Below, piece after piece: positions 1 to 59,755 of a stretch of DNA of 59,755 nt. The notes beneath the pieces are model-generated. The model made no database searches. It worked only from the letters and a program-made list of their open reading frames with translations, and was not told the DNA's origin. Source of the DNA: Actinopolymorpha alba DSM 45243. Lineage in GTDB: Bacteria; Actinomycetota; Actinomycetes; Propionibacteriales; Actinopolymorphaceae. Numbering within the stretch: position 1 is the stretch's first letter; each line of letters starts with the position of its first letter. The stretch covers positions 103-59,857 of the forward strand of contig NZ_KB892775.1 in the NCBI RefSeq assembly GCF_000373925.1, in the 5' to 3' direction. The position numbers and the translations under genes were made by a program.

Positions 1-389
1 TTCGCGATCACCCGAGCGTGGTCGACGCTGATCTCACCAGCGTTCAACGCCAACTGCACAAGCGGCAACGCGGTGTCCAGGTCGATCGCCAACCTCACCG
101 CCGAACGCGCCTGTTCGGGGCGCATCCGCAGCAGCGACGACAACAACGCCGCCGTACCCGTCGCACCGACGCTGGCGCCCAGGTCCCGGCGGTCTGCCTC
201 GCGGATCACCTGCAGCTGGACCGCCTCGAGCTGCGCCGAGAGAGCTTCCAGACTGATGAGCAGGTCGATGAGTTCGTCCCCGGGAACCGACCACAACAGC
301 GCACCGGACTCCTCAGCGAGACGGGCACGTATCCGCTTCGCCAACACCGTAAGCCGGTGCCGGCCCGCATCCGCCGAGGTCGAATCCAT
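1..389 (-). CDS. DUF222 / 13E12-repeat family protein, N-terminal part (runs off the window)
   Basis: This frame is open from an ATG at 387-389 to the left edge and gives 129 residues, beginning MDSTSADAG and ending ISVDHARVIA. The final segment, with its alternating helices and the ISVDHARVI stretch, is typical of the DUF222 domain of the 13E12-repeat family. Many members carry a C-terminal HNH nuclease domain, which would lie outside the window. These proteins occur in many copies in actinobacterial genomes and are suspected selfish or homing-type elements; their biological role is not settled. A TAGTGT hexamer about 10 bp upstream of the ATG could be a -10 box for a leaderless transcript. 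Whether the gene is intact cannot be judged here. Confidence 0.8.
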   Translation of the reverse strand, partial: MDSTSADAGRHRLTVLAKRIRARLAEESGALLWSVPGDELIDLLISLEALSAQLEAVQLQVIREADRRDLGASVGATGTAALLSSLLRMRPEQARSAVRLAIDLDTALPLVQLALNAGEISVDHARVIA

Positions 390-510
390 ACCCAAACACT
401 AGCGGCGACCACCGACAACCACCGATCCTGAAAGCCCAACAAAACAAGGCCATACCGCGACCAAGACCGACCCCGTCTGTACCAGCTCAGAGATCCACCG
501 GCACCTGCGT

Positions 511-577
511 CCATGATCATGAAGGCAGAAAGGGCTATACGTCCCGAAACCCTTCACCACAACGAACATGATCACGG
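511..577. repeat. Palindromic repeat family A, copy 1
   Basis: The left arm GATCATGAAG (515-524) is followed by a 26-nt interior and CCTTCA. The rest of the right arm, CATGATCA, is displaced by about 10 bp (ccacaacgaa). Copies at 6004-6076 and 26551-26597 have the same arms and the same 26-nt interior length. The 390-665 gap contains this repeat and the XRE operators and nothing else I recognise. Confidence 0.6.
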
Positions 578-616
578 AAGCGGGTGCTCAAGGAAAGCTT
601 GTGGCCCGAAGGGGGC

Positions 617-663
617 TGTAAAGCTTGCTTGACACCTGCCGCGAATGTAAAGCATCCTTGACA
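617..663 (+). promoter_or_regulatory. Two tandem operator-like palindromes upstream of the XRE gene
   Basis: Two 18-bp sites, TGTAAAGCTTGCTTGACA (617-634) and TGTAAAGCATCCTTGACA (646-663), share the dyad TGTAAAG-N4-CTTGACA and lie 29 bp apart. The second ends 2 bp before the ATG at 666, which has no Shine-Dalgarno sequence, so a leaderless transcript is likely. The TTGACA in the sites could double as -35 elements. I infer these are autoregulatory binding sites of the XRE protein. Confidence 0.6.
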
Positions 664-665
664 CC

Positions 666-863
666 ATGCGGAACGACGTGCGGGCGCTGCGACTCGCCAG
701 TGACCTCTCTCAGGGGGAGCTCGGTGAGGCGCTCAGCGTCTCTCGTCAGACGGTCAACGCCATCGAGACCGGCCGGTACAGCCCGTCGCTGCCGCTGGCC
801 ATCAAAGTTGCCCGATTCTTCGGGCGTTCAGTCGAGGAGGTCTTCCATGTCGACGACGACTAA
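666..863 (+). CDS. Short XRE-family HTH transcriptional regulator
   Basis: The 65-residue product is almost entirely one Cro/C1-type helix-turn-helix. LSQGELGEALSVSRQTVNAIETGRYSPSLPLAIKVARFFG is the full four-helix signature of the YozG-like mini-regulators. It has no effector domain. It overlaps the following membrane-protein gene by 17 bp, and such small regulators are commonly paired with a small membrane protein. Tandem palindromes end just before its start codon, so autoregulation is likely. The start is fixed by the ATG at 666; no upstream in-frame start has a ribosome binding site. Confidence 0.85.
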   Translation: MRNDVRALRLASDLSQGELGEALSVSRQTVNAIETGRYSPSLPLAIKVARFFGRSVEEVFHVDDD

Positions 864-1257
864 GCGTGGCCGGGCGGGGAGGCGGATCTCCATGCCGGCG
901 GCGGTGGTCGGAGTGCTGCTGGGTGTGGGCATGTGTGTCGCGGCGATGGCGACGGGACGGGTCGGCCTGGGCCTGTCGATGCTCGGCATCGTGCTCGTGT
1001 TCACCGCGTTCATCGTGATCGCGTCCCGCTTCAGCGACACGGTCGCTCTCCTGGGGGACGACGTGCACGACGAACGCCACGCGCACATCCACCAACGGGC
1101 CGCGCTCTACACGCTCAACATCCTGGCGTTCGTCATCGTGGGCGGGGCGATCGTCGACCTCGCCCGGGGCCGGGACGGGGGTTCGTGGGCGTTCCTGGGG
1201 TTCGTCGGCGGGCTTGTCTACGTGGTCTCCCTGCTCGTGCTCAGCCGCCGCGGCTGA
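847..1257 (+). CDS. Small four-helix membrane protein, partner of the XRE regulator
   Basis: A 136-residue protein with four predicted membrane segments at about residues 14-36, 38-59, 85-105 and 112-131. A charged loop in the middle is rich in His and Asp (DDVHDERHAHIHQR). The ATG at 847 lies inside the XRE gene and has a GAGGAGG ribosome binding site at 834-840, so the two genes are translationally coupled. It resembles the DUF2178-type membrane proteins usually encoded beside YozG-like regulators. Its function is unknown; it may be a membrane sensor or antagonist of the regulator. Confidence 0.7.
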   Translation: MSTTTKRGRAGRRISMPAAVVGVLLGVGMCVAAMATGRVGLGLSMLGIVLVFTAFIVIASRFSDTVALLGDDVHDERHAHIHQRAALYTLNILAFVIVGGAIVDLARGRDGGSWAFLGFVGGLVYVVSLLVLSRRG

Positions 1258-1314
1258 GCGACAAACCCGCGCTCCTCTCTCGATCCATCCTTGTTCACAT
1301 TGGGGGTTTAGCTC

Positions 1315-2565
1315 ATGCTGCCTGAACACTGGTTGGCGCACAGGCTCGCGCTCGTAGTCCTTGGACCCACCCTGGTCGCGGCGAGTGCGACCTTCTGCGC
1401 ACCGCCCGCGGGCGCCTCGACTCGCGAGATGTACGCGCCGCAGAAGGTGGCCGCGTCCACCTCGAGCGGGCTGGAGGGCCTGGCCGACCTGGTGATCGAC
1501 GAAGGGGCGCCGGGCGTGGTGCTGGCCCGGCGTACGCCCGAGGACGGGACCACCGCGATCGCGCGGGGAGTCGCGGACCTGCGGACCCAGCGTCCCGCCC
1601 GGCCGGACGACAGGCACCGCATCGGCAGCATCACCAAGACCATGGTGGCGGTGCTGGTCCTGCAACTGGTGGCCGAAGGACGGCTTCAACTCGACGACCG
1701 GGTGGCGGAGCGGCTGCCCGACCTCGGGATCGACGAGCGGATCACCGTACGCCATGTGCTCCAGCAGACCAGCGGATTCCGCACGGACACGGGGGTCTTC
1801 GCGCCGCCGCGCTCCTACGAGAGCAACCGGTTCCGGTACTTCCGTCCGGCCGAGCTGATCGAGATCGCCCTGACCAACCAGGAGTCAAGGCCGGCGCCAG
1901 GAACGACGTGGCAGTACTCCAACACCAACTACGTCCTCGCCGGCATGCTGATCGAGAAGGTCACGGGCCATCCGGTACGCGCCGAACTCACCCGCCGGCT
2001 CTTCGGGCCACTGGGGATGCGGGACACGTCGTTCCCCGAGCGCAGCCCGTTCGTCAGCGGCCGGCACCTGCGCGGCTACCTGCCGGGCGAGCCCGGCCAA
2101 CCGATGGACGACGTGACGACCTATTCCATGAGCTGGGCCTGGACGGCGGGTGCGGTCATCTCGACGACGCGGGACCAGATGACCTTCCTGCGGGCGCTCT
2201 TCACGGGCCGGCTGCTACCCAAGCCGCTGCTCGACGTGATGATGGACGCCGAGGAGTTCGGGTACGGCCTGGGGCTCTTCCCCTTCCCGGTGTCGTGCGT
2301 GCCCGGTGGGGTCGCGTGGGGCCACGACGGCGTGGTCTTCGGCTACCAGACCGCGGTGTTCAGTACGCCGGACGGCGCTCGCCAGGCCAGCATCGGGGCC
2401 AACACCTGGCTCATCGACGAGTCCGGCAACCTCAACCCGCTCGTCGTGCGGGCCGCGGCCGCCGCGCTGTGCGACGAGCCGGCCGCCAGCCTTGCCGGCG
2501 TCGACGGACCCCCGGCACCCGCGGCCAGGTTGTCTCGCATCCTGGGCAGCGCGGACGATCTGTGA
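1315..2565 (+). CDS. Secreted serine hydrolase, class C beta-lactamase / D-Ala-D-Ala carboxypeptidase fold
   Basis: The product has 416 residues. An N-terminal hydrophobic stretch (residues 9-28) followed by Ala-rich residues looks like a signal peptide. The penicillin-binding fold signatures are present: SxxK as S105-I-T-K108, YxN as Y201-S-N203, and an HDG motif near residue 341 in place of KTG. Family members cleave peptidoglycan stem peptides, beta-lactams or other esters and amides, and this sequence does not tell which. It sits alone between the XRE/membrane pair and the SAM riboswitch. The start at 1315 is the only reasonable one that keeps the signal peptide. Confidence 0.8.
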   Translation: MLPEHWLAHRLALVVLGPTLVAASATFCAPPAGASTREMYAPQKVAASTSSGLEGLADLVIDEGAPGVVLARRTPEDGTTAIARGVADLRTQRPARPDDRHRIGSITKTMVAVLVLQLVAEGRLQLDDRVAERLPDLGIDERITVRHVLQQTSGFRTDTGVFAPPRSYESNRFRYFRPAELIEIALTNQESRPAPGTTWQYSNTNYVLAGMLIEKVTGHPVRAELTRRLFGPLGMRDTSFPERSPFVSGRHLRGYLPGEPGQPMDDVTTYSMSWAWTAGAVISTTRDQMTFLRALFTGRLLPKPLLDVMMDAEEFGYGLGLFPFPVSCVPGGVAWGHDGVVFGYQTAVFSTPDGARQASIGANTWLIDESGNLNPLVVRAAAAALCDEPAASLAGVDGPPAPAARLSRILGSADDL

Positions 2566-2606
2566 GACCGGTCAGTTAGGCTCGGCGGGACAACTGAAGA
2601 AGGAAT

Positions 2607-2763
2607 CTCATCCAGAGGGGCAGAGGGACCGGCCCGACGAAGCCCCGGCAACCGGCCGACCGCCGACGCGTGTGTCTCGCATGCATCAGAGGCCCCGCGG
2701 CGGACACGGTGCCAACTCCGGCCTACGACGTCTCGCCAGACAGGGAGCAAGCCCTGGGTGGAC
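2607..2763 (+). promoter_or_regulatory. SAM riboswitch (SAM-I / S-box type) in the leader of the thrC-like gene
   Basis: The leader contains the conserved S-box core in order: AGAGG...GAGGGACCGGCCC, GACGAAGCC, CGGCAACCGG, and a distal GGTGCCAACTCC (about 2708-2719). P1 can form between TCATCCAG at about 2608 and CTGGGTGG at about 2754. The aptamer ends about 30 nt before the ATG at 2795, next to the AGGAAGG ribosome binding site. There is no strong U-rich terminator, so control is probably at translation initiation. S-boxes normally switch off methionine or SAM supply genes when SAM is abundant. Confidence 0.85.
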
Positions 2764-2794
2764 GTGCGTGGGAAAGATGAGGAAGGAAGCCTCG

Positions 2795-4075
2795 ATGACG
2801 ACGTACGCCGGCGCTGACATCACGCGCGACGCCCACACCATTCGCCCTGGAGCTTTTGGCAACGCGACCACGCTGCGATGTCGCGAGTGCGGTGCCACCA
2901 CCCCGCTCGGCGCGCACTACGCGTGTTCAGACTGTTTCGGTCCGCTTGAGGTCGACTACGACCTCCCCTCGATCACCCGCGAGCAGATCACCTCCGGCCC
3001 TCCAAACATCTGGCGCTATCAGTCCCTGCTGCCGGTGCCGGCCGACATCGCGTCGTTCCCCAACACCGAACCCGGCCTCACCCGGCTCGTCCGTGCCGAC
3101 CGGCTCGCCGCCGCACTCGGGCTGCGGCGGCTCTGGGTCAAGGACGATTCCGGCAATCCCACCCATTCGTTCAAGGACCGCGTCGTGGCGGTGGCGCTCG
3201 CCGCTGCCCGCGAGCTGGGCTTCCAGGTGCTCGCGTGCCCCTCGACCGGCAACCTCGCCAACGCGGTAGCGGCCGCCGCGTCCCGCGCCGGGATCCGCAG
3301 CGTCGTGATGGTGCCGCACAACCTCGAGCAGCAGAAGATCCTCACCACCGCGGTGTACGGCGGCACGCTCGTCGCCGTCGAGGGCACCTACGACGACGTC
3401 AACCGGCTCGCCAGCGAGATCGCCGGTGAGGAGGAAGGCTGGGCGTTCGTCAACGTCAACGTCCGGCCCTATTACGCCGAGGGTTCCAAGACGCTTGGGT
3501 TCGAGATCGCCGAGCAGCTCGGCTGGCGGCTGCCGCAGCAGGTCGTGGTCCCGATCGCCTCGGGCGCGCAGTTGGTCAAGATCGACAAGGGGCTGCGGGA
3601 GTTCGTCGAGCTTGGCCTGGTCGAGGACGCTCCGTACAAGATCTTCGGTGCACAGGCGACCGGGTGCTCCCCGGTGTCCGCGGCATTCAAGGCCGGCCAT
3701 GACGTGGTGCAGCCGGTCAAGCCGGACACGATCGCGAAGTCGCTGGCGATCGGTAACCCCGCTGACGGGCCGTACGTGCTCGACGTCTGCCGGCGCACCG
3801 GTGGCGTGGTCGAGGACGTCAGCGACGACGAGGTGCTCGCCGGTATCGAGCTGTTGGCCCGCACCGAAGGGATCTTCGGTGAGACGGCGGGCGGTGTCAC
3901 GGTCGCGACCCTGAAGAAGCTGGTCGAGACCGGTCAGCTCGACCCCGACGCCGAAACCGTGATCATCAACTCCGGTGACGGCCTGAAGACCCTCGACGCC
4001 ATCGCTGGCAAGGTGGGGCCGAAGGCGACCATCCGTCCGACGTACGACGCGTTCACCGAGGCCGGGCTCGCCTGA
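2795..4075 (+). CDS. thrC: Threonine synthase-like PLP enzyme under SAM-riboswitch control
   Basis: 426 residues, fold-type II PLP enzyme. An N-terminal zinc ribbon (C29-x2-C32 and C44-x2-C47) is followed by the PLP-lysine motif HSFKD (Lys127) and the phosphate-binding STGN loop at 150-153. Classical threonine synthase converts O-phosphohomoserine to threonine. The context is unusual for that job: an S-box riboswitch lies in the leader and a CysO/MoaD-like sulfur carrier follows 43 bp downstream. No hom or thrB is nearby. I infer that it may instead, or also, make homocysteine from O-phosphohomoserine with sulfur from the carrier, by analogy with CysM using CysO thiocarboxylate. The start at 2795 has AGGAAGG at proper spacing; the open frame upstream is riboswitch. 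Confidence 0.8.
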   Translation: MTTYAGADITRDAHTIRPGAFGNATTLRCRECGATTPLGAHYACSDCFGPLEVDYDLPSITREQITSGPPNIWRYQSLLPVPADIASFPNTEPGLTRLVRADRLAAALGLRRLWVKDDSGNPTHSFKDRVVAVALAAARELGFQVLACPSTGNLANAVAAAASRAGIRSVVMVPHNLEQQKILTTAVYGGTLVAVEGTYDDVNRLASEIAGEEEGWAFVNVNVRPYYAEGSKTLGFEIAEQLGWRLPQQVVVPIASGAQLVKIDKGLREFVELGLVEDAPYKIFGAQATGCSPVSAAFKAGHDVVQPVKPDTIAKSLAIGNPADGPYVLDVCRRTGGVVEDVSDDEVLAGIELLARTEGIFGETAGGVTVATLKKLVETGQLDPDAETVIINSGDGLKTLDAIAGKVGPKATIRPTYDAFTEAGLA

Positions 4076-4118
4076 GCGCGCGGCTGCCCGCATTCACCGA
4101 AACACGGAGGCAGTAACC

Positions 4119-4394
4119 ATGGGTGTCAAGGTGCGGATCCCGACGATCCTGCGTACCTATACGGGCGGAGCTTCGGAGGTGGCCGCGGATGGTGGCACCC
4201 TGGCCGAGGTGCTTGACTCGCTCGAGGCGAACTTCCCCGGAATTCGCGCGCGGGTCCTCGACGACGCCGGCAAGCTTCGCAGGTTCGTCAACGTCTATGT
4301 TGGCGAGGAGGACGTGCGGTTCGCGTCCGGCCTGGAGACGCCAACGCCTGACGGCACGCAGGTGTCGGTGATTCCCGCGGTGGCCGGAGGCTGA
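4119..4394 (+). CDS. CysO/MoaD/ThiS-family sulfur carrier protein
   Basis: A 91-residue ubiquitin-like protein ending in the di-glycine tail AVAGG that is adenylated and converted to a thiocarboxylate in this family. Its sequence (IPTILRTYTGG near the start, RFVNVYVGEEDVRF in the middle, VIPAVAGG at the end) is close to what I recall of mycobacterial CysO, more so than to MoaD or ThiS. In Mycobacterium CysO is encoded with cysM and the JAMM protease mec; neither is present here. It is co-directional with the thrC-like gene, 43 bp away, with its own CGGAGG ribosome binding site. It probably donates sulfur to the thrC-like enzyme or to an unlinked synthase. Confidence 0.85.
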   Translation: MGVKVRIPTILRTYTGGASEVAADGGTLAEVLDSLEANFPGIRARVLDDAGKLRRFVNVYVGEEDVRFASGLETPTPDGTQVSVIPAVAGG

Positions 4395-4446
4395 CCCTGA
4401 TCCTCCAGCTTCCGGACGCGGCGTTCGTCGTCCACGAAGACAACGA

Positions 4447-4479
4447 CGGCCCCCGTCAAGCGAGTCTTGACGGGGGCCG
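4447..4479 (+). terminator. Perfect 14-bp hairpin downstream of the sulfur-carrier gene
   Basis: CGGCCCCCGTCAAG (4447-4460), a 5-nt loop, and its exact complement (4466-4479) form a strong stem-loop without a T-run. It could end the thrC-cysO transcript. It may instead lie inside the 5' coding region of the next gene, whose frame is open through it with good third-position GC. Confidence 0.55.
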
Positions 4480-4495
4480 ATTCACCACTCCTGAG

Positions 4496-5989
4496 GTGGA
4501 GATCGGTTTTCGCGAGCTCCCCGAAGGTCTCGGGGTCGAGGTCGCCTGCCCGCGGCGCGGACTCTCGCGGGTCGTGCTCAGGTGGGCCGCGCCGGTGCCG
4601 GCGTCCGCGCTCGTGCTGGGCGACGCGTGGGAGCGTTCGTACGGCGACCTCCAGTGGCGGCATCTCCAGCCCGAACGCCTGCTGCCGTGGTCGTGGCTCG
4701 CGCACGACCCGGCGACCAACACGACGAGCGGGATGGGTGTGCGGGTACGCCCGAACGCCTTCTGCTCCTGGACCCTCGACTCCGCCGGTATTTCCTTGTG
4801 GCTTGATGTCCGCAACGGTGGATCGCCTGTCCTGCTTGGCGATCGGGTGCTCGACGCGGCGACCCTGGTGGCCGTCGAGGGCGAGTCGGCGTACGACGTC
4901 CAGACCGCGTTGACGGCCTCGATGTGCTCAGATCCCTTGCCCGCAAGGGGTCCTGTCGTTGGTTGTAACAACTGGTACTACGCCTACGGGTTCAACTTCG
5001 GGCCCGCGCAGATCATCCGCGACGCCGAGACGATCGTGGAGTACGCCGACGGTCATCCGGTGAAGCCCTACTGCGTGGTGGATGCTGGCTGGAGTCCCGG
5101 TGGCGCCTGTCCTGGTGGCCCCTGGACCGCCGGTCTTCCCGGAACCTTCGACGACATGCCGGGGTTCGCCGCCGACATCGCCGCCCGCGGGGCGCGGCCC
5201 GGGATCTGGATGCGGCCGGCCGCTCTGTCGTACGTCGACGATCCGGCGCGGTTGCGACCCGGTCCGCGTCCCGTGCGTGAACAACCGCTCGACCTCACCC
5301 TGCAAGACAACCTTGACGGGATCCGCGCCGATGTGGCCCGCCTGGTCGGCTGGGGGTTCGAGCTCATCAAGCATGACTTCTCGACGTTCGACGCGTTCGG
5401 TCGGTTCGCGCCCGCGATGGGGGCCGCGATGACCGACGCGGGGTGGCACTTCGCCGACCGCGGCCAGACCAACGCCGAGATCCTGCTGCGGCTCTACGAG
5501 GTGATCCGCGCGGGCGCCGGCGACGCGGTGGTGATCGGCTGCAACACGGTGGGCCACCTGGCCGCCGGGCTGGTCGAGGTCCAACGCATCGGCGACGACA
5601 CGTCCGGGCGCCGGTGGGAACGCACCCGCCGGATGGGGGTCAACACCCTCGCCTTCCGGCTCGCGCAGCACCAGTCGTTCTTCGTGGCGGACGCGGACTG
5701 CGTGCCGTGTACGCCGCAGACGCCGTGGGACAAGAACCGCCAGTTCCTCGATCTGGTGGCCCGGTCGGGCACCGCGCTCTTCGTCTCGGTCGACCCGAAC
5801 GCCCGCACGCCGCAGACCGACGCCGACCTGCGGGTCGCGGTCAAGCTGGCGCTCGACGGCGGCGACCCCGGCGGCGTCGAGCCGCTCGACTGGCTGCACA
5901 CGACCACGCCGGAGCGGTGGCGGACCAGCGAGGGAACCCGCACCTACCAATGGAGCGAGCCGTTCGGTGCCCCGGTCCTCCCGATCTAG
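4496..5989 (+). CDS. GH36/GH-D clan glycoside hydrolase (alpha-galactosidase-like)
   Basis: About 497 residues from the GTG at 4496. A beta-rich N-terminal domain is followed by a TIM barrel beginning near GCNNWYYAYG. The two catalytic aspartates of clan GH-D are visible: the nucleophile in ELIKHDF, and the acid/base in RIGDDTSG. There is no signal peptide, so the enzyme is cytoplasmic. The likely substrate is an alpha-galactoside, but subfamily specificity cannot be read from the sequence. The start is uncertain: the frame stays open with coding-like codons back to 4397 (CTG, 7 nt after a GGAGG), and GTG 4496 lacks a good ribosome binding site. Confidence 0.75.
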   Translation: MEIGFRELPEGLGVEVACPRRGLSRVVLRWAAPVPASALVLGDAWERSYGDLQWRHLQPERLLPWSWLAHDPATNTTSGMGVRVRPNAFCSWTLDSAGISLWLDVRNGGSPVLLGDRVLDAATLVAVEGESAYDVQTALTASMCSDPLPARGPVVGCNNWYYAYGFNFGPAQIIRDAETIVEYADGHPVKPYCVVDAGWSPGGACPGGPWTAGLPGTFDDMPGFAADIAARGARPGIWMRPAALSYVDDPARLRPGPRPVREQPLDLTLQDNLDGIRADVARLVGWGFELIKHDFSTFDAFGRFAPAMGAAMTDAGWHFADRGQTNAEILLRLYEVIRAGAGDAVVIGCNTVGHLAAGLVEVQRIGDDTSGRRWERTRRMGVNTLAFRLAQHQSFFVADADCVPCTPQTPWDKNRQFLDLVARSGTALFVSVDPNARTPQTDADLRVAVKLALDGGDPGGVEPLDWLHTTTPERWRTSEGTRTYQWSEPFGAPVLPI

Positions 5990-6003
5990 GTACGCCCGCC
6001 GCC

Positions 6004-6076
6004 ATCCCGTGATCATGATCGTGATCATGAAGCCGGAAGGGGCCCCACGTACCGAAAGCCTTCATGATCACGGGAT
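6004..6076. repeat. Palindromic repeat family A, copy 2
   Basis: Perfect 15-bp outer arms ATCCCGTGATCATGA (6004-6018) and TCATGATCACGGGAT (6062-6076), with a second nested GATCATGAAG arm, surround the same 26-nt interior as the copies at 511 and 26551. It lies 15 bp after the glycosidase stop codon and could act as its transcript end. Confidence 0.7.
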
Positions 6077-6717
6077 GGGGCCGGCGGGTGGGATGGTCGG
6101 GCTCGGATGGAAGGGCTGGATGGCGGGGCTCGGGGATCGGCGGGCGGGCGGCCGCGCCGCCTTGGCCGCCGTAGTATTCGGAAGCCCTATTCCGGCCGAT
6201 AATTCGCTGGGGAACGACGGCCCCAAATAGCTTCACTTTCTGGTAATAGGCACGGTCCGGAGAGCGCGTTCCGCAGCGGCACTTCCCATGGGCCGGATCA
6301 CCCACCGGTCCGCCGGACCGAAGAATGCAACAATCCAGCTGGCTTGTGGAGTTGGGATTCCGAGCGCTGTGAACCCCCCGCGTGAAGCGCCTTATTCGTC
6401 CCGCGTGGCGGGACGAATAAGGCTTCCCGATACGAGCAGTAGTTCGACCCAATGACTTGTTACTGAGAGCAATCTTCAGCTCGCTTACCGGACCGATCTC
6501 GGTCGAAAGGAGGCTGACGGACATCTCCCCACAGGAGCGACGTTCAGCTAAGGTCGGGCGTGGTCGGCATGATCGTGCGTAAGTCGCTCGACCGACAGCG
6601 GTGGGGAAATTCGCGCGGATCGATCGCAACACCTCCCCTTGGGGGAGCGGGTGCGGTGAGGACGACCCAGGCCCGCGCCGGGCGGGTCTGACACCCCCTC
6701 GGCCTGAGGAGAGGTCA
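6077..6717 (+). other. 640-bp non-coding region upstream of cspA
   Basis: No convincing coding frame is visible. It holds a perfect hairpin (6389-6423), an unexplained AAAGGAGG at about 6505-6512 with no start codon in range, and a Shine-Dalgarno sequence (GAGGAGAGG) just before cspA. A long structured 5' leader is common for cold-shock genes, and the last 200-300 bp may be that leader. I see nothing specific in 6100-6380. Confidence 0.5.
6389..6423. terminator. Perfect 16-bp inverted repeat with 3-nt loop
   Basis: GCCTTATTCGTCCCGC (6389-6404), loop GTG, and its exact complement (6408-6423). The AT-rich base followed by a GC-rich tip is reminiscent of a terminator, but no T-run follows. It stands alone in the cspA upstream region, and I found no second copy. 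Confidence 0.5.
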
Positions 6718-6918
6718 ATGACGCAGGGCACCGTGAAGTGGTTCAACTCTGAGAAGGGCTACGGCTTCATCGCCGTAGAGGGCGGCAACGACGTATTCGT
6801 CCACTACTCCAAGATCAACATGGACGGGTACAAGTCGCTCACTGATGGTCAGTCAGTCGAGTTCGAGGTCGTCGAGGGGCCGAAGGGTCTCGAGGCGCAC
6901 GAGGTCACCCCTCTCTGA
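6718..6918 (+). CDS. cspA: Cold shock protein CspA-type
   Basis: The 66-residue protein is one cold-shock domain. RNP1 (KGYGFI) and RNP2 (VFVHYS) are both intact, following the canonical [11 protein letters not shown] start. It binds single-stranded RNA and DNA as an RNA chaperone. The ATG at 6718 has GAGGAGAGG upstream. A strong terminator at 6961-6991 separates it from groEL, so the two are adjacent but separately transcribed. The csp-groEL2 neighbourhood is, from memory, shared with Streptomyces. Confidence 0.95.
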
Positions 6919-6960
6919 GCTTGATGGCCATAGCCCCCTGAGTGGGGACGTCTTTGATCC

Positions 6961-6991
6961 GAGGCCCGGGTGTTGCCCCCACCCGGGCCTC
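6961..6991 (+). terminator. Stem-loop terminator after cspA
   Basis: GAGGCCCGGGTG (6961-6972) pairs perfectly with CACCCGGGCCTC (6980-6991) across a 7-nt loop. It is GC-rich with no T-run, as is usual in high-GC actinobacteria. Confidence 0.75.
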
Positions 6992-7069
6992 GGGCGTGTC
7001 CGGGGGTGCCCGGGGTCCCGGGCGGCGCTCGGATTGCGTCCGGAGGTGGCTCGGACGACGGGCGGTCAG

Positions 7070-7131
7070 CTTGCACTCTCCCTGGTCGAGTGCTAAACAC
7101 GTCCTTAGCACTCGAAGGTCGCGAGTGACAA
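7070..7131 (+). promoter_or_regulatory. Two tandem CIRCE operators (HrcA sites) upstream of groEL
   Basis: Site 1 is CTTGCACTC-N9-GAGTGCTAA (7070-7096) with a perfect right arm. Site 2 is TTAGCACTC-N9-GAGTGACAA (7105-7131) with a perfect left arm. Each has two mismatches to the consensus TTAGCACTC-N9-GAGTGCTAA in the other arm. The 8-bp gap puts the site centres 35 bp apart. HrcA repression of groEL is the established role. hrcA itself is not in the window. Confidence 0.9.
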
Positions 7132-7241
7132 TCCGCTGCAGGGTTGGTTCGGCGAGGCTCCCGGTATGGCTTGGGGGCCGTCCGTCGCGGGCGTCGGGCC
7201 GGCCACACGACATCCACCCGACTGGGGGAGGATCCAGCTAG

Positions 7242-8867
<1,626 letters not shown>

Positions 8868-8893
8868 GTCCACGCTCCTTTCCGCACAGACGG

Positions 8894-8931
8894 CGAAGGG
8901 CGGTCCTGGAGCGATCCAGGGCCGCCCTTCG
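8894..8931 (+). terminator. Stem-loop terminator after groEL
   Basis: CGAAGGGCGGTCCTGGA (8894-8910) and TCCAGGGCCGCCCTTCG (8915-8931) pair across a GCGA tetraloop with one mismatch. It lies 26 bp after the groEL stop codon. Confidence 0.8.
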
Positions 8932-8967
8932 GCGTAAGTCGCCGGTCGTACGGAATGATGGGCGGAC

Positions 8968-10164
8968 GTGGAATCTGGCCTCGCTCGCGCGCGCTCTCTA
9001 CTCGCCGCCCATCCGCTGGTCGACGGACACAACGACCTGCCCCAGGCCATGCGCCGGCACGCGTCGTACGACTTCGACAAGGTTGACATCGCCGAGCCCC
9101 AACCACGGCTCCTGCAGACCGACATCCCGCGCCTGAAGGCCGGCTGCGTCGGCGGGCAGTTCTGGTCGGTGTACGTGCCGAGCCGGTTGCAGGGTGACCA
9201 CGCGGTCTCGGCCACGCTCGAGCAGATCGACGCCGTCCTCGCGATGGTACGCAGATACTCCGACACCTTCGGCCTGGCGACGACGGCTGACGAGGTGGAG
9301 CGGGTCTTCGCGTCGGGACGGATCGCCTCCCTCATGGGCATGGAGGGCGGCCACTCGATCGACTGCTCGCTCGCCACGCTGCGCGCGATGTACGCGCTCG
9401 GCGTTCGCTACATGACGCTCACGCACAACGACAACGTGCCGTGGGCCGACTCGGCCACCGACGAGCCGCGGCTCGGCGGGCTGTCGCGGTTCGGTGAGGA
9501 GGTCGTTGCCGAGATGAACCACCTCGGCATGCTCGTCGATCTCTCTCACGTCTCAGCAGACACGATGCGGGCCGCGCTCCGGGTGAGCGAGGCTCCGGTG
9601 ATCTTCTCCCACTCGTCGGCGCGGGCGGTGTGTGACGTGCCACGCAACGTTCCCGACGACGTACTCGCGGCCCTGCCGGACAACGGCGGGGTGTGCATGG
9701 TGACGTTCGTGCCGGAGTTCGTGACGCCGGCGTGTGCCGAATGGCGGGCCGAGGCGGCCGAGGCGGCCCGCGCCCAGGGTGTGAAGCCGACCGACCTGTC
9801 GGCGTTCTTCGAGTTCACCAAGGAGTGGCAGCGGGAGCACCCCAAGCCCCAGGCGTCGATCGCAGACGCGGTCGCGCACGTCGAACACGTCCGCGAGGTC
9901 GCCGGGATCGACCATCTGGGGCTCGGCGGCGACTATGACGGCACCGACACGTTCCCCGTCGGGATGGAGGATGTCTCGGGCTATCCGCGGCTCTTCGCCG
10001 CGCTGCTCGACCGCGGCTGGTCTGAGGTCGACCTCGCCAAGCTGGCCGGCGGGAACGCGCTTCGCGTGTTGCGGGACGCCGAAGCGGTTGCCGCCGACCT
10101 GCGGCAGCGCCGGGCGCCGTCGCTTGCGACGTACGCAGATCTCGACGGCCCCGGCCCGGGCTGA
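8968..10164 (+). CDS. Membrane dipeptidase, peptidase family M19
   Basis: 398 residues with the M19 renal-dipeptidase metal-site motifs in order: DGHNDLP (residues 18-24), [26 protein letters not shown] and [10 protein letters not shown]. These provide the binuclear zinc site that cleaves dipeptides, including those with a C-terminal D-residue. No signal peptide is visible, so this member is probably cytoplasmic. The GTG start at 8968 is the first reasonable start after the groEL terminator. It is transcribed alone, convergent with the VOC gene. Confidence 0.92.
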
Positions 10165-10227
10165 CCGGGGATACGTGCGGCCGGTCAGCGGGCCTGCTCG
10201 CCTGGGCCGGGGCGGTATGGCCGGCGG

Positions 10228-10644
10228 TCAGTTCGTGGTGCGCTGAGTGAGGCTGAACCAGTTCCCCGAGTCGTCGCGGAACACCGCCTCGATCCCGTAG
10301 AACTGTTCGGTGGGCGGACTCACGAACTCCACGCCCTTGGCGGTGAGTTCCGCGTACTCGTTCTGGATGTCGTCGGTCTCCAGGACGCCGACGCCGAACG
10401 TGTGGGACGCGATGAGCTCGCGTAGAAGCTCGACTTTCTCGGCCGGCAGATGCGGCCCTGCGGTGGCGGGCATGAGGGTGAACTCGAGCTCGGGCTGGCC
10501 CTTGGGCCCGACGGTGAGCCAGCGCTGGCCCTCGCCGAAGCTCGCGTCAGTACGGACCTCCATGCCGAGCTTGTTGACGTAGAAGTCGTACGCGGAATCC
10601 TGGTCGAGTACGAGGATGCTGGCGTGCGAGAGCCGCTGGATCAT
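10228..10644 (-). CDS. VOC-superfamily (glyoxalase/bleomycin-resistance fold) protein
   Basis: 138 residues starting MIQRLSHASILVLDQD. It shows the paired beta-alpha-beta-beta-beta modules of a VOC protein, with a metal-ligand-like His near the N-terminus and Glu in GIEAVFRD near the C-terminus. Such proteins are glyoxalases, ring-cleaving dioxygenases or drug-binding resistance proteins, and nothing here decides between them. I chose the ATG at 10644 because AGGGA lies 8 bp upstream. A longer frame to 10737 would add 31 poorly conserved-looking residues. The AraC gene is just upstream on the same strand and may control it. Confidence 0.8.
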   Translation of the reverse strand: MIQRLSHASILVLDQDSAYDFYVNKLGMEVRTDASFGEGQRWLTVGPKGQPELEFTLMPATAGPHLPAEKVELLRELIASHTFGVGVLETDDIQNEYAELTAKGVEFVSPPTEQFYGIEAVFRDDSGNWFSLTQRTTN

Positions 10645-10747
10645 GGTGGTCCCTTTCGTTTCGTGGTTCGCCATCCACGCTAGGAGTGCCCGGCGGCGTA
10701 CGGCATCTCCGATCTTGCGCTCACAGTCGACGAGCACCGCTTCGAGG

Positions 10748-11182
10748 TCACGCCCAGCCGGCGGTGAAGCACGCCGGGATGAACCTCGGTGTCCAGATGC
10801 GATCGGAGGCGGTCGCGGGCACGGCGAGGAGGAGCGGGCGGACGCCCCGCCGGTAGTCGGTTGGGCTCCGGCCGACCAGCGCGGTGAACCGGCGCGAGAA
10901 CGTCCCCACGCTCTGGTAGCCGACGGCGAGGCAGATCTCGAGCACCGTCAGGTCCGTGCCCGCGAGCAGTGCCTTGGCGCGGTCGATCCGCTGCCGGGTG
11001 ACGAACGCGTGCGGCGTCTCACCGAAAACCCGCGTGAACGTGCGGTGGAAGTGGTACGGCGACAGGCAGGCCACGGTCGCGGCCTCGTCGAGGAGGACCG
11101 GACCGGACGACGCCTCGCGCAGGAACTCCCTGGCCTGCTCCAGCCAGGTCACGGTGGCCCCGTTGATGAGTCGGCGTCCCAT
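10748..11182 (-). CDS. AraC-family transcriptional regulator (short, DNA-binding domain only)
   Basis: 144 residues, nearly all an AraC/XylS DNA-binding domain. The first HTH lies at residues 33-55 (ATVACLSPYHFHRTFTRVFG) and the second at about 83-105 (ICLAVGYQSVGTFSRRFTALVG), followed by SPTDYRR. It lacks the usual N-terminal ligand-binding domain, which suggests Rob/SoxS-like or constitutive binding. It precedes the VOC gene by 103 bp on the same strand, so the two may form one unit, with the regulator controlling the VOC gene. Confidence 0.9.
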   Translation of the reverse strand: MGRRLINGATVTWLEQAREFLREASSGPVLLDEAATVACLSPYHFHRTFTRVFGETPHAFVTRQRIDRAKALLAGTDLTVLEICLAVGYQSVGTFSRRFTALVGRSPTDYRRGVRPLLLAVPATASDRIWTPRFIPACFTAGWA

Positions 11183-11242
11183 GGTTGCGAACGTTAACAG
11201 GGAGCGCCCGACGGTTACCGTACGTCGTACGTACCGGAGCCG

Positions 11243-11584
11243 TCAGAGTTCCCCGAGGGGGGCCACGGCCATGCCGGAGCGTTCGCAGACCCAGCGCGGG
11301 TCAGGCCCGAGTTCGGGATTGATGCGGAGCTCATGAGGCTCCACCTCGTCACAGGCCCGGCACAGCGGCCAGCGCCCCACGGAGTCGAGCAACGCGTCCT
11401 GAACGTCCTGCGCGATCTGGCCGGCGACGTACGCCGCGCCCTCCGGCCATTCGGACACCCACCATCGGCGTTCCGACACCGCGTCCTCCAGGATCGACAC
11501 GGCGCGAGGGTCATCGTTGCCTGAGGCATGCAGGTCATGGAGCACCCGCGCGCGGGCGCTCATGAGCGGGTCGTCCATGGTCAC
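11243..11584 (-). CDS. Conserved hypothetical protein with a Cys pair
   Basis: 113 residues of unknown function, rich in Trp and acidic residues. The C-terminal half carries CRAC and a lone Cys in RWVCERSG, a possible zinc site. I do not recognise a named domain. The ATG at 11584 or the next Met two codons on could be the start. It is divergent from cutC across 89 bp. Coding character is good (third positions mostly G/C). Confidence 0.6.
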   Translation of the reverse strand: MTMDDPLMSARARVLHDLHASGNDDPRAVSILEDAVSERRWWVSEWPEGAAYVAGQIAQDVQDALLDSVGRWPLCRACDEVEPHELRINPELGPDPRWVCERSGMAVAPLGEL

Positions 11585-11673
11585 GCATACGATCCTGGCA
11601 GGCTTCGAATGGAGATGGTCTTCAAGGCACCCACCGAATCCTTCTGTGCTCGACGTCCCGACGCTTCCGCGAG

Positions 11674-12405
11674 GTGAAGATGGCTCCTCTGCTCGAGATC
11701 ATCGCGCTCGGCGCACCCGATGCGGTGGCGGCCGAAGATGGCGGGGCTGATCGGATCGAACTGGTGGCGTCCATGGACGCCGACGGCCTCTCGCCGGATC
11801 CCGCGGTCGTCGAGGCGATCCGGCGGCGCACTCGCATCCCGATGAGGGTGATGCTCCGGGAGAGCGAGGGGTTCACGACGACGCCGGCCGAGCTGACCCG
11901 GCTGCGGGTGCTGGCACGGGACTACGCCGCGGCGGGTGCTGACGGGTTCGTCCTCGGCTTCCTGACACCGACCCTGGAGGTCGACGTCGCCGCCGTCCTC
12001 GCCCTGGTCGAGGGACTCGACGGGCTGCCGTGGACGTTCCACCGCGCCGTCGACCACGCGCTCGGCACCGACAAGGCGTGGTGGACACTGCGCGACCTGC
12101 CCGGGATGACGACCGTCCTCACGGCGGGCTCGGCGCGTGGGGTCGAGGCGGGCATGGAGGACCTGGCGGCCAGGGCCCGGAGCGAGCGCTTCGCGGCCAG
12201 CCGGATCATGGCGGGCGGCGGCCTGCGGGCCGAGCACGTGCCGTGGCTCGCGCAGGCGGGGGTGCGGGCGTTCCATGTGGGCAGTGCGGTCCGGCCCGAC
12301 CAGTCGTGGAAGGCGTACGTCGATCCGGCGTACGTCAGGAGCTGGCGCACGGTGATCGACGACGAGGTGGCGCGGGCGGCCGACGTCGCTGCCGGCGAAG
12401 GATGA
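11674..12405 (+). CDS. cutC: CutC-family TIM-barrel protein
   Basis: 243 residues with the CutC pattern: LEIIALGAPDAVAAEDGGADRIEL at the start (a variant of the usual Cys-containing strand 1), MRVMLRE in the middle, FHRAVDHA, LTAGSA and MAGGGLRAEHV near the end. The family was named for copper homeostasis in E. coli, but that role is disputed and no reaction is established. A GAGGTGA ribosome binding site precedes the ATG. The DUF4031 gene follows after 7 bp, so the pair is an operon. Confidence 0.88.
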   Translation: MKMAPLLEIIALGAPDAVAAEDGGADRIELVASMDADGLSPDPAVVEAIRRRTRIPMRVMLRESEGFTTTPAELTRLRVLARDYAAAGADGFVLGFLTPTLEVDVAAVLALVEGLDGLPWTFHRAVDHALGTDKAWWTLRDLPGMTTVLTAGSARGVEAGMEDLAARARSERFAASRIMAGGGLRAEHVPWLAQAGVRAFHVGSAVRPDQSWKAYVDPAYVRSWRTVIDDEVARAADVAAGEG

Positions 12406-12412
12406 GGGTGCC

Positions 12413-12676
12413 GTGGCCATCCTCATCGACCCGCCGCGGTGGCCGGCTCACGGGCGACGCTGGTCGCACCTGGTGAGCGACACGTCGTACGCCGAACTCC
12501 ACGCGTTCGCGGCGCTGTGGGGTGTGCCGATGCGAGGGTTCGACCGGGACCACTACGACGTGCCGGAGGAGAGGTACGACGAACTCGTGGCGGCCGGCGC
12601 CGTTCCGGTGTCGAGCCGAGAGCTGGTGGCCCGGCTCATCGCCGCCGGCCTGCGTCGCCGGAAGCGTTCGGCCTAG
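12413..12676 (+). CDS. DUF4031 small protein
   Basis: 87 residues beginning AILIDPPRWPAHGRRWSHLVSD and containing SYAELHAFA and FDRDHYDVPEERYDELVAAGA. That combination is diagnostic of DUF4031, a small actinobacterial family without known function. It starts with GTG at 12413, 7 bp after the cutC stop, and is probably cotranscribed with cutC. It faces the GH20 gene tail to tail across a hairpin. Confidence 0.85.
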   Translation: MAILIDPPRWPAHGRRWSHLVSDTSYAELHAFAALWGVPMRGFDRDHYDVPEERYDELVAAGAVPVSSRELVARLIAAGLRRRKRSA

Positions 12677-12731
12677 CTAGCTCGCCAAGCCCCCTTGGCC
12701 GGGCGGGAAATGATCACGTTTGCTCGGCAGG

Positions 12732-12771
12732 TCCCCACGATGCACGGCAAATTCACCGTGCGTCGTGGGGA
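12732..12771. terminator. Hairpin between convergent DUF4031 and GH20 genes
   Basis: TCCCCACGATGCACGG (12732-12747) pairs with CCGTGCGTCGTGGGGA (12756-12771) with a single G-U, across an 8-nt loop. It sits between two convergent stop codons, so it is a candidate bidirectional terminator. Just upstream, AAATGATCACGT (12708-12719) matches the tip of repeat family D. Confidence 0.65.
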
Positions 12772-12789
12772 ATGTCGGGCCGGTTGGGC

Positions 12790-14340
12790 TCAGTCGTCGA
12801 GCTTGCGGTAGTTGACGCCGAGCGCGTCCAGCCGGGCGAGGTGCGGGCGCAGGCGTTCGAGGAAGGCGTCGTACGACTCGATGCCGTTCGCGTCGTCCCG
12901 CCACACCGCTTCGGCGAACGCGCAGAGCCTCGGGAAGAGCATGTACTCCGCGTGCTCCTGGTTAGGCACGTACTCCGTCCACAGCTGCGCCTGGGCACCC
13001 AGCACGTGCCGGGCGGCCTCGGCTTCCAGCTCACCCGGGATCGGGCGGTAGCCGTACACCTTCGACAGCGGGACGTGACCGCCGATCGCGAGCGGCTCGG
13101 TGTCGTGGTTGTCGCTCTGGTAGTAGTCGAAGTAGACGTACTGGCAGGGCGCCATCACCACGTCGAGCCCACCACGGGCCGCCTCGATGCCGCCTTCCTC
13201 GCTACGCCACGACATGACCACGACGTCGCTGGGGAGGTTCGCCGGGCCGCCACCCTCGAGCACCTCGTCCCAGCCCACGAACCGCCGGCCGTTCTCGGCG
13301 AGGTACTTCGCCATCTGACCGGTGAACCACGCCTGCAGCGCGTCCTCGTCGGCGAGCCCGAGTTCGCGGATCCGTGCCTGAGCGGACTCGCTCGCCTTCC
13401 ACTCCACCTTCGGGCACTCGTCGCCACCGCAGTGGACGAACGGGCTCGGGAAGAGCGCCAACACCTCGGCGAGGACGTCTCGGCAGAAGTCCAGCGTGGA
13501 GTCCTCGACGTTCAGGACCTCGTCAGAGATGCCCCAGACGGTCCCGACCTTGGGCGGCTTGATGCCGTTGCCGAGTTCGGGGTATGCCGTGATCGCCGCG
13601 AGCATGTGGCCCGGCATGTCGATCTCGGGTACGACGGTGATGAACCGCTCCGCCGCGTACGCCACGATCTCGCGGATGTCGTCCTGGGTGTAGAAGCCGC
13701 CGTGCGGGGTGCCGTCGAAGGTGTGCTCGCTGGCCGGCCGGTTGGCGTGCCCGATGAGCGTCTCCGGACGCCAGGCGCCAACCTCGGTGAGCCGGGGGTA
13801 CTTCTCGATCGCGAGCCGCCAGCCCTGGTCCTCGGTCAGGTGGAAGTGGAAGACGTTGAGCTTGTGCAGGGCCAGCAGGTCCAGAAGCTTGAGGACGAAC
13901 TCCTTCGGCATGAAATGCCGACCGACGTCGAGCATCGTGCCACGCCACCCGAACTTCGGCTGGTCGCGGACGCTGACCGCCGGGACCTCCCAGTCGCCTG
14001 CGGTGCTGGCCGAGAGCGCCTCGGCGGGTACGACCTGGCGCAGCGACTGGACGCCGTAGAACACCCCAGCCGGGTCGCCACCGACGATCTCGATCCGCTC
14101 GGGAGTGACGGTCAGGGTGTAGGCCTCCGGGCCCAGCCGCTCGCTGTCGACCGACAGGCTGATGCCGGCCGCGGCGCCGGACTCGGGTGCGTCGAACGCT
14201 GAACCCGTCGCCGGTCCGAACGCCCGGCGCACCGCGCTGGCGGCGGCTGCGGACGCGTCGTCGGCCGAGAGGGTCGTACGGCTGGAGAGGAGGAAGGCGC
14301 CGTCGTGGCGCTCGAACCGCGAGGGCTTGGGCAGAATCAT
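12790..14340 (-). CDS. Beta-N-acetylhexosaminidase, glycoside hydrolase family 20
   Basis: 516 residues. The N-terminal GH20b domain (about 1-125) is followed by the catalytic barrel with GWRGTMLDVGRHFMP, FHFHLTEDQGWR, PEIDMPGHM, and the catalytic Asp-Glu pair D307-E308 in HCGGDECPKVEW. It removes terminal GlcNAc/GalNAc residues by substrate-assisted catalysis. There is no signal peptide, which suggests action on imported chito-oligosaccharides or recycled muropeptides. I saw only half of a possible DasR-type site (CTGGTCT at about 14402) upstream, too little to claim GlcNAc regulation. Confidence 0.93.
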   Translation of the reverse strand: MILPKPSRFERHDGAFLLSSRTTLSADDASAAAASAVRRAFGPATGSAFDAPESGAAAGISLSVDSERLGPEAYTLTVTPERIEIVGGDPAGVFYGVQSLRQVVPAEALSASTAGDWEVPAVSVRDQPKFGWRGTMLDVGRHFMPKEFVLKLLDLLALHKLNVFHFHLTEDQGWRLAIEKYPRLTEVGAWRPETLIGHANRPASEHTFDGTPHGGFYTQDDIREIVAYAAERFITVVPEIDMPGHMLAAITAYPELGNGIKPPKVGTVWGISDEVLNVEDSTLDFCRDVLAEVLALFPSPFVHCGGDECPKVEWKASESAQARIRELGLADEDALQAWFTGQMAKYLAENGRRFVGWDEVLEGGGPANLPSDVVVMSWRSEEGGIEAARGGLDVVMAPCQYVYFDYYQSDNHDTEPLAIGGHVPLSKVYGYRPIPGELEAEAARHVLGAQAQLWTEYVPNQEHAEYMLFPRLCAFAEAVWRDDANGIESYDAFLERLRPHLARLDALGVNYRKLDD

Positions 14341-14510
14341 GAATCGGCAGCCTAATGCCCAAACGTGTGCGGCAACAGACTGCTCAGCACACTTTTGAGC
14401 ACCTGGTCTCCCAACGTGTGGGGCTCTACTGCCCGCGAGGTGCGGGGTCTACCGCCCGCAAGACTCGGGACTCCCTCGACGGACTGCTCGCAGGCTCGCA
14501 GGCAATTGGG

Positions 14511-15185
14511 TTAGGGGTGGAGGAGGGTGAGTTCGGTGTGGAGGTTGTGGCGCGCGCGTTCTTCCCAACGGGCGTGGGCGGCCGGGGTGTGGAAGAGGGC
14601 GTCGTGGCCGAGCAGGGCGTCGAGGATCGCCGCGCGACCCCGCCGGAACGCCTCGTCCTCGACGTGCGCGTACTCCGCCCGCACGTCGGAGGCGTACCGG
14701 CCGTAGCGTTCCGGGTCGGAGGCCAGGATCGCGAGGTCGGCGTCGCAGAGCACCGCCCCGTCGGGGTCGTCCGGACCCGGATCGTGCGCCGCCGTGAGCT
14801 GGACCAGCCGAACCACCTCGGCGATCCGGGGTTCGCTCACCCCGCAGGTCGGCAGGAGCCCCGCCGCGAGCCGGGCGGAGGCCTCCTCGTTGTCGGAGCG
14901 ATGCGGGTCGTAGACCGCGTCGTGGAACCACCCGGCGAGGCGTACGACATCGACGTCACGCGCGGATGCCGCGAGTTCGTCGATCGCCTCGAGCACCTCC
15001 GCGAGGTGCTCCAGGTTGTGGTAGCGGCGCCGCGGCTCGGCGTACCTCGCAAGCAACCCGCGGCCGGTGTCCTCGACCGCGCCGGGCTCGATCCCCGCAC
15101 GGCCCTCGGCCCCCGCACGGCCCTCGAAGATCGCCCGCCACCTCGCGAGCAGCGCCGCCCCGATGTCCGCCGACCGCTCATCCAT
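14511..15185 (-). CDS. HD-domain metal-dependent hydrolase
   Basis: 224 residues. The HD-type metal ligands are visible: YHNLEHL (residues 54-60), the HD doublet in GWFHDAVYD (about 85-93), and the distal D in CDADLAILA. The closest known group is the predicted HD phosphohydrolases of about 200-220 residues, with unknown substrate. The 170-bp gap upstream, toward the GH20 start, contains a short direct repeat (GGGGYTCTAC-N-GCCCGC, twice at about 14423-14455) and nothing else recognisable. Confidence 0.85.
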   Translation of the reverse strand: MDERSADIGAALLARWRAIFEGRAGAEGRAGIEPGAVEDTGRGLLARYAEPRRRYHNLEHLAEVLEAIDELAASARDVDVVRLAGWFHDAVYDPHRSDNEEASARLAAGLLPTCGVSEPRIAEVVRLVQLTAAHDPGPDDPDGAVLCDADLAILASDPERYGRYASDVRAEYAHVEDEAFRRGRAAILDALLGHDALFHTPAAHARWEERARHNLHTELTLLHP

Positions 15186-15207
15186 GAGAGCTATTCAAGA
15201 CGGTGAT

Positions 15208-15250
15208 GTTCCGGCCCCGCACGGGCTTCGCCCGTCCGGGCCCACCCCCA
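15208..15250. repeat. GC-rich hairpin repeat family F, copy 1
   Basis: The core ACGGGC-TTC-GCCCGT (15221-15235) sits in about 42 bp that recurs with only a few differences, in inverted orientation, at 32981-33026. It fills most of the gap between the HD gene start and the end of the next minus-strand gene. Confidence 0.65.
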
Positions 15251-15271
15251 ACCCTCCGACCCACGGCGGGG

Positions 15272-15961
15272 TTACCCGATCAGCGGGAACCGGGACACCG
15301 GAGGTCCGAGCCCGCGTTCCTCCGCCGGCGTCAGGGGGAGCCGGCCGGTGGCTTTGAGGATCCAGGTCATGTCGTCCCACGCGGGTCGCTCCTTCACCGG
15401 GCCCAGCAGCGCGTCGAGGACGTCGACAGTGAGCTCGATCGCGCCCGGACGTGGCCCGGGTGCGCCGGGGAGTTCGAGGAGCATGTCGAGGTGGTGGACT
15501 GTCGCCTCGACCGCGAGGGTGCTGAGGAAGTCGGTCACCGTGAGGGCGTGGCTCTGGGTGGCGACGACGTCTGAGCCGGGGATGCCGGAGGCGACGTGCG
15601 CCACGGCCCGCGCCGTGTCGAGCCACTGGTGGGCGAGCGCCCCCGGCTCCGGATAGGCGGCCGCCGCGATACGGACGAACCTTCCGTGCGCCGCGGCCGC
15701 CAGGTCGTTGCGGTTGGTCTGCCAGTTACGCCAGTACGACACGTGGTCGATCGTCGGCGCCCGCTTGGCCGGTGTCGCGAACGTCACCAGTGCCCGTTGG
15801 GCGTCCAGCAGGACGTGGTAGAGGACGTCACCCACCGCCCATCCGGCGCATCGGCTCGGCCGGAGGAAGTCAGCGCCACCGAGCGAACTGACCAGGCGGG
15901 AGAGCTCGGCGTACGCGTCGACGACCGCGACCTGCGCGACCCGGTGGTGCAGTTTGTCCAT
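15272..15961 (-). CDS. Maleylpyruvate isomerase/DinB-fold mycothiol-dependent family protein
   Basis: 229 residues from the ATG at 15961. The N-terminal four-helix module contains SRCAGWAVGDVLYHVLLDAQRAL, and a middle segment reads TVTDFLSTLAVEATVHHLDMLLEL. This is the layout of the MDMPI (mycothiol-dependent maleylpyruvate isomerase) family, with three metal-ligand histidines expected at those places. Most members have unknown substrates. A longer frame to 16042 overlaps the HelD gene end by 8 bp and adds low-complexity residues, so I prefer the shorter form. Confidence 0.8.
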   Translation of the reverse strand: MDKLHHRVAQVAVVDAYAELSRLVSSLGGADFLRPSRCAGWAVGDVLYHVLLDAQRALVTFATPAKRAPTIDHVSYWRNWQTNRNDLAAAAHGRFVRIAAAAYPEPGALAHQWLDTARAVAHVASGIPGSDVVATQSHALTVTDFLSTLAVEATVHHLDMLLELPGAPGPRPGAIELTVDVLDALLGPVKERPAWDDMTWILKATGRLPLTPAEERGLGPPVSRFPLIG

Positions 15962-16034
15962 GGTGTCCAGGCTTATCAGACCGATCGAGGCGTGCACAGG
16001 CCGCCGGACGGATCGTGGCGCCCGCCCCGAGCCT

Positions 16035-18209
16035 TCACCCAAGGAGCGCCGCGGGCAGCGGTGCGTCGTGGACGATCTGCAGCGAGGTGACCGGGCGGGT
16101 CAGACACACGTACAGGCGGCGCAGGCCGGTGACCTCGTCGTGTTCGGCGGCGACGATCTCGGCCGGCTCGACGAGCACCACGTGGTCGAACTCCAGACCC
16201 TTCGCCAACGACGCGGGTACGACGTCCAGCCGGGCGTCCACGTCGTTCTCGTCACCGAGGAGGGCGTAGCCGATCCCGGCCTCGTCGAGTGCCGCCCGCA
16301 GTGTCCCCACCCGGCTGTCGGCGGTGACCAGGCCCACCGAGCCCGGCCGGTCCAACGCCGTACGCACGCATGCGACCGTCCACTCCGCCACGGACGGAGT
16401 CGCGTGGACGAGCAGGTCACCGCGGGTACGCCGGACCGAGGACGGCGCGGTGAGCGTGGGCGCGATGGACGGTAGGAGGCGGGCGGCGAACTCGATGACG
16501 TCAGCGGGTACGCGGAATCCTTTGGTCAGCTCCTCGACATGGGCCTCCGGCTTGCCGAAGTGGCTGAGCGCCTCGGACCAGTCGCGGGTCGCCCACGGTG
16601 TCGTCGCCTGGGCGAGGTCGCCGAGCAGGGTCGCCGAGCCGGTCGAACACCGCCGCCCGACCGCGCGAAGCTGCATCGGCGACAGGTCCTGAGCCTCGTC
16701 AAGGACGACGTGTCCCAGGCTCGGTGTGCGATCGACGAGGTCGGCTACCTCGTCGATGAGTACGGCGTCCGCGAGTGACCACCGCGCGGACCCCGCGGTG
16801 CGTGGCGCCTTCGACCACACCAGGCGTTCCTGCTCGTCCGGTGTCAACACGTCGTTGGCATGCTCGGCCAGGAACGCCGGCTCCGACAACAACCGGAACA
16901 CCAGCCGGGCCGGGCCGACCGCCGGCCAGAGTACGTCGGCGTAGGCGCGGACCGGCTTGCTCCGCGCGACCGCATCCTGCACCCGGTCGTCGGGTGAGTC
17001 GCCGTCTGCCTCCATCCGCAGCAGGACCGAGTGGGCGAGCCGCTGCGGGAGGATCGACCGTCCGGCGCCGTAGCGAACGCCTCGAGCCTGGATGCCCCGC
17101 AGGATCTCCGCGGCTTCGTAACCGGGCACCCGGAACCTCCGGGCGCCCCGCGGCACCACGAGTCCCTCGGAGGGTTCGCGCAGATGCGACCAGACCGCGC
17201 GGCGTACGACCTCGGCCATCCGCGCGTCGCCCTTGAGGGTGGCGACCTCCGCGGGATCCTCGCCCCGGATCCTGATCCGGCCGACGAGTTCTGGGAGCGT
17301 CGACTGCCTGGCATCGATCTCACCCAGCGTCGGTAGGACATCTCCGATGTAGCGCAGGAACGAGTCGTTGGGTCCGACGACAAGGACACCTTGACGGCGG
17401 AGCTGGTCCCGATGGGCGTACAGAAGGTACGCCGCGCGGTGCAGGCCGACCGCGGTCTTGCCGGTGCCGGGCGCGCCCTGGACACACACCGTGCCCGACA
17501 GGTCGGCTCGCACGATGTCGTCCTGCTCGGGCTGGATGGTGGCGACGATGTCGCGCATCGGCCCGACCCGGGGCCGCTCGATCTCCTCCTCGAGGATCTG
17601 GCTTTCCTGGGCGGCTTCGAGCGGGTTGGAGAGGTGTTCGTCTTCGTACGCCGTCAGGTCGCCGTGGGAGAACCCGAACCGGCGGCGCAGGTCGACACCC
17701 ATCGGGGCGGAGCGGCTCGCGCGGTAGAAGGGGCGGGAGACCGGTGCCCGCCAGTCGACGACCATCGGGTTGCCCTCGGCGTCGGTGACGTGGCGCCGCC
17801 CGATGTAGAACGGCTCGCCGCCGTGGGCCGTGACCGTGCCGCGGGTGCTCTCGGAACCGCCGGCGGTGCCGGCGGTGGCGGGCGTGCCGGCGGTGTCGGC
17901 GTACGGTCCCTCACCGGCGGTGTAATCGAGTCGCCCGAAGAACAACGGCGTCCGCGGGTCGTCCACCAGCGCCTTCGCTCGGTGGTAGAGCGCGGCCTTG
18001 AGGTACTCGGTCGAGACGGGGTTGCCGCCCTGCGCCTCCAGGGACTCCGTGCGCTCGCGCATCTTGCGCAGCGCCGTCCGTGACTCGGCAAGGTGGGCTT
18101 GCTCCGCGACCAACGCGGGGTCGGACTGCTGCCCGTCCAGCGGTGTCTGTGCCTGAGCGGGTTCGTCCAGGCTCGTATCCGGGGGCTCGATGGTTTCGTG
18201 CGTGGGCAT
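16035..18209 (-). CDS. HelD/HelR-type ATPase (RNA polymerase-associated, UvrD/Rep-like)
   Basis: 724 residues. An N-terminal coiled-coil region (about 35-95), expected to reach into the polymerase secondary channel, is followed by the split 1A domain (YIGRRHVTDAEG, VDWRAPVSRPFYRA). The Walker A motif GAPGTGKTA lies at 245-253, DEAQDLSPMQ follows near 500, and superfamily 1 motifs IV-VI are in the C-terminal third. HelD proteins recycle stalled RNA polymerase, and the actinobacterial HelR branch gives rifamycin tolerance. A gap-rich Gly/Thr insert lies at about 105-125. I looked upstream for a rifamycin-associated element and did not find one. Confidence 0.88.
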   Translation of the reverse strand: MPTHETIEPPDTSLDEPAQAQTPLDGQQSDPALVAEQAHLAESRTALRKMRERTESLEAQGGNPVSTEYLKAALYHRAKALVDDPRTPLFFGRLDYTAGEGPYADTAGTPATAGTAGGSESTRGTVTAHGGEPFYIGRRHVTDAEGNPMVVDWRAPVSRPFYRASRSAPMGVDLRRRFGFSHGDLTAYEDEHLSNPLEAAQESQILEEEIERPRVGPMRDIVATIQPEQDDIVRADLSGTVCVQGAPGTGKTAVGLHRAAYLLYAHRDQLRRQGVLVVGPNDSFLRYIGDVLPTLGEIDARQSTLPELVGRIRIRGEDPAEVATLKGDARMAEVVRRAVWSHLREPSEGLVVPRGARRFRVPGYEAAEILRGIQARGVRYGAGRSILPQRLAHSVLLRMEADGDSPDDRVQDAVARSKPVRAYADVLWPAVGPARLVFRLLSEPAFLAEHANDVLTPDEQERLVWSKAPRTAGSARWSLADAVLIDEVADLVDRTPSLGHVVLDEAQDLSPMQLRAVGRRCSTGSATLLGDLAQATTPWATRDWSEALSHFGKPEAHVEELTKGFRVPADVIEFAARLLPSIAPTLTAPSSVRRTRGDLLVHATPSVAEWTVACVRTALDRPGSVGLVTADSRVGTLRAALDEAGIGYALLGDENDVDARLDVVPASLAKGLEFDHVVLVEPAEIVAAEHDEVTGLRRLYVCLTRPVTSLQIVHDAPLPAALLG

Positions 18210-18584
18210 GGCGGATCTCCGCTCCAGGTTTCCAGCGGCTCGCGGGAAGGCGGGACAAAAGGGCCAAGGACATTAACACGTCCGGCCACCTGGGGCTACT
18301 GGCTTTCGCCGGCGATGGGCTAGGAACACTGTTCGGCGCGAATTACACAAGTCTGGTTACAAATGTTGCCCATGTGGACCCCTGGTGTGGATGTGATCCG
18401 CTATGTGACACTGGGTCGCGTTCTTGGTGCTGACAGTGGTCGTACTCGCGTCTGAGGCGTCGGGTTCAGTCGCAATCCAGCGTCGGGTGGGACTGGCGCC
18501 GGGGTGGGACCAGTCGTGCCCAGCCAGGAGAACGTCGCCCAGGCGCAGGGATCGGGCTCAGATCAGGCTTCGCTCGGGAGGCGG
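18210..18584. other. 375-bp divergent intergenic region between the HelD-like and DUF1906/SH3b genes
   Basis: No coding frame is convincing. The centre (about 18355-18415) is relatively AT-rich, with GGTTACAAATGTT and two GTG/CAC-type motifs (TGTGATCC and TATGTGACAC at about 18398-18413) that could be promoter or regulator sites for either gene. I cannot assign a regulator. No c-di-AMP riboswitch core was found, although such leaders are common before cell-wall hydrolase genes. Confidence 0.4.
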
Positions 18585-20471
18585 ATGGTGTTTACTCCAC
18601 TCACCCGTACGTCAGGTCGACGGTTGTCCGGCCTCGCCGTCCTCGCTGTGATCACCACCCTGGTGGCGACGTTCGCCCGATCTCCCGAAGGTAACGCCGC
18701 GCCGGCACGGGAGCCGGTGGTGCGCACGTCGGCGGGCGAGCCCGCCTCGACCGCTGACGGGGCCGAAGCCGATCAAGCTGACGGAAAGCCCCGGCTCGCC
18801 GCCCCTGGCGCGACGAGGCGGGTCACCTACCGCGGCCTGCGGCTGGACGTTCCGGCGAGTTGGAAGGTCCATGACCTCGCGGCCAAGCCCTCGACCTGCG
18901 TGCGGTTCGACCGGCCGGCCGTCTATCTCGGAACACCGGGCGCGGATCAGGACTGTCCGGCCCGCGCGTTCGGGCGTACCGAAGCGCTCCTCGTCCAACC
19001 CGCCACCGCCCGCAACGCCGTCCGCCTCCCGGCCGCGGGGAGGTCACCGGCGACTCTTACGGTCGGCCGGAGCCCTTCCGTGGCCGCTGCTGGCGGGGCG
19101 GGCCAGGAGGCGAGTTTCGGGTGGGCGGGGACCGGTCTCGTGGTGACCGCGGCGTACGCCGACCGTCCCGAACTCGTCGACGCCATCATCGAACGCGCGA
19201 CGTACACCGGGCCCAAACGTGCGACACCGACAAACTCGCCTCAGGGCCTCAGCGACCGGCCAAGTCTCCCTGGCGGTTCGGCGACCACTCGCCTTCGTGG
19301 TAAGGGATTCGACACCTGCAGCGCTCCGTCGGCGCGCACCATGCGGGCATGGTTGGCGTCGCCGTACCGCGCGGTCGGCATCTACATCGGTGGTGTGAAC
19401 CGCGCCTGCCCCGACGGCAACCTCTCGGCCTCATGGGTCCGGTCGATCGCGAAAGATGGTTGGCGGACCATCCCGATCTACGTGGGTCGGCAGGCGCCGT
19501 GTGCGTTCCAGCGTGACCTGGGCCCGATCCGGCGTACGAACGTCGTCAAGCAGGGAAGGGATGCCGCGGTCGACGCGATCAAACGGGCGCAGGGATTCGG
19601 CCTCCCCGCCGGCAGCGCCATCTACTACGACATGGAAGGGTACGACACCAGCGACAGCGGCTGCAGCAAGGTCGTCTTGACATTCCTCAGCGCGTGGACC
19701 CAACGATTGCACGACTCTGGCTATCTCTCGGGTGTCTACTCGAGTGCGTCCTCCGGAATTCGGGATCTGTCGAAGGTCTATGTCTCCAACACCTACGTGC
19801 GTCCCGACGCGATCTGGTTCGCCCGCTGGGACGGCAAGGCGACGGTCTGGGGCGAGCGGTATGCGCCAGGCGTTCAGTGGAACAACCACCAGCGGATCAA
19901 GCAGTATCGGGGCCCGCACACCGAAACCTGGGGTGGCCGGCGGATCGAGATCGACAGCAACCGGGTCGATGCGCTGATCGGATCGGCAACCTACACCTAC
20001 TCGGTGCGCGCGAACGCTGCCCTGCGGGCACGGTCAGGTCCGGGTACGGGATACCCCGTGGTCCGTAGCTGGCCGGCCGGCGCACGCTTGCACGTCGTTT
20101 GCCAGACCACGGGAGGTAGGGTCGCGTCCACCCCGGTTTGGGACAAGCTCGCCGATGGCGGTTATGTCAGCGACAACTACGTGAGTACGCCGAGCAAGAA
20201 GGGCTACTCCGCGCCCATTCCCCAGTGCCGCTATCCCTTCACTGTGTGGACCGATGCGCTGACGGTGCGGTCCGGGCCGGGTACGTCGTACTCCGTGATC
20301 GGCCAGATCCCCTACGGCGGCATGGCCTACATCGTCTGCCAGAGGGTTGGCCCGAAGGCTGGGGACAGCTCCGTGTGGGACAAGCTCGACAACGGCGGCT
20401 GGGTTGCCGATTGGTACACCATGACGGGTGGGCGGCCTGGCTTCACCAAGCCGATCCCGCGTTGCCCGTAA
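18585..20471 (+). CDS. Secreted DUF1906 (glycoside-hydrolase-like) protein with two SH3b domains
   Basis: 628 residues. A signal peptide (about residues 10-38) is followed by a unique N-terminal domain. Next comes a DUF1906/Rv2525c-like TIM-barrel domain (GKGFDTCSAPSARTMRAW, GIYIGG, YYDMEGYD, YLSGVYSS, FARWDG). The C-terminus carries two bacterial SH3 repeats, each with ALRARSGPG or ALTVRSGPG. It probably acts at or binds the cell wall; the catalytic status of DUF1906 is unproven. I chose ATG 18585, right after GGGAGG; GTG 18588 has better spacing, and the frame extends 27 codons further upstream. Confidence 0.85.
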   Translation: MVFTPLTRTSGRRLSGLAVLAVITTLVATFARSPEGNAAPAREPVVRTSAGEPASTADGAEADQADGKPRLAAPGATRRVTYRGLRLDVPASWKVHDLAAKPSTCVRFDRPAVYLGTPGADQDCPARAFGRTEALLVQPATARNAVRLPAAGRSPATLTVGRSPSVAAAGGAGQEASFGWAGTGLVVTAAYADRPELVDAIIERATYTGPKRATPTNSPQGLSDRPSLPGGSATTRLRGKGFDTCSAPSARTMRAWLASPYRAVGIYIGGVNRACPDGNLSASWVRSIAKDGWRTIPIYVGRQAPCAFQRDLGPIRRTNVVKQGRDAAVDAIKRAQGFGLPAGSAIYYDMEGYDTSDSGCSKVVLTFLSAWTQRLHDSGYLSGVYSSASSGIRDLSKVYVSNTYVRPDAIWFARWDGKATVWGERYAPGVQWNNHQRIKQYRGPHTETWGGRRIEIDSNRVDALIGSATYTYSVRANAALRARSGPGTGYPVVRSWPAGARLHVVCQTTGGRVASTPVWDKLADGGYVSDNYVSTPSKKGYSAPIPQCRYPFTVWTDALTVRSGPGTSYSVIGQIPYGGMAYIVCQRVGPKAGDSSVWDKLDNGGWVADWYTMTGGRPGFTKPIPRCP

Positions 20472-20477
20472 GGGTGC

Positions 20478-20533
20478 CATGGTGTGTCAGAGGTTTCTCG
20501 GCTAAGAGACCGAGAAACCTCTGACACGCCATG
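20478..20533. repeat. Palindromic repeat family B, copy 1 (convergent-gene hairpin)
   Basis: The 18-bp arms at 20484-20501 (GTGTCAGAGGTTTCTCGG) and 20510-20527 are perfectly complementary around the loop CTAAGAGA. The pairing extends outward to 20478 and 20533 with one G-T. Related copies are at 46843-46888 (full) and 32317-32338 (half). It lies between two convergent stop codons and may serve as a bidirectional terminator. Confidence 0.8.
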
Positions 20534-20540
20534 AGCGGGA

Positions 20541-22202
20541 TCAGAGCGGGGGTTCGCCGGATCCGGAGAGGACGTCATCGGCGTCCACGATCCGGTAGGC
20601 GTACCCCTGCTCCGCAAGGAAGCGTTGACGGTGGGCGGCGAAGTCCTGGTCAACCGTGTCACGCGACACCACCGCATAGAACCTCGCGGCCCGGCCGTCG
20701 TGCTTCGGGCGCAGCAACCGGCCCAACCGTTGGGCCTCCTCCTGCCGGGACCCGAACGTCCCCGAGACCTGGATCGCCACGGCCGCTTCCGGGAGGTCGA
20801 TCGAGAAGTTCGCCACCTTCGACACCACGAGCAGGGAGATCTCGCCCGAGCGGAACGCTTCGAAGAGCCGCTGGCGTTCGCGGACCGTCGTCTCGCCCTT
20901 GATGATCGGCGCGTCCAGGCGGGCCGCGAGGTCGTCGAGTTGGTCGATGTATTGACCGATCACGAGGGTGGGCTCACCGCGGTGCTGGGCGGCGAGGCGT
21001 TCGACGACGCGGGCCTTGGTGTCGGTCGTGGACGCCAGGCGGTAGCGCTCGTCGGTCTCGGCGGTGGCGTACGTGAGGCGTTCGCTCTCGGTCAGCGTGA
21101 CCCGCACCTCGACGCAGTCGGCCGGCGCGATCCAGCCCTGCGCCTCGATGTCCTTCCACGGTGCGTCGTACCGCTTCGGCCCGATCAGCGAGAACACGTC
21201 GCCCTCACGGCCGTCCTCGCGCACCAGCGTCGCTGTCAACCCGAGCCTGCGCCTGGCCTGCAGGTCGGCGGTCATCCGGAAGATCGGGGCGGGCAGCAGG
21301 TGCACCTCGTCGTAGAGGACGAGGCCCCAGTCGCGGGCGCCGAAGAGTTCGAGATGGGTGTAGGCGCCCTTACGGCGGGAGGTCATCACTTGGTACGTCG
21401 CGATGGTGACCGGCCGGATCTCCTTGCGGGAACCGGAGTATTCGCCGATCTCGTCCTCGGTGAGGGACGTACGCCGGACCAGCTCGTCCTTCCACTGCCG
21501 CGCTGAGACGGTGTTGGTGACGAGGATCAGAGTGGTGGCCTTCGCGTGGGCCATCGCAGCGGCGCCGACCAGCGTCTTGCCCGCGCCGCACGGGAGGACG
21601 ACGACGCCGGAACCCCCGTGCCAGAACGCCTCGGCCGCCTGCTGCTGGTAGGGACGTAGCGCCCAGCCGTCTTCGACGAGGTCGATCGCGTGCGCCTCGC
21701 CGTCGACGTACCCCGCGACATCCTCGGCCGGCCAGCCGAGCTTGAGCAGCGCCTGCTTCACATGACCGCGCTCGGAGGGGTGGACGGCGACGGTGTCGCT
21801 GTCGATCCGCTGACCCAGCACCGGCTTGAGCTTGGCGCTGCGTAGCACCTCCTCCAGGACCGGCCGGTCCGTCGTGACAAGGACGAGCCCGTGCGTCGGG
21901 TCGTTCTCCAGACGAAGCCGGCCATAGCGGTCCATCGTGTCGGCGACGTCGACGAGCAGGGCATGCGGGACGGCGTACCTGCTGAACCGCAGCAGCGTGT
22001 CGACTACCTGCTCGGCGTCGTGACCCGCGGCTCGGGCGTTCCAGAGACCGAGAGGGGTCAGGCGGTACGTGTGGACATGCTCGGGGGCGCGCTCGAGCTC
22101 GGCGAAGGGGGCGATCGCCTTGCGGGCGTCGTCTGAGGCGGGATGTCCAACCTCGAGGAGCAGGGTCTTGTCGGACTGGACGATGAGGGGGCCGTCGTTC
22201 AC
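20541..22202 (-). CDS. DNA repair helicase XPB (bacterial type)
   Basis: 553 residues. The N-terminal damage-recognition-like region is followed by superfamily 2 helicase motifs: Walker A LPCGAGKT, DEVH (motif II), LTATLVREDGREGD with the XPB-specific RED element, and QRLGRLLRPK (motif VI). It is a 3'-5' helicase implicated in nucleotide excision repair or transcription-coupled processes. The GTG start at 22202 follows GGAG. The matching helicase-associated protein is encoded on the same strand at 27892-30141, about 5.7 kb away. Confidence 0.95.
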   Translation of the reverse strand: MNDGPLIVQSDKTLLLEVGHPASDDARKAIAPFAELERAPEHVHTYRLTPLGLWNARAAGHDAEQVVDTLLRFSRYAVPHALLVDVADTMDRYGRLRLENDPTHGLVLVTTDRPVLEEVLRSAKLKPVLGQRIDSDTVAVHPSERGHVKQALLKLGWPAEDVAGYVDGEAHAIDLVEDGWALRPYQQQAAEAFWHGGSGVVVLPCGAGKTLVGAAAMAHAKATTLILVTNTVSARQWKDELVRRTSLTEDEIGEYSGSRKEIRPVTIATYQVMTSRRKGAYTHLELFGARDWGLVLYDEVHLLPAPIFRMTADLQARRRLGLTATLVREDGREGDVFSLIGPKRYDAPWKDIEAQGWIAPADCVEVRVTLTESERLTYATAETDERYRLASTTDTKARVVERLAAQHRGEPTLVIGQYIDQLDDLAARLDAPIIKGETTVRERQRLFEAFRSGEISLLVVSKVANFSIDLPEAAVAIQVSGTFGSRQEEAQRLGRLLRPKHDGRAARFYAVVSRDTVDQDFAAHRQRFLAEQGYAYRIVDADDVLSGSGEPPL

Positions 22203-22309
22203 GCGATCTCCGTGACGTTCGTCGGGAACTCCAGTGTCGCAACCACGGGCAAGCCGTGGGTGTTCCGGTAGGTCAGAGCCTGCCAGGTTCGCCCGCCGCG
22301 CGGTTGTTC

Positions 22310-22397
22310 AAATGACCACGTATACGTGGCGCGTACCTACTTCACATGGCACCGACACCGTGTGAGGCAGGCAATGACCACGTATACGTGATCATTT
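22310..22397. repeat. Palindromic repeat family D, copy 1
   Basis: Two CACGTATACGTG palindromes (22317-22328 and 22379-22390) flank an inner hairpin TCACATGG...CCGTGTGA and the conserved string GTGAGGCAGGCAATGACC. The second copy is at 42986-43079. The element occupies the gap between the XPB gene start and the SnoaL-like gene end. Confidence 0.8.
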
Positions 22398-22444
22398 CGG
22401 CCCTGGGCGGCTCAATTGCCCAAGGGGGCGCCAGGCACCGTCGG

Positions 22445-22870
22445 TCAGCGTTCGGTCACGATGCTGCCGGTCTGCAGGTCATAGGGGAACGACACGTGCT
22501 GGTGGATCAGCTTCCAGGTGCCGTCGGTCTTCTGGAACACACGCGTGCCGCGTGACCAGGATTCGGCCACCTCCTTGCCGGGTTCGCGCACGACCATCTG
22601 GTTGAGCCCCCACGTGATCGCGATGTCGTCGCGGACGATCACCTGCAGATCGGGGATATCCCAGCTGAAGTCGCCCTTGGCGGCGTCAAAGCCACCTTGG
22701 CAGACCTTGCGGATCGCGTCGGCACCCCGATAGATCATCGGCGCCTCATGTTCGTACGACACCGCGTCGTCGGCGATCTTCGTCATCACGGCGTCGATAT
22801 CCTTGGCGCTCGCGTCCGCGAGCCACTCCGCGAACAGGTCACGGATTTCCTTCTCGGCGTTCTCGGTCAT
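22445..22870 (-). CDS. SnoaL-like / NTF2-fold protein
   Basis: 141 residues. An N-terminal helix (IRDLFAEWLADASAKDIDAVMTKIADDAVSYEH) and strands ending WKLIHQHVSFPYD form the cone-shaped SnoaL/DUF4440-like fold. The pattern resembles a ketosteroid-isomerase-like enzyme, but the substrate is unknown. It is the third gene of a minus-strand run with ArsR and AHSA1 genes, 39 bp after the AHSA1 stop, so it is probably cotranscribed. Confidence 0.85.
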   Translation of the reverse strand: MTENAEKEIRDLFAEWLADASAKDIDAVMTKIADDAVSYEHEAPMIYRGADAIRKVCQGGFDAAKGDFSWDIPDLQVIVRDDIAITWGLNQMVVREPGKEVAESWSRGTRVFQKTDGTWKLIHQHVSFPYDLQTGSIVTER

Positions 22871-22909
22871 GAATGGGCGCTCCTTGTTGTTGTTTATCGG
22901 TTGCGCGGC

Positions 22910-23359
22910 TTATCGGCGGGCCGCGACGTGGACGTCGAGTTTGTCGAAGCATTCCGTCCAGCCTTCGGCGTTGCCGTCGCGCATCGTCGCGGCTTCGTAG
23001 CCGGTCTGGAGGAAGGTCATCTCGGTCTTGGAGCCCTGTTCGGCCAGGGTGACGGTCACCAGGGTCTGCGGCCCGGTATTGCCGTGGCTGTCCTGCTGGG
23101 TGAGCGTGAAGATCAGCTTTTCGGGCTCCTTGATTTCCCGGAACTCCCCGAACTCGCGATGCACCTCCCCGGTGGGAGACCGGAACTCCACCCACCAGCG
23201 CTGGCCCGGGCGGGCGTCGACCTCGCAGGCGTTGACGGTGAATCCTTTGGGGGCGAAACACGTACTGATGTCCTCGGTGCGCACCCAGTTTTGAAAGACA
23301 AGGTCGCGCGGAGCGTCGAAGATCCGGACGATCGAAATCGTCTCCGTGGCGTCAGTCAT
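22910..23359 (-). CDS. AHSA1/SRPBCC-family protein
   Basis: 149 residues. The opening IVRIFDAPRDLVFQNWVRTEDISTCFAPKGF and the closing GNAEGWTECFDKLDVHV are typical of the bacterial AHSA1 branch of the START/SRPBCC fold. Its hydrophobic cavity probably binds a small molecule; no reaction is known. The start codon lies 8 bp inside the upstream ArsR gene, so the two are translationally coupled. ArsR-AHSA1 pairs are a recurrent arrangement in actinobacteria. Confidence 0.9.
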   Translation of the reverse strand: MTDATETISIVRIFDAPRDLVFQNWVRTEDISTCFAPKGFTVNACEVDARPGQRWWVEFRSPTGEVHREFGEFREIKEPEKLIFTLTQQDSHGNTGPQTLVTVTLAEQGSKTEMTFLQTGYEAATMRDGNAEGWTECFDKLDVHVAARR

Positions 23360-23735
23360 CGCGCTTTCCGTTCTTCTTCTCGAGTTCGGACTTCTTTTCC
23401 ATGTCTGCGTTCTCCGTCTGCTGCTGGGCGAGTCGCTCCTCCAACTGGTCGAAGCGGTCGTGCCAGAGATGCCGGTAGGTGTGCAGCCAGTTGTCGATGT
23501 CGGCGAGCGGATCGGCCTTGATCTGGCTGGGTCGGCGCTGCGCGTCCCGGCTACGGCTCACGAGTCCGGCCGCCTCCAGGACGGCCACGTGCTTCGACAC
23601 CGCACGAGGCGTCATGGCGAAGGGTTCGGCGAGCTCCGCGACCGACACGTCTCCGCTCAGAAGGCGTTCAAGGATCGCGCGCCGCGTCGGGTCGGCGAGT
23701 GCCGCGAACGCCGCGCTGAGCCTGTCACGGGCCAT
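23352..23735 (-). CDS. ArsR-family winged-helix repressor
   Basis: 127 residues. The winged helix covers about residues 5-75, with ALADPTRRAILERLLSGDVSVAELAEPFAMTPRAVSKHVAVLEAAGLVSRSRD. The C-terminal tail is charged and probably helical (Lys/Glu-rich from about 100). It lacks the metal-binding cysteines of ArsR or SmtB, so the ligand is unlikely to be a metal. It is the first gene of an ArsR-AHSA1-SnoaL operon, with palindromes at 23749-23766 just upstream as a likely operator. Confidence 0.9.
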   Translation of the reverse strand: MARDRLSAAFAALADPTRRAILERLLSGDVSVAELAEPFAMTPRAVSKHVAVLEAAGLVSRSRDAQRRPSQIKADPLADIDNWLHTYRHLWHDRFDQLEERLAQQQTENADMEKKSELEKKNGKRDD

Positions 23736-23748
23736 TGGGAACCTCCAA

Positions 23749-23766
23749 GTTCCGGAACTAATTAGT
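23749..23766 (-). promoter_or_regulatory. Overlapping palindromes upstream of the ArsR gene
   Basis: GTTCCGGAAC (23749-23758) and ACTAATTAGT (23757-23766), two perfect 10-bp palindromes, overlap 14-31 bp upstream of the ArsR start. They are a plausible autoregulatory operator and promoter; no footprint data are available. Confidence 0.45.
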
Positions 23767-23834
23767 ACCGTACGCCGCGTGACCAGAGGAGGTCAAGGCG
23801 TTCCGATGTCCGCTCTGAGAGGTACCGTGCCGTC

Positions 23835-24281
23835 ATGCTCGCTCGAGACCTGGTGGAGGACTATCCGGCGGTGAGCGTCGACGCCGACGCTCTTGAAGCC
23901 GCGCAGCTGCTCGGCCGGCACCGCCTACCGGGCCTGGTTGTGACCGCCGAGGACCGGCGGCCCATCGCGGTGCTCCCGGCCTCCCAGGTGGTGAGGTTCG
24001 TGATCCCGAAGTACATCCAGGACGACCCGTCGCTGGCGAGGGTGATCGACGAGAAGGCTTCCGACCGGATCGTCCACGAGCTCAGCGGTCTCAGAGTGGG
24101 TGACCTGCTACCCGAACGCCGATCAGAGCTGCCCGTCCTCCACGCTGACGACACCGTGCTCGAACTCGCGGCCGTCATGGCGCGCTTGCGCAGCCCGCTG
24201 GTCGCGATCGTGGACGACGGTCACCTCACCGGGGTGGTGACGGCGTCCCGGCTGCTGGAGCTGGCGCTCCACGACACATGA
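23835..24281 (+). CDS. CBS-domain pair protein
   Basis: 148 residues forming two CBS motifs (about 1-65 and 88-148). The second contains LPVLHADDTVLELAAVMARLRSPLVAIVDDGHLTGVVTASRLLE. CBS pairs bind adenosyl ligands such as ATP, AMP or c-di-AMP and regulate partner proteins. The stop codon overlaps the ATG of the transporter by 4 nt (ATGA), so this is likely a nucleotide-sensing regulatory subunit of that transporter. Confidence 0.88.
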   Translation: MLARDLVEDYPAVSVDADALEAAQLLGRHRLPGLVVTAEDRRPIAVLPASQVVRFVIPKYIQDDPSLARVIDEKASDRIVHELSGLRVGDLLPERRSELPVLHADDTVLELAAVMARLRSPLVAIVDDGHLTGVVTASRLLELALHDT

Positions 24282-25561
24282 CCCTGTGGATCGCGGTCGC
24301 GGTCTTCGTTGGGGCGTACATCTTCATCGCCACCGAACGCATTCCCAGGCTCGCCGCCGCCCTGGGTGGCGCGGCCATCGTCCTGGCGCTCGGCGTGGTC
24401 GGCGCCGAGGACATCTTCTTCTCCGAGCACACCGGGATCGACTGGAACGTCATCTTCCTGCTGCTCGGCATGATGGTCATCGTCGGAGTGCTCCGCCAGA
24501 CGGGCATCTTCGAGTACCTCGCGATCTGGGCGGCCAAGCGGGCCGGCGGAAACCCGTTCCGAGTGCTCGTCCTGCTCTGCCTGCTCACCGCGGGCGCGTC
24601 GTCCCTCCTCGACAACGTCACGACCGTGCTGCTGGTCGCGCCGGTGACGCTGCTCGTCTGCCAGCGTCTCGGCGTACGCCCGGAGCCGTACCTCATCGCG
24701 GAGGTGCTCGCCGCGAACATCGGGGGTACGGCGACCCTCGTCGGTGACCCGCCGAACATCATCATCGCCAGCCGCGGCGACCTGTCGTTCAACGACTTCC
24801 TCGTCAACCTGGCGCCGTTCATCGTGGTGATTCTGGTGATCTTCGTCGGGCTCTGCCGGGTGTTGTTCCGGCGGGCGTTCGTTGCCGACCCCGACCGGGT
24901 GGCGCAGGTGATGGCGCTGTCCGAGCGGGAGGCGATCACCGACGTACGCCTGCTCCGTCGCAGCCTGGTGGTGACGGGACTGGTACTCGCGGGCTTCGTC
25001 CTGCACTCGGTGCTGCACGTGGAGCCGTCCATCGTGGCGCTCCTGGGCGCCGGGCTACTCGTCGTCGTGAGCGGACTCAGCGCCGGCTCCTACCTGGAGG
25101 ACGTCGAGTGGGAGACGCTCGTCTTCTTCATGGGGCTGTTCGTCATGGTCGGCGCCCTGGTGAAGGTCGGCGTCATCGACAGCATCGCGGGCTGGCTCGC
25201 CGACGTGACCGGTGACCGGCCGGCGCTCGCGGTCACGGTCCTGTTGTTCGGGTCGGCGATCCTCTCGGCCGTGGTCGACAACATCCCGTTCGTGGCAACG
25301 ATGAGCCCGGTCGTGGCGCAGCTGGTGGCACCCGGAGCGCCGCTGGCCGGCTACACGGTGCTGTGGTGGGCGCTCGCGCTGGGCGCGGACCTTGGCGGCA
25401 ACGCGACGGCCGTCGGCGCGAGCGCCAACGTGGTGGTCCTCGGGATCGCCAAGCGCAACGGCGTTCCCATCAGCTTCTGGGAGTTCACCAAGTACGGCTC
25501 GGTGGTCGCGGCGACCACGGTTGTGCTGGCCCTGCCGTACCTCCTGATCCGCTACCTCTAA
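24278..25561 (+). CDS. ArsB/NhaD-type ion transporter (SLC13-like IT superfamily)
   Basis: 427 residues with about eleven hydrophobic segments in two inverted repeats. Each half has a re-entrant-loop signature: LLDNVTTVLLVAP with GGTATLVGDPPNIII in the first, and VVDNIPFVATMSP with GGNATAVGASANVVV in the second. Family members export arsenite, exchange Na+/H+ or carry dicarboxylates. There is no ars gene set nearby. Coupling by ATGA overlap with a CBS protein suggests allosteric control by a nucleotide. Confidence 0.88.
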   Translation: MTLWIAVAVFVGAYIFIATERIPRLAAALGGAAIVLALGVVGAEDIFFSEHTGIDWNVIFLLLGMMVIVGVLRQTGIFEYLAIWAAKRAGGNPFRVLVLLCLLTAGASSLLDNVTTVLLVAPVTLLVCQRLGVRPEPYLIAEVLAANIGGTATLVGDPPNIIIASRGDLSFNDFLVNLAPFIVVILVIFVGLCRVLFRRAFVADPDRVAQVMALSEREAITDVRLLRRSLVVTGLVLAGFVLHSVLHVEPSIVALLGAGLLVVVSGLSAGSYLEDVEWETLVFFMGLFVMVGALVKVGVIDSIAGWLADVTGDRPALAVTVLLFGSAILSAVVDNIPFVATMSPVVAQLVAPGAPLAGYTVLWWALALGADLGGNATAVGASANVVVLGIAKRNGVPISFWEFTKYGSVVAATTVVLALPYLLIRYL

Positions 25562-25675
25562 CCTTCTGCTCCGGATGTGTTGACTGTCCAACTGGCCTTG
25601 TTGGTTGCCCTGGCCAAGACTGGCCGTCCGTGAGGGGAGCATTCGCGTGCGCGAGGTACGACGAGGGGTGGCGGC

Positions 25676-26470
25676 GTGACGGGCTACCGTGCGGTGATCT
25701 GTGACCTGGACGGCACGGTGTACCGCTCCGGCGTCCCCTTCCCCGGCGCGGTCGATGCGCTCGCCCGGGTCCGGGCGGCCGGGGTACGCGTCCTGTTCGT
25801 GTCCAACAATCCGCTCCGCGACGCCGCGTCCTACGCCGAACGCCTCTCGAAACTCGGCATTCCGACGGAGCCGACCGACATCCTCACGTCGGGAGCGGTC
25901 ATGGCCCGCTGGCTTCGCGCGCACACACCCGGCGCCCGGGTGCTGCTCCTCGGGGAGGACAGCCTCCGTACCGAGCTCACTTCCGCTGGCGCGAACATCG
26001 TCGACCGCGGTGAGGAGGCGGAGGTCGTCGTCGCGTCGTTCGACCGGACGTTCAGGTACGCCACCTGGCTGGAGGCGTTCCGGGCGATCCGCGCGGGCGC
26101 CCGCTTCGTCGCCACGAACCCCGATCCGACCTGTCCAGTGGAAGGCGGTGAGGTACCCGACTGTGGCGGCATCATCGCGGCGCTGGAAGCCACCACTGGG
26201 CACAGCGTCGAGGCGGTCGCGGGGAAGCCGTCCTCGCTCATGCTGGCTGCCGCGTTGGAGGCGCTCGGCTGCTCGGAGCGGGAGGTTGTGATCGTGGGGG
26301 ACCGGGTGGGTACGGACATCGAGCTGGGCCGTCGCGGCGGCGTCGCGACCGCGCTCGTCCTCACCGGCGTCACCAGCCGCGACATGGTTGCGGACCTCGA
26401 CCACCCTCCGACGTACGTGATCGAGAGCATCGCCGAACTCCCCGCCCTCGTCGCAGGTCAGCTCACCTGA
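25676..26470 (+). CDS. HAD-superfamily class IIA phosphatase (NagD/PNPase-like)
   Basis: 264 residues with the HAD motifs: nucleophile CDLDGTVYR (residues 9-17), motif II FVSNN, and motif III/IV VAGKPSS followed by IVGDRVGTDIELGRR. The C2a cap between about 75 and 180 is the NagD type, used on small phosphorylated sugars, nucleotides or glycerol phosphates. GTG 25676 has GAGGGGTGG upstream. The gene is monocistronic, after the transporter pair. Confidence 0.9.
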   Translation: MTGYRAVICDLDGTVYRSGVPFPGAVDALARVRAAGVRVLFVSNNPLRDAASYAERLSKLGIPTEPTDILTSGAVMARWLRAHTPGARVLLLGEDSLRTELTSAGANIVDRGEEAEVVVASFDRTFRYATWLEAFRAIRAGARFVATNPDPTCPVEGGEVPDCGGIIAALEATTGHSVEAVAGKPSSLMLAAALEALGCSEREVVIVGDRVGTDIELGRRGGVATALVLTGVTSRDMVADLDHPPTYVIESIAELPALVAGQLT

Positions 26471-26550
26471 CGCCGTGAGGTGGGGAGTTGGCGCGTGAGG
26501 TGCGAACGGCCGACCGTCCGGTACGTGAGACATGAGGCCGCGCCTTCGAG

Positions 26551-26597
26551 GATCATGAAGGATTTTGGTCATATAGCGACGAAAAGTCTTCATGATC
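26551..26597. repeat. Palindromic repeat family A, copy 3
   Basis: Perfect arms GATCATGAAG (26551-26560) and CTTCATGATC (26588-26597) are separated by 27 nt. The interior is diverged from copies 1 and 2 apart from CGACGAAAAG versus CGT(A/C)CCGAAA. It is one of three repeats (families A, H and C) filling the 496-bp gap at 26471-26966, where I see no gene. Confidence 0.7.
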
Positions 26598-26614
26598 ATG
26601 GTCCACCGGTCCGG

Positions 26615-26690
26615 CGAAGTTGATCAACGGTCCCGGATCCGGTTGCTCGCCGCTGCCGGCGGCCGAATAGCCCGCCGCTGATCAACTTCG
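26615..26690. repeat. Palindromic repeat family H, copy 1
   Basis: CGAAGTTGATCAACGG (26615-26630) and CCGCTGATCAACTTCG (26675-26690) pair with one mismatch around a 44-nt GC-rich interior. A half-copy with related interior lies at 47133-47180, and a more diverged hairpin at 33077-33139. Confidence 0.6.
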
Positions 26691-26859
26691 TTCCGACGAT
26701 CCGGAATAACCATGCGCTGGCGAGGGCATTTGAATAGGCCTCGCGGTATCTCCCGAGGACGCACGCTGGATTCGCCTTGCCTGGTGACGACTTGGCTCGC
26801 GGGGACCTGAGGACCTGGCGCGCGAGGACGCGAACTGGTCTTACATCCGCTGGACTTCA

Positions 26860-26908
26860 GTAAGACCGTGGAAACTCCGGGGTGTAATTGCACCCCGGAA
26901 TCTCCACG
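26860..26908. repeat. Palindromic repeat family C, copy 1
   Basis: The stem CGTGGAAACTCCGGGGTG (26867-26884) pairs with 26891-26908 (two mismatches) around a 6-nt loop, preceded by GTAAGAC. The 25 bp from 26860 to 26884 recur exactly, in inverted orientation, in the copy at 59499-59546. Confidence 0.75.
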
Positions 26909-26966
26909 AATGTGAGACGACGCATGCCACCCTCGACGCGCCGGGTCTTGCCCGCCGGAGCGAGCC

Positions 26967-27842
26967 TCAGTGGCTGGGGAGTTCGGATGGCAGGGGCCAG
27001 GGGTTCGCCTGGCAGCGCCCGACGCCCTTGGTCTGCTGCATCATCACCGGCGCCAGCTTGTCTGGTGACGGGCAGCCGAGGTGTCCTTTGCCGAGCGCGT
27101 GGCCGACCTCGTGGTTGACGACGTAATGCCGGTAGTTGGTCACGTCATCGCCGAACGCCGCCGCGCCGTTGGCCCACCGCTTGGCGTTGATCGCGACGTG
27201 GTCGCCCATCCGGCAGGAGAGTTCGCCCATGGTGTCGAGGGGCAGGCACATCTTGTCGGTCGTCGCCGGGCTGGCGATGACGATCGACAGGTCGACGTTC
27301 CCGCTGTCGACGCGTTCGAACGTCGCCATGCCGGCGGCCGCCCAACTCCTTGGGTCGCTGAGGGTTTTGTCGACGAAGCTGGCGACCTCGGCGGTGTCGA
27401 ACGGCAGGCCTTCTTCGACTTCGACGCGGTAGCGCACCAGGTCGCCCCGGCCGAAGCGTGCGGTATGCCCGGCCGCGACAGCCAGCTTGCCCGAACCCCG
27501 CTCCTTGATGACGACGGGCGTGACTTTTGGTGTGACCTCAGGTGTCGCCTGCGGGGTGGCCGAGGTGGCCTGAACCGTCGGCGTGGGTGAGGCGGTCGAG
27601 ACAGGCGGGCGGTCCTTGCTACGGGACGCGCGATTTGTGGGCGGGCGGGTCTGGTCGTCGGAGGTGCCGTCGGACGCCTGCGATGTGGCGGCGGTCGAGC
27701 TGGTGACCGAGGTGGCCTGGTCGCCGAGCCCGAACCATCCGGCGAGCACAGCCATTCCAAGGGTCGCCGTCGACAGCATCACCACGAAGGCCCGCCCGAG
27801 GCGGCGGCCGAGCGTGGTTCCCTGTGCATTGCGCTTTGCCAT
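26967..27842 (-). CDS. DUF3152 secreted/anchored protein with a metzincin-like zinc motif
   Basis: 291 residues. One N-terminal membrane segment (about 18-40) and a Ser/Thr/Pro-rich spacer (about 45-110) precede the DUF3152 domain. That domain contains YVVNHEVGHALGKGHLGC, an HExxHxxGxxH zinc-binding pattern. It is therefore likely a cell-surface metalloprotease-like protein, although activity for the family is not established to my knowledge. ATG 27842 begins MAKRNAQG and excludes 57 residues of unconvincing upstream frame. Confidence 0.85.
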   Translation of the reverse strand: MAKRNAQGTTLGRRLGRAFVVMLSTATLGMAVLAGWFGLGDQATSVTSSTAATSQASDGTSDDQTRPPTNRASRSKDRPPVSTASPTPTVQATSATPQATPEVTPKVTPVVIKERGSGKLAVAAGHTARFGRGDLVRYRVEVEEGLPFDTAEVASFVDKTLSDPRSWAAAGMATFERVDSGNVDLSIVIASPATTDKMCLPLDTMGELSCRMGDHVAINAKRWANGAAAFGDDVTNYRHYVVNHEVGHALGKGHLGCPSPDKLAPVMMQQTKGVGRCQANPWPLPSELPSH

Positions 27843-27891
27843 GCCCGACTCAGGCCTCCTCCAGTTCGGCCGACGCAGGCCCGCAGACACC

Positions 27892-30141
27892 CTAGTCGAC
27901 CGGCGCGGCTCCGGTAATGCGGTGGAGAGCGAACGTCCTGGCCTCGCCCGCGGCATGGTCATACGCAGTGAGCCAACCTCCGTCGATCCGTACCGGATCG
28001 ACGATGCGGTCACGTACGCCCCCCTGCTGGTCTACGTACCCCATCCAGACCGACCATCCACCTGCCAGCGCCGCCCGAAGAACTTCGATCGCTTCCGCCG
28101 ATGCGGTCCGACGAAGCTGCCCGATCACCACGCCTTCAGGCCTGCTCGCGCGGGCCCGATCGCCAGCGCGGACGGCTCGCACAGCCGCGGCGAGTACCTC
28201 GGGCTCGGGTTCGCGTGGCCCACTCGCAGTCGCCCGTTGCGGGATTTCGGTGGTACGCCCGACCCGCTTCTCTGACAGCAACAAAGCTCCGTCGGGTGTC
28301 TCCGGGACCGGGCTGTAGCCGAGCGCCCGCAGCTCGTCGACGACCGCGCGCAACGGCTGGCGGGACACGACGACGGTCGGAGCGATCCGGCGCAGTCCGA
28401 GCGGGGTGGTACGCCGGTCGACCAGGATCGCCTCGAGGATGGACTCGTCGTCGCAGCGAAGGTAGGCGGTGGCGGTGCCCGCGCGAAGGTGGCCGTGCCG
28501 GCGGGCCACGTCGTCAATGAGGTACGACAGTGGCTGGGGTACTGGCGTCGCCGAATGCCGGGCGAGCAGGTCGTGGAGTTCGGCGGCGGTGCGGCCCGCG
28601 TCCAGCGCCCGGCGTACCGACACCGGGCTGAAGCGGTAGACGGTCGCGCCACCGTGGGACTCGACGTCGGCCATCGCCGCCAGGGAGCGGGCCAGGTCGG
28701 GTTGGAGCGGGCCGGGCGCCACTGCCGTGAGGTCGGCCTGGAGGAGTACGTGGTCGACGGGCTCGGGCAGATGTGGTCCGAGTGCGGCGGCGGCGTCCTC
28801 GCCGAGACGGAGGGCCCGCCCGTGGCTCGCGAGCGCGCCCAACCCCGTCACCCCGAGGAGAGCGGCCTCGCTCAGCGTGGCCTGGACCAGGTCGCGGACG
28901 AACGCCGTCATCCGGCGGGGGCGCCGCCAGCCTACCCAGGCCAGCACCGCGTCGACGGTCGGAGCGGTGCCGGGCGGGGCCTCGTCGAGCGCGGCCAGGA
29001 CCAGCCGGCGAACCTTCGGTGCGACGGACCGGTCGGTCTCCGGCGCCAACGCGGACCGCGGCCGGTCGCGCTCGTCCCGGGTGCCGATCAGGTGGGGCAC
29101 CCGCGTCATCGTCAGCCAGGTCTCGGCCAGGCGCGCCCACCGCTTGGCGGGATCGAGAGCGAGCCACAGGTCGTACGCGGGAGTCGGCAGCCAGGTGTCG
29201 TCCTCCGCGGCGGCGAGCATCCCGGCGGCGAAGGCACATTCGAGGAAGAACGCGGCGGTGGCCTCGTCCGCGTCCAACGTGGTGGCCGCGCGGCGGAGGT
29301 CCCGGACACCGAGGCCACCGGCGCGGAGCAGGGACGGCGGATCGGCGCCCCATGCGTCGAGCAGCTGCTCGATCCGGCGTACCGCCTCAAGGGTGGTGCC
29401 GGCGGCGGTCCGGTCGATCAGAGCCGGATCCCGGGTGGTGCCCGTGAGGGGTGGCGGGGCCAGCTCGGACTGCGGATAGAGCCGGCCCCGCAGGTGGAGG
29501 CCGATCTCGCGGGGGAGTACGACGGTGCGCGCGTCGATCGCGACGAGCAGCCCGCGGGCGAGGAGCTTCTCGACCGGGCTGCGGGCGGACTCGACGGTGA
29601 CGGGACGGTCGGCGTCGGAGACGATGCCGACCGGCGGTCCGGCGGCGAGCCGCTCGGCGACCGACCGCGCTTCCGGACCCGCCTCGTCGAGGAGTTTGGC
29701 GATGGTGCCCGGATCGGTGAGCTCGGGGTCGCGGGCCGGTGGACCCAGACCGGCCGGATGCGGGCCGAGGAGTTCGGTCACGACCGGCGGGATGGCGAGT
29801 GAGTCCTTTGCGCCCCACACGAGGGCGAGCGCGCGAAGGTCGCGGAGGGCAGCGCGCAGCCGGGTCTCGGTGAACCCGAGCAGCGCTTTCAGGGTGGCGG
29901 ACGTCACCGGCTTCGGCAGGACGGCCAGTCCTTCGATCACCGCGAGCGCGGCCCGGTCAAGGCGGTCGAGTACCCGGGCCACAGAGCTGCGGGTCTCCGA
30001 CCGGACGGCGAGCTGGTCGATGTCGGACGGCAACGGCGTCACGAGGTCCGGCCGGGCACGGAACAGCTCCACGAGCTCGTCGTCGGTGAGCGCGCGGAGC
30101 AGGTCAGGAAGAGTCGTGGGCTCGGGGCCGTTTCTGGGCAT
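27892..30141 (-). CDS. Helicase-associated domain protein (XPB-partner type)
   Basis: 749 residues starting MPRNGPEPTTLPDLLRALTDDEL. It has winged-helix-like segments (RSSVARVLDRLDRAALAVIEGLAVL, SATLKALLGFTETRLRAALRDLRAL) and a C-terminal helicase_C_3-like domain ending near RIVDPVRIDGGWLTAYDHA. The last segment resembles a WYL-type beta module. No Walker motifs are present. In actinobacteria this protein is commonly encoded near xpb and is assumed to act with it in repair. ATG 30141 follows GGAAGGG; the upstream frame to 30540 is antisense-like. Confidence 0.85.
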   Translation of the reverse strand: MPRNGPEPTTLPDLLRALTDDELVELFRARPDLVTPLPSDIDQLAVRSETRSSVARVLDRLDRAALAVIEGLAVLPKPVTSATLKALLGFTETRLRAALRDLRALALVWGAKDSLAIPPVVTELLGPHPAGLGPPARDPELTDPGTIAKLLDEAGPEARSVAERLAAGPPVGIVSDADRPVTVESARSPVEKLLARGLLVAIDARTVVLPREIGLHLRGRLYPQSELAPPPLTGTTRDPALIDRTAAGTTLEAVRRIEQLLDAWGADPPSLLRAGGLGVRDLRRAATTLDADEATAAFFLECAFAAGMLAAAEDDTWLPTPAYDLWLALDPAKRWARLAETWLTMTRVPHLIGTRDERDRPRSALAPETDRSVAPKVRRLVLAALDEAPPGTAPTVDAVLAWVGWRRPRRMTAFVRDLVQATLSEAALLGVTGLGALASHGRALRLGEDAAAALGPHLPEPVDHVLLQADLTAVAPGPLQPDLARSLAAMADVESHGGATVYRFSPVSVRRALDAGRTAAELHDLLARHSATPVPQPLSYLIDDVARRHGHLRAGTATAYLRCDDESILEAILVDRRTTPLGLRRIAPTVVVSRQPLRAVVDELRALGYSPVPETPDGALLLSEKRVGRTTEIPQRATASGPREPEPEVLAAAVRAVRAGDRARASRPEGVVIGQLRRTASAEAIEVLRAALAGGWSVWMGYVDQQGGVRDRIVDPVRIDGGWLTAYDHAAGEARTFALHRITGAAPVD

Positions 30142-30349
30142 CCCTTCCACCGTAGAGCGGCGCGCAAGCCGGGTGAAATGCGGCACTGCGCAGCCGGGCT
30201 CGGGGAAACCCCGGACAACCCCGAGGAGCGGCCAGGGTCGATCACCGGCCGTTCCCCGATGTGCCCGGCTGGCGGGAACCGGCACGGTGAGTACGGACAT
30301 GAAAGAGGGACCGGTACCACCCGGTCCGACCGAATGAACGGGGAGACGC

Positions 30350-31135
30350 ATGCCGGTGGCCGGCACCTTGACTGAACTCCACGGCATGCTGATGGATCTC
30401 CACCCTGCCGTCCTGGTCGGCCTCACCCTTCTCGCCGTCGCCCTCGAAACCTCGCTCTTCATCGGGTTGGTCATTCCGGGTGATTTGGTGCTGCTGGTCG
30501 CCGGGACCACCGCCACCACGCCGGGGCGCTTCGTCGCCATCCTGCTGGCCGGTCTCGTGGGCTCCCTGCTGGGAGAGTCGATCGGTTATGCGCTCGGACG
30601 GAGGTTCGGCGGGCGGCTGCGCTCCAGCCGGCTCGGACAGCGGCTCGGTGAGCACCGCTGGGTGAAGGCCGCGGAGACGCTCGAACGTCTGGGAGGCCGG
30701 GCGATCCTGGTCGCGCGGTTCGTGCCGTTCGTCCACGCGATGCTGCCGGTGATCGCCGGCACCATGCGGTACCCGTTCGGCCGGTTCATCCGTTGGTGCA
30801 CCGTCGCCGGGGTCGGATGGTCCGCTTTGTACGCTGGCGCGGGTGCCCTGGCCGGCACCCAGCTTGATCAGATCAGGGGCTCGCTCGGGCTGGTGGGGTA
30901 CGCAGTCGTCCTCGGGGTCGGCGTCCTCCTCGCCGTGAAGCTCGTCAGGCTCGCGGTGCGGAGGCGGCGTACGGCACAGCGAGCGCGCGGGCGGCCCTCG
31001 CCGGCGGCGACGCGACTGCCCCCGACGCGACTGCCGTCGCCACGGGGGCATCGGATCGACATGCGAGTCGCCGGAAGTGTTGTCAGCAGCAGTGTTGTCG
31101 GAAGTAGTGCGATCGGGATGGGAGGTGACCGGTGA
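30350..31135 (+). CDS. DedA-family membrane protein
   Basis: 261 residues with five or six membrane segments. The DedA core is present: FIGLVIPGDLVLLVAGTTA, then a Gly-rich segment GSLLGESIGYALGRRFG, and RFVPFVHAMLPVIAGTMRYPFGRF. DedA proteins include undecaprenyl-phosphate and phospholipid scramblases needed for envelope homeostasis. The C-terminal 50 residues are basic, then Ser-rich. The stop overlaps the next gene by 4 nt, so this and the YbhN-like gene form an operon. Confidence 0.9.
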   Translation: MPVAGTLTELHGMLMDLHPAVLVGLTLLAVALETSLFIGLVIPGDLVLLVAGTTATTPGRFVAILLAGLVGSLLGESIGYALGRRFGGRLRSSRLGQRLGEHRWVKAAETLERLGGRAILVARFVPFVHAMLPVIAGTMRYPFGRFIRWCTVAGVGWSALYAGAGALAGTQLDQIRGSLGLVGYAVVLGVGVLLAVKLVRLAVRRRRTAQRARGRPSPAATRLPPTRLPSPRGHRIDMRVAGSVVSSSVVGSSAIGMGGDR

Positions 31136-32307
31136 CCATACTGGCTTCGACGCCGCGGCAGCGGGCCGCGCGACCCACTGGCGTGCCGGGCCGCACCATG
31201 CCCGCCGGGTCGGCGACCGTCTCAGCGCCGACCGACAGTTCAGTGCCGAACCTCACCACACCGAACCTCACCACACCAGACCTCACCACCCCGGACCCCA
31301 CCACCCCGGACCCCACCACACCGGCCGACCGCGACGGCGCGACCGCCGCCCGGCAGAGCGGACCTGGTGGCGTACGGCTGTCGTGGCGACCGCGACACGT
31401 CCTCGTGCTGGTCGCGGTGACCGCGCTTGTCGGCCTGCTCGCGTACGCGAACCGCGACGCGATCGACCTGCGACTGTGGCGTGAGCAGCTGCGTCCCGGT
31501 TGGGCGGCGCTCGCCTTCGCCGGGGTAGGTATCACCCTTGTCGGGAACGCGTTGAACCTGATGGGGGCGAGCCCCGTCCGGCTGCGGTTCTGGCGTACGT
31601 TCGCCGCGCAGGTGGCCGGCAGCCTGGTCCGTATCGTCTCGCCAGCGGCCGTTGGCGCGGCGGCCGTCAACGTGCAGTATCTGCGGCGGGCCGGCGTCGG
31701 AAGCGCGGCGTCGATCGGCACCGTCTCGGTGGCCCAGACCGTGCAACTCCTGCTGGCCCTGATCCTGCTCCCGCCGGTCGCGTTCGCCGCCGGTGCCAAC
31801 CTGGTGGTGCTGAACGGCAACGGCGCGGTGATCGCCCTCGCGGCGGTGGGCGGCGCGGTACTGCTGGTCGTGGCCGGTTTCGTTGTCGTACGCCGATCCG
31901 CCCTGCTCGAGGCGCGGGTGCGGGTCCTGCTCGGGGAGCTCACCCGCTCGGTCCGGGCGATGGCCACTCGCCCGAGCCGCGCGGCGGTGAGCGTCGCCGG
32001 TGCCGCCCTCATCTCGGCCGGACTCATCACCGCGCTGTGGGCCTCCGTGCACGCTTTCGGTGGGACGTTGGGGCTGCTGCCGGTCGCGGGTGTCCTCCTG
32101 CTCGGGAGTACGGCGGGTAACGCGATCCCGGTGCCGGGTGGACTCGGGTCGGTCGACGCCGCCCTGGTCGCTGCGCTGACCGCCACTGGCGTCGGCCTGG
32201 GGGTGGCGTTGCCCGCGGTCGCGTTGTTCCGGCTGGTGACGCTGTGGCTGTTGCTGCCGGCCGGGTTGGTGAGCGTGGGGATGCTGCGCCGTCGCGGCGC
32301 GCTCTGA
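31132..32307 (+). CDS. YbhN/LPG-synthase-type flippase-like membrane protein
   Basis: 391 residues. A cytoplasmic N-terminus of about 85 residues, with five tandem P-x-x-T-T units, is followed by about eight membrane segments of the lysylphosphatidylglycerol synthase TM region (AglD/YbhN type). Conserved features are SPAAVGAAAVNVQYLRRAG and the late IPVPGGLGSVDAALVAAL. The role is probably lipid-linked substrate movement or lipid modification. GTGA overlap with the DedA gene implies coupling. The tandem repeats at 31246-31320 make the N-terminus length-variable. Confidence 0.85.
   Translation: MTILASTPRQRAARPTGVPGRTMPAGSATVSAPTDSSVPNLTTPNLTTPDLTTPDPTTPDPTTPADRDGATAARQSGPGGVRLSWRPRHVLVLVAVTALVGLLAYANRDAIDLRLWREQLRPGWAALAFAGVGITLVGNALNLMGASPVRLRFWRTFAAQVAGSLVRIVSPAAVGAAAVNVQYLRRAGVGSAASIGTVSVAQTVQLLLALILLPPVAFAAGANLVVLNGNGAVIALAAVGGAVLLVVAGFVVVRRSALLEARVRVLLGELTRSVRAMATRPSRAAVSVAGAALISAGLITALWASVHAFGGTLGLLPVAGVLLLGSTAGNAIPVPGGLGSVDAALVAALTATGVGLGVALPAVALFRLVTLWLLLPAGLVSVGMLRRRGAL
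31246..31320 (+). repeat. Five 15-bp tandem repeats inside the YbhN-like gene
   Basis: CCGAACCTCACCACA and close variants occur five times without gaps and encode PNLTT, PNLTT, PDLTT, PDPTT and PDPTT. Being a multiple of 3, unit loss or gain keeps the frame. Confidence 0.9.
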
Positions 32308-32316
32308 GCTTGCTGG

Positions 32317-32338
32317 GTTGTCAGAGGTTTCTCGGTCT
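32317..32338 (+). repeat. Half copy of palindromic repeat family B
   Basis: GTTGTCAGAGGTTTCTCGG (32317-32335) plus TCT matches the left arm of the family B palindromes, but the right arm is missing. It lies 10 bp after the YbhN-like stop codon. Confidence 0.65.
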
Positions 32339-32443
32339 ACTCGTCATCTGCGCAGGGCTCGACGCTGGGGTGGCGGCGCATGGGTGGCACTGGCCCGGGT
32401 AAGTGCTTCGGCAAGGGCCTGTCGCCTGAGGGAGGGAGCAACG

Positions 32444-32950
32444 ATGGCGAAAGTCGCGTTCCTCGTCGACGAGATGTTCGAGGACTCCGAATTCCAGGTG
32501 CCCTATGAGGCAATCAAGAACGCCGGTCACGAAGCCGTCATTGTCGGCATGGCGCCGGGCAAGAAGCTGACCGGCAAGAAGGGCATGAAGATCAAGGTGG
32601 AGAGCACGTCAGGTGACGTGCGGGCCGAGGAATTCGACGCGGTGGTGATTCCGGGTGGTTACTCACCCGACAAGGTACGCACCGACCAGAAGATGGTCGG
32701 ATTCACCCGGCAGATGCACGAAGCGGGTAAGCCTGTCGCCGCGATCTGCCATGCCGGGTGGGTGCTCGCCGAGGCCGACATCGTGCGTGGACGGACGATG
32801 ACGTCGTACCACTCGATCAAGACCGACATGACGAACGCCGGCGCGAAATGGGTCGACAAGGAGGTCGTCGAGGACGGCAACCTCATCACCTCCCGTACGC
32901 CGGACGATCTGCCGGCGTTCTGCGATGCGTTGACCAAGCGGCTCGCCTGA
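32444..32950 (+). CDS. PfpI/DJ-1 family protein (type 1 glutamine amidotransferase-like)
   Basis: 168 residues beginning AKVAFLVDEMFEDSEFQVPYEA. The nucleophile elbow AICHAGW carries the catalytic Cys-His pair of PfpI/YhbO proteins, and IPGGYSPD forms the oxyanion-side loop. The family includes reported protein and nucleotide deglycases and stress proteins; the exact activity is disputed. ATG 32444 has GGAGGGA at ideal spacing. It is monocistronic, with family F and H repeats downstream. Confidence 0.92.
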   Translation: MAKVAFLVDEMFEDSEFQVPYEAIKNAGHEAVIVGMAPGKKLTGKKGMKIKVESTSGDVRAEEFDAVVIPGGYSPDKVRTDQKMVGFTRQMHEAGKPVAAICHAGWVLAEADIVRGRTMTSYHSIKTDMTNAGAKWVDKEVVEDGNLITSRTPDDLPAFCDALTKRLA

Positions 32951-32980
32951 ACAGGCGGGCCTCATCACAGCTCGGTCTCA

Positions 32981-33026
32981 GTGGTGGGGGCGGGCCCGAC
33001 GGGCGAAGCCCGAGCGGGGCCGGAAC
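32981..33026. repeat. GC-rich hairpin repeat family F, copy 2 (inverted)
   Basis: The reverse complement matches 15208-15250 across about 42 bp, including CGGGCTTCGCCCG and the flanking GTTCCGGCCCCGC. It lies 30 bp after the PfpI stop codon and may act as its terminator. Confidence 0.65.
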
Positions 33027-33076
33027 CACACTGCCCTACGTGACTTGCTGCCGGGGACCATCCCCTCCCCGAAATC

Positions 33077-33139
33077 GATCAGCGGCCCCAGTCCGGGAGT
33101 CTCCTCGCGGCCTCCGCTCCGGATGTGGGGCCGCTGGTC
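33077..33139. repeat. Hairpin resembling repeat family H
   Basis: GATCAGCGGCCCCA (33077-33090) and TGGGGCCGCTGGTC (33126-33139) pair with one G-T around a 35-nt interior. The GATCAGCGG tip recalls the H copy at 26675-26690. It is 74 bp upstream of the META lipoprotein gene and may lie in its leader. Confidence 0.5.
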
Positions 33140-33212
33140 ATGCCAGCGGTTGGTGCCACTGATGCGGCCGCACCCGGGCAACCATCCCGGGCGCGAAACC
33201 GTCGACACGGGT

Positions 33213-34019
33213 ATGAGAACGCGCGCCTTGATGGGTCGCCTCGCCTTGGTCCTTCTCCTTGGCGCAATGGTCGGTTGTGGGGAGCAGGCGAGTGTGATGA
33301 CTGGTTCGGATGGCGGCGCAGGTGAGGATCTGGTACGCGGCCGGACATTCCTTTCCACACAGGTCACGGAATCCGGCAAGGAGTGGCGCCTCGTCAGCAG
33401 CACCCGCATCTCCTTGTGGTTCGCCGACGACGGCCGGCTGGTCGCCAACGCCGGCTGCAACACCATGCAGAGCCCGGTGAAACTTGCCGGCGGCACGCTC
33501 GTCGTCGAGGACCTATTGACCACCGAGATGGCCTGCAATCCGCCTTTCCGCCACGATCAGGATTCCTGGCTGGCGTCGTTCCTGGAAGCCAAGCCCCGCT
33601 GGCGGCTCGAGGGTGACAAGCTGACCTTGACATCGGGCAACACCCGGATCGCCCTTCTGGACCGTAAGGTCGTTCGGCCTGACCTGCCACTGGAGAAGAC
33701 CCGCTGGCAGGTCGACACGCTCATCGATGGTGAGACGGCATCGTCGGTTCCCGGCACGACCAAGGCGTTCCTTGTTTTTTCCGATGGCAAGGTCACCGGT
33801 TCCACCGGGTGCAACCAGCTCAGCGGGCCGGCCGCCGTTGTCGGCAAGACGATCGAGTTCGGCCCGATCGTCACCACCAAGAGGGCCTGTCAACCCGACG
33901 TTGCGCGGCTGGAGCAGATCGTCCTCGCGGTGCTTGACGGCACTGTGCAGTTCAGCATCGACTCTGACCGGCTGCGGCTCGATCACCCTGGTGGTAAGGG
34001 ACTCGTGCTCACGCCATAG
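33213..34019 (+). CDS. Lipoprotein with two META/HslJ-like domains
   Basis: 268 residues. A signal sequence with lipobox MVGC (Cys at about 21) implies a lipid-anchored surface protein. Two repeats follow, each with the META signature: WFADDGRLVANAGCNTM with a later MACNPP, and VFSDGKVTGSTGCNQLSG with a later RACQPD. META domains occur in HslJ and other secreted stress or heat-shock-linked proteins and their role is unclear. The start at ATG 33213 is dictated by the signal peptide. The 3' end overlaps the convergent S8 protease gene by 37 bp. Confidence 0.85.
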   Translation: MRTRALMGRLALVLLLGAMVGCGEQASVMTGSDGGAGEDLVRGRTFLSTQVTESGKEWRLVSSTRISLWFADDGRLVANAGCNTMQSPVKLAGGTLVVEDLLTTEMACNPPFRHDQDSWLASFLEAKPRWRLEGDKLTLTSGNTRIALLDRKVVRPDLPLEKTRWQVDTLIDGETASSVPGTTKAFLVFSDGKVTGSTGCNQLSGPAAVVGKTIEFGPIVTTKRACQPDVARLEQIVLAVLDGTVQFSIDSDRLRLDHPGGKGLVLTP

Positions 34020-37000
34020 GCGCGTTCCACGACCTGCTCGACGCCGTTGTCGTTGCTGTCCTTGGCGGACACCTTCAGCGTGACATACCCACCGCTGGCC
34101 GGGCGGTTGTCGACCTTCGCCACCCATGACCCGCCAGGTCCGGTTGACGCCGGCGCCTCCACCCAGGTGGCGCCGTCGTCGTACGACGACCAGGCCCTGA
34201 CGTCGCTGACCGGTCCGGGTTCGTAGTCGGCCTGCCCGGCAAAGGTCAGCGTCACTGGGAAGTCCGGCTTCGCCGGCGCCAGGTTGAACTCGTCGACCCC
34301 GACGTCGTAGTCAGGCAGGAGGATCGGCAGTGCGACCGTGTCTTCACCGGCAGGACGCCCGGAACGAAAGCTGAACGTCGTTTCGGTGCTGAGCGACAGC
34401 CGCCAGTCGGGGTAGCTGCTCGTCCCCGCGAACATCCGTTCCGTCCGCACCATCACCTGGTAGTCGGCGGCCGGCTCGTCAACCACGGCTTGCCCGTACG
34501 CACCCCAGTCGCCCTCCCCGATCAGCTCGCCGTTGCGGTAGAGCTTCAGGCCCGCGATGTCACCGAAGCCGGCCCTGGGACCGAAGTGGTCGGGCTCGGA
34601 GTCCTGCCAGTGCGGGAACTCGAAGCCCATCAGGTTGCCCTGGCGTTCGGCCACGTGCAGGGGCGTGCCGGTCCGGTCCATGCGTACCCCGGTCTGCATG
34701 GGGTGTTTGAACCACCTGGTCGTCAGGGACTGGCCGGGCTTGAAGGACCGCACCGGGTCGTACATCGACGCGCCCCAGATGGGATTGGCGGAGGTGATCT
34801 GCCGCCACCCGGTGTCGCCCGGGGTGTAGTACATGTCGCGGCTCTGCGGCGTGCGTACGCGGTTGATGTCGCCGACCAGAGCTGCCGTTCCCCCGTCCCA
34901 GGGACGGTAGGCGACCGGCATGTCGGCGTACCCCAGCGCATCCGTCCCCGGGGCGTACCACGTTTCGCGGACGCGGCCGAGGTCCTTCGCACTCACCTTG
35001 TGGTTCTGGTTGCCGCGCACCTCGTCCTTGTCGAAGAACGCCAGGTTGTAGACGTACGGGCTGTCGGCCACCGCCGTCCAGGAGAGGCGGACCGGTCCGG
35101 CGGCGAGGCGTTTCCGCAGCATCTGCTCGTCTTCTGGGGTCAGCGTGAGCCCAGGTGCCGCGGGCACTCGGAGGCCGGCGGAGAACGTCGGCCGGACCGT
35201 CCAGCTCCAGCGGCCCGGCGCGTCCCGGCCGACGAGCACGGCACGGGCACCCGCCGCCGCGGCGTCGCGGAGGAGTTGCGGGATGCGGTTGCGGTCGGCG
35301 GACGGATCAGCGATGTGGATCAGCGCGAACTTCCCGCGAACGTCGGCCGCGGCCAGCGCCTCCGGCGTACCGTCTCCGACGTCGACCACCGGCGTTTCGC
35401 CAACCCCGTCAAGCGGTTCGCCCCACTCCATGGCGATGGGATCAACTGCCGGGCCCCGCGGTCCCGCCACCCGCATCGCGAGGTCGGGGGCGTACATCCG
35501 CAGGTAGGTGCCGAGTTCGAAGTGCCCGCGCCGCACGCGGGTGTCGTCGGGTACGACGTAGAGATCCTCGACCAGGCTGCCCGTCATGTATCCGCCGGAC
35601 ACCACCCAGTCGGTGCCCCAGCGGCCGTACACGAGCGACCCGCCGCTGGGTTCGATCGGGCGGTCGCCGCTGACGCTGACCCGCCGGCCCTTGCGGGCAT
35701 CGAGGACGAGCGTCATGTCCTTGTCGACGGTGAGTTCGGTCCGGCCAGCGTACGTCACTGACTGGACGAGGCCGCCGGTTTCCAGTGTCGTGCCGGGGTC
35801 GCGGCTCGGCACCATGGCGGCGACAGAGTAGGCGCCCGCCCGAACCCGGTAGGTCACGTCCTGCCCGTCGAGGTAGCCCCGCCAGCCGGAGGGTACGTCG
35901 ACGCTGAGGACGTCGAGGAACCCGCCGCGGGCCGGCGTTCCCTGGCGGTCGGTCGCGCGCACTGTGAGGTTCACCGTTTTCGGCTCCAGCCAGAAGCCGA
36001 CCGGAGTCGTGATGACGGTGCCGTCAGCGGCGCGCGCGACGAGGCGGCCGCCGAACTCGCCGTACGCCGCCGCGGCCACCTTCACCCGCGGGTCGACGCT
36101 GACCTGGACGCTCGCACTGCCGCGCGCCGGAACCGTCAGCTTCGAGGCGCCGAGCGACACCATGCCGCGCGGTGCCGGGCGACCGTCCTGCCCAGTGACC
36201 GCGAGGTCGAGGTCGAGGGTGACGGCCTGGGATCCGACGTTCTCGAACGTCACCGGTCGGGTGATTGGCTTGGTGTTGGCGTGTGGCCAGGAGAACGTCG
36301 CGAGATCGACGGGGCCCTGGCTCAGCACGGTCTGGCGCAGCGCGCGCGGCACGTCGACGACCCCGGATCCCTGTGCGTACACGCTTCTGGTCGCTCCGGG
36401 GGTGGCCGCCGAGACCAGGAGTCCCTTGCGTTGTTGGGCTGACAGCTCCGGGCGGCGTTGTGCGAGGATCGCCGCGGCGCCGGCGACGTGCGGGGCCGCC
36501 ATCGACGTCCCCGACATCGCGGCGTAGTGGTTGTCGCCCCGGCTACCCAGTGCCGCCGCCATGATGCCCACGCCGGGCGCTGCCAAGTCCGGCTTGACAG
36601 TGTGGGCGTTGAGCACAGGACCGCGCGCGGAGAAGCCGGCCGTCTCTCCCGACCGGTCGACCGCCGCGACGGTCAGCGCGCCTGGTGCGCAGCCGGGCGA
36701 GGCGATCCCTTCGCGCAGGCCGGAGTTGCCAGCCGCGATCACGAACAGCGTCCGGGTCTGGGCGGTGAGGCGCTTCGTGGCTTCGGCGAGCGGATCGGTG
36801 CAGTCGCCGGGCTCCGACGAACCCAGGCTCATGTTCACGACGTCGGCGCCCTGCTCGACGGCCCACTCCATGCCGGCGACGATCCACGACTCCTGGCCGC
36901 CCCAGGGTCCAAGGACCCGCCCGACCAGCAGGTCGGCACCCGGCGCCACACCCTTGCGGCTACCGCCCGCTGCCGCACCACTGCCGCCCACGATCGACGC

Positions 37001-37876
37001 GACGTGGGTACCGTGCCCGTCCTCGTCGCTGGCGTCGGTGCCGTCGGTGCCGTCGGTGCCGTCGGTGCCGTCGGTGAAGTCGGCGGCCGCCGTCACTCTG
37101 CCCTTCAGGTCGGGGTGCTCCGGGTCGTATCCGGTGTCGAGGATCGCGACCTTCGTCCCGGTGCCGTCGTATCCCGCCGCCCAGGCGTGCGTCGCCCCGA
37201 TCTGCCGGACACTCCTGTCAAGGGTGGGTTGCACCCTGGCGTCAAGCCACAGTTTGCGGATCGACGTCGCCGAACGGCTGCGCGGGCTTCTGAGGTCCCG
37301 CCAGAGGTCGGCCGCCTTCCGCTTGTCCGCGGTGAGGGCGGCCGCGCCGATCGAGGACAGCAATCGGGTACGCCGGGTGCCGGCGGGCGTCGGTGCACTG
37401 GTCCGGGCGTCGCGGTAGGTCGCGATCAGCGGCAGCTCCTGGCCGCGCGCGTCGTCGTACCCCTGCTCGATCAGCCCCGTGACATTGAAGAGCCGTTCGT
37501 CAAGCCGACCTTGCGCGAGAAGGCTCGCCGCCGAACCCGGAACGACGTACAGGTCCTCGCCCACCCGGCGGGTGAGGTAACCGGCCGGATCGCGTTCCTC
37601 CGAAAGGACGACGGCCGAACGCCGTCCGTCTGGTTCGGTACGGACCTCGACCCGGTCGCCGGTGATGAGTGTGACGGTCGCCGTGGCCGCGGGTTTCGCC
37701 GAACCGATGACGGCGGTACTGCCGCCGTAGGTCAGTCCATTGCCCTGGCCCGTGCCCGCGACGACGGGAGACGCGGCAGCGGCGAGTACCGCCGACACGG
37801 CGGCGACCGCGGTGGCCAGGCGGAACGGGCGAGCGGTGAACGGGTTGGCGCGGCGCGTGACGGGCGTGACGTGCAT
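33983..37876 (-). CDS. Large secreted subtilisin-family (S8) serine protease
   Basis: 1297 residues. A signal peptide ending near residue 40 and a propeptide-like region (about 60-205) precede the peptidase domain. The triad is D247 (AILDTGYDP), H288 (DGHGTHVAS) and S458 (SGTSMAAPH), with oxyanion N384 (AAGNSG). A protease-associated-like segment (RGKFALIHI...AGARAVLVGRD) lies near the middle of the long C-terminal beta region. A run of DGT repeats sits just before the catalytic His. Divergent from the TrmB-like regulator, which may control it. Confidence 0.93.
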   Translation of the reverse strand: MHVTPVTRRANPFTARPFRLATAVAAVSAVLAAAASPVVAGTGQGNGLTYGGSTAVIGSAKPAATATVTLITGDRVEVRTEPDGRRSAVVLSEERDPAGYLTRRVGEDLYVVPGSAASLLAQGRLDERLFNVTGLIEQGYDDARGQELPLIATYRDARTSAPTPAGTRRTRLLSSIGAAALTADKRKAADLWRDLRSPRSRSATSIRKLWLDARVQPTLDRSVRQIGATHAWAAGYDGTGTKVAILDTGYDPEHPDLKGRVTAAADFTDGTDGTDGTDGTDASDEDGHGTHVASIVGGSGAAAGGSRKGVAPGADLLVGRVLGPWGGQESWIVAGMEWAVEQGADVVNMSLGSSEPGDCTDPLAEATKRLTAQTRTLFVIAAGNSGLREGIASPGCAPGALTVAAVDRSGETAGFSARGPVLNAHTVKPDLAAPGVGIMAAALGSRGDNHYAAMSGTSMAAPHVAGAAAILAQRRPELSAQQRKGLLVSAATPGATRSVYAQGSGVVDVPRALRQTVLSQGPVDLATFSWPHANTKPITRPVTFENVGSQAVTLDLDLAVTGQDGRPAPRGMVSLGASKLTVPARGSASVQVSVDPRVKVAAAAYGEFGGRLVARAADGTVITTPVGFWLEPKTVNLTVRATDRQGTPARGGFLDVLSVDVPSGWRGYLDGQDVTYRVRAGAYSVAAMVPSRDPGTTLETGGLVQSVTYAGRTELTVDKDMTLVLDARKGRRVSVSGDRPIEPSGGSLVYGRWGTDWVVSGGYMTGSLVEDLYVVPDDTRVRRGHFELGTYLRMYAPDLAMRVAGPRGPAVDPIAMEWGEPLDGVGETPVVDVGDGTPEALAAADVRGKFALIHIADPSADRNRIPQLLRDAAAAGARAVLVGRDAPGRWSWTVRPTFSAGLRVPAAPGLTLTPEDEQMLRKRLAAGPVRLSWTAVADSPYVYNLAFFDKDEVRGNQNHKVSAKDLGRVRETWYAPGTDALGYADMPVAYRPWDGGTAALVGDINRVRTPQSRDMYYTPGDTGWRQITSANPIWGASMYDPVRSFKPGQSLTTRWFKHPMQTGVRMDRTGTPLHVAERQGNLMGFEFPHWQDSEPDHFGPRAGFGDIAGLKLYRNGELIGEGDWGAYGQAVVDEPAADYQVMVRTERMFAGTSSYPDWRLSLSTETTFSFRSGRPAGEDTVALPILLPDYDVGVDEFNLAPAKPDFPVTLTFAGQADYEPGPVSDVRAWSSYDDGATWVEAPASTGPGGSWVAKVDNRPASGGYVTLKVSAKDSNDNGVEQVVERAYGVSTSPLPPG
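37034..37078 (-). repeat. Five 9-bp tandem repeats in the S8 protease gene
   Basis: GTCGGTGCC occurs four times in a row plus one variant (GTCGGTGAA). It encodes DGT repeats at about residues 269-281, seven residues before the catalytic histidine. Slippage would change the loop length without a frameshift. Confidence 0.9.
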
Positions 37877-37982
37877 GACGTCACGATCACAGAAGTGGCA
37901 GGGCGGCCTGAATACGTACCAGGCGTCAAGTTTCCGACATGGCTGATACTTGCCAGTGCCCTTGGGGTGGGAGGAGGCAGCG

Positions 37983-39011
37983 ATGTTCGAGGCACTCGGA
38001 CTGGACGGCGACGAAGAACGCGTCTATCTCGCGCTCGTGCCCCTGCCCTCCGCCTCCGCCGACGAGTTGGCGCCAGCGCTGGGTCTCACCCCGGCGAAGG
38101 TCGGCGGTTTCCTCCGCCGGCTCGAGATCCGTGGCCTCGCGTCCCGGCCGACGGTGGGACCCGATGGTGGACGGTACGTCGCGGCGTCGCCGACGGTGGC
38201 GCTCGGCGCCCTGGTGACGCTGGCCCGCGAGGAGCTACGGCGGGCCGAGCAGGCGGCGGCCGCCCTCGCCGAGCAGCATCGAACGGCGGCCCGTGCCCGG
38301 TCGGTCGCCGACCTCGTCGAGGTGGTCGCGGGAGCCGAGGCGGTCCGGCACCGGTTCATCCAGTTGCAGCACAGCGCGCGGAGGGAGTTGCTGGCGTTCG
38401 TCGCGGCGCCGACGTTCCTCGTCCACTGGTCTGAGAACGCCGCCGAAGACGCCGCCGTCGCGCGCGGCGTGGAGATGAAGGTGGTCATCGAACGCGCCCT
38501 GCTGGAGGAGCCGGGTGCGTTGGCGGAGGCGGAGCGGTCCATCCAGAACGGCGAGGAGATCCGGGTCGTCGACGCGCTCCCGATCAAGCTGCTCATCGCC
38601 GACCGGTCGCTGGCCCTGGTGCCGCTGATGACTGTCGACGGAACGGCGGACCACCGGGTCCAGCATGGGGCCGTCATGGTGCACGAGAGCGGCCTGCTCG
38701 ACGGGTTGATCGCGTTGTTCGAGGGGGCGTGGGAGCGGGCCGCGCCGCTACGCCTGGGCGCGGACGTGGCGCGGCGAGACGACCCGCCGGACCGGGTGGG
38801 CGACGGGCTCACCGGGCTCACCGGGGTCACCGACCTCGACGGCCGGATCCTCGCACTCCTGCTCGCCGGCTTCACCGATCAGGCGGTCGCGAAGCAGCTC
38901 GACATCTCGACCCGGACCATGCAGCGCCGGCTCCGCGTCCTGATGGACCTGTCGGGTACGCGTACCCGGCTGCAGCTTGGCTGGTACGCCGCCCGCCACA
39001 GCTGGATCTGA
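37983..39011 (+). CDS. TrmB-like regulator with C-terminal LuxR-type HTH
   Basis: 342 residues. The N-terminal winged helix (LGLDGDEERVYLALVPLPSASADELAPALGLTPAKVGGFLRRLEIRGL) is of TrmB type. The middle domain is phospholipase-D-like as in TrmB. The C-terminal HTH (ILALLLAGFTDQAVAKQLDISTRTMQRRLRVLMD) is of LuxR/NarL type. Such double-HTH proteins are common next to secreted S8 proteases and siderophore-type genes in actinobacteria. ATG 37983 follows GGGAGGAGG. It is divergent from the S8 gene across 106 bp, so it is a candidate regulator of it. Confidence 0.85.
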   Translation: MFEALGLDGDEERVYLALVPLPSASADELAPALGLTPAKVGGFLRRLEIRGLASRPTVGPDGGRYVAASPTVALGALVTLAREELRRAEQAAAALAEQHRTAARARSVADLVEVVAGAEAVRHRFIQLQHSARRELLAFVAAPTFLVHWSENAAEDAAVARGVEMKVVIERALLEEPGALAEAERSIQNGEEIRVVDALPIKLLIADRSLALVPLMTVDGTADHRVQHGAVMVHESGLLDGLIALFEGAWERAAPLRLGADVARRDDPPDRVGDGLTGLTGVTDLDGRILALLLAGFTDQAVAKQLDISTRTMQRRLRVLMDLSGTRTRLQLGWYAARHSWI

Positions 39012-39113
39012 GCGCGGCCGGACCGGCCCTGACCCCAGCCCCACGGGCGTCCGGATCAGGACGTCCGTCAGTAGTGAATCGGTCGCACTGTGCGAGCACC
39101 GTAGGGTCAAGGG

Positions 39114-40556
39114 GTGGCCTCAGATGTGCTGGTCGTCGGATTCGACCTGGATATGACCCTGATCGACTCCCGTCCCGGGATCGCGGCGGTATGGGACGCG
39201 GTGTCGGCACGCACCGGCGTTCCCATCGACAGCGAGCTCGTGGTGAGCCGGCTCGGCCCGCCGCTCGAGCACGAAGCGGCACATTGGTTCCCCCCTGAAC
39301 AGGTGGCGGGCGCGGTCGCGCTCTACCGCGAGTTGTATCCCGACCTCGCGGTCGAAGCCGCCGAGCTGATGCCGGGCGCGGCGGAGGCGATCGCCGCCGT
39401 ACGCCGGCACGGTGGCCGGGTGCTCGTCGTGACCGCCAAGAACCAACCGCACGCCAAGCTCCACCTCGACTATCTCGGGCTGGAGGTCGACGAGGTCATC
39501 GGCGGCGTCTGGGCCGAGCAGAAGGGCGAGGTCCTGCGCGAGCACGCTGCCACGATCTACGTCGGCGATCACCTCGGCGACGTCCTCGGAGCCCGGGCGG
39601 CCGGGGCCTTCGCACTGGGGGTGGCTTCTGGGCCCATCCCGGCCGAGGAGCTGCGCGCTGGCGGCGCCGACGTCGTACTCGCCGACCTCGCGGACTTCCC
39701 GTACTGGCTTGACGAGCACGTCCTCGAAGGTCGGCTGGCCGCCCTGGACGCCGGACTCGCCGAGCTGGGCTCGGTGATGGTCGCGTTCTCCGGTGGCGCC
39801 GACTCCGCGTTCGTGCTCGCCGCCGCCGTCCGTGCGCTCGGAGCCGACAACGTCGCGGCGGCGACCGCCATCTCGCCCTCACTCCCGGACGCCGAACTCG
39901 CGCCGGCCCGGGAGTTCGCGGAGTCGCTGGGCGTACGCCACTTCACGCCACACACCGACGAGATGGCCCGCGAGGGCTACCGCGCGAACGCCGGGGACCG
40001 CTGCTACTTCTGCAAGGCAGAGCTCCTCGACGTCCTCACGCCGGTCGCCGGTGAGCTCGGCATCCTCCACGTCGCGACGGGTACGAACGCCGACGACGCG
40101 CGGGCCGGGTTCCGGCCGGGCATCCGCGCGGCCTCGGAGCGGGGAGCGGTGACGCCGCTGAAGGACGCGGGGTTCACCAAGGAGCAGATCCGCGAGGTGT
40201 CGCGACGCTGGGGGCTCCCGACCTGGGACAAGCCGGCCGCGGCGTGCCTGTCCAGCCGGATCGCGTACGGCATCACCGTCACCCCGGCCCGGCTGGCACG
40301 GGTCGAGCACGCGGAGGTCGCGCTGCGCGCGGTGCTCACCGAGGCCGGCATGGTGGTCCGCAACCTGCGGGTACGCGACCTTGGCGACACCGCACGCATC
40401 GAGGTCGACTCAGACATCGCGGCCGCCGTAGCCGAGCTGGAAGAGGTGGTCGAGGCGGTCCTCGCGGCGGGGTTCGAGGTGGCCGAGGTCGATCCGCGTG
40501 GATTCCGGTCGGGTGCGATGAACGAGCTCCTTCGCGATCCCGAGCGCTACCGCTGA
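39114..40556 (+). CDS. larE: Fusion protein: HAD phosphatase + LarE-type sulfur insertase
   Basis: 480 residues. Residues 1-200 are a HAD hydrolase (D11-L-D13-M-T, VVTAKN, KGEVL, IYVGDHLGDVLGA). Residues 210-480 are a LarE-type PP-loop ATPase: SGGADS at 226-231, RCYFCK (C297, C300), and WDKPAAACLSSRI (C378). LarE adenylates and sulfurates pyridinium 3,5-biscarboxylate in nickel-pincer (NPN) cofactor synthesis. Cys378 matches the sacrificial cysteine position of Lactiplantibacillus LarE. The extra CxxC suggests the [4Fe-4S] type. No larB, larC or larA is in the window. GTG 39114 starts right before the HAD strand. The symbol refers to the C-terminal half. Confidence 0.85.
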   Translation: MASDVLVVGFDLDMTLIDSRPGIAAVWDAVSARTGVPIDSELVVSRLGPPLEHEAAHWFPPEQVAGAVALYRELYPDLAVEAAELMPGAAEAIAAVRRHGGRVLVVTAKNQPHAKLHLDYLGLEVDEVIGGVWAEQKGEVLREHAATIYVGDHLGDVLGARAAGAFALGVASGPIPAEELRAGGADVVLADLADFPYWLDEHVLEGRLAALDAGLAELGSVMVAFSGGADSAFVLAAAVRALGADNVAAATAISPSLPDAELAPAREFAESLGVRHFTPHTDEMAREGYRANAGDRCYFCKAELLDVLTPVAGELGILHVATGTNADDARAGFRPGIRAASERGAVTPLKDAGFTKEQIREVSRRWGLPTWDKPAAACLSSRIAYGITVTPARLARVEHAEVALRAVLTEAGMVVRNLRVRDLGDTARIEVDSDIAAAVAELEEVVEAVLAAGFEVAEVDPRGFRSGAMNELLRDPERYR

Positions 40557-40722
40557 CCGTCTGTTCGGAGGCAGTGCAGTGCACTAAGGAGTAGAACGCC
40601 GCAGGTCCGGGCGTCTACCCTGGGATCGGCCCCCGTTGAGTCGGGGGCTGTGTCATGAGACGCGGGGGCGCCGCTCCCGCCGACCCCAACGACAAACACG
40701 TGTTCACGCGAGCGAGGTCGAT

Positions 40723-41106
40723 GTGCCGGCAGGCAAGGTGAAGTGGTACGACGCGGAGAAGGGCTTCGGCTTCCTCACCAAGGATGACGGAGGCGACGTC
40801 TACGTCCGGGCGTCCGCGCTGCCCTCGGGCGTGACCTCACTCAAGGCCGGGCAGCGGGTGGAGTTCGGCATTGTCGCGGGACGGAAGGGCGACCAGGCAC
40901 TGTCGGTGCGCCTGCTGGAGCCGCCGCCCAGCGTGTCGAAGGCGATGCGCAAGAAGCCCGACGAGATGGTCGTCATCGTCGAGGACCTCATCAAGCTCCT
41001 CGACGGGCTCGAGGGCACTTATCGCCGCGAACGACACCCCGACCCCCGCACCTCCAAGCAGGTGTCGACGGTCCTTCGCGCCCTGGCCGACGAGCTGGAG
41101 CTCTGA
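40723..41106 (+). CDS. Cold-shock-domain protein with C-terminal extension
   Basis: 127 residues. A cold-shock domain (PAGKVKWYDAEKGFGFL, then DVYVRAS with Arg in place of the usual His in RNP2) is followed by about 60 residues of helical extension (PDEMVVIVEDLIKLLDGLEG...STVLRALADELEL). From memory, Streptomyces has a closely similar 127-residue protein next to an MFS gene. GTG 40723 is the start, with GCGAGG upstream. Probably an RNA-binding regulator; no target is known. Confidence 0.88.
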   Translation: MPAGKVKWYDAEKGFGFLTKDDGGDVYVRASALPSGVTSLKAGQRVEFGIVAGRKGDQALSVRLLEPPPSVSKAMRKKPDEMVVIVEDLIKLLDGLEGTYRRERHPDPRTSKQVSTVLRALADELEL

Positions 41107-41218
41107 GCGGCCGCGCGGACAGGGAAGTCGCGGGCTGCGCGGCGTCTAGAGGCCGCGCGGATCGCGAAGCCAGCCAGGGCTCGGGGAAATTCCCGGCGTA
41201 CGGGTGATGCCGGGGCGA

Positions 41219-42895
41219 TCAGTGCGTACCCCCGTCCACGGCTCCGGTGGGCACCGGCGCCGGCCGGGTCCCACCGGCGCGGGTCCGGGCGCGTAGGACG
41301 ACGACGAACCCCGCGGCCATGCCCGCCGCGCAGAGGCCGAGGCCGAGTTGCGGGATCAGCGGGAGCACGATCCCGATTCCGCCGCCGATCACCCAGGCCA
41401 GCTGCAGCAGGGTCTCGGAGCGGGCAAAGACACTCGTACGTACGTCCTCGCGGACCTCGTGCTGGATCAGTGCGTCGAGCGAGAGCTTGCCTGCCTGCTG
41501 CGCGAAGCCCGCGGCGAAGGCCAGCGCCGCCACCGTGACCAACCCGTAGAAGAGCGCGGCCACCGCCGCGAGGATCGCGGCGCTGGCGATCAGTACCTGG
41601 ATGACCACTTCGGGTCGACGGGCCCGAGCGAGCGCGCCGAGCGCCGTACCCACCAGGTTCCCCGCGCCGGCCGCGCCGACCACGATGCCGACCTGCAGGC
41701 TCGTGGAGTACCCCGTGAAGGGCACCTCGCGTAGAAGGAACGCCATGAACATCAGCAGGAAGCCGGACAGCGCCCGGAACGCGGCGTTCGCGCGGAGCGC
41801 CAGCGCAATGCGGGTGGGCACGCCCCGCAGGCTCGCTCCGATATCGCCGATACGGACGTCCTCCTCGCCCTCGGAGGAGTCGACGCGGCTCGGGAGCAGG
41901 ATGGCCAGGATCGTCCCCGCCGTGAAGATCACGAAGGCGAACCGCAACGCCCAGCCTGGCCCGAAGTACGCCATTCCGGCCGCGCCCGCCGCGGCGATCC
42001 CGGCGCCGATACTGCCCGCCAGGGAGATGCGGGAGTTGGCGGTGACGAGCGCGACGTTGTCGGGCAGCAGCCGTGGGACCGCCGCCGCCCGGGTGACGTT
42101 GTGCGCCTTGGACGCGATGAGGCACCCGAACACCAGCGGATAGAGCCACAGCTCGCCGGTCGCCACGCCGCCCGCCATCACCCAGCAGAAGAACGCGCGC
42201 ATCGCCATCGTCGAGCCGATCGCCCACCGGCGGCCACGGCGGAACCGGTCGAGGAACGGCCCGATCAGCGGCGCCACCACCACGAACGGCGCCATCGTGA
42301 TCAGGAGGTAGAGCGCCACCCGGCCGCGCGCCTCGCCGGAGGGTACGGCGAAGAAGAGCGTGCCGGCGAGCCCGATCGCCATCGCCGCGTCGCCGCCGAC
42401 GTGGAAGGCGTTGAGTTCGATCAACTTGGCGAGCCCGGACTCACCCATGCCCTGGGCGTGGGTGAGCCGGCGGATCCGGCGTACGACAGCGGTCGTGGCG
42501 CGAGACGTCGCCCGTCCCGCGCCAGAGCCGCCGGCTCTGAGCGCCTGGCCCGTGCGAGCGAGCCGACCTTCGGGTGCTGGGGAACCGGCCGCTGGAGGCG
42601 CGGGCACGGCATTCGGTGGAGCGGGCACGGGTTTCGGTGGTTCGGAATCGGCGACCGATGGTGCGGGCGGAGCCGGCGGGGGAGTCGCGCGGTCTGAGGT
42701 GGGTTCGAGGGGGCGGGTGCGGGCGAGGGCCGGTGGCTCCGGGCGGGGGTTCGTCGGATGGGCGATCGTGGGAACGTCGTCAGCAGCATGACGAGCGGCC
42801 GCCCGGCGCCCCGGAGGGCCAAGCGGCCGCCGCTGCGGGCGGGATTCGCCGGCGCTGGCGGCCGGCGGTCGCTGTCCGGGGTCGTGTGGCTCCAC
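41219..42895 (-). CDS. MFS transporter with long proline-rich N-terminus
   Basis: 558 residues. The first about 150 are Pro/Ala/Arg-rich and disordered, presumably cytoplasmic. About 12 membrane segments follow, with MFS loop motif FLDRFRRGRRWAIG between TM2 and TM3. The substrate is unknown. The gene order cold-shock protein, MFS, DUF3027 and DUF2530 is, from memory, conserved in Streptomyces. GTG 42895 has AGGATGAAG upstream; an internal start after the Pro-rich tract cannot be excluded. Confidence 0.82.
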   Translation of the reverse strand: MEPHDPGQRPPAASAGESRPQRRPLGPPGRRAAARHAADDVPTIAHPTNPRPEPPALARTRPLEPTSDRATPPPAPPAPSVADSEPPKPVPAPPNAVPAPPAAGSPAPEGRLARTGQALRAGGSGAGRATSRATTAVVRRIRRLTHAQGMGESGLAKLIELNAFHVGGDAAMAIGLAGTLFFAVPSGEARGRVALYLLITMAPFVVVAPLIGPFLDRFRRGRRWAIGSTMAMRAFFCWVMAGGVATGELWLYPLVFGCLIASKAHNVTRAAAVPRLLPDNVALVTANSRISLAGSIGAGIAAAGAAGMAYFGPGWALRFAFVIFTAGTILAILLPSRVDSSEGEEDVRIGDIGASLRGVPTRIALALRANAAFRALSGFLLMFMAFLLREVPFTGYSTSLQVGIVVGAAGAGNLVGTALGALARARRPEVVIQVLIASAAILAAVAALFYGLVTVAALAFAAGFAQQAGKLSLDALIQHEVREDVRTSVFARSETLLQLAWVIGGGIGIVLPLIPQLGLGLCAAGMAAGFVVVLRARTRAGGTRPAPVPTGAVDGGTH

Positions 42896-42985
42896 CGCTT
42901 CATCCTGCCTGTGTCCGGTCCTGCCGTCTCCTTCTCCCCTGGAACTCTCCGACCAGGTCCCGTAGTGCCCGCCCGACCAGGGTGG

Positions 42986-43079
42986 CCTGAATGATCACGT
43001 ATACGTGGTCACTACCGGATTCACGTGGTGTCGACGCCATGTGAGGCAGGCAATGACCACGTATACGTGATCATTCAGG
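42986..43079. repeat. Palindromic repeat family D, copy 2, with 26-bp perfect terminal inverted repeats
   Basis: 42986-43011 and 43054-43079 are exact reverse complements, each including CACGTATACGTG. The 42-nt centre holds an inner hairpin TCACGTGG...CCATGTGA and the string GTGAGGCAGGCAATGACC shared with copy 1 (22310-22397). It lies in the divergent region between the MFS gene and the DUF3027 gene. Confidence 0.85.
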
Positions 43080-43150
43080 TGTGGCAGTCCCCGGCTCGGC
43101 TCGTGCCCGGAGGGTTCGAGGGGCGCTCCTCCCCGGTGCGTGCCGGCGCC

Positions 43151-43969
43151 ATGCGAGAATCAGCCTTCGTGAGTACCATCACCCGGCGATCGTCCCGAGC
43201 AGTGCGGATCGACGCTGTGTGCGCCGACGCGGTCGAGGCCGCGCGCGCCGCTGCCCTGGAGGTGGCGGGTGCCGACGATCTGGGTGCCCACCTCGGTGCT
43301 GTCGCCGACGACGAACGCGTGGTCACGCATTCCTTCGCCTGTACCAACCCCGGCTATGTCGGCTGGCGGTGGTCTGTCACGGTGACGAGGGCGTCGCGTT
43401 CGCGGGCGGTGACGGTGGACGAGGTTGCCCTCCTGCCCGGCCCTGACGCGATCCTGGCTCCGCGGTGGGTGCCGTGGTCTGAGCGGGTACGCGCCGGAGA
43501 CCTCGGCCCAGGTGATCTGCTGCCCACGCCACCCGACGACCGGCGGCTCGTCCCGGGCTATACCGGCGCGGACGAAGCACCCGATGCCGTGGCGTTCCGT
43601 TCCCTCTCAGACGAATTGGGTCTCGGCCGGGTGCGGGTGCTCTCGGTGGAGGGGCGCGACGAAGCGGCCGAACGTTGGTACGCCGGACCCGCGGGTCCCG
43701 ACGACCCGATCGCTCAGGCCGCGCCTGCGCGGTGCTCGACCTGCGCCTTCCTGGTCAGGATGGCCGGTGGGCTGGGCACTGCGTTCGGAGTCTGCGCCAA
43801 CGAGTTCTCCCCGAGCGATGGGCACGTGGTCGCGTTCGACCACGGCTGCGGCGCGCACTCTGAGGCGGTCCCGGCGGTCCCGGCGGCGCCGGCCGAGGGG
43901 CAAGCACCAGGTGCCACGGTGGAGCACACCCACGTGCTCGACACGCTGCGCTACGACGACGTGGAGTAA
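43151..43969 (+). CDS. DUF3027 protein
   Basis: 272 residues. The N-terminal part contains THSFACTNPGYVGWRWSVTVTR. The C-terminal part has a cysteine cluster (CSTCAFLVRMAGGLGTAFGVCANEFSPSDGHVVAFDHGCGAHSE), likely a zinc site. The WVPWSERVRAGDLGPGDLLPTP stretch is a DUF3027 hallmark. Function is unknown. GTG 43169 is an alternative start six codons on. The DUF2530 gene converges with it. Confidence 0.85.
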   Translation: MRESAFVSTITRRSSRAVRIDAVCADAVEAARAAALEVAGADDLGAHLGAVADDERVVTHSFACTNPGYVGWRWSVTVTRASRSRAVTVDEVALLPGPDAILAPRWVPWSERVRAGDLGPGDLLPTPPDDRRLVPGYTGADEAPDAVAFRSLSDELGLGRVRVLSVEGRDEAAERWYAGPAGPDDPIAQAAPARCSTCAFLVRMAGGLGTAFGVCANEFSPSDGHVVAFDHGCGAHSEAVPAVPAAPAEGQAPGATVEHTHVLDTLRYDDVE

Positions 43970-43996
43970 GAGGTCGCGCGGCCCCGCGACCGGACC

Positions 43997-44263
43997 TCAG
44001 TCCGCGTCCGGGCGGCGCAGTCGGGCACGGCGACGGCGGCAGTAGATGCTGCCGATCACCCCGAGCCCGGCGCCGGTGAGGCAGGTCCACAGCCACCAGT
44101 CGGCCCCCGCGTCGCGCAGGCGTCCCGCGAACGGCAGCAGCGCGAGGAAGGCCACCGCCCACGCGATCGTCCCGACCGTGACGGCGCGTACGCCGTCGAC
44201 GTCGGCCGGCTCGATATGGGCCTGCTCGAGGAGGCGCGGATGAGGTCTGTCGTCCCGGCTCAC
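43997..44263 (-). CDS. DUF2530 small membrane protein
   Basis: 88 residues from GTG 44263. A short N-terminus reading ADVDGVRAVTVGTIAWAVAFLALLPF enters membrane segment 1, and a second (WWLWTCLTGAGLGVIGSIYCRRRRAR) follows, ending in a basic tail. That two-helix layout with DVDGVRAVTVGT is DUF2530. A TACGCT hexamer about 8 bp before the GTG fits a -10 box for a leaderless mRNA. In-frame ATGs at 44305 and further upstream are less convincing. Divergent from the NCS2 gene. Confidence 0.75.
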   Translation of the reverse strand: MSRDDRPHPRLLEQAHIEPADVDGVRAVTVGTIAWAVAFLALLPFAGRLRDAGADWWLWTCLTGAGLGVIGSIYCRRRRARLRRPDAD

Positions 44264-44467
44264 GTTGTCGAGCGTAACGCGCCCGTTGCGCGAGTACGCC
44301 ATCATCTCGGCGTGCCGTCCTGATATGAGGCGACCACGGGGACTGGCGGTGCAGGCGATTTCGTGGCTGCGCACCGGCTCTGGCATCCTGCCGCCGGGAC
44401 TGTCGACGGCGGCACGTCAACCGGGCGCGACAGTGTGGGTTTCTTCGACAAGGCGAAAGGATCCGTG

Positions 44468-45943
44468 ATGGCCGGCTCGGCGACAGGTTCCGTGGCGGTT
44501 AAGAGTTCCATCAACAGGCTCGACAGGTATTTCAAGATCACCGAGCGGGGCTCGACGATCGGCCGGGAGATCCGCGGCGGTTTCGTGACCTTCTTCGCGA
44601 TGGCCTACATCATTGCGCTCAACCCGCTGATCCTCGGCACCGCCAAGGACGTCAACGGGCAGTTTCTCGGTGGCGGAGGCGAACCCAACATCGCCATGAT
44701 CGCGGCGGCGACGGCCCTGGTCGCCGGTGTCGTCACGATCCTCATGGGGGTCGTCGCCAACTTCCCGCTGGCGCTGGCGACCGGTCTGGGCCTGAACGCC
44801 TTCGTGGCATTCGGTGTGGCGACCCAGATGACGTGGGCTGACGCGATGGGGCTCATCGTGCTCGAGGGCCTCATCATTCTGCTGCTGGTCCTCACCGGAT
44901 TCCGCACCGCCGTCTTCCATGCCGTACCCCGCGAGCTCAAGACCGCGATCAGCGTCGGTATCGGTCTTTTCATCACACTGATCGGGTTCGTCGACGCCGG
45001 ATTCGTACGCCGTACAGACAATCCACCGGTGCCGGTCCAGCTCGGCGTCAACGGTTTCCTCTCCGGATGGCCGGTCGTGGTGTTCGTCGTCGGACTCATT
45101 GCCATCGCGGTCATGCTGTTGCGGAAGGTCAAGGGCGCGATTCTCTACGGCATTCTCGGCGCGACCGTTCTCGCCGTGATCGTGGAGGCGATCGCGAAGG
45201 TGGGCGTGGGCGGACCTGAGAACCCCAAGGGATGGGGCCTCAACGTCCCGCGGATGCCGGAGAGTTGGATTGGCGTTCCCGACTTTTCGCTGCTGGGGAA
45301 GTTCAACCTGTTCGGCTCCTTCGAACGCATCGGCCTGGTCGCCGCGGCCCTGCTGATCTTCACCCTGATGCTCGCCGACTTCTTCGACACGATGGGCACG
45401 ATGACCGCTCTGGGCTCGGAGGCCGGTCTGCTCGACAGCACCGGCAAACCGCCGCACACGCAGCGGATTCTCGTGGTCGACTCGATCGCGGCCGCCGCCG
45501 GTGGAGCCGCCTCGGTCTCCTCGAACACGTCGTACATCGAATCCGCGGCGGGTATTGGCGAGGGCGCCCGGACCGGTCTCGCCAGCGTCGTCACCGGAAT
45601 CTGTTTCCTCCTGGCGACCGTCTTCGCCCCGATCGTCGAGATCATTCCCTACGAGGCCGCGACCCCCGCGCTGATCATCGTCGGCTTCCTCATGATGACG
45701 CAGGTCACCGAGATTTCCTGGGACAAGCTGGATGTCGCGCTGCCGGCGTTCCTCACCATTGTCCTGATGCCGTTCACCTATTCGATCAGTGTTGGTATCG
45801 GCGCGGGATTCGTGACGTACGTCGTGCTGCGGGCCGCCCGCGGCAAGGCGCGCGAGGTCCACCCGCTGCTCTGGGTGGTGGCAGCGTTGTTCGTCGTCTA
45901 CTTCGCGATCGACCCGATCAAACAGCTCCTCAACATTTCGTGA
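44468..45943 (+). CDS. NCS2-family purine permease (AzgA/PbuG-like)
   Basis: 491 residues with about 12-14 membrane segments. NCS2 signatures: FVTFFAMAYIIALNP near TM1, ATGLGLNAFVAFG in TM3, DFFDTMGT in the middle and SSNTSYIESAAGI in TM10. AzgA-type members import hypoxanthine, guanine or adenine with protons. A GAAAGGA ribosome binding site precedes ATG 44468. The SDR gene follows after 11 bp with its own strong ribosome binding site, so the two form an operon. Confidence 0.92.
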   Translation: MAGSATGSVAVKSSINRLDRYFKITERGSTIGREIRGGFVTFFAMAYIIALNPLILGTAKDVNGQFLGGGGEPNIAMIAAATALVAGVVTILMGVVANFPLALATGLGLNAFVAFGVATQMTWADAMGLIVLEGLIILLLVLTGFRTAVFHAVPRELKTAISVGIGLFITLIGFVDAGFVRRTDNPPVPVQLGVNGFLSGWPVVVFVVGLIAIAVMLLRKVKGAILYGILGATVLAVIVEAIAKVGVGGPENPKGWGLNVPRMPESWIGVPDFSLLGKFNLFGSFERIGLVAAALLIFTLMLADFFDTMGTMTALGSEAGLLDSTGKPPHTQRILVVDSIAAAAGGAASVSSNTSYIESAAGIGEGARTGLASVVTGICFLLATVFAPIVEIIPYEAATPALIIVGFLMMTQVTEISWDKLDVALPAFLTIVLMPFTYSISVGIGAGFVTYVVLRAARGKAREVHPLLWVVAALFVVYFAIDPIKQLLNIS

Positions 45944-45954
45944 GAGGAGGCTCG

Positions 45955-46761
45955 ATGGACGAGACGGACTCGGGGCGGGCGATCCACGGCTCGGCCTTCC
46001 TGGACGGCCTCTTCGCGCTCAACGGGCGGGTCGCCATCGTCACCGGCGGGAGTTCTGGGATCGGGCGGGCGATCGCCGAGTCGCTGGCGCAGGCCGGCGC
46101 CGACGTCGTGGTGGTCGCCCGCGGCGAGGCGGCGCTTCGGGAAACCGTCGACGGGATTCGCGCCGGCGGTCACCGTGCCGCCTTCGTGAGTGCTGACCTT
46201 GGCGAGCGGGCGGAGGTGGAGCGGGCGGGCGACGAGGCGGCCGCGGTGTTCGGCGAGCCGGACATCCTCGTCCACGCGGCCGGGATCAACCTCCGCCCGC
46301 CGCTGGCCGACCTGACCGTCCAGGACTGGGACCTGACCATGGCTCTCAACCTGGACGCGGCGTTCCTGCTCGGGCAACGCTTCGGCCCCGGCATGGCCGA
46401 ACGCGGCTGGGGACGGATCATCACGATCGGTTCGCAGCAGTCGATCCGGGCGTTTGGCAACAGCGGGGCGTACGGCGTATCCAAAGCGGCGGTGGCCGCG
46501 CTGGCGCGTTCGCAGGCGGAGGCGTGGTCGGCTCGTGGCGTGTGCTGCAACGCGATCGCGCCCGGCTTCGTGCGGACGCCGCTCACCGAAGCGGTCTTCA
46601 CCGACCCGGCTCGGGAGGAGGCGCTCGCCGCCCGCACGATGGCGGGTCGCAACGGCCAGCCCGCGGATTTCATGGGCGTTGCGATCTTCCTTGCCAGTGA
46701 CGCCTCGGCGTACGTCACCGGTCAGCTGATCTTCGTCGACGGCGGCTTCTCGGTCTTCTAG
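45955..46761 (+). CDS. Short-chain dehydrogenase/reductase
   Basis: 268 residues, classical SDR. The NAD(P) motif TGGSSGIG lies near residue 30, an NAG-equivalent HAAGIN follows, and the catalytic Ser in ITIGSQQS goes with YGVSK (Tyr/Lys). The sequence resembles gluconate or sugar-alcohol dehydrogenases, but the substrate is not determinable. ATG 45955 has GAGAGGAGG. It sits 11 bp after the purine permease; a role in purine metabolism does not obviously follow. Confidence 0.9.
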   Translation: MDETDSGRAIHGSAFLDGLFALNGRVAIVTGGSSGIGRAIAESLAQAGADVVVVARGEAALRETVDGIRAGGHRAAFVSADLGERAEVERAGDEAAAVFGEPDILVHAAGINLRPPLADLTVQDWDLTMALNLDAAFLLGQRFGPGMAERGWGRIITIGSQQSIRAFGNSGAYGVSKAAVAALARSQAEAWSARGVCCNAIAPGFVRTPLTEAVFTDPAREEALAARTMAGRNGQPADFMGVAIFLASDASAYVTGQLIFVDGGFSVF

Positions 46762-46842
46762 CGGCGGTCGCGCGGTCGGGCCCGTCTCACATCGCGTACA
46801 CCCAACGGTTTCGGATGCTGAGAAGCCAGGCGCCAACCCCGA

Positions 46843-46888
46843 GTTGTCATAGGTTTCTCGGTCTCTTAGCCGAGATACCTATGACAAC
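46843..46888. repeat. Palindromic repeat family B, copy 2
   Basis: GTTGTCATAGGTTTCTCGG (46843-46861) pairs with 46870-46888 with one mismatch. The loop TCTCTTAG is the reverse complement of the loop in copy 1. It opens the 560-bp gap 46762-47321, which otherwise contains repeats G and H and the MarR operator and no gene that I can see. Confidence 0.75.
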
Positions 46889-46930
46889 CCGGCAGCCTCC
46901 GGGACCCTGTCTCATAGCGCGGACAGATCT

Positions 46931-47047
46931 GAAGAAGCCCGCGCGTCGAACGCATGGCGGGGATGCGTCGGCTTCTTTGGCGAGACTCCTCCGCCACGTC
47001 AGGGTGACGCCGGCGCGGTCTCGCATAGTGAGCGATCTTGACCTGGG
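46931..47047. repeat. Intergenic repeat family G, copy 1
   Basis: A possible GAAGAAGCC...GGCTTCTTT hairpin (46931-46979) leads into GGCTTCTTTGGCGAGACTCC and TCCGCCACGTCA, then a TCTCGCATAGTGAGCGA dyad and TCTTGACCT. The core matches the copy at 54700-54815. Confidence 0.55.
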
Positions 47048-47132
47048 GCCGAGAGGCGGGACGCCCGGGGTGTTGCTTTCCGGATGAGGTGGGAACGGTC
47101 TCACAATCCGGGCGCCTGGTACGCGGATCGCC

Positions 47133-47180
47133 GCGAGGTTGATCAATGGTTCGCGATTCGGGCATCTGCCGCGAAGGCGG
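47133..47180. repeat. Repeat family H, truncated copy
   Basis: GAGGTTGATCAATGG (47135-47149), the following GATTCGGG, and a GGCGGC tail resemble the left half of 26615-26665. No matching right arm follows, so it looks like a truncated or decayed copy. Confidence 0.4.
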
Positions 47181-47289
47181 CTCGAGTTCGACACCGTTGA
47201 ACGCATTTCCCCGCGTACAAGCAGCAGGCCGGCCACGACCGAGCGACCAGAACCGGCGAGCGTTTTCCGGAATATGAGCGGCGCCAGAT

Positions 47290-47319
47290 CGTTAGCAAAG
47301 GTAATGAGGTACGCTAACG
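47290..47319 (+). promoter_or_regulatory. Operator-like inverted repeat before the MarR gene
   Basis: CGTTAGC (47290-47296) and GCTAACG (47313-47319) are exact complements 16 nt apart, ending 2 bp before ATG 47322. TACGCT (47310-47315) may be a -10 box, which would give a leaderless mRNA. MarR autorepression is likely. Confidence 0.6.
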
Positions 47320-47321
47320 AC

Positions 47322-47768
47322 ATGCCATCATCAACTATGCCCGCGAGGTCTGACGCGGGCCTCGCGAGTACGCTTCGGATCTCCGTCATGCGGTTGGCCC
47401 GCCGCCTTCGCAGCCAGCGGGCCGCCGATCACCAACTCTCAGCCAACCAACTCGGCGTCATGTCGACGCTTCACAGTCACGGGTCGTTGACGATCGGCGA
47501 AATCGCCGCCTTCGAAAAGGTGCGGCCGCCATCGACCACCCGGACGGTCACCTCTCTTGAAGATCTCGGTCTGGTCGTGCGCGAAGCGCACCCGACCGAT
47601 CGCCGCCAGGTTGTCGTCCGGTTGGCCGAGACCGGGCGCCGGATCCTCGCCGAGGACCGCAAGCGTCGCGACGCCTGGCTCGCGCAGCGCCTTCACGAAC
47701 TTTCCCCTACAGAGAAAGAGATTCTGCGCTCGGCGGCGCCGATCTTGGAGAGGTTGGCCGCGGCGTGA
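47322..47768 (+). CDS. MarR-family transcriptional regulator
   Basis: 148 residues. The MarR winged helix (LSANQLGVMSTLHSHGSLTIGEIAAFEKVRPPSTTRTVTSLEDLGLVVREAHPTDRRQVVVRLAETGR) is complete, including the wing signature DRRQVVVRL. It probably represses itself and the downstream exporter, to which it is coupled by a GTGA overlap. ATG 47322 is chosen for its position right after the operator; a longer frame reaches 47139 but runs through repeat H. Confidence 0.9.
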   Translation: MPSSTMPARSDAGLASTLRISVMRLARRLRSQRAADHQLSANQLGVMSTLHSHGSLTIGEIAAFEKVRPPSTTRTVTSLEDLGLVVREAHPTDRRQVVVRLAETGRRILAEDRKRRDAWLAQRLHELSPTEKEILRSAAPILERLAAA

Positions 47769-49471
47769 GCACGATGTTCCGATCACTCCGGAACCGCAAC
47801 TACCGTCTCTTCGCCGCTGGCTCAGCCGTTTCGAATATCGGAACGTGGCTTCAGCGGGTTGCCCAGGACTGGCTGATCCTGCAACTCACCGCTGGCAGTG
47901 GCATCGCGCTCGGAATCACCACCGGGTTGCAGTTCCTGCCGTTCCTTCTCATCGCGCCGTTCGGCGGCGTGATCGCCGACCGGTTCTCCAAGCGCAGAGT
48001 GCTGCAGTGCACGCAGGTCAGCATGGGGATCACCGCGGCGGCGCTGGCGGTGCTCGACCTGACCGGCGTCGTGCAGGTGTGGCACGTCTATCTGCTGGCG
48101 TTCCTCTTCGGGATGGCAAGCGCCATTGACAATCCCGCCCGGCAGTCGTTCGTCGTCGAAATGGTGGGCAGGGACGACCTACCGAATGCGGTCGGCCTCA
48201 ATTCCGCGTCCTTCAACGGCGCGCGGGTGATCGGGCCCGCGGTGGCCGGGTTCCTCATCGTCTTTGTAGGCACCGGTTGGGTCATTCTCATCAACGCGGT
48301 GACGTACGCCGCGACGATCTGGGCGATCGCCAAGATGCGCCCGTCAGAACTCCACACCACCGAACCCGTTCCGCGTAAGCCCGGCATGGTCCGGGACGGT
48401 CTGCGCTACGTGCGGGGGCGACCCGACCTGATGCTGGTGCTCTGGGTCGTCTTCTTCGTCGGCTGTTTCGGCCTCAACTTCCAGATGACCAGTGCGCTCA
48501 TGGCCACCCAGGTCTTCGGTAAGGGGGCCGGGGAGTTCGGCATGCTCAGCTCGATCATGGCGGTCGGCGCGGTGGTTGGGGCGTTGGGTGCCGCGCGGCG
48601 CGGTGTGCCGCGGCTGCGCACGGTGGTTGGGGCGGCGGTGATCTTCGGGATCCTGGAGATCTTCGTCGGGTTGATGCCGACGTACAGTTCGTACGCCGCG
48701 ATGCTCCCGCTGCTCGGATTCGCTCAGCTCACCATGATTACCGCGGCCAACGCGATGATGCAGTTGACGGTGGTCCCCGACATGCGCGGCCGGGTGATCT
48801 CCCTCTACAGCATGGTGTTCATCGGGAGCACTCCGCTCGGCTCGCCGATCATCGGCTGGATCGGTCAGGTCTTCGGCGCCCGGTGGACGTTGATCGGTGG
48901 CGGCCTGGTGAGCCTGATCGGCACGATCGTGGTCGGTTCGATCCTGCTGCGTCGCCAGGGACTGGTGCTCCGGGCCCATCTCCGGCCACGCCCGCACATG
49001 CACGTGTGGTCTGCCAAGGACTTCGTCGAGCCCGCGCCGTCCAGGGCGACGGAAGCGGACGTGGTCCTCGAGTTGGAGAGCGAGGCCGCGACGGCGGAGG
49101 TGGCCGAAGTGCCCCGGCCGGACAGCCCGCCCGGTGTGGACCTGTCCGAACTCGAGTCCGAGCGGCGGCCAGCGCGGGCGGGCGCTGGTACGACGGACGC
49201 TCGGTCGCTGGGGCCGGACTCCGACGGGGAGCTGGATCCGGCAGGTGAGCCGGTCGCGGTGACCAGCCGGGCCGACGGCGCTCCGTCTGAGGTCGGCGTT
49301 GCACCGAAGCGGGACGCGGTGTCGGCGGCCGGTGAGAAGGTGTCGTCATGGAACTCACCCGCTACCGCTCGCTGCGCGCGGCCGACGCCGCACGACACGT
49401 TGGCGTGGCGGCGAAGGGCCGCGACGCGCCGATCCCGTCGCACGGAGGCTGGGCCGTCGAAGACGTCCTGA
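47765..49471 (+). CDS. MFS exporter (EntS-like MFS_3) with long acidic C-terminal tail
   Basis: 568 residues. Membrane segments cover about 15-400, beginning NRNYRLFAAGSAVSNIGTWLQRVAQDWLI, with ADRFSKRRVLQ in the TM2-3 loop. The tail from about 405 is acidic and disordered. The last about 40 codons (after GEKVSS) lose coding character, while a different frame there (49348-49518) gains it, so the true C-terminus is doubtful. GTG 47765 overlaps the MarR stop by 4 nt. The pairing with MarR suggests drug or metabolite efflux. Confidence 0.85.
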   Translation: MSTMFRSLRNRNYRLFAAGSAVSNIGTWLQRVAQDWLILQLTAGSGIALGITTGLQFLPFLLIAPFGGVIADRFSKRRVLQCTQVSMGITAAALAVLDLTGVVQVWHVYLLAFLFGMASAIDNPARQSFVVEMVGRDDLPNAVGLNSASFNGARVIGPAVAGFLIVFVGTGWVILINAVTYAATIWAIAKMRPSELHTTEPVPRKPGMVRDGLRYVRGRPDLMLVLWVVFFVGCFGLNFQMTSALMATQVFGKGAGEFGMLSSIMAVGAVVGALGAARRGVPRLRTVVGAAVIFGILEIFVGLMPTYSSYAAMLPLLGFAQLTMITAANAMMQLTVVPDMRGRVISLYSMVFIGSTPLGSPIIGWIGQVFGARWTLIGGGLVSLIGTIVVGSILLRRQGLVLRAHLRPRPHMHVWSAKDFVEPAPSRATEADVVLELESEAATAEVAEVPRPDSPPGVDLSELESERRPARAGAGTTDARSLGPDSDGELDPAGEPVAVTSRADGAPSEVGVAPKRDAVSAAGEKVSSWNSPATARCARPTPHDTLAWRRRAATRRSRRTEAGPSKTS

Positions 49472-49518
49472 CCCCGGTGGCCGGGTCCTGGTGCCGACCG
49501 GCGCGTGCCTCGCGGTAG
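49348..49518 (+). CDS. Possible 56-residue protein overlapping the MFS tail
   Basis: ATG 49348 opens a 56-codon frame (MELTRYRSLRAADAARHVG...SHGGWAVEDVLTPVAG...) with very high third-position GC, better than the overlapping MFS frame. I do not recognise the sequence. The coding-like signal then continues in the frame of the ThpR gene (VLVPTGACLAVVAVGAR), so one missing base near 49488 would join the two. It could be a real small gene, a 5' extension of thpR with a frameshift, or an artefact. Confidence 0.4.
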   Translation: MELTRYRSLRAADAARHVGVAAKGRDAPIPSHGGWAVEDVLTPVAGSWCRPARASR

Positions 49519-49535
49519 TCGCGGTCGGTGCCAGG

Positions 49536-50114
49536 ATGCGGTTGTTCGTCGCCGTCGTACCCCCCGCCCGGGTCCTCGATGACGTGGCGGAGATGGTGGA
49601 GCGGCTGCGCGCGCTGCCGGGGGTCGACGAGCGGTTCCGCTGGACGCTGCCGGCCCAGTGGCACCTCACGCTGGCGTTCCTCGGTGACGTTTCCGAGGAG
49701 GTGCTGCCGGAGCTCGAACGCCGGCTGGCCCGCGCCGCCGAAGGCTCTGACCCGCTGCGGTTGCTGGTGCGGGGCGGTGGCGGGTTCGGGTCAGCCCGGC
49801 GGGCGCGGGTGCTCTGGACCGGGATCGACGGGGACGTCGAGCCGCTGCGGCAGCTGGCCCGGTCGGTCGGGGCCGCGTGCCGGCGGTCCGGCCTCGACGT
49901 ACCAGAAGGCAGGTTCCGCGCCCATCTGACGCTCGCGCGGCTGCGAGAGCCCTCTGACGTACGACGGCTCGTGGAGTGGATGGCAAGCTACGCCGGTCCG
50001 GCCTGGGTCGCGCGCCGACTCGAACTCGTCCAGTCTCACCTGGGGCAGGCCGAGGGACGCCGGTCGCAGTACGAAACAATCCGGGCCTGGCCGTTCGGGC
50101 GTTCAGGCGATTAG
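49536..50114 (+). CDS. thpR: RNA 2',3'-cyclic phosphodiesterase (ThpR/LigT family)
   Basis: 192 residues of the 2H phosphoesterase fold, starting MRLFVAVVPPARV. Both catalytic HxTx motifs are present: HLTLAFLG at about residues 43-50 and HLTLARLRE at about 130-138. The enzyme opens 2',3'-cyclic phosphates on RNA and can ligate tRNA halves in vitro; the physiological substrate is unknown. It converges with the MerR gene, 5 bp apart stop to stop. Confidence 0.92.
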   Translation: MRLFVAVVPPARVLDDVAEMVERLRALPGVDERFRWTLPAQWHLTLAFLGDVSEEVLPELERRLARAAEGSDPLRLLVRGGGGFGSARRARVLWTGIDGDVEPLRQLARSVGAACRRSGLDVPEGRFRAHLTLARLREPSDVRRLVEWMASYAGPAWVARRLELVQSHLGQAEGRRSQYETIRAWPFGRSGD

Positions 50115-50119
50115 ACCGG

Positions 50120-50854
50120 TCACGCGGCCTGTCCGAGATACCGCAGGTAGGCGTGGAGGACGGCCGAGGCCTTCAGTCGCCGCAGGCTACTGCGGTGGAG
50201 TTCCCGTGCGCGGTTGGTGAGCTCGTCAAGGACGCGGTCGGGGTTGCTCGTCGAGCGCAGTTCGTTCACGACCGCGTTGATCGTCGCGAGCGGGTGGTTG
50301 CCCCGGCGTAGAAGCGCGATGACCCGCGCCGTGTCCAGCTCTGCGCGGCTGTAGTTGCGATATCCCGTGCTGGGTTCGCGGTCTGGCTTCAGGAGGCCAT
50401 GGGTCTCCCATAGCCGGAGTACCGGTGGTCGTACGCCCACGGAGCGGGCGACCTGGCCGATGCGCGTGCCCTGAGGTGCGTTGGCTGGCGAGGCCGTGGG
50501 CGCCGACAGGGTGGTGTGCGCCGCCAGGATGGTGCCGAGCGCCTCGTGTACGGCGGCCAGCTCACGGCGTTCCCGGTCCAGCCGGGCATGGCTCGCGTCG
50601 AGCGCCGCCAGTGCGGCCTCGAGGTCGCCGGCGTGGACGGCAGGCATGACGACGCGGGCGGTCGGCCAGCCGTGGCCGGCGGCTACCTCTCGTGCTGTCG
50701 CCAAGGCCTCGGCGTGTGCGCTGGTGAAGATGCGGTAGCCGCTGGCCGTGCGTTCGACCGGCGGGAGCAGCCCTGCCTCCACGTAGTTGCGGACCTGCTG
50801 CACCGAAACGCCGGCCGCCCGTGCGAGGTCGATCGCCCGCAGTCGGTCGTTCAC
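50120..50854 (-). CDS. MerR-family regulator with two HTH domains (TioE-like)
   Basis: 244 residues from GTG 50854. The first MerR HTH lies at about 3-70 (RAIDLARAAGVSVQQVRNYVEAGLLPPVERTASGYRIFT). A linker with a coiled-coil-like stretch (LDASHARLDRERRELAAVHEALGTI) follows. A second MerR HTH comes at about 128-195 (TRIGQVARSVGVRPPVLRLWETHGLLKPDREPSTGYRNYS). Two DNA-binding heads in one chain is the TioE layout. GGGGAGG lies 4 bp before the GTG. Confidence 0.88.
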   Translation of the reverse strand: MNDRLRAIDLARAAGVSVQQVRNYVEAGLLPPVERTASGYRIFTSAHAEALATAREVAAGHGWPTARVVMPAVHAGDLEAALAALDASHARLDRERRELAAVHEALGTILAAHTTLSAPTASPANAPQGTRIGQVARSVGVRPPVLRLWETHGLLKPDREPSTGYRNYSRAELDTARVIALLRRGNHPLATINAVVNELRSTSNPDRVLDELTNRARELHRSSLRRLKASAVLHAYLRYLGQAA

Positions 50855-51054
50855 ATCGCCTCCCCATCCGTCGTGTGCCGGCCGCACCCACCGTAGCCCT
50901 TTCATGGTGATTGAGACTTTTAGGGCATATCGCCGACCTGCTTAGCCTCCGAGGCGAAGAAAGTCTCCCATAGCAATTGAATGAAACAATTGATGTATTG
51001 ATGCCGAGCCGTGGTGCCGGCACCACTGAAAGCTGAAACTGGGAGGCGGCGAAC

Positions 51055-51252
51055 GTGAAGTTCCTTCTCGAGGTCAACGTCGACGATGGGTGGACGGCAG
51101 AGGACGCCACCCGCGAGCTGGGCCGGATCCTGCGCTATTGGGGTGGGAATCTTGGCCACTACCCCTTCAAGTCCGGTGATGGTTCGGCCATCTACGACTC
51201 GGACTATCGCGAGGTGGGTCAGTGGCGCCTCGTCGCGACCAGCGAGACCTAG
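51055..51252 (+). CDS. Small conserved hypothetical protein
   Basis: 65 residues with ELGRILRYWGGNLGHYPFKSGDGSAIYDSDYREVGQWRLV. The IYDSxYxEVG(Q/S)W block recalls a small actinobacterial family of unknown function. It is divergent from the MerR gene across 200 bp containing two CAATTG palindromes 7 bp apart (50975-50993). GTG 51055 follows GGGAGG at 7-8 bp, a strong ribosome binding site. The gene may be a MerR target. Confidence 0.7.
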   Translation: MKFLLEVNVDDGWTAEDATRELGRILRYWGGNLGHYPFKSGDGSAIYDSDYREVGQWRLVATSET

Positions 51253-51312
51253 GCCGCTGGCCTGGCAATACGGCCGCATTGTAAAAACGCCGCACTGTGC
51301 AAGGATGACGCG

Positions 51313-51972
51313 GTGCCCAAGAAGGTCGACCATCACGCGCGGCGTACGCAGATCGCCGACGCTCTGATGAGGGTCGCCGCCACCCACGGGCTCCAGGCGG
51401 TCAGCCTGCGCCATGTCGCCGCTGAGGCCGGGGTGTCGACCGGCATGGTGCAGCACTACTTCCACACGAAGGATCAGATGATGACCTTCGCCCTGGACGC
51501 GGTGAGCGACAAGGTCCAGGCCCGGCTCGAAGCCGACGCGGCCGGCCTACCGGAGGAGCGGGCACCGCGGGCCGTCGTTCGCGCGCTGGTCGTCCAGTTG
51601 TTGCCGCTGGACGAGCCCCGCCTGCTCGAGGGACACGTGGCGCTGGCCTTTCACGCCTACTCCGCCGTCAAGCCGGCGATCGCGGCGGACCTGCGGGCGA
51701 ACTCCCGGCTGATGCGGGCATTCATCGCCGACCAGGTGCGCGTCGCGCGGGCGACGGTCGACGACACGGACCGCATTGACCCCGACCACGCGGCGACGGG
51801 GCTGCTCGCGCTCGTCGAGGGGCTCTCCATGCAGGTCCTGGTGGGATACCACTCCCCGGACGCCGCTCTGGCGGTCCTCGACGCGCAACTCGACGTCATC
51901 TTCGGCCAGTCGGCTCGGCCGGACGGGCAGACCGCCGAAGGCTCGACCACCGAAGGTTCGCCGGCCGGGTAG
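51313..51972 (+). CDS. TetR-family transcriptional regulator
   Basis: 219 residues. The TetR HTH lies at 10-57 (RRTQIADALMRVAATHGLQAVSLRHVAAEAGVSTGMVQHYFHTKDQMM), and the helical ligand domain is of the BetI-like C-terminal type. The last about 20 residues are a Thr/Glu/Gly-rich tail. GTG 51313 is the start, with AAGGATG upstream. It is followed 10 bp later by a tiny membrane-protein frame and then by the molybdoenzyme gene, its possible targets. Confidence 0.9.
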   Translation: MPKKVDHHARRTQIADALMRVAATHGLQAVSLRHVAAEAGVSTGMVQHYFHTKDQMMTFALDAVSDKVQARLEADAAGLPEERAPRAVVRALVVQLLPLDEPRLLEGHVALAFHAYSAVKPAIAADLRANSRLMRAFIADQVRVARATVDDTDRIDPDHAATGLLALVEGLSMQVLVGYHSPDAALAVLDAQLDVIFGQSARPDGQTAEGSTTEGSPAG

Positions 51973-51982
51973 CCTCCTGGAC

Positions 51983-52072
51983 GTGAATCCCAGGTACCGC
52001 CGGCTCGTCATTCCCGGCGTTCTCGGACTCCTGCTGCTGATCGTCGTCGTTGCGGCGCTCCTGCGGCCCTGA
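51983..52072 (+). CDS. 29-residue single-span membrane peptide
   Basis: GTG 51983 opens VNPRYRRLVIPGVLGLLL..., a short basic N-terminus followed by one hydrophobic helix of about 20 residues ending LLRP. The gene starts 10 bp after the TetR stop. Very small proteins with this layout occur in actinobacteria. There is no strong ribosome binding site, and no function can be assigned. Confidence 0.5.
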   Translation: MNPRYRRLVIPGVLGLLLLIVVVAALLRP

Positions 52073-52122
52073 CCGGCACGCCCTGACCAGTACGCGCCGA
52101 CCAGCACGCCCCGACCAGCACG
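52067..52122 (+). repeat. Four 14-bp tandem repeats
   Basis: CCCTGACCGGCACG and variants (ending CAGTACG or CAGCACG) occur four times, starting inside the stop of the small membrane peptide. They separate it from the molybdoenzyme gene. Confidence 0.85.
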
Positions 52123-52176
52123 CCCTTACAAAGCAGCCGATGACGGATCTGTGACGGTCGGGCTCGACCGATACCA

Positions 52177-53736
52177 ATGTCCGTTGAATGGGGCGAAGAT
52201 GCAGAGGTGCCTACCTCGATCTCCCGTTCGCGGGCCGCGCTCGCGGGCGTGCTCGCGACGGGTGCCGGACTCGCGGCCGCGGAGTTGGTCGCCGGAGTGG
52301 TCGGTGGTGCGCAGTCCCCAGTGGTCACGGTCGGCGCGGCGTTCATCGACGTCATCCCGTCGGGGCTGCGGGAGTTCGGGATCACGCTCCTCGGCACGGC
52401 CGACAAGCCGGTCCTGATCACCGGCATCCTGGTGGTTCTCGCCGCGTTCGGCGCTCTGGTCGGGATGGTGGCGGCCCGCGTACGCGGTGTGGGAGTCGCG
52501 CTCCTCGGCGTACTGGCCCTGGTCGGGGTGGTCGCGGCCGTCACCCGGCCGGGCGCTGGACCGGGCGCGGCGATCCCGTCCGTGGTGGCGTGGCTGGTCG
52601 CCGTCTGCGTCCTTCTGTGGCTCCTGCGGATGTACGCCGTGGGGGCCGGGCGCGAGGCGGAGGCGGAGCGCCGGGTCACGCGGCGGAACCTGCTGTGGAC
52701 CGGCGGGCTCGTCGTGGTCGGCTCGCTCCTCGCCGTGGGTGTCGGCCGGGCCTTCGCCGGTCGCCGGCTCGCGGCGGAGCAGGCGCGCTCGGCCCTCCGG
52801 ATACCTGAGCCACCCACGACCGCGCCACCCGCCCGCGCGAACCTCCCCATCCCGGGCATCACTCCATGGCAGACACCGAACGACGTCTTCTATCGGATCG
52901 ACACCGCGCTCTCGGTGCCGATGATTGATCCGGCGGAGTGGCGGCTGCGCGTCCACGGGATGGTGGACCGGCCGCTGGAGCTGACGTTCGGCGACCTGCT
53001 ACGCCGCCGGATCGTCTACCGGTGGGTGACGCTGACCTGCGTGAGCAACGTGGTTGGTGGCGACCTCGCCGGGAACGCCCTGTGGACCGGGGTCCCGATC
53101 GCGGACATCCTGGCCGAGGCGGGTGTCCACCGCGACGCGGACGCGGTGCAGTCGACGTCCGACGACGGCTGGACCTGCGGCACGCCGCTGTCGGCGCTCA
53201 CCGACGGCCGGCCGTCGTTGCTGGCGTTCGGGATGAACGGCGCGCCGCTGCCGTTCGAGCACGGCTTCCCGGTCCGGATGGTGGTTCCCGGGCTCTACGG
53301 CTACGTCTCGGCGACCAAGTGGGTCGTCGACATCGAGGTGACCCGGTTCGACCGCTTCACGGCGTACTGGACGACCCGCGGCTGGGCCGAAAAGGCGCCG
53401 GTCAAGACCGCCTCGCGGATCGACGTACCCCTGACTGGTGCGACGGTGCGTACAGGTCGGGTCGCGGTCGCGGGGGTCGCGTGGGCGCAGCATCGCGGCA
53501 TCACCCGGGTGGAGGTGCGGGTCGACCGCGGACCCTGGCAGGTCGCGCGGCTCGGTGGTGAGCCCACCAAGGACTCCTGGCGGCAGTGGGTGTGGACGTG
53601 GGACGCGACGCCGGGCGCTCACGAGTTGCAGGTACGCGCGACCGACGGGACCGGGGTGACCCAGACCGGCCGGCTGGCGGACCCCGTACCCAACGGCGCC
53701 ACCGGCTGGCACACCATCGACGTCCAGGTCAGCTAG
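52177..53736 (+). CDS. Membrane-anchored sulfite-oxidase-type molybdopterin oxidoreductase
   Basis: 519 residues. About five N-terminal membrane segments (residues 20-180) precede the catalytic domain. VTLTCVSNVVGGDLAGNALWTG carries the molybdenum-ligand Cys, PFEHGFPVRMVVPGLYGYVSATKWV the pterin contacts, and a C-terminal Ig-like dimerization domain ends with WDATPGAHELQVRATDG. The family includes sulfite oxidases and protein-methionine-sulfoxide reductases; the physiological reaction is not known for this actinobacterial type. There is no Tat signal; topology rests on the TM bundle. GTG 52207 is an alternative start. Confidence 0.88.
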   Translation: MSVEWGEDAEVPTSISRSRAALAGVLATGAGLAAAELVAGVVGGAQSPVVTVGAAFIDVIPSGLREFGITLLGTADKPVLITGILVVLAAFGALVGMVAARVRGVGVALLGVLALVGVVAAVTRPGAGPGAAIPSVVAWLVAVCVLLWLLRMYAVGAGREAEAERRVTRRNLLWTGGLVVVGSLLAVGVGRAFAGRRLAAEQARSALRIPEPPTTAPPARANLPIPGITPWQTPNDVFYRIDTALSVPMIDPAEWRLRVHGMVDRPLELTFGDLLRRRIVYRWVTLTCVSNVVGGDLAGNALWTGVPIADILAEAGVHRDADAVQSTSDDGWTCGTPLSALTDGRPSLLAFGMNGAPLPFEHGFPVRMVVPGLYGYVSATKWVVDIEVTRFDRFTAYWTTRGWAEKAPVKTASRIDVPLTGATVRTGRVAVAGVAWAQHRGITRVEVRVDRGPWQVARLGGEPTKDSWRQWVWTWDATPGAHELQVRATDGTGVTQTGRLADPVPNGATGWHTIDVQVS

Positions 53737-53805
53737 TCGATCGGCTGACCCGTGCGGCCGGGGTTCGCGCCTTCCGGCGGCGCCGCCGAGGGGGCGTACG
53801 GCAGG

Positions 53806-54549
53806 TCAGCGCAGGTGGGAGGCGCCGTTGAGGTCGATGATGGTGCCGCTGGCGAGTTCGGCCTGGGCGGACGCGAGATAGAGCACCGCCGCGGCCACAT
53901 CCGCGGGTGTGGCGACCCGGCCGAGCGGACTCTGGGCGCGGATCGTGTCTCCCTGCGGCCCGGCCAGGACGTCGGCGGCCATGTCGGTCTCGACGTATCC
54001 AGGTGCCACCGTCGAGACCGCGATGCCGCGCGGGCCGAGCGCTCGGGCCAGCGACTGTCCGAGGGAGTTGAGGCCCGCCTTGCTGGCGCCGTACGCCGGT
54101 TGGCGTGGCTCACCGCGGAAGGCGCCCCGCGACGACACGTTGACGATCCGCCCGCCGCGCGGCATGTGCCGCACCGCGCACCAGGCCAGGTTGGCCGGGC
54201 CGAGCAGGTTGACCGCGAGCGTCCGCTGCCAACTCTCCTGCCACTCGTCGTACGACACGTCCTCGATCCGGTGCTCGACGTAGATGCCGGCGTTGTTGAC
54301 GAGGACGTCGATCCGCCCGAACTCCTTCACCACCGTCTCGATGATCGACGCGACGGCCGTCGGGTCGGCGAGGTCGCCCTGCACAGTCAGGTGACCGTCG
54401 CCGGGCAGCGCGGCGCGGACCTTCTCGGCGAGTTCCGTTGAGCCGCGGTAGTGGAGCGCCACCCGGTCACCCGCCGCCGCGAACGCCGCCGCTACCGCTG
54501 CCCCGATGCCCCGTGACGCGCCGGTGACAAGAACCGCTCGCTCGCTCAT
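53806..54549 (-). CDS. SDR-family oxidoreductase (FabG-like)
   Basis: 247 residues. TGASRGIG cofactor loop near residue 9-16, NNAG, active-site Ser in VNVSSRGA and YGASK, ending DLNGASHLR. Classical SDR with NADP preference suggested by the Arg after the second strand (HYRGS). Specific substrate unknown. The gene stands alone, flanked by the molybdoenzyme gene (convergent) and repeat G. Confidence 0.9.
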   Translation of the reverse strand: MSERAVLVTGASRGIGAAVAAAFAAAGDRVALHYRGSTELAEKVRAALPGDGHLTVQGDLADPTAVASIIETVVKEFGRIDVLVNNAGIYVEHRIEDVSYDEWQESWQRTLAVNLLGPANLAWCAVRHMPRGGRIVNVSSRGAFRGEPRQPAYGASKAGLNSLGQSLARALGPRGIAVSTVAPGYVETDMAADVLAGPQGDTIRAQSPLGRVATPADVAAAVLYLASAQAELASGTIIDLNGASHLR

Positions 54550-54699
54550 GCCCTGTCCTCCTCCTGCCAGACTGCGGGTGCCGTCGCCAGTCTGGCGTAC
54601 GCCGCGCAGCGCCGAGCGCCCGGTCGGGGGACGGGGTACGGGGCGGGATGAGGCCTATTCGAAACCCCTCACGCCGACAGATCGCGGCATCGTGAAGGG

Positions 54700-54815
54700 G
54701 AGCGGGAGCCGCGTTGGTGGAGGTGTCGCGGCTTCTTTGCCGAAACTTCTCCGCCACTTCATCGCAACTTCGGGAGGCGATCTCGCAGAGCGAGCAACTC
54801 TCGACGCAGGTCAAG
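54700..54815. repeat. Intergenic repeat family G, copy 2
   Basis: GGAGCCGCG...CGCGGCTTC (about 54705-54734) forms a hairpin running into GGCTTCTTTGCCGAAACTTC and TCCGCCACTTCA, then a TCTCGCAGAGCGAG dyad and GGTCAAGAT. It matches the copy at 46931-47047. It fills most of the gap between the SDR start and the MAP gene end. Confidence 0.55.
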
Positions 54816-54816
54816 A

Positions 54817-55584
54817 TCAGAGCGCGGTGAGCACCAGCGGGCCGCCCTCAGTGATGGCGACACTGTGTTCGACGTGGGCGGCGCGGCTGCCGTCGCTGGT
54901 GCGGAGCGCCCAGCCATCGTCGGCGACGACATACTTGTCCCGCCCGCCGGCCATGAACATCGGCTCGATCGCGATCACCAGTCCCGGCTTCAACGGGAAC
55001 CCCCGACCCGGCTTGCCGGTGTTGGGAACGGAGGGATCCTCGTGCATCTTCCGCCCGATTCCGTGACCGCCGAAGTCGGCCGGTATGCCGTAGCCGGCGC
55101 GCCGACCGATCGCGCCGACGGCGTGGGAGATGTCGCTGAGCCGGCCGCCTGGTCGAGCGGCGGCGATGCCCGCGTCGAGCGCCTCCTGGGTGATGCTGAT
55201 CAGCTGTTCGTCGGCGGGATCGGGTGTGCCGACGATCAGGCTGATCGCCGAATCACCGTGGAAGCCGCCGATCTGCGCGCCGCAGTCGATGCTGAGCAGG
55301 TCGCCGTCCTGGAGCCGGTAGTCGTCAGGGATCCCGTGGACGACGACGTCGTTGACCGACGCGCAGATCACCGCTGGGAACGGCGTCGGAGCGAACCGCG
55401 GGTGGTAGTGGAGGAACGACGACCGCGCCCCGGCGTCCCTGATGATCGTGTGCGCCAGTTCGTCCAGCTCACGCAGCGAGGTGCCGATGCGAGCATGCTT
55501 CGCGCAGGCGTCGAGAGCCTGGGCGACGATGCGTCCGGCCTCCCGCATGGCCATGATCTCGTTGGCCGTCTTGAGCTCGACCAT
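54817..55584 (-). CDS. map: Methionine aminopeptidase type I (orphan copy)
   Basis: 255 residues with all metal and substrate residues of MetAP-I: H84 (VVHGIP), D100 (SIDCGA), D111 (HGDSA), H174 (GGHGIG), E207 (IEPMF) and E239 (VEHS). It removes the initiator Met from nascent proteins. The essential actinobacterial copy normally lies in the secY-adk-map-infA cluster; this one is isolated, which suggests a second isozyme. ATG 55584 follows GAGGAG. Divergent from an XRE gene with a palindromic operator between them. Confidence 0.93.
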   Translation of the reverse strand: MVELKTANEIMAMREAGRIVAQALDACAKHARIGTSLRELDELAHTIIRDAGARSSFLHYHPRFAPTPFPAVICASVNDVVVHGIPDDYRLQDGDLLSIDCGAQIGGFHGDSAISLIVGTPDPADEQLISITQEALDAGIAAARPGGRLSDISHAVGAIGRRAGYGIPADFGGHGIGRKMHEDPSVPNTGKPGRGFPLKPGLVIAIEPMFMAGGRDKYVVADDGWALRTSDGSRAAHVEHSVAITEGGPLVLTAL

Positions 55585-55712
55585 GCCGGCACTCCTCGTC
55601 GGTTCTGGTGGGTTCTGGTTCAGTTTGTTCTGGATGGGTCGGTGGCGTTCGGGCCCTTGGTTTCCCTGCGGGCGGAAGCCCGCGTCGTCGCGCGGCCGCT
55701 GCGCCAATAGTT

Positions 55713-55722
55713 ATACCGGTAT
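55713..55722 (+). promoter_or_regulatory. Palindromic operator ATACCGGTAT between map and XRE genes
   Basis: A perfect 10-bp palindrome lies within a near-palindromic 14-bp core (TTATACCGGTATTA), 13 bp before the XRE ATG. A TAGTAT hexamer (55724-55729) can be its -10 box, giving a leaderless transcript. A probable XRE binding site that could also control map, although map starts 129 bp away. Confidence 0.55.
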
Positions 55723-55735
55723 TAGTATCACGGTC

Positions 55736-56071
55736 ATGGTCCGACAACCCTTGGGGCCGGCCGACCGGCAGCGTGGCCTCAGGCTGGGCGCCGCGCTACG
55801 GGACGCGCGCGGTCGGCGCAGCATGGTTGAGGTCGCCGCGCGGGCCGGGATCTCGGTCGAGACCGTCCGCAAGATCGAACGCGGTCGGGTGCCGACCCCG
55901 GCGTTCTTCACCGTCGTGGCGCTGGCCGACGCCGTCGGGCTCCCGGTCTCCGAGCTGTGCCGGATCGTCGCCGACGACGTCGAGGGCCGGCCGGACGTGG
56001 GCGCCGACGCCGGAGCCGATGTCGGCGCGGCCGCCAGTGCTGTACCCGCTGCTTTACGGCGTACCAGCTGA
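55736..56071 (+). CDS. XRE-family HTH regulator divergent from map
   Basis: 111 residues. The HTH lies at about 13-70 (RGLRLGAALRDARGRRSMVEVAARAGISVETVRKIERGRVPTPAFFTVVALADAVGL), followed by a low-complexity Asp/Gly/Ala tail. It has no sensor domain. ATG 55736 has no Shine-Dalgarno sequence but a -10-like TAGTAT just upstream, fitting leaderless expression. Its operator lies in the divergent region with the methionine aminopeptidase gene, the obvious candidate target besides itself. Confidence 0.8.
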   Translation: MVRQPLGPADRQRGLRLGAALRDARGRRSMVEVAARAGISVETVRKIERGRVPTPAFFTVVALADAVGLPVSELCRIVADDVEGRPDVGADAGADVGAAASAVPAALRRTS

Positions 56072-56259
56072 CTGGTTGCTCCTTGACAGGCGAATCCCTA
56101 CTCTCCTTCGACTTCACCGCCACGGCGGGATGGGCGGAGGAATACGCCGTGCATCTCGACAAGGCGGTCGCAGCGTGGTCGACGCCCGATGCAGAAGGGA
56201 AGAAGTCGCCAGCTGATCGCGGCGAAGCGCGAGCCTGGCCTGTCGAGGCGCCCTGGTTG
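56072..56259 (+). other. Gap with a coding-like stretch, possible gene remnant
   Basis: In the frame starting at TTG 56082, the sequence reads TGESLLSFDFTATAGWAEEYAVHLDKAVAAW..., which looks protein-like with few rare codons. It then runs into the antisense of the BKACE gene. There is no convincing start or ribosome binding site. It may be the remains of a gene that once followed the XRE gene, or chance. No domain is recognised. Confidence 0.3.
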
Positions 56260-56979
56260 TCAGGACGCCGACTGGGCGGCCTGGATGAGGGCCGCGTTGT
56301 GCGGCGCGGGCGTGCCGTCGGGGAGGTGGAAGGTGTCCTCGAACCCCACCCGGCAGGAGATACCCAACTGGCGGGCCCGGCGTAGGACCGGCCAGGTGTT
56401 GGCACCGTCGCCGTGCAGCAGGCGCGGCTGGTCGACACCGTGGCGGTCGAGGAGTTCGAGGATGCTGCGGGCGTCGTACAACGCGAGCATGCTCGGCCGG
56501 TCGATGGGTTCGATGAGGATGCGGGCGGCCAGCGTTCGCAGTGGTCCGCGGACGAACTCCTCCGCCGCTGTGATGGTGAACAACCCGACCTCGACGGCGA
56601 CGCCGCGATCCCGCAGCACGCGGGCCACGTCGAGCGCGCCGTCCTCGTGGGCGTTCACCGAGGCGGAGTTGGGGAGTACCCGCCAGCGGGAGATGGTGAC
56701 GGCCCGCCGGTGCGGGTCCGGCTCGATCCACGCACCGGTCGTGACGCTGATCGGAGCGCCGGGCACCGACGCCCGAATCGCCTCGATGGCAGCGGCGACG
56801 TCGGCGGGTTCGAGGGACTCCTCGCCGTCGCCGCGCCGCGGGTGGACGTGCACCTCAGTGGCACCTGCGGCGACCACCCGCGCGGTCTCTCCGGCCAGCT
56901 CGGCCGGGGTGACGGGCACACTGGCGTACACGACATTGGAGTGCCCGCCGTTGAGTGCGGCGACCAGGAGCCGCGTCAC
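56260..56979 (-). CDS. BKACE-family enzyme (DUF849, beta-keto acid cleavage)
   Basis: 239 residues, somewhat shorter than typical BKACE (about 270-300). ALNGGHSN at the N-terminus, HVHPRRGDGEESL (metal ligands HxH), and SVTTGAW follow the DUF849 TIM-barrel pattern. Members condense beta-keto acids with acetyl-CoA-type partners; kinds of substrate vary widely. The GTG start overlaps the aldo-keto reductase stop by 4 nt, so the two are one operon and may share a pathway. Confidence 0.8.
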   Translation of the reverse strand: MTRLLVAALNGGHSNVVYASVPVTPAELAGETARVVAAGATEVHVHPRRGDGEESLEPADVAAAIEAIRASVPGAPISVTTGAWIEPDPHRRAVTISRWRVLPNSASVNAHEDGALDVARVLRDRGVAVEVGLFTITAAEEFVRGPLRTLAARILIEPIDRPSMLALYDARSILELLDRHGVDQPRLLHGDGANTWPVLRRARQLGISCRVGFEDTFHLPDGTPAPHNAALIQAAQSAS

Positions 56980-57944
56980 CAGGCGTACGCCTCAGGGGCT
57001 GGGCCACCCGGGCCCGGGAACAACTCGTCGAGACGTTCGAGAACCTTCTCGTCGAGGGTGAGGTCGACTGCCGCGAGGGCGCCGGTGAGCTGGTCCATCG
57101 TTCGCGGCCCGATGATCGGCGCCGTCACCCCGGGTTGATGGAGAAGCCAGGCGAGCGCGAGGTTCGCGGGTTCGGCTCGTAGCTCGGCGGCGAGGTTCTC
57201 GAACGCCTGGATCGTGTCGCGATGTGCCTCGACGTACGTCGAGGCGCGGCCGCCCTGCGAGCGGTTGCGGTCAGACTTGGCGAGGATTCCGCCGAGCACG
57301 CCACCATGGAGGGGACTCCACGGGATGACGCCGAGGCCGTACGCCCGCGCCGCGGGCAGCACCTCGAGTTCAACGCTTCGCTCGGCCAGGTTGTAGAGCG
57401 ACTGCTCGGAGACCAGACCGAGGAAGTTGCGGCGTACGGCGGTCTCCTGCGCCTGCGCGATGTGCCAGCCGGCGAAGTTGCTGCTGCCGACATAGAGCAC
57501 TTTCCCTTGCCCGACAAGCGTCTCGAACGCCTGCCAGACCTCGTCCCACGGAGTGTCCCGGTCGATGTGGTGCATCTGGTAGAGGTCGATGCGGTCGGTC
57601 TGGAGTCGCCGCAGCGAGGCCTCGCAGTTGCGGATGATGTTGCGAGCCGAAACGCCCTTGGAGCCGGGCTCATCGTCCATCGCGCCGTAGACCTTGGTGG
57701 CAAGGACGGTCCGGTCGCGCCGGCTCGGATCACCGGCGAACCATCGGCCGAGGATTTCTTCGGTGAGGCCCTTGTTCTCCCAGCCGTAGACGTTGGCCGT
57801 GTCGGTGAAGTTGAGGCCCGCGTCCAGGGCGGCGTCGAGGATGGCGTGGGCTTCGGGTTCGGGAGTCACCGGGCCGAAGTTCATCGTGCCGAGGCAGAGT
57901 CTGCTGACCAGGACGCCGGTCCGTCCGAGGTGGGTGTACTCCAT
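56976..57944 (-). CDS. Aldo-keto reductase
   Basis: 322 residues from ATG 57944. The AKR tetrad is present: D in FTDTANVYGWENKG with the Tyr, K in LATKVYG, H in YQMHHIDR. The C-terminal cofactor loop reads APIIGPRTMDQLTGAL. It is closest to the YhdN/Tas-like NADP-dependent group; the substrate is unknown. A frame extending 12 residues to 57980 is possible. First gene of a pair with the BKACE gene. Confidence 0.92.
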   Translation of the reverse strand: MEYTHLGRTGVLVSRLCLGTMNFGPVTPEPEAHAILDAALDAGLNFTDTANVYGWENKGLTEEILGRWFAGDPSRRDRTVLATKVYGAMDDEPGSKGVSARNIIRNCEASLRRLQTDRIDLYQMHHIDRDTPWDEVWQAFETLVGQGKVLYVGSSNFAGWHIAQAQETAVRRNFLGLVSEQSLYNLAERSVELEVLPAARAYGLGVIPWSPLHGGVLGGILAKSDRNRSQGGRASTYVEAHRDTIQAFENLAAELRAEPANLALAWLLHQPGVTAPIIGPRTMDQLTGALAAVDLTLDEKVLERLDELFPGPGGPAPEAYAW

Positions 57945-58057
57945 TACGTCAGCCTGGTAGCTGGGGGCGGACTGAGGCAACCCCGTTCAGGTAAACGCCA
58001 TGCCGGAACCGGTCGGCTGGTCGGCCGGTGGCCCCACGATCGGTTCCGGTTGCGCGC

Positions 58058-59365
58058 TCAGGCGCGCTGGACCCGGCGGCGCGGGAGGTTCCGGGGGAGG
58101 GCGGCGACGGTGACCGCGACGAGTGTCAGCAACGTCCCGATGACGGTGGTCGTGGTGAGGTGGGCGGTTCCGGTGGGAACCATGCCGTCGAGCACGAGCG
58201 CGCCCACCAGCTGTCCCGCGACCGTCCCCAGGCCCAGCAGGAGGACGCCGGTGATTCGGACGACGGCCGCCGCGAGGCTGATGAACGCGATCCCGAACAA
58301 CCCGCCCAGGTAGAGCACCGGCTCGGACGGCCATCCTCCGGGGAGACCCCTGGCGGCGATGTCGACCGTCGCGGCGAGCAGAAGCCCCGCCGTCCCGACG
58401 CTGAAGTTGACCAATGCGGCGACCAGGGCGCCGGCGAGTTGGTTGGTGGCGGGACGCGGCGCGGTTGCCAGTGTGGTGCCGCGTGCGGGCTCTGGGTGTG
58501 TGTGGTCCGGTCCCGTCGTGGTCGTGGTCGCGGGCGTGGGCGTGGGCGTGGGCGCAGGCGTTGGCGTGGCCGGGACGGGCGTGGGCGTGCGTGTGGCGGG
58601 CGCCGGATCGCTGGCGTTCGCGCGTACTGGACTCGCGGAGGCTACCGCTCCCACCCAGCCGTTCACGGCCTGTTGCCACGCGGTGCCGATCCCCGCGAGC
58701 GCCGGCAGCAGGGCCAGGACGAGGGTCGACGCCGTACCCAGCTCATCCGACACACTGAGCAGTACCGCGCCGAGAGTGAGGGTGGCTCCGAGAATCCTGG
58801 TCGGGGTGATCGGATGCCGGCCGCCCGGGCCGAGTCCGAGCCGGTCCACGACCAGGCTGCTGGTTGCCTGACCTGCGACCACCGCCACGGTGAACGCCGC
58901 GACACCCACGAGCCCGACGGTAAGCGACTGGGTCACCACGAGGAACGCCCCGCAGAGCCCGCCGAGCACCTGCCACGGCCGGAGCGAGGCCGCGATGGTG
59001 GTACCGATACCCGCGGTGGCCGTCGCACTGGTCGGCGTCGGCGCCGCGGGATCCGGGGATTCGCTGCCAGACGGGTCCCCTCCTTCGGCGAACCCGCCGG
59101 CCGGCCGGACCGCGCGGATCACGCGCCGGAGTCCGTGACGTACTCCGGGCACCACTGCCAGGGCCGCGAGGAGTACGACGAGTCCGGAGCCGAATGACCA
59201 CAGCGCCGCCAGTACGCCGTCGCCGAGCCGGTGCCCGAGTTCGCCGTTGATGCGGGACTGGCAGGCGAGCAGGAGACCGATGAAGAACGCGGCGCCAAGA
59301 CCGAGCGCGACGTGGCGGGAGTGGGTGGAGGCGGCGTGCCGAGGGGAGGTTGCCGGTTGGGTCAC
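58058..59365 (-). CDS. DMT-superfamily transporter (YdcZ/DUF606 type), duplicated halves
   Basis: 435 residues with about ten membrane segments in two DUF606-like halves. Two low-complexity hydrophilic inserts separate them: about residues 90-115, and a Pro-Thr repeat stretch at about 255-285 encoded by 6-bp repeats (58531-58600). Single-domain YdcZ proteins of about 150 residues usually work as pairs, so this is a natural fusion. Substrate unknown. It lies upstream of the AKR-BKACE operon on the same strand, 78 bp apart before the AKR frame's longest start. Confidence 0.82.
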   Translation of the reverse strand: MTQPATSPRHAASTHSRHVALGLGAAFFIGLLLACQSRINGELGHRLGDGVLAALWSFGSGLVVLLAALAVVPGVRHGLRRVIRAVRPAGGFAEGGDPSGSESPDPAAPTPTSATATAGIGTTIAASLRPWQVLGGLCGAFLVVTQSLTVGLVGVAAFTVAVVAGQATSSLVVDRLGLGPGGRHPITPTRILGATLTLGAVLLSVSDELGTASTLVLALLPALAGIGTAWQQAVNGWVGAVASASPVRANASDPAPATRTPTPVPATPTPAPTPTPTPATTTTTGPDHTHPEPARGTTLATAPRPATNQLAGALVAALVNFSVGTAGLLLAATVDIAARGLPGGWPSEPVLYLGGLFGIAFISLAAAVVRITGVLLLGLGTVAGQLVGALVLDGMVPTGTAHLTTTTVIGTLLTLVAVTVAALPRNLPRRRVQRA

Positions 59366-59498
59366 CGGTACATCATCTGATGTTTGCTCAGACTGGTGCG
59401 GCGTGCCCCCTGGTTGGGTGGATACCTGTGTGCGGGTGCCATCGTCCCGCTCACGGTGTGTGGTGGCGGCCTGCCGGTCTGAGCCCGCGGAGAAGATT

Positions 59499-59546
59499 GT
59501 GGAGACTCCGGGGTGCTATAACACCCCGGAGTTTCCACGGTCTTAC
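59499..59546. repeat. Palindromic repeat family C, copy 2 (inverted)
   Basis: GTGGAGACTCCGGGGTG (59499-59515) pairs with 59522-59538 with one mismatch around CTATAA. Together with GGTCTTAC (59539-59546), its reverse complement repeats the first 25 bp of the copy at 26860 exactly. Confidence 0.75.
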
Positions 59547-59570
59547 GGGGCTGCCTTGATTCGGCCCTGC

Positions 59571-59610
59571 TGCCATCGGAACGCCATGAAAATAAGGCGT
59601 TCCGATGGCA
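59571..59610. terminator. Perfect 15-bp hairpin upstream of the right-hand DUF222 gene
   Basis: TGCCATCGGAACGCC (59571-59585), loop ATGAAAATAA, and its exact complement (59596-59610). It ends 45 bp before the DUF222 start. AAGGCGTTCCGATG inside it also occurs at 23797-23810, possibly by chance. Confidence 0.5.
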
Positions 59611-59655
59611 ATCGCTGGTTGCACATCATGATCGTGATCGACTAGACTCGAACGT

Positions 59656-59755
59656 ATGAGCGACGGCGATGGTGTGCGGATCTCACCGCTCCCGCCTGGG
59701 TTTGCTGAGATGCTTCCCGGTCCGGAGTTGGTGGCGGCGTTCGCTGCTGTCGATC
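59656..59755 (+). CDS. DUF222 / 13E12-repeat family protein, N-terminus only
   Basis: ATG 59656 opens a frame to the window edge: MSDGDGVRISPLPPGF, then AEMLPGPELVAAFAAVD. The LPPGF...GPELVA...VD start is typical of 13E12/DUF222 proteins. The ATG sits in CTCGAACGTATGAG, resembling the TCGAAC(A/G)TATG context commonly found at starts of this family. Only 33 residues are visible, so the assignment is from pattern memory. A second member of the family lies at the left edge, on the opposite strand. Confidence 0.6.
   Translation, partial: MSDGDGVRISPLPPGFAEMLPGPELVAAFAAVD

Follow-up and report, generated by a model that had tools for sequence, protein, structure and literature searches.

The mycobacterial cysteine synthase CysM, like the CysM of the genome studied here, is a PLP enzyme that is fed by a carrier protein (CysO) ending in GG, and it uses a phosphorylated substrate. 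For methionine, a protein thiocarboxylate was reportedly identified as the sulfur source by Krishnamoorthy and Begley (2011) in the HcyS/MetY system of Wolinella, which is said to differ from the system considered below in employing a MetY-type enzyme and acetylhomoserine. In work by Hasebe, Adachi, Maruyama and Hamano (2024), metO is said to lie downstream of metM, and its product to supply the sulfur as a thiocarboxylate. MetM has been reported as a newly described homocysteine synthase from Streptomyces, with O-phosphohomoserine (OPHS) as its substrate; in the available part of that report, metO of S. albulus is described as related to a sulfur carrier gene, and S. albulus metM is preceded by a SAM riboswitch (PMC12172450). 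A separate report names Acidimicrobium ferrooxidans as an organism without any of the known routes to homocysteine (PMC5764234). Our searches found no further literature on MetM.

The locus described here lies in a 59,755-base stretch of the Actinopolymorpha alba genome, the whole of which is called the window. We are highly confident that it represents a metM-metO operon controlled by a SAM-I riboswitch, making homocysteine from O-phosphohomoserine with sulfur from the MetO thiocarboxylate (Table 1). The enzyme class, the carrier class and the upstream SAM riboswitch are all shared with S. albulus MetM/MetO, and we found no substantial difference from that system. The operon is therefore an orthologue of the published system and its route is already known; by this orthology, the window metM very probably encodes an O-phosphohomoserine-dependent homocysteine synthase. 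The preliminary description of this DNA had suggested the same reaction, O-phosphohomoserine plus a carrier thiocarboxylate giving homocysteine, which is published for the Streptomyces pair and predicted here. Our analysis gives genome-level support, from outside Streptomyces, for a recently found homocysteine route; what remains of interest is modest, and concerns annotation repair, carrier sharing and the loss of a zinc ribbon.

Table 1. Features of the metM-metO locus (positions in the window)
Feature	Position	Strand	Basis and remarks
SAM-I riboswitch aptamer (S box)	2605..2783	+	full-length RF00162 match, 69.3 bits; P3 and P4 with long extensions
Shine-Dalgarno stretch AGGAAGGAAG	2780..2789	+	sequence; 4 nt overlap with P1, 5 nt 5' of ATG
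metM, threonine-synthase-like PLP enzyme	2795..4075	+	ATG 2795, stop 4073-4075, 426 aa
metO, ThiS/MoaD-type sulfur carrier	4119..4394	+	PF02597 ThiS 55.8 bits; 91 aa
Perfect 14-bp inverted repeat, 5-nt loop	4447..4479	.	repeat and terminator scoring

In the proposed route, MetM would begin like threonine synthase, by PLP-dependent removal of the phosphate of O-phosphohomoserine. Where threonine synthase adds water, MetM would then draw sulfur from the thiocarboxylate at the C terminus of MetO, yielding homocysteine that MetH would methylate to methionine. MetO would be loaded by the MoeZ-type adenylyltransferase/rhodanese of the genome.

Relatives were drawn from two sources, a phylum sample of 198 genomes (own included; metM threshold E 1e-60), from which 29 metM loci were compared besides the window's own, and a second locus set made of the best 80 of 587 relatives with names. 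Among these best 80 of 587, the nearest by identity is Kribbella (80%) and the nearest by tree path, in a 55-row tree, is a Streptosporangiaceae MAG (L095); three Streptomyces loci in the set share 66-69% identity with the window enzyme, a comparison that does not extend to S. albulus MetM.

The S-box-type leader that had been claimed from the letters alone is borne out by the Rfam SAM model. RF00162 aligns over its full length (model positions 1-108) and scores 69.3 bits, where the gathering score is 44.4; the E-value over the whole 59,755-base window is 3.8e-14, and no other Rfam family matched there at gathering score. The coordinates first given for the cassette (2607-4394) were correct to within 2 nt. 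In this alignment, 42 and 37 positions are not displayed in the P3 and P4 loops, respectively. Since the simple folding energy of the leader was no better than that of shuffled sequences (z -0.25), the riboswitch call rests on the covariance model and not on stability. In 14 aligned sequences (window included) the riboswitch core columns are invariant, as is the AGAUGAG of P1, which is followed by a purine-rich stretch.

Several observations point to control at the level of translation. The 3' strand of P1 (2776-2783) extends into the ribosome-binding site, and the overlap of the Shine-Dalgarno stretch with P1 probably forms a translational expression platform. In all 28 actinomycete loci inspected (7 from the phylum sample, 20 of the best 80 of 587, and the window), the start codon, assumed in each case, falls 9-18 nt past the last base of the aptamer; the script motif missed five of these start codons, which were identified by eye instead. 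When SAM is plentiful, the aptamer P1 would form over the Shine-Dalgarno region and translation would be turned off. Such occlusion of the ribosome-binding site by P1 appears to be the simplest reading of the arrangement. A CCUC-GAGG pairing beside the start codon, conserved by eye in many loci, was also considered as the control element; as it gives no clear off state, only P1 over the Shine-Dalgarno stretch is proposed. In several deeper relatives (for example L053, L055 and L056) a hairpin followed by a T-run is seen by eye instead. Tandem riboswitches are treated in a separate study, the available part of which has no bearing on metM (PMC12452182).

The riboswitch accompanies metM widely. 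RF00162 was found 5' of metM in 25 of the 29 phylum-sample loci (17/20 and 8/9), with L039 only narrowly above the gathering score (44.6 bits), and in all 20 loci chosen from the best 80 of 587. A core-sequence pattern placed an S-box in 70 of the 80 loci of the latter set; two of the ten that the pattern missed (L062 and L081) are positive by Rfam, and the other eight lay outside the 20-locus Rfam scan. In one family (code f15; L044, L045, L047 and L051) metM-metO is kept and there is no RF00162 match at gathering score.

The enzyme, whose start at ATG 2795 was picked by its Shine-Dalgarno stretch, had been described beforehand as a threonine-synthase-like PLP enzyme with a zinc ribbon, and the models agree. 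Its sole Pfam domain is PALP (240.5 bits), and the NCBIfam threonine synthase model TIGR00260 scores 270.1 bits against a cut-off of 167.1. Four cysteines (C29, C32, C44 and C47), invariant in 11 aligned sequences (window included), fit a zinc ribbon and would be expected to bind metal. Threonine synthase belongs to the same PLP family and shares the phosphohomoserine substrate, and the nearest solved structures by sequence are likewise threonine synthases. These likenesses raise the possibility that the window gene encodes an ordinary threonine synthase, with the carrier an incidental neighbour and the S-box merely co-regulating the aspartate family. TIGR00260, however, cannot separate MetM from ThrC. 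A cyanobacterial homologue, Microcystis ThrC, is reported to be 51.6% identical to S. albulus MetM and to adjoin a metO-like gene, with no SAM riboswitch; it made threonine and deaminated it, and showed no clear MetM action, as far as the available part of the report goes (PMC12172450). That report counts against the homocysteine-synthase reading and in favour of a threonine synthase.

The content of the genome argues for homocysteine synthesis. The assembly comprises 8.0 Mb in 127 contigs and is 95.9% complete and 3.7% contaminated, so that an absent gene may be missed and claims of absence carry a small risk. Homologues of MetM occur at seven places, itself included. A second thrC, for which the preliminary description had suggested looking, was found on contig C39: a canonical ThrC (TIGR00260, 303.1 bits) encoded between a homoserine dehydrogenase (551.7 bits with NF004976, whose cut-off is 205) and a homoserine kinase that passes TIGR00191, in a hom-thrC-thrB operon. 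A further homologue on C117 passes the threonine synthase model NF006050 at 631.5 bits, and another, on C48, matches threonine synthase models but stays under the cut-off of each. The window enzyme, 34% identical to the ThrC query, is therefore neither the sole nor the operonic threonine synthase of this genome. Two elements of the conditions that were said beforehand to refute the homocysteine proposal, the lack of any other ThrC and the lack of an S-box match, were not what we observed, as the C39 ThrC exists and the RF00162 match is strong.

The same picture holds across the phylum, where a ThrC match (E 1e-50) accompanies metM in 72 of 75 metM genomes and was found in none of the remaining three (G058, G097 and G149). 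The listed ThrC matches are at least 49% identical to the query, as compared to 34% for the window MetM, and are therefore not MetM; the match of G017 (3e-66) is outside the listed matches and its place is not given. Moreover, metO adjoins metM in 27 of the 29 phylum-sample loci (all except L039 and L042), and control is by SAM, not by threonine. Against these observations, we consider a plain threonine synthase to be very improbable.

Sequence motifs also set MetM apart from ThrC. The three motifs N-x-R-P-[YF]-x-[AS]-E-G-S-K, ASG and AKSLAIG-x-PADG are present in 105, 110 and 98 of the 110 loci scanned, respectively; none occurs in the genome's own ThrC or in two ThrC-like paralogues, and solved ThrC enzymes differ from MetM at the same sites. 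A quick 55-row tree (35 rows from the best 80 of 587) places 38 rows, the window and Streptomyces among them, in a MetM group apart from ThrC (SH-aLRT 100), the three ThrC-like outgroup rows standing on very long branches. The 12 loci in which the AKSLAIG motif was missed had raised the suspicion of an altered active site in metM genes that lack an adjacent metO; all 12 carry Lys to Arg (three with a further residue changed) and one of them, L095, retains metO, and the suspicion was dropped.

Methionine supply in this genome points in the same direction. The best match to MetX spans 53 positions at 24.8 bits, none being full-length, and MetA has no match. Of 11 matches to the Cys/Met-metabolism PLP family (Cys_Met_Meta_PP) only two are near full length, and these score best as a cystathionine gamma-synthase and (below cut-off) a gamma-lyase, not as an O-acetylhomoserine (OAH) sulfhydrylase. 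Transsulfuration by these two enzymes was considered as a source of homocysteine and set aside, since without MetX or MetA they would have no acyl-homoserine; they may use phosphohomoserine, however, and the cystathionine gamma-synthase (PRK07811) could in principle do so like the plant enzyme, a possibility that counts against the proposed route. The genome also has a MetH-type B12 domain, with matches at two places.

The genome has a second SAM-I riboswitch, on contig C101 (L002 1501-1587, minus strand, 51.6 bits). It lies directly 5' of a GNAT acetyltransferase ORF (about 930-1490, minus strand), an unusual target, and a MetQ-like binding protein ORF, recognized by eye, lies upstream on the same strand.

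The downstream gene encodes the CysO/MoaD-like carrier with a GG tail that had been noted previously: it matches PF02597 at 55.8 bits and ends in VAGG, so that the GG is already mature. With the SAMP1 model NF041918 it reaches 58.0 bits, just under the cut-off of 60. Leader, enzyme and carrier run in one direction, as stated earlier, all on the plus strand, with 43 nt between metM and metO. The inverted repeat beyond metO is possibly the transcription terminator of the operon, although it is terminator-like on the minus strand only and has no T-run on the plus strand. Further downstream, a 497-aa ORF (4496-5986) looks glycosidase-like by eye and matched neither Pfam nor NCBIfam at E 0.001, and groEL lies near the operon at 7242-8867. 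A groEL-like ORF was also seen by eye directly 3' of metM in L062 and L100, hinting at an old shared gene order. L100 is a contig binned as Spirochaetaceae with an actinobacterial-type metM, and is probably mis-binned.

ThiS-family carriers are encoded at five places in the genome, one of them the CysO directly 5' of CysM on contig C3. As MetO is 55% identical to this CysO, one might read the locus as a cysteine synthase pair of the CysM/CysO type. We regard this as having next to no chance of being right, given that the true cysO-cysM pair is on C3, that MetM fits threonine synthase models best, and that no cysteine synthase model appears among the 25 of 39 families listed for it. A carefully built tree of 50 carriers groups the 17 that are linked to CysM in a separate clade (97/89), which does not include MetO; the 27 MetM-linked carriers occupy one side of a branch that is unsupported (52/0) in the best tree. 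The CysM/CysO system thus differs from MetM/MetO in its PLP subfamily and substrate, in the separate clade of its carrier, and in its product, which is cysteine and not homocysteine.

A candidate for loading MetO is the single full-length ThiF protein of the genome, encoded on contig C117, which carries a rhodanese domain and scores above the NCBIfam cut-off as MoeZ; there is also another ThiF-type match, of 53.6 bits. The mycobacterial MoeZR loads CysO, according to the part of the report available (PMC3227635). By analogy, the MoeZ-type adenylyltransferase/rhodanese probably loads MetO.

Within the phylum sample, metM matches were found in 77 of 198 genomes; two of these (G034 and G179, 34-35% identity) were set aside, leaving 75, which makes metM widespread in the phylum. 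Both metM and metX were detected in 16 genomes, metM only in 59, metX only in 55 and neither in 68 (odds ratio 0.34, Fisher p = 0.0012, kinship ignored). Here metX was scored by E 1e-40, as the NCBIfam cut-off of 500 bits was reached by no genome, controls included. As 16 of the 75 metM genomes also have metX, the metM route is not always the sole route. Because TIGR00260 names the window enzyme a threonine synthase, automatic annotation may give false methionine gaps and duplicate threonine synthases. One metM match of the set, L056 in G067, carries a single in-frame TGA, reflecting either a sequencing error or a broken gene.

The adjacent carrier gene is not universal. Among the best 80 of 587 relatives, 18 loci had no metO detectable by tblastn in the DNA downstream of metM (short in two of them, L073 and L101), and none of these 18 showed a carrier-like P-A-x-[AS]-G-G end in any frame. 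All ten Pseudonocardiaceae of the set (L103, L115, L116, L120, L121, L127, L129, L130, L132 and L136) are among them, and together with one unclassified MAG (L124) they form a single MetM clade in the 55-row tree (SH-aLRT 100); some Nocardioides likewise have metM without adjacent metO. RF00162 lies upstream in all four Pseudonocardiaceae loci given to Rfam (L103, L115, L121 and L130). On the 55-row tree, metO adjacency changed at least 6 times, with three changes forced by starred branches.

Carriers were searched in 12 genomes with such solo metM genes, in four with metO and in the window's own genome. Each of the five genomes with metO has two close carriers: one lies beside metM and is 69-75% identical to the query (100% in the window's own genome), and the other, at 54-60%, lies beside cysM. 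By comparison, all 12 solo-metM genomes have a single close carrier, 54-63% identical and beside cysM; a distant second carrier (34-43% identity) is present in six of them.

These results raise the question of what feeds MetM when metO is missing. MetM may make homocysteine with either CysO or free sulfide as donor, leaving MetO a specialised and dispensable partner. The 11-member clade within the 18 metO-less loci, the lone cysM-linked close carrier in every solo-metM genome searched and the repeated changes in adjacency fit this reading, as does the RPYY[AS]EGSKT stretch, which is retained in all 16 solo MetM inspected of the 18. On the other hand, most relatives retain metO, which points to its use, half of the solo-metM genomes searched have the distant second carrier, and seven of the 18 metO-less enzymes have lost the ribbon cysteines, so that their chemistry may differ. 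On balance we judge a dispensable MetO to be rather unlikely. A related suggestion, which we offer tentatively and as somewhat short of an even chance, is that in metO-less lineages CysO feeds both CysM and MetM, one thiocarboxylate pool serving both sulfur amino acids, and that MetO elsewhere frees methionine synthesis from competition; ribbon loss would, in that case, reflect altered docking of the carrier or a switch to a different sulfur donor. Sulfide or the distant carrier is a possible donor in solo-metM genomes. In the literature searched, with the original MetM/MetO report beyond reach, we found no mention of metM without adjacent metO or of carrier sharing.

The metO-less clade, with its ribbon cysteines lost in part, poses a clear biochemical question on the sulfur donor. 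In seven MetM proteins, from Amycolatopsis (L121, L127, L129 and L136), Thermocrispum (L130), Prauserella (L132) and the MAG L124, all four ribbon cysteines are replaced (by Ser, Glu, Ser and Asp) in a segment that can be aligned by eye at the start of metM, about positions 1801-1900 of those loci. None of the seven has metO beside metM, and they make up one starred clade within the metO-less group of the 55-row tree. As a single clade they represent one event, which cannot alone link the ribbon to the carrier. Of the 110 loci scanned, 15 did not show the ribbon pattern. Among the 13 of these that were inspected (all but L059 and L060), six read CRAC with the cysteines kept and seven are the true losses. 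With these two aside, the loss was seen only in the Amycolatopsis-type clade.
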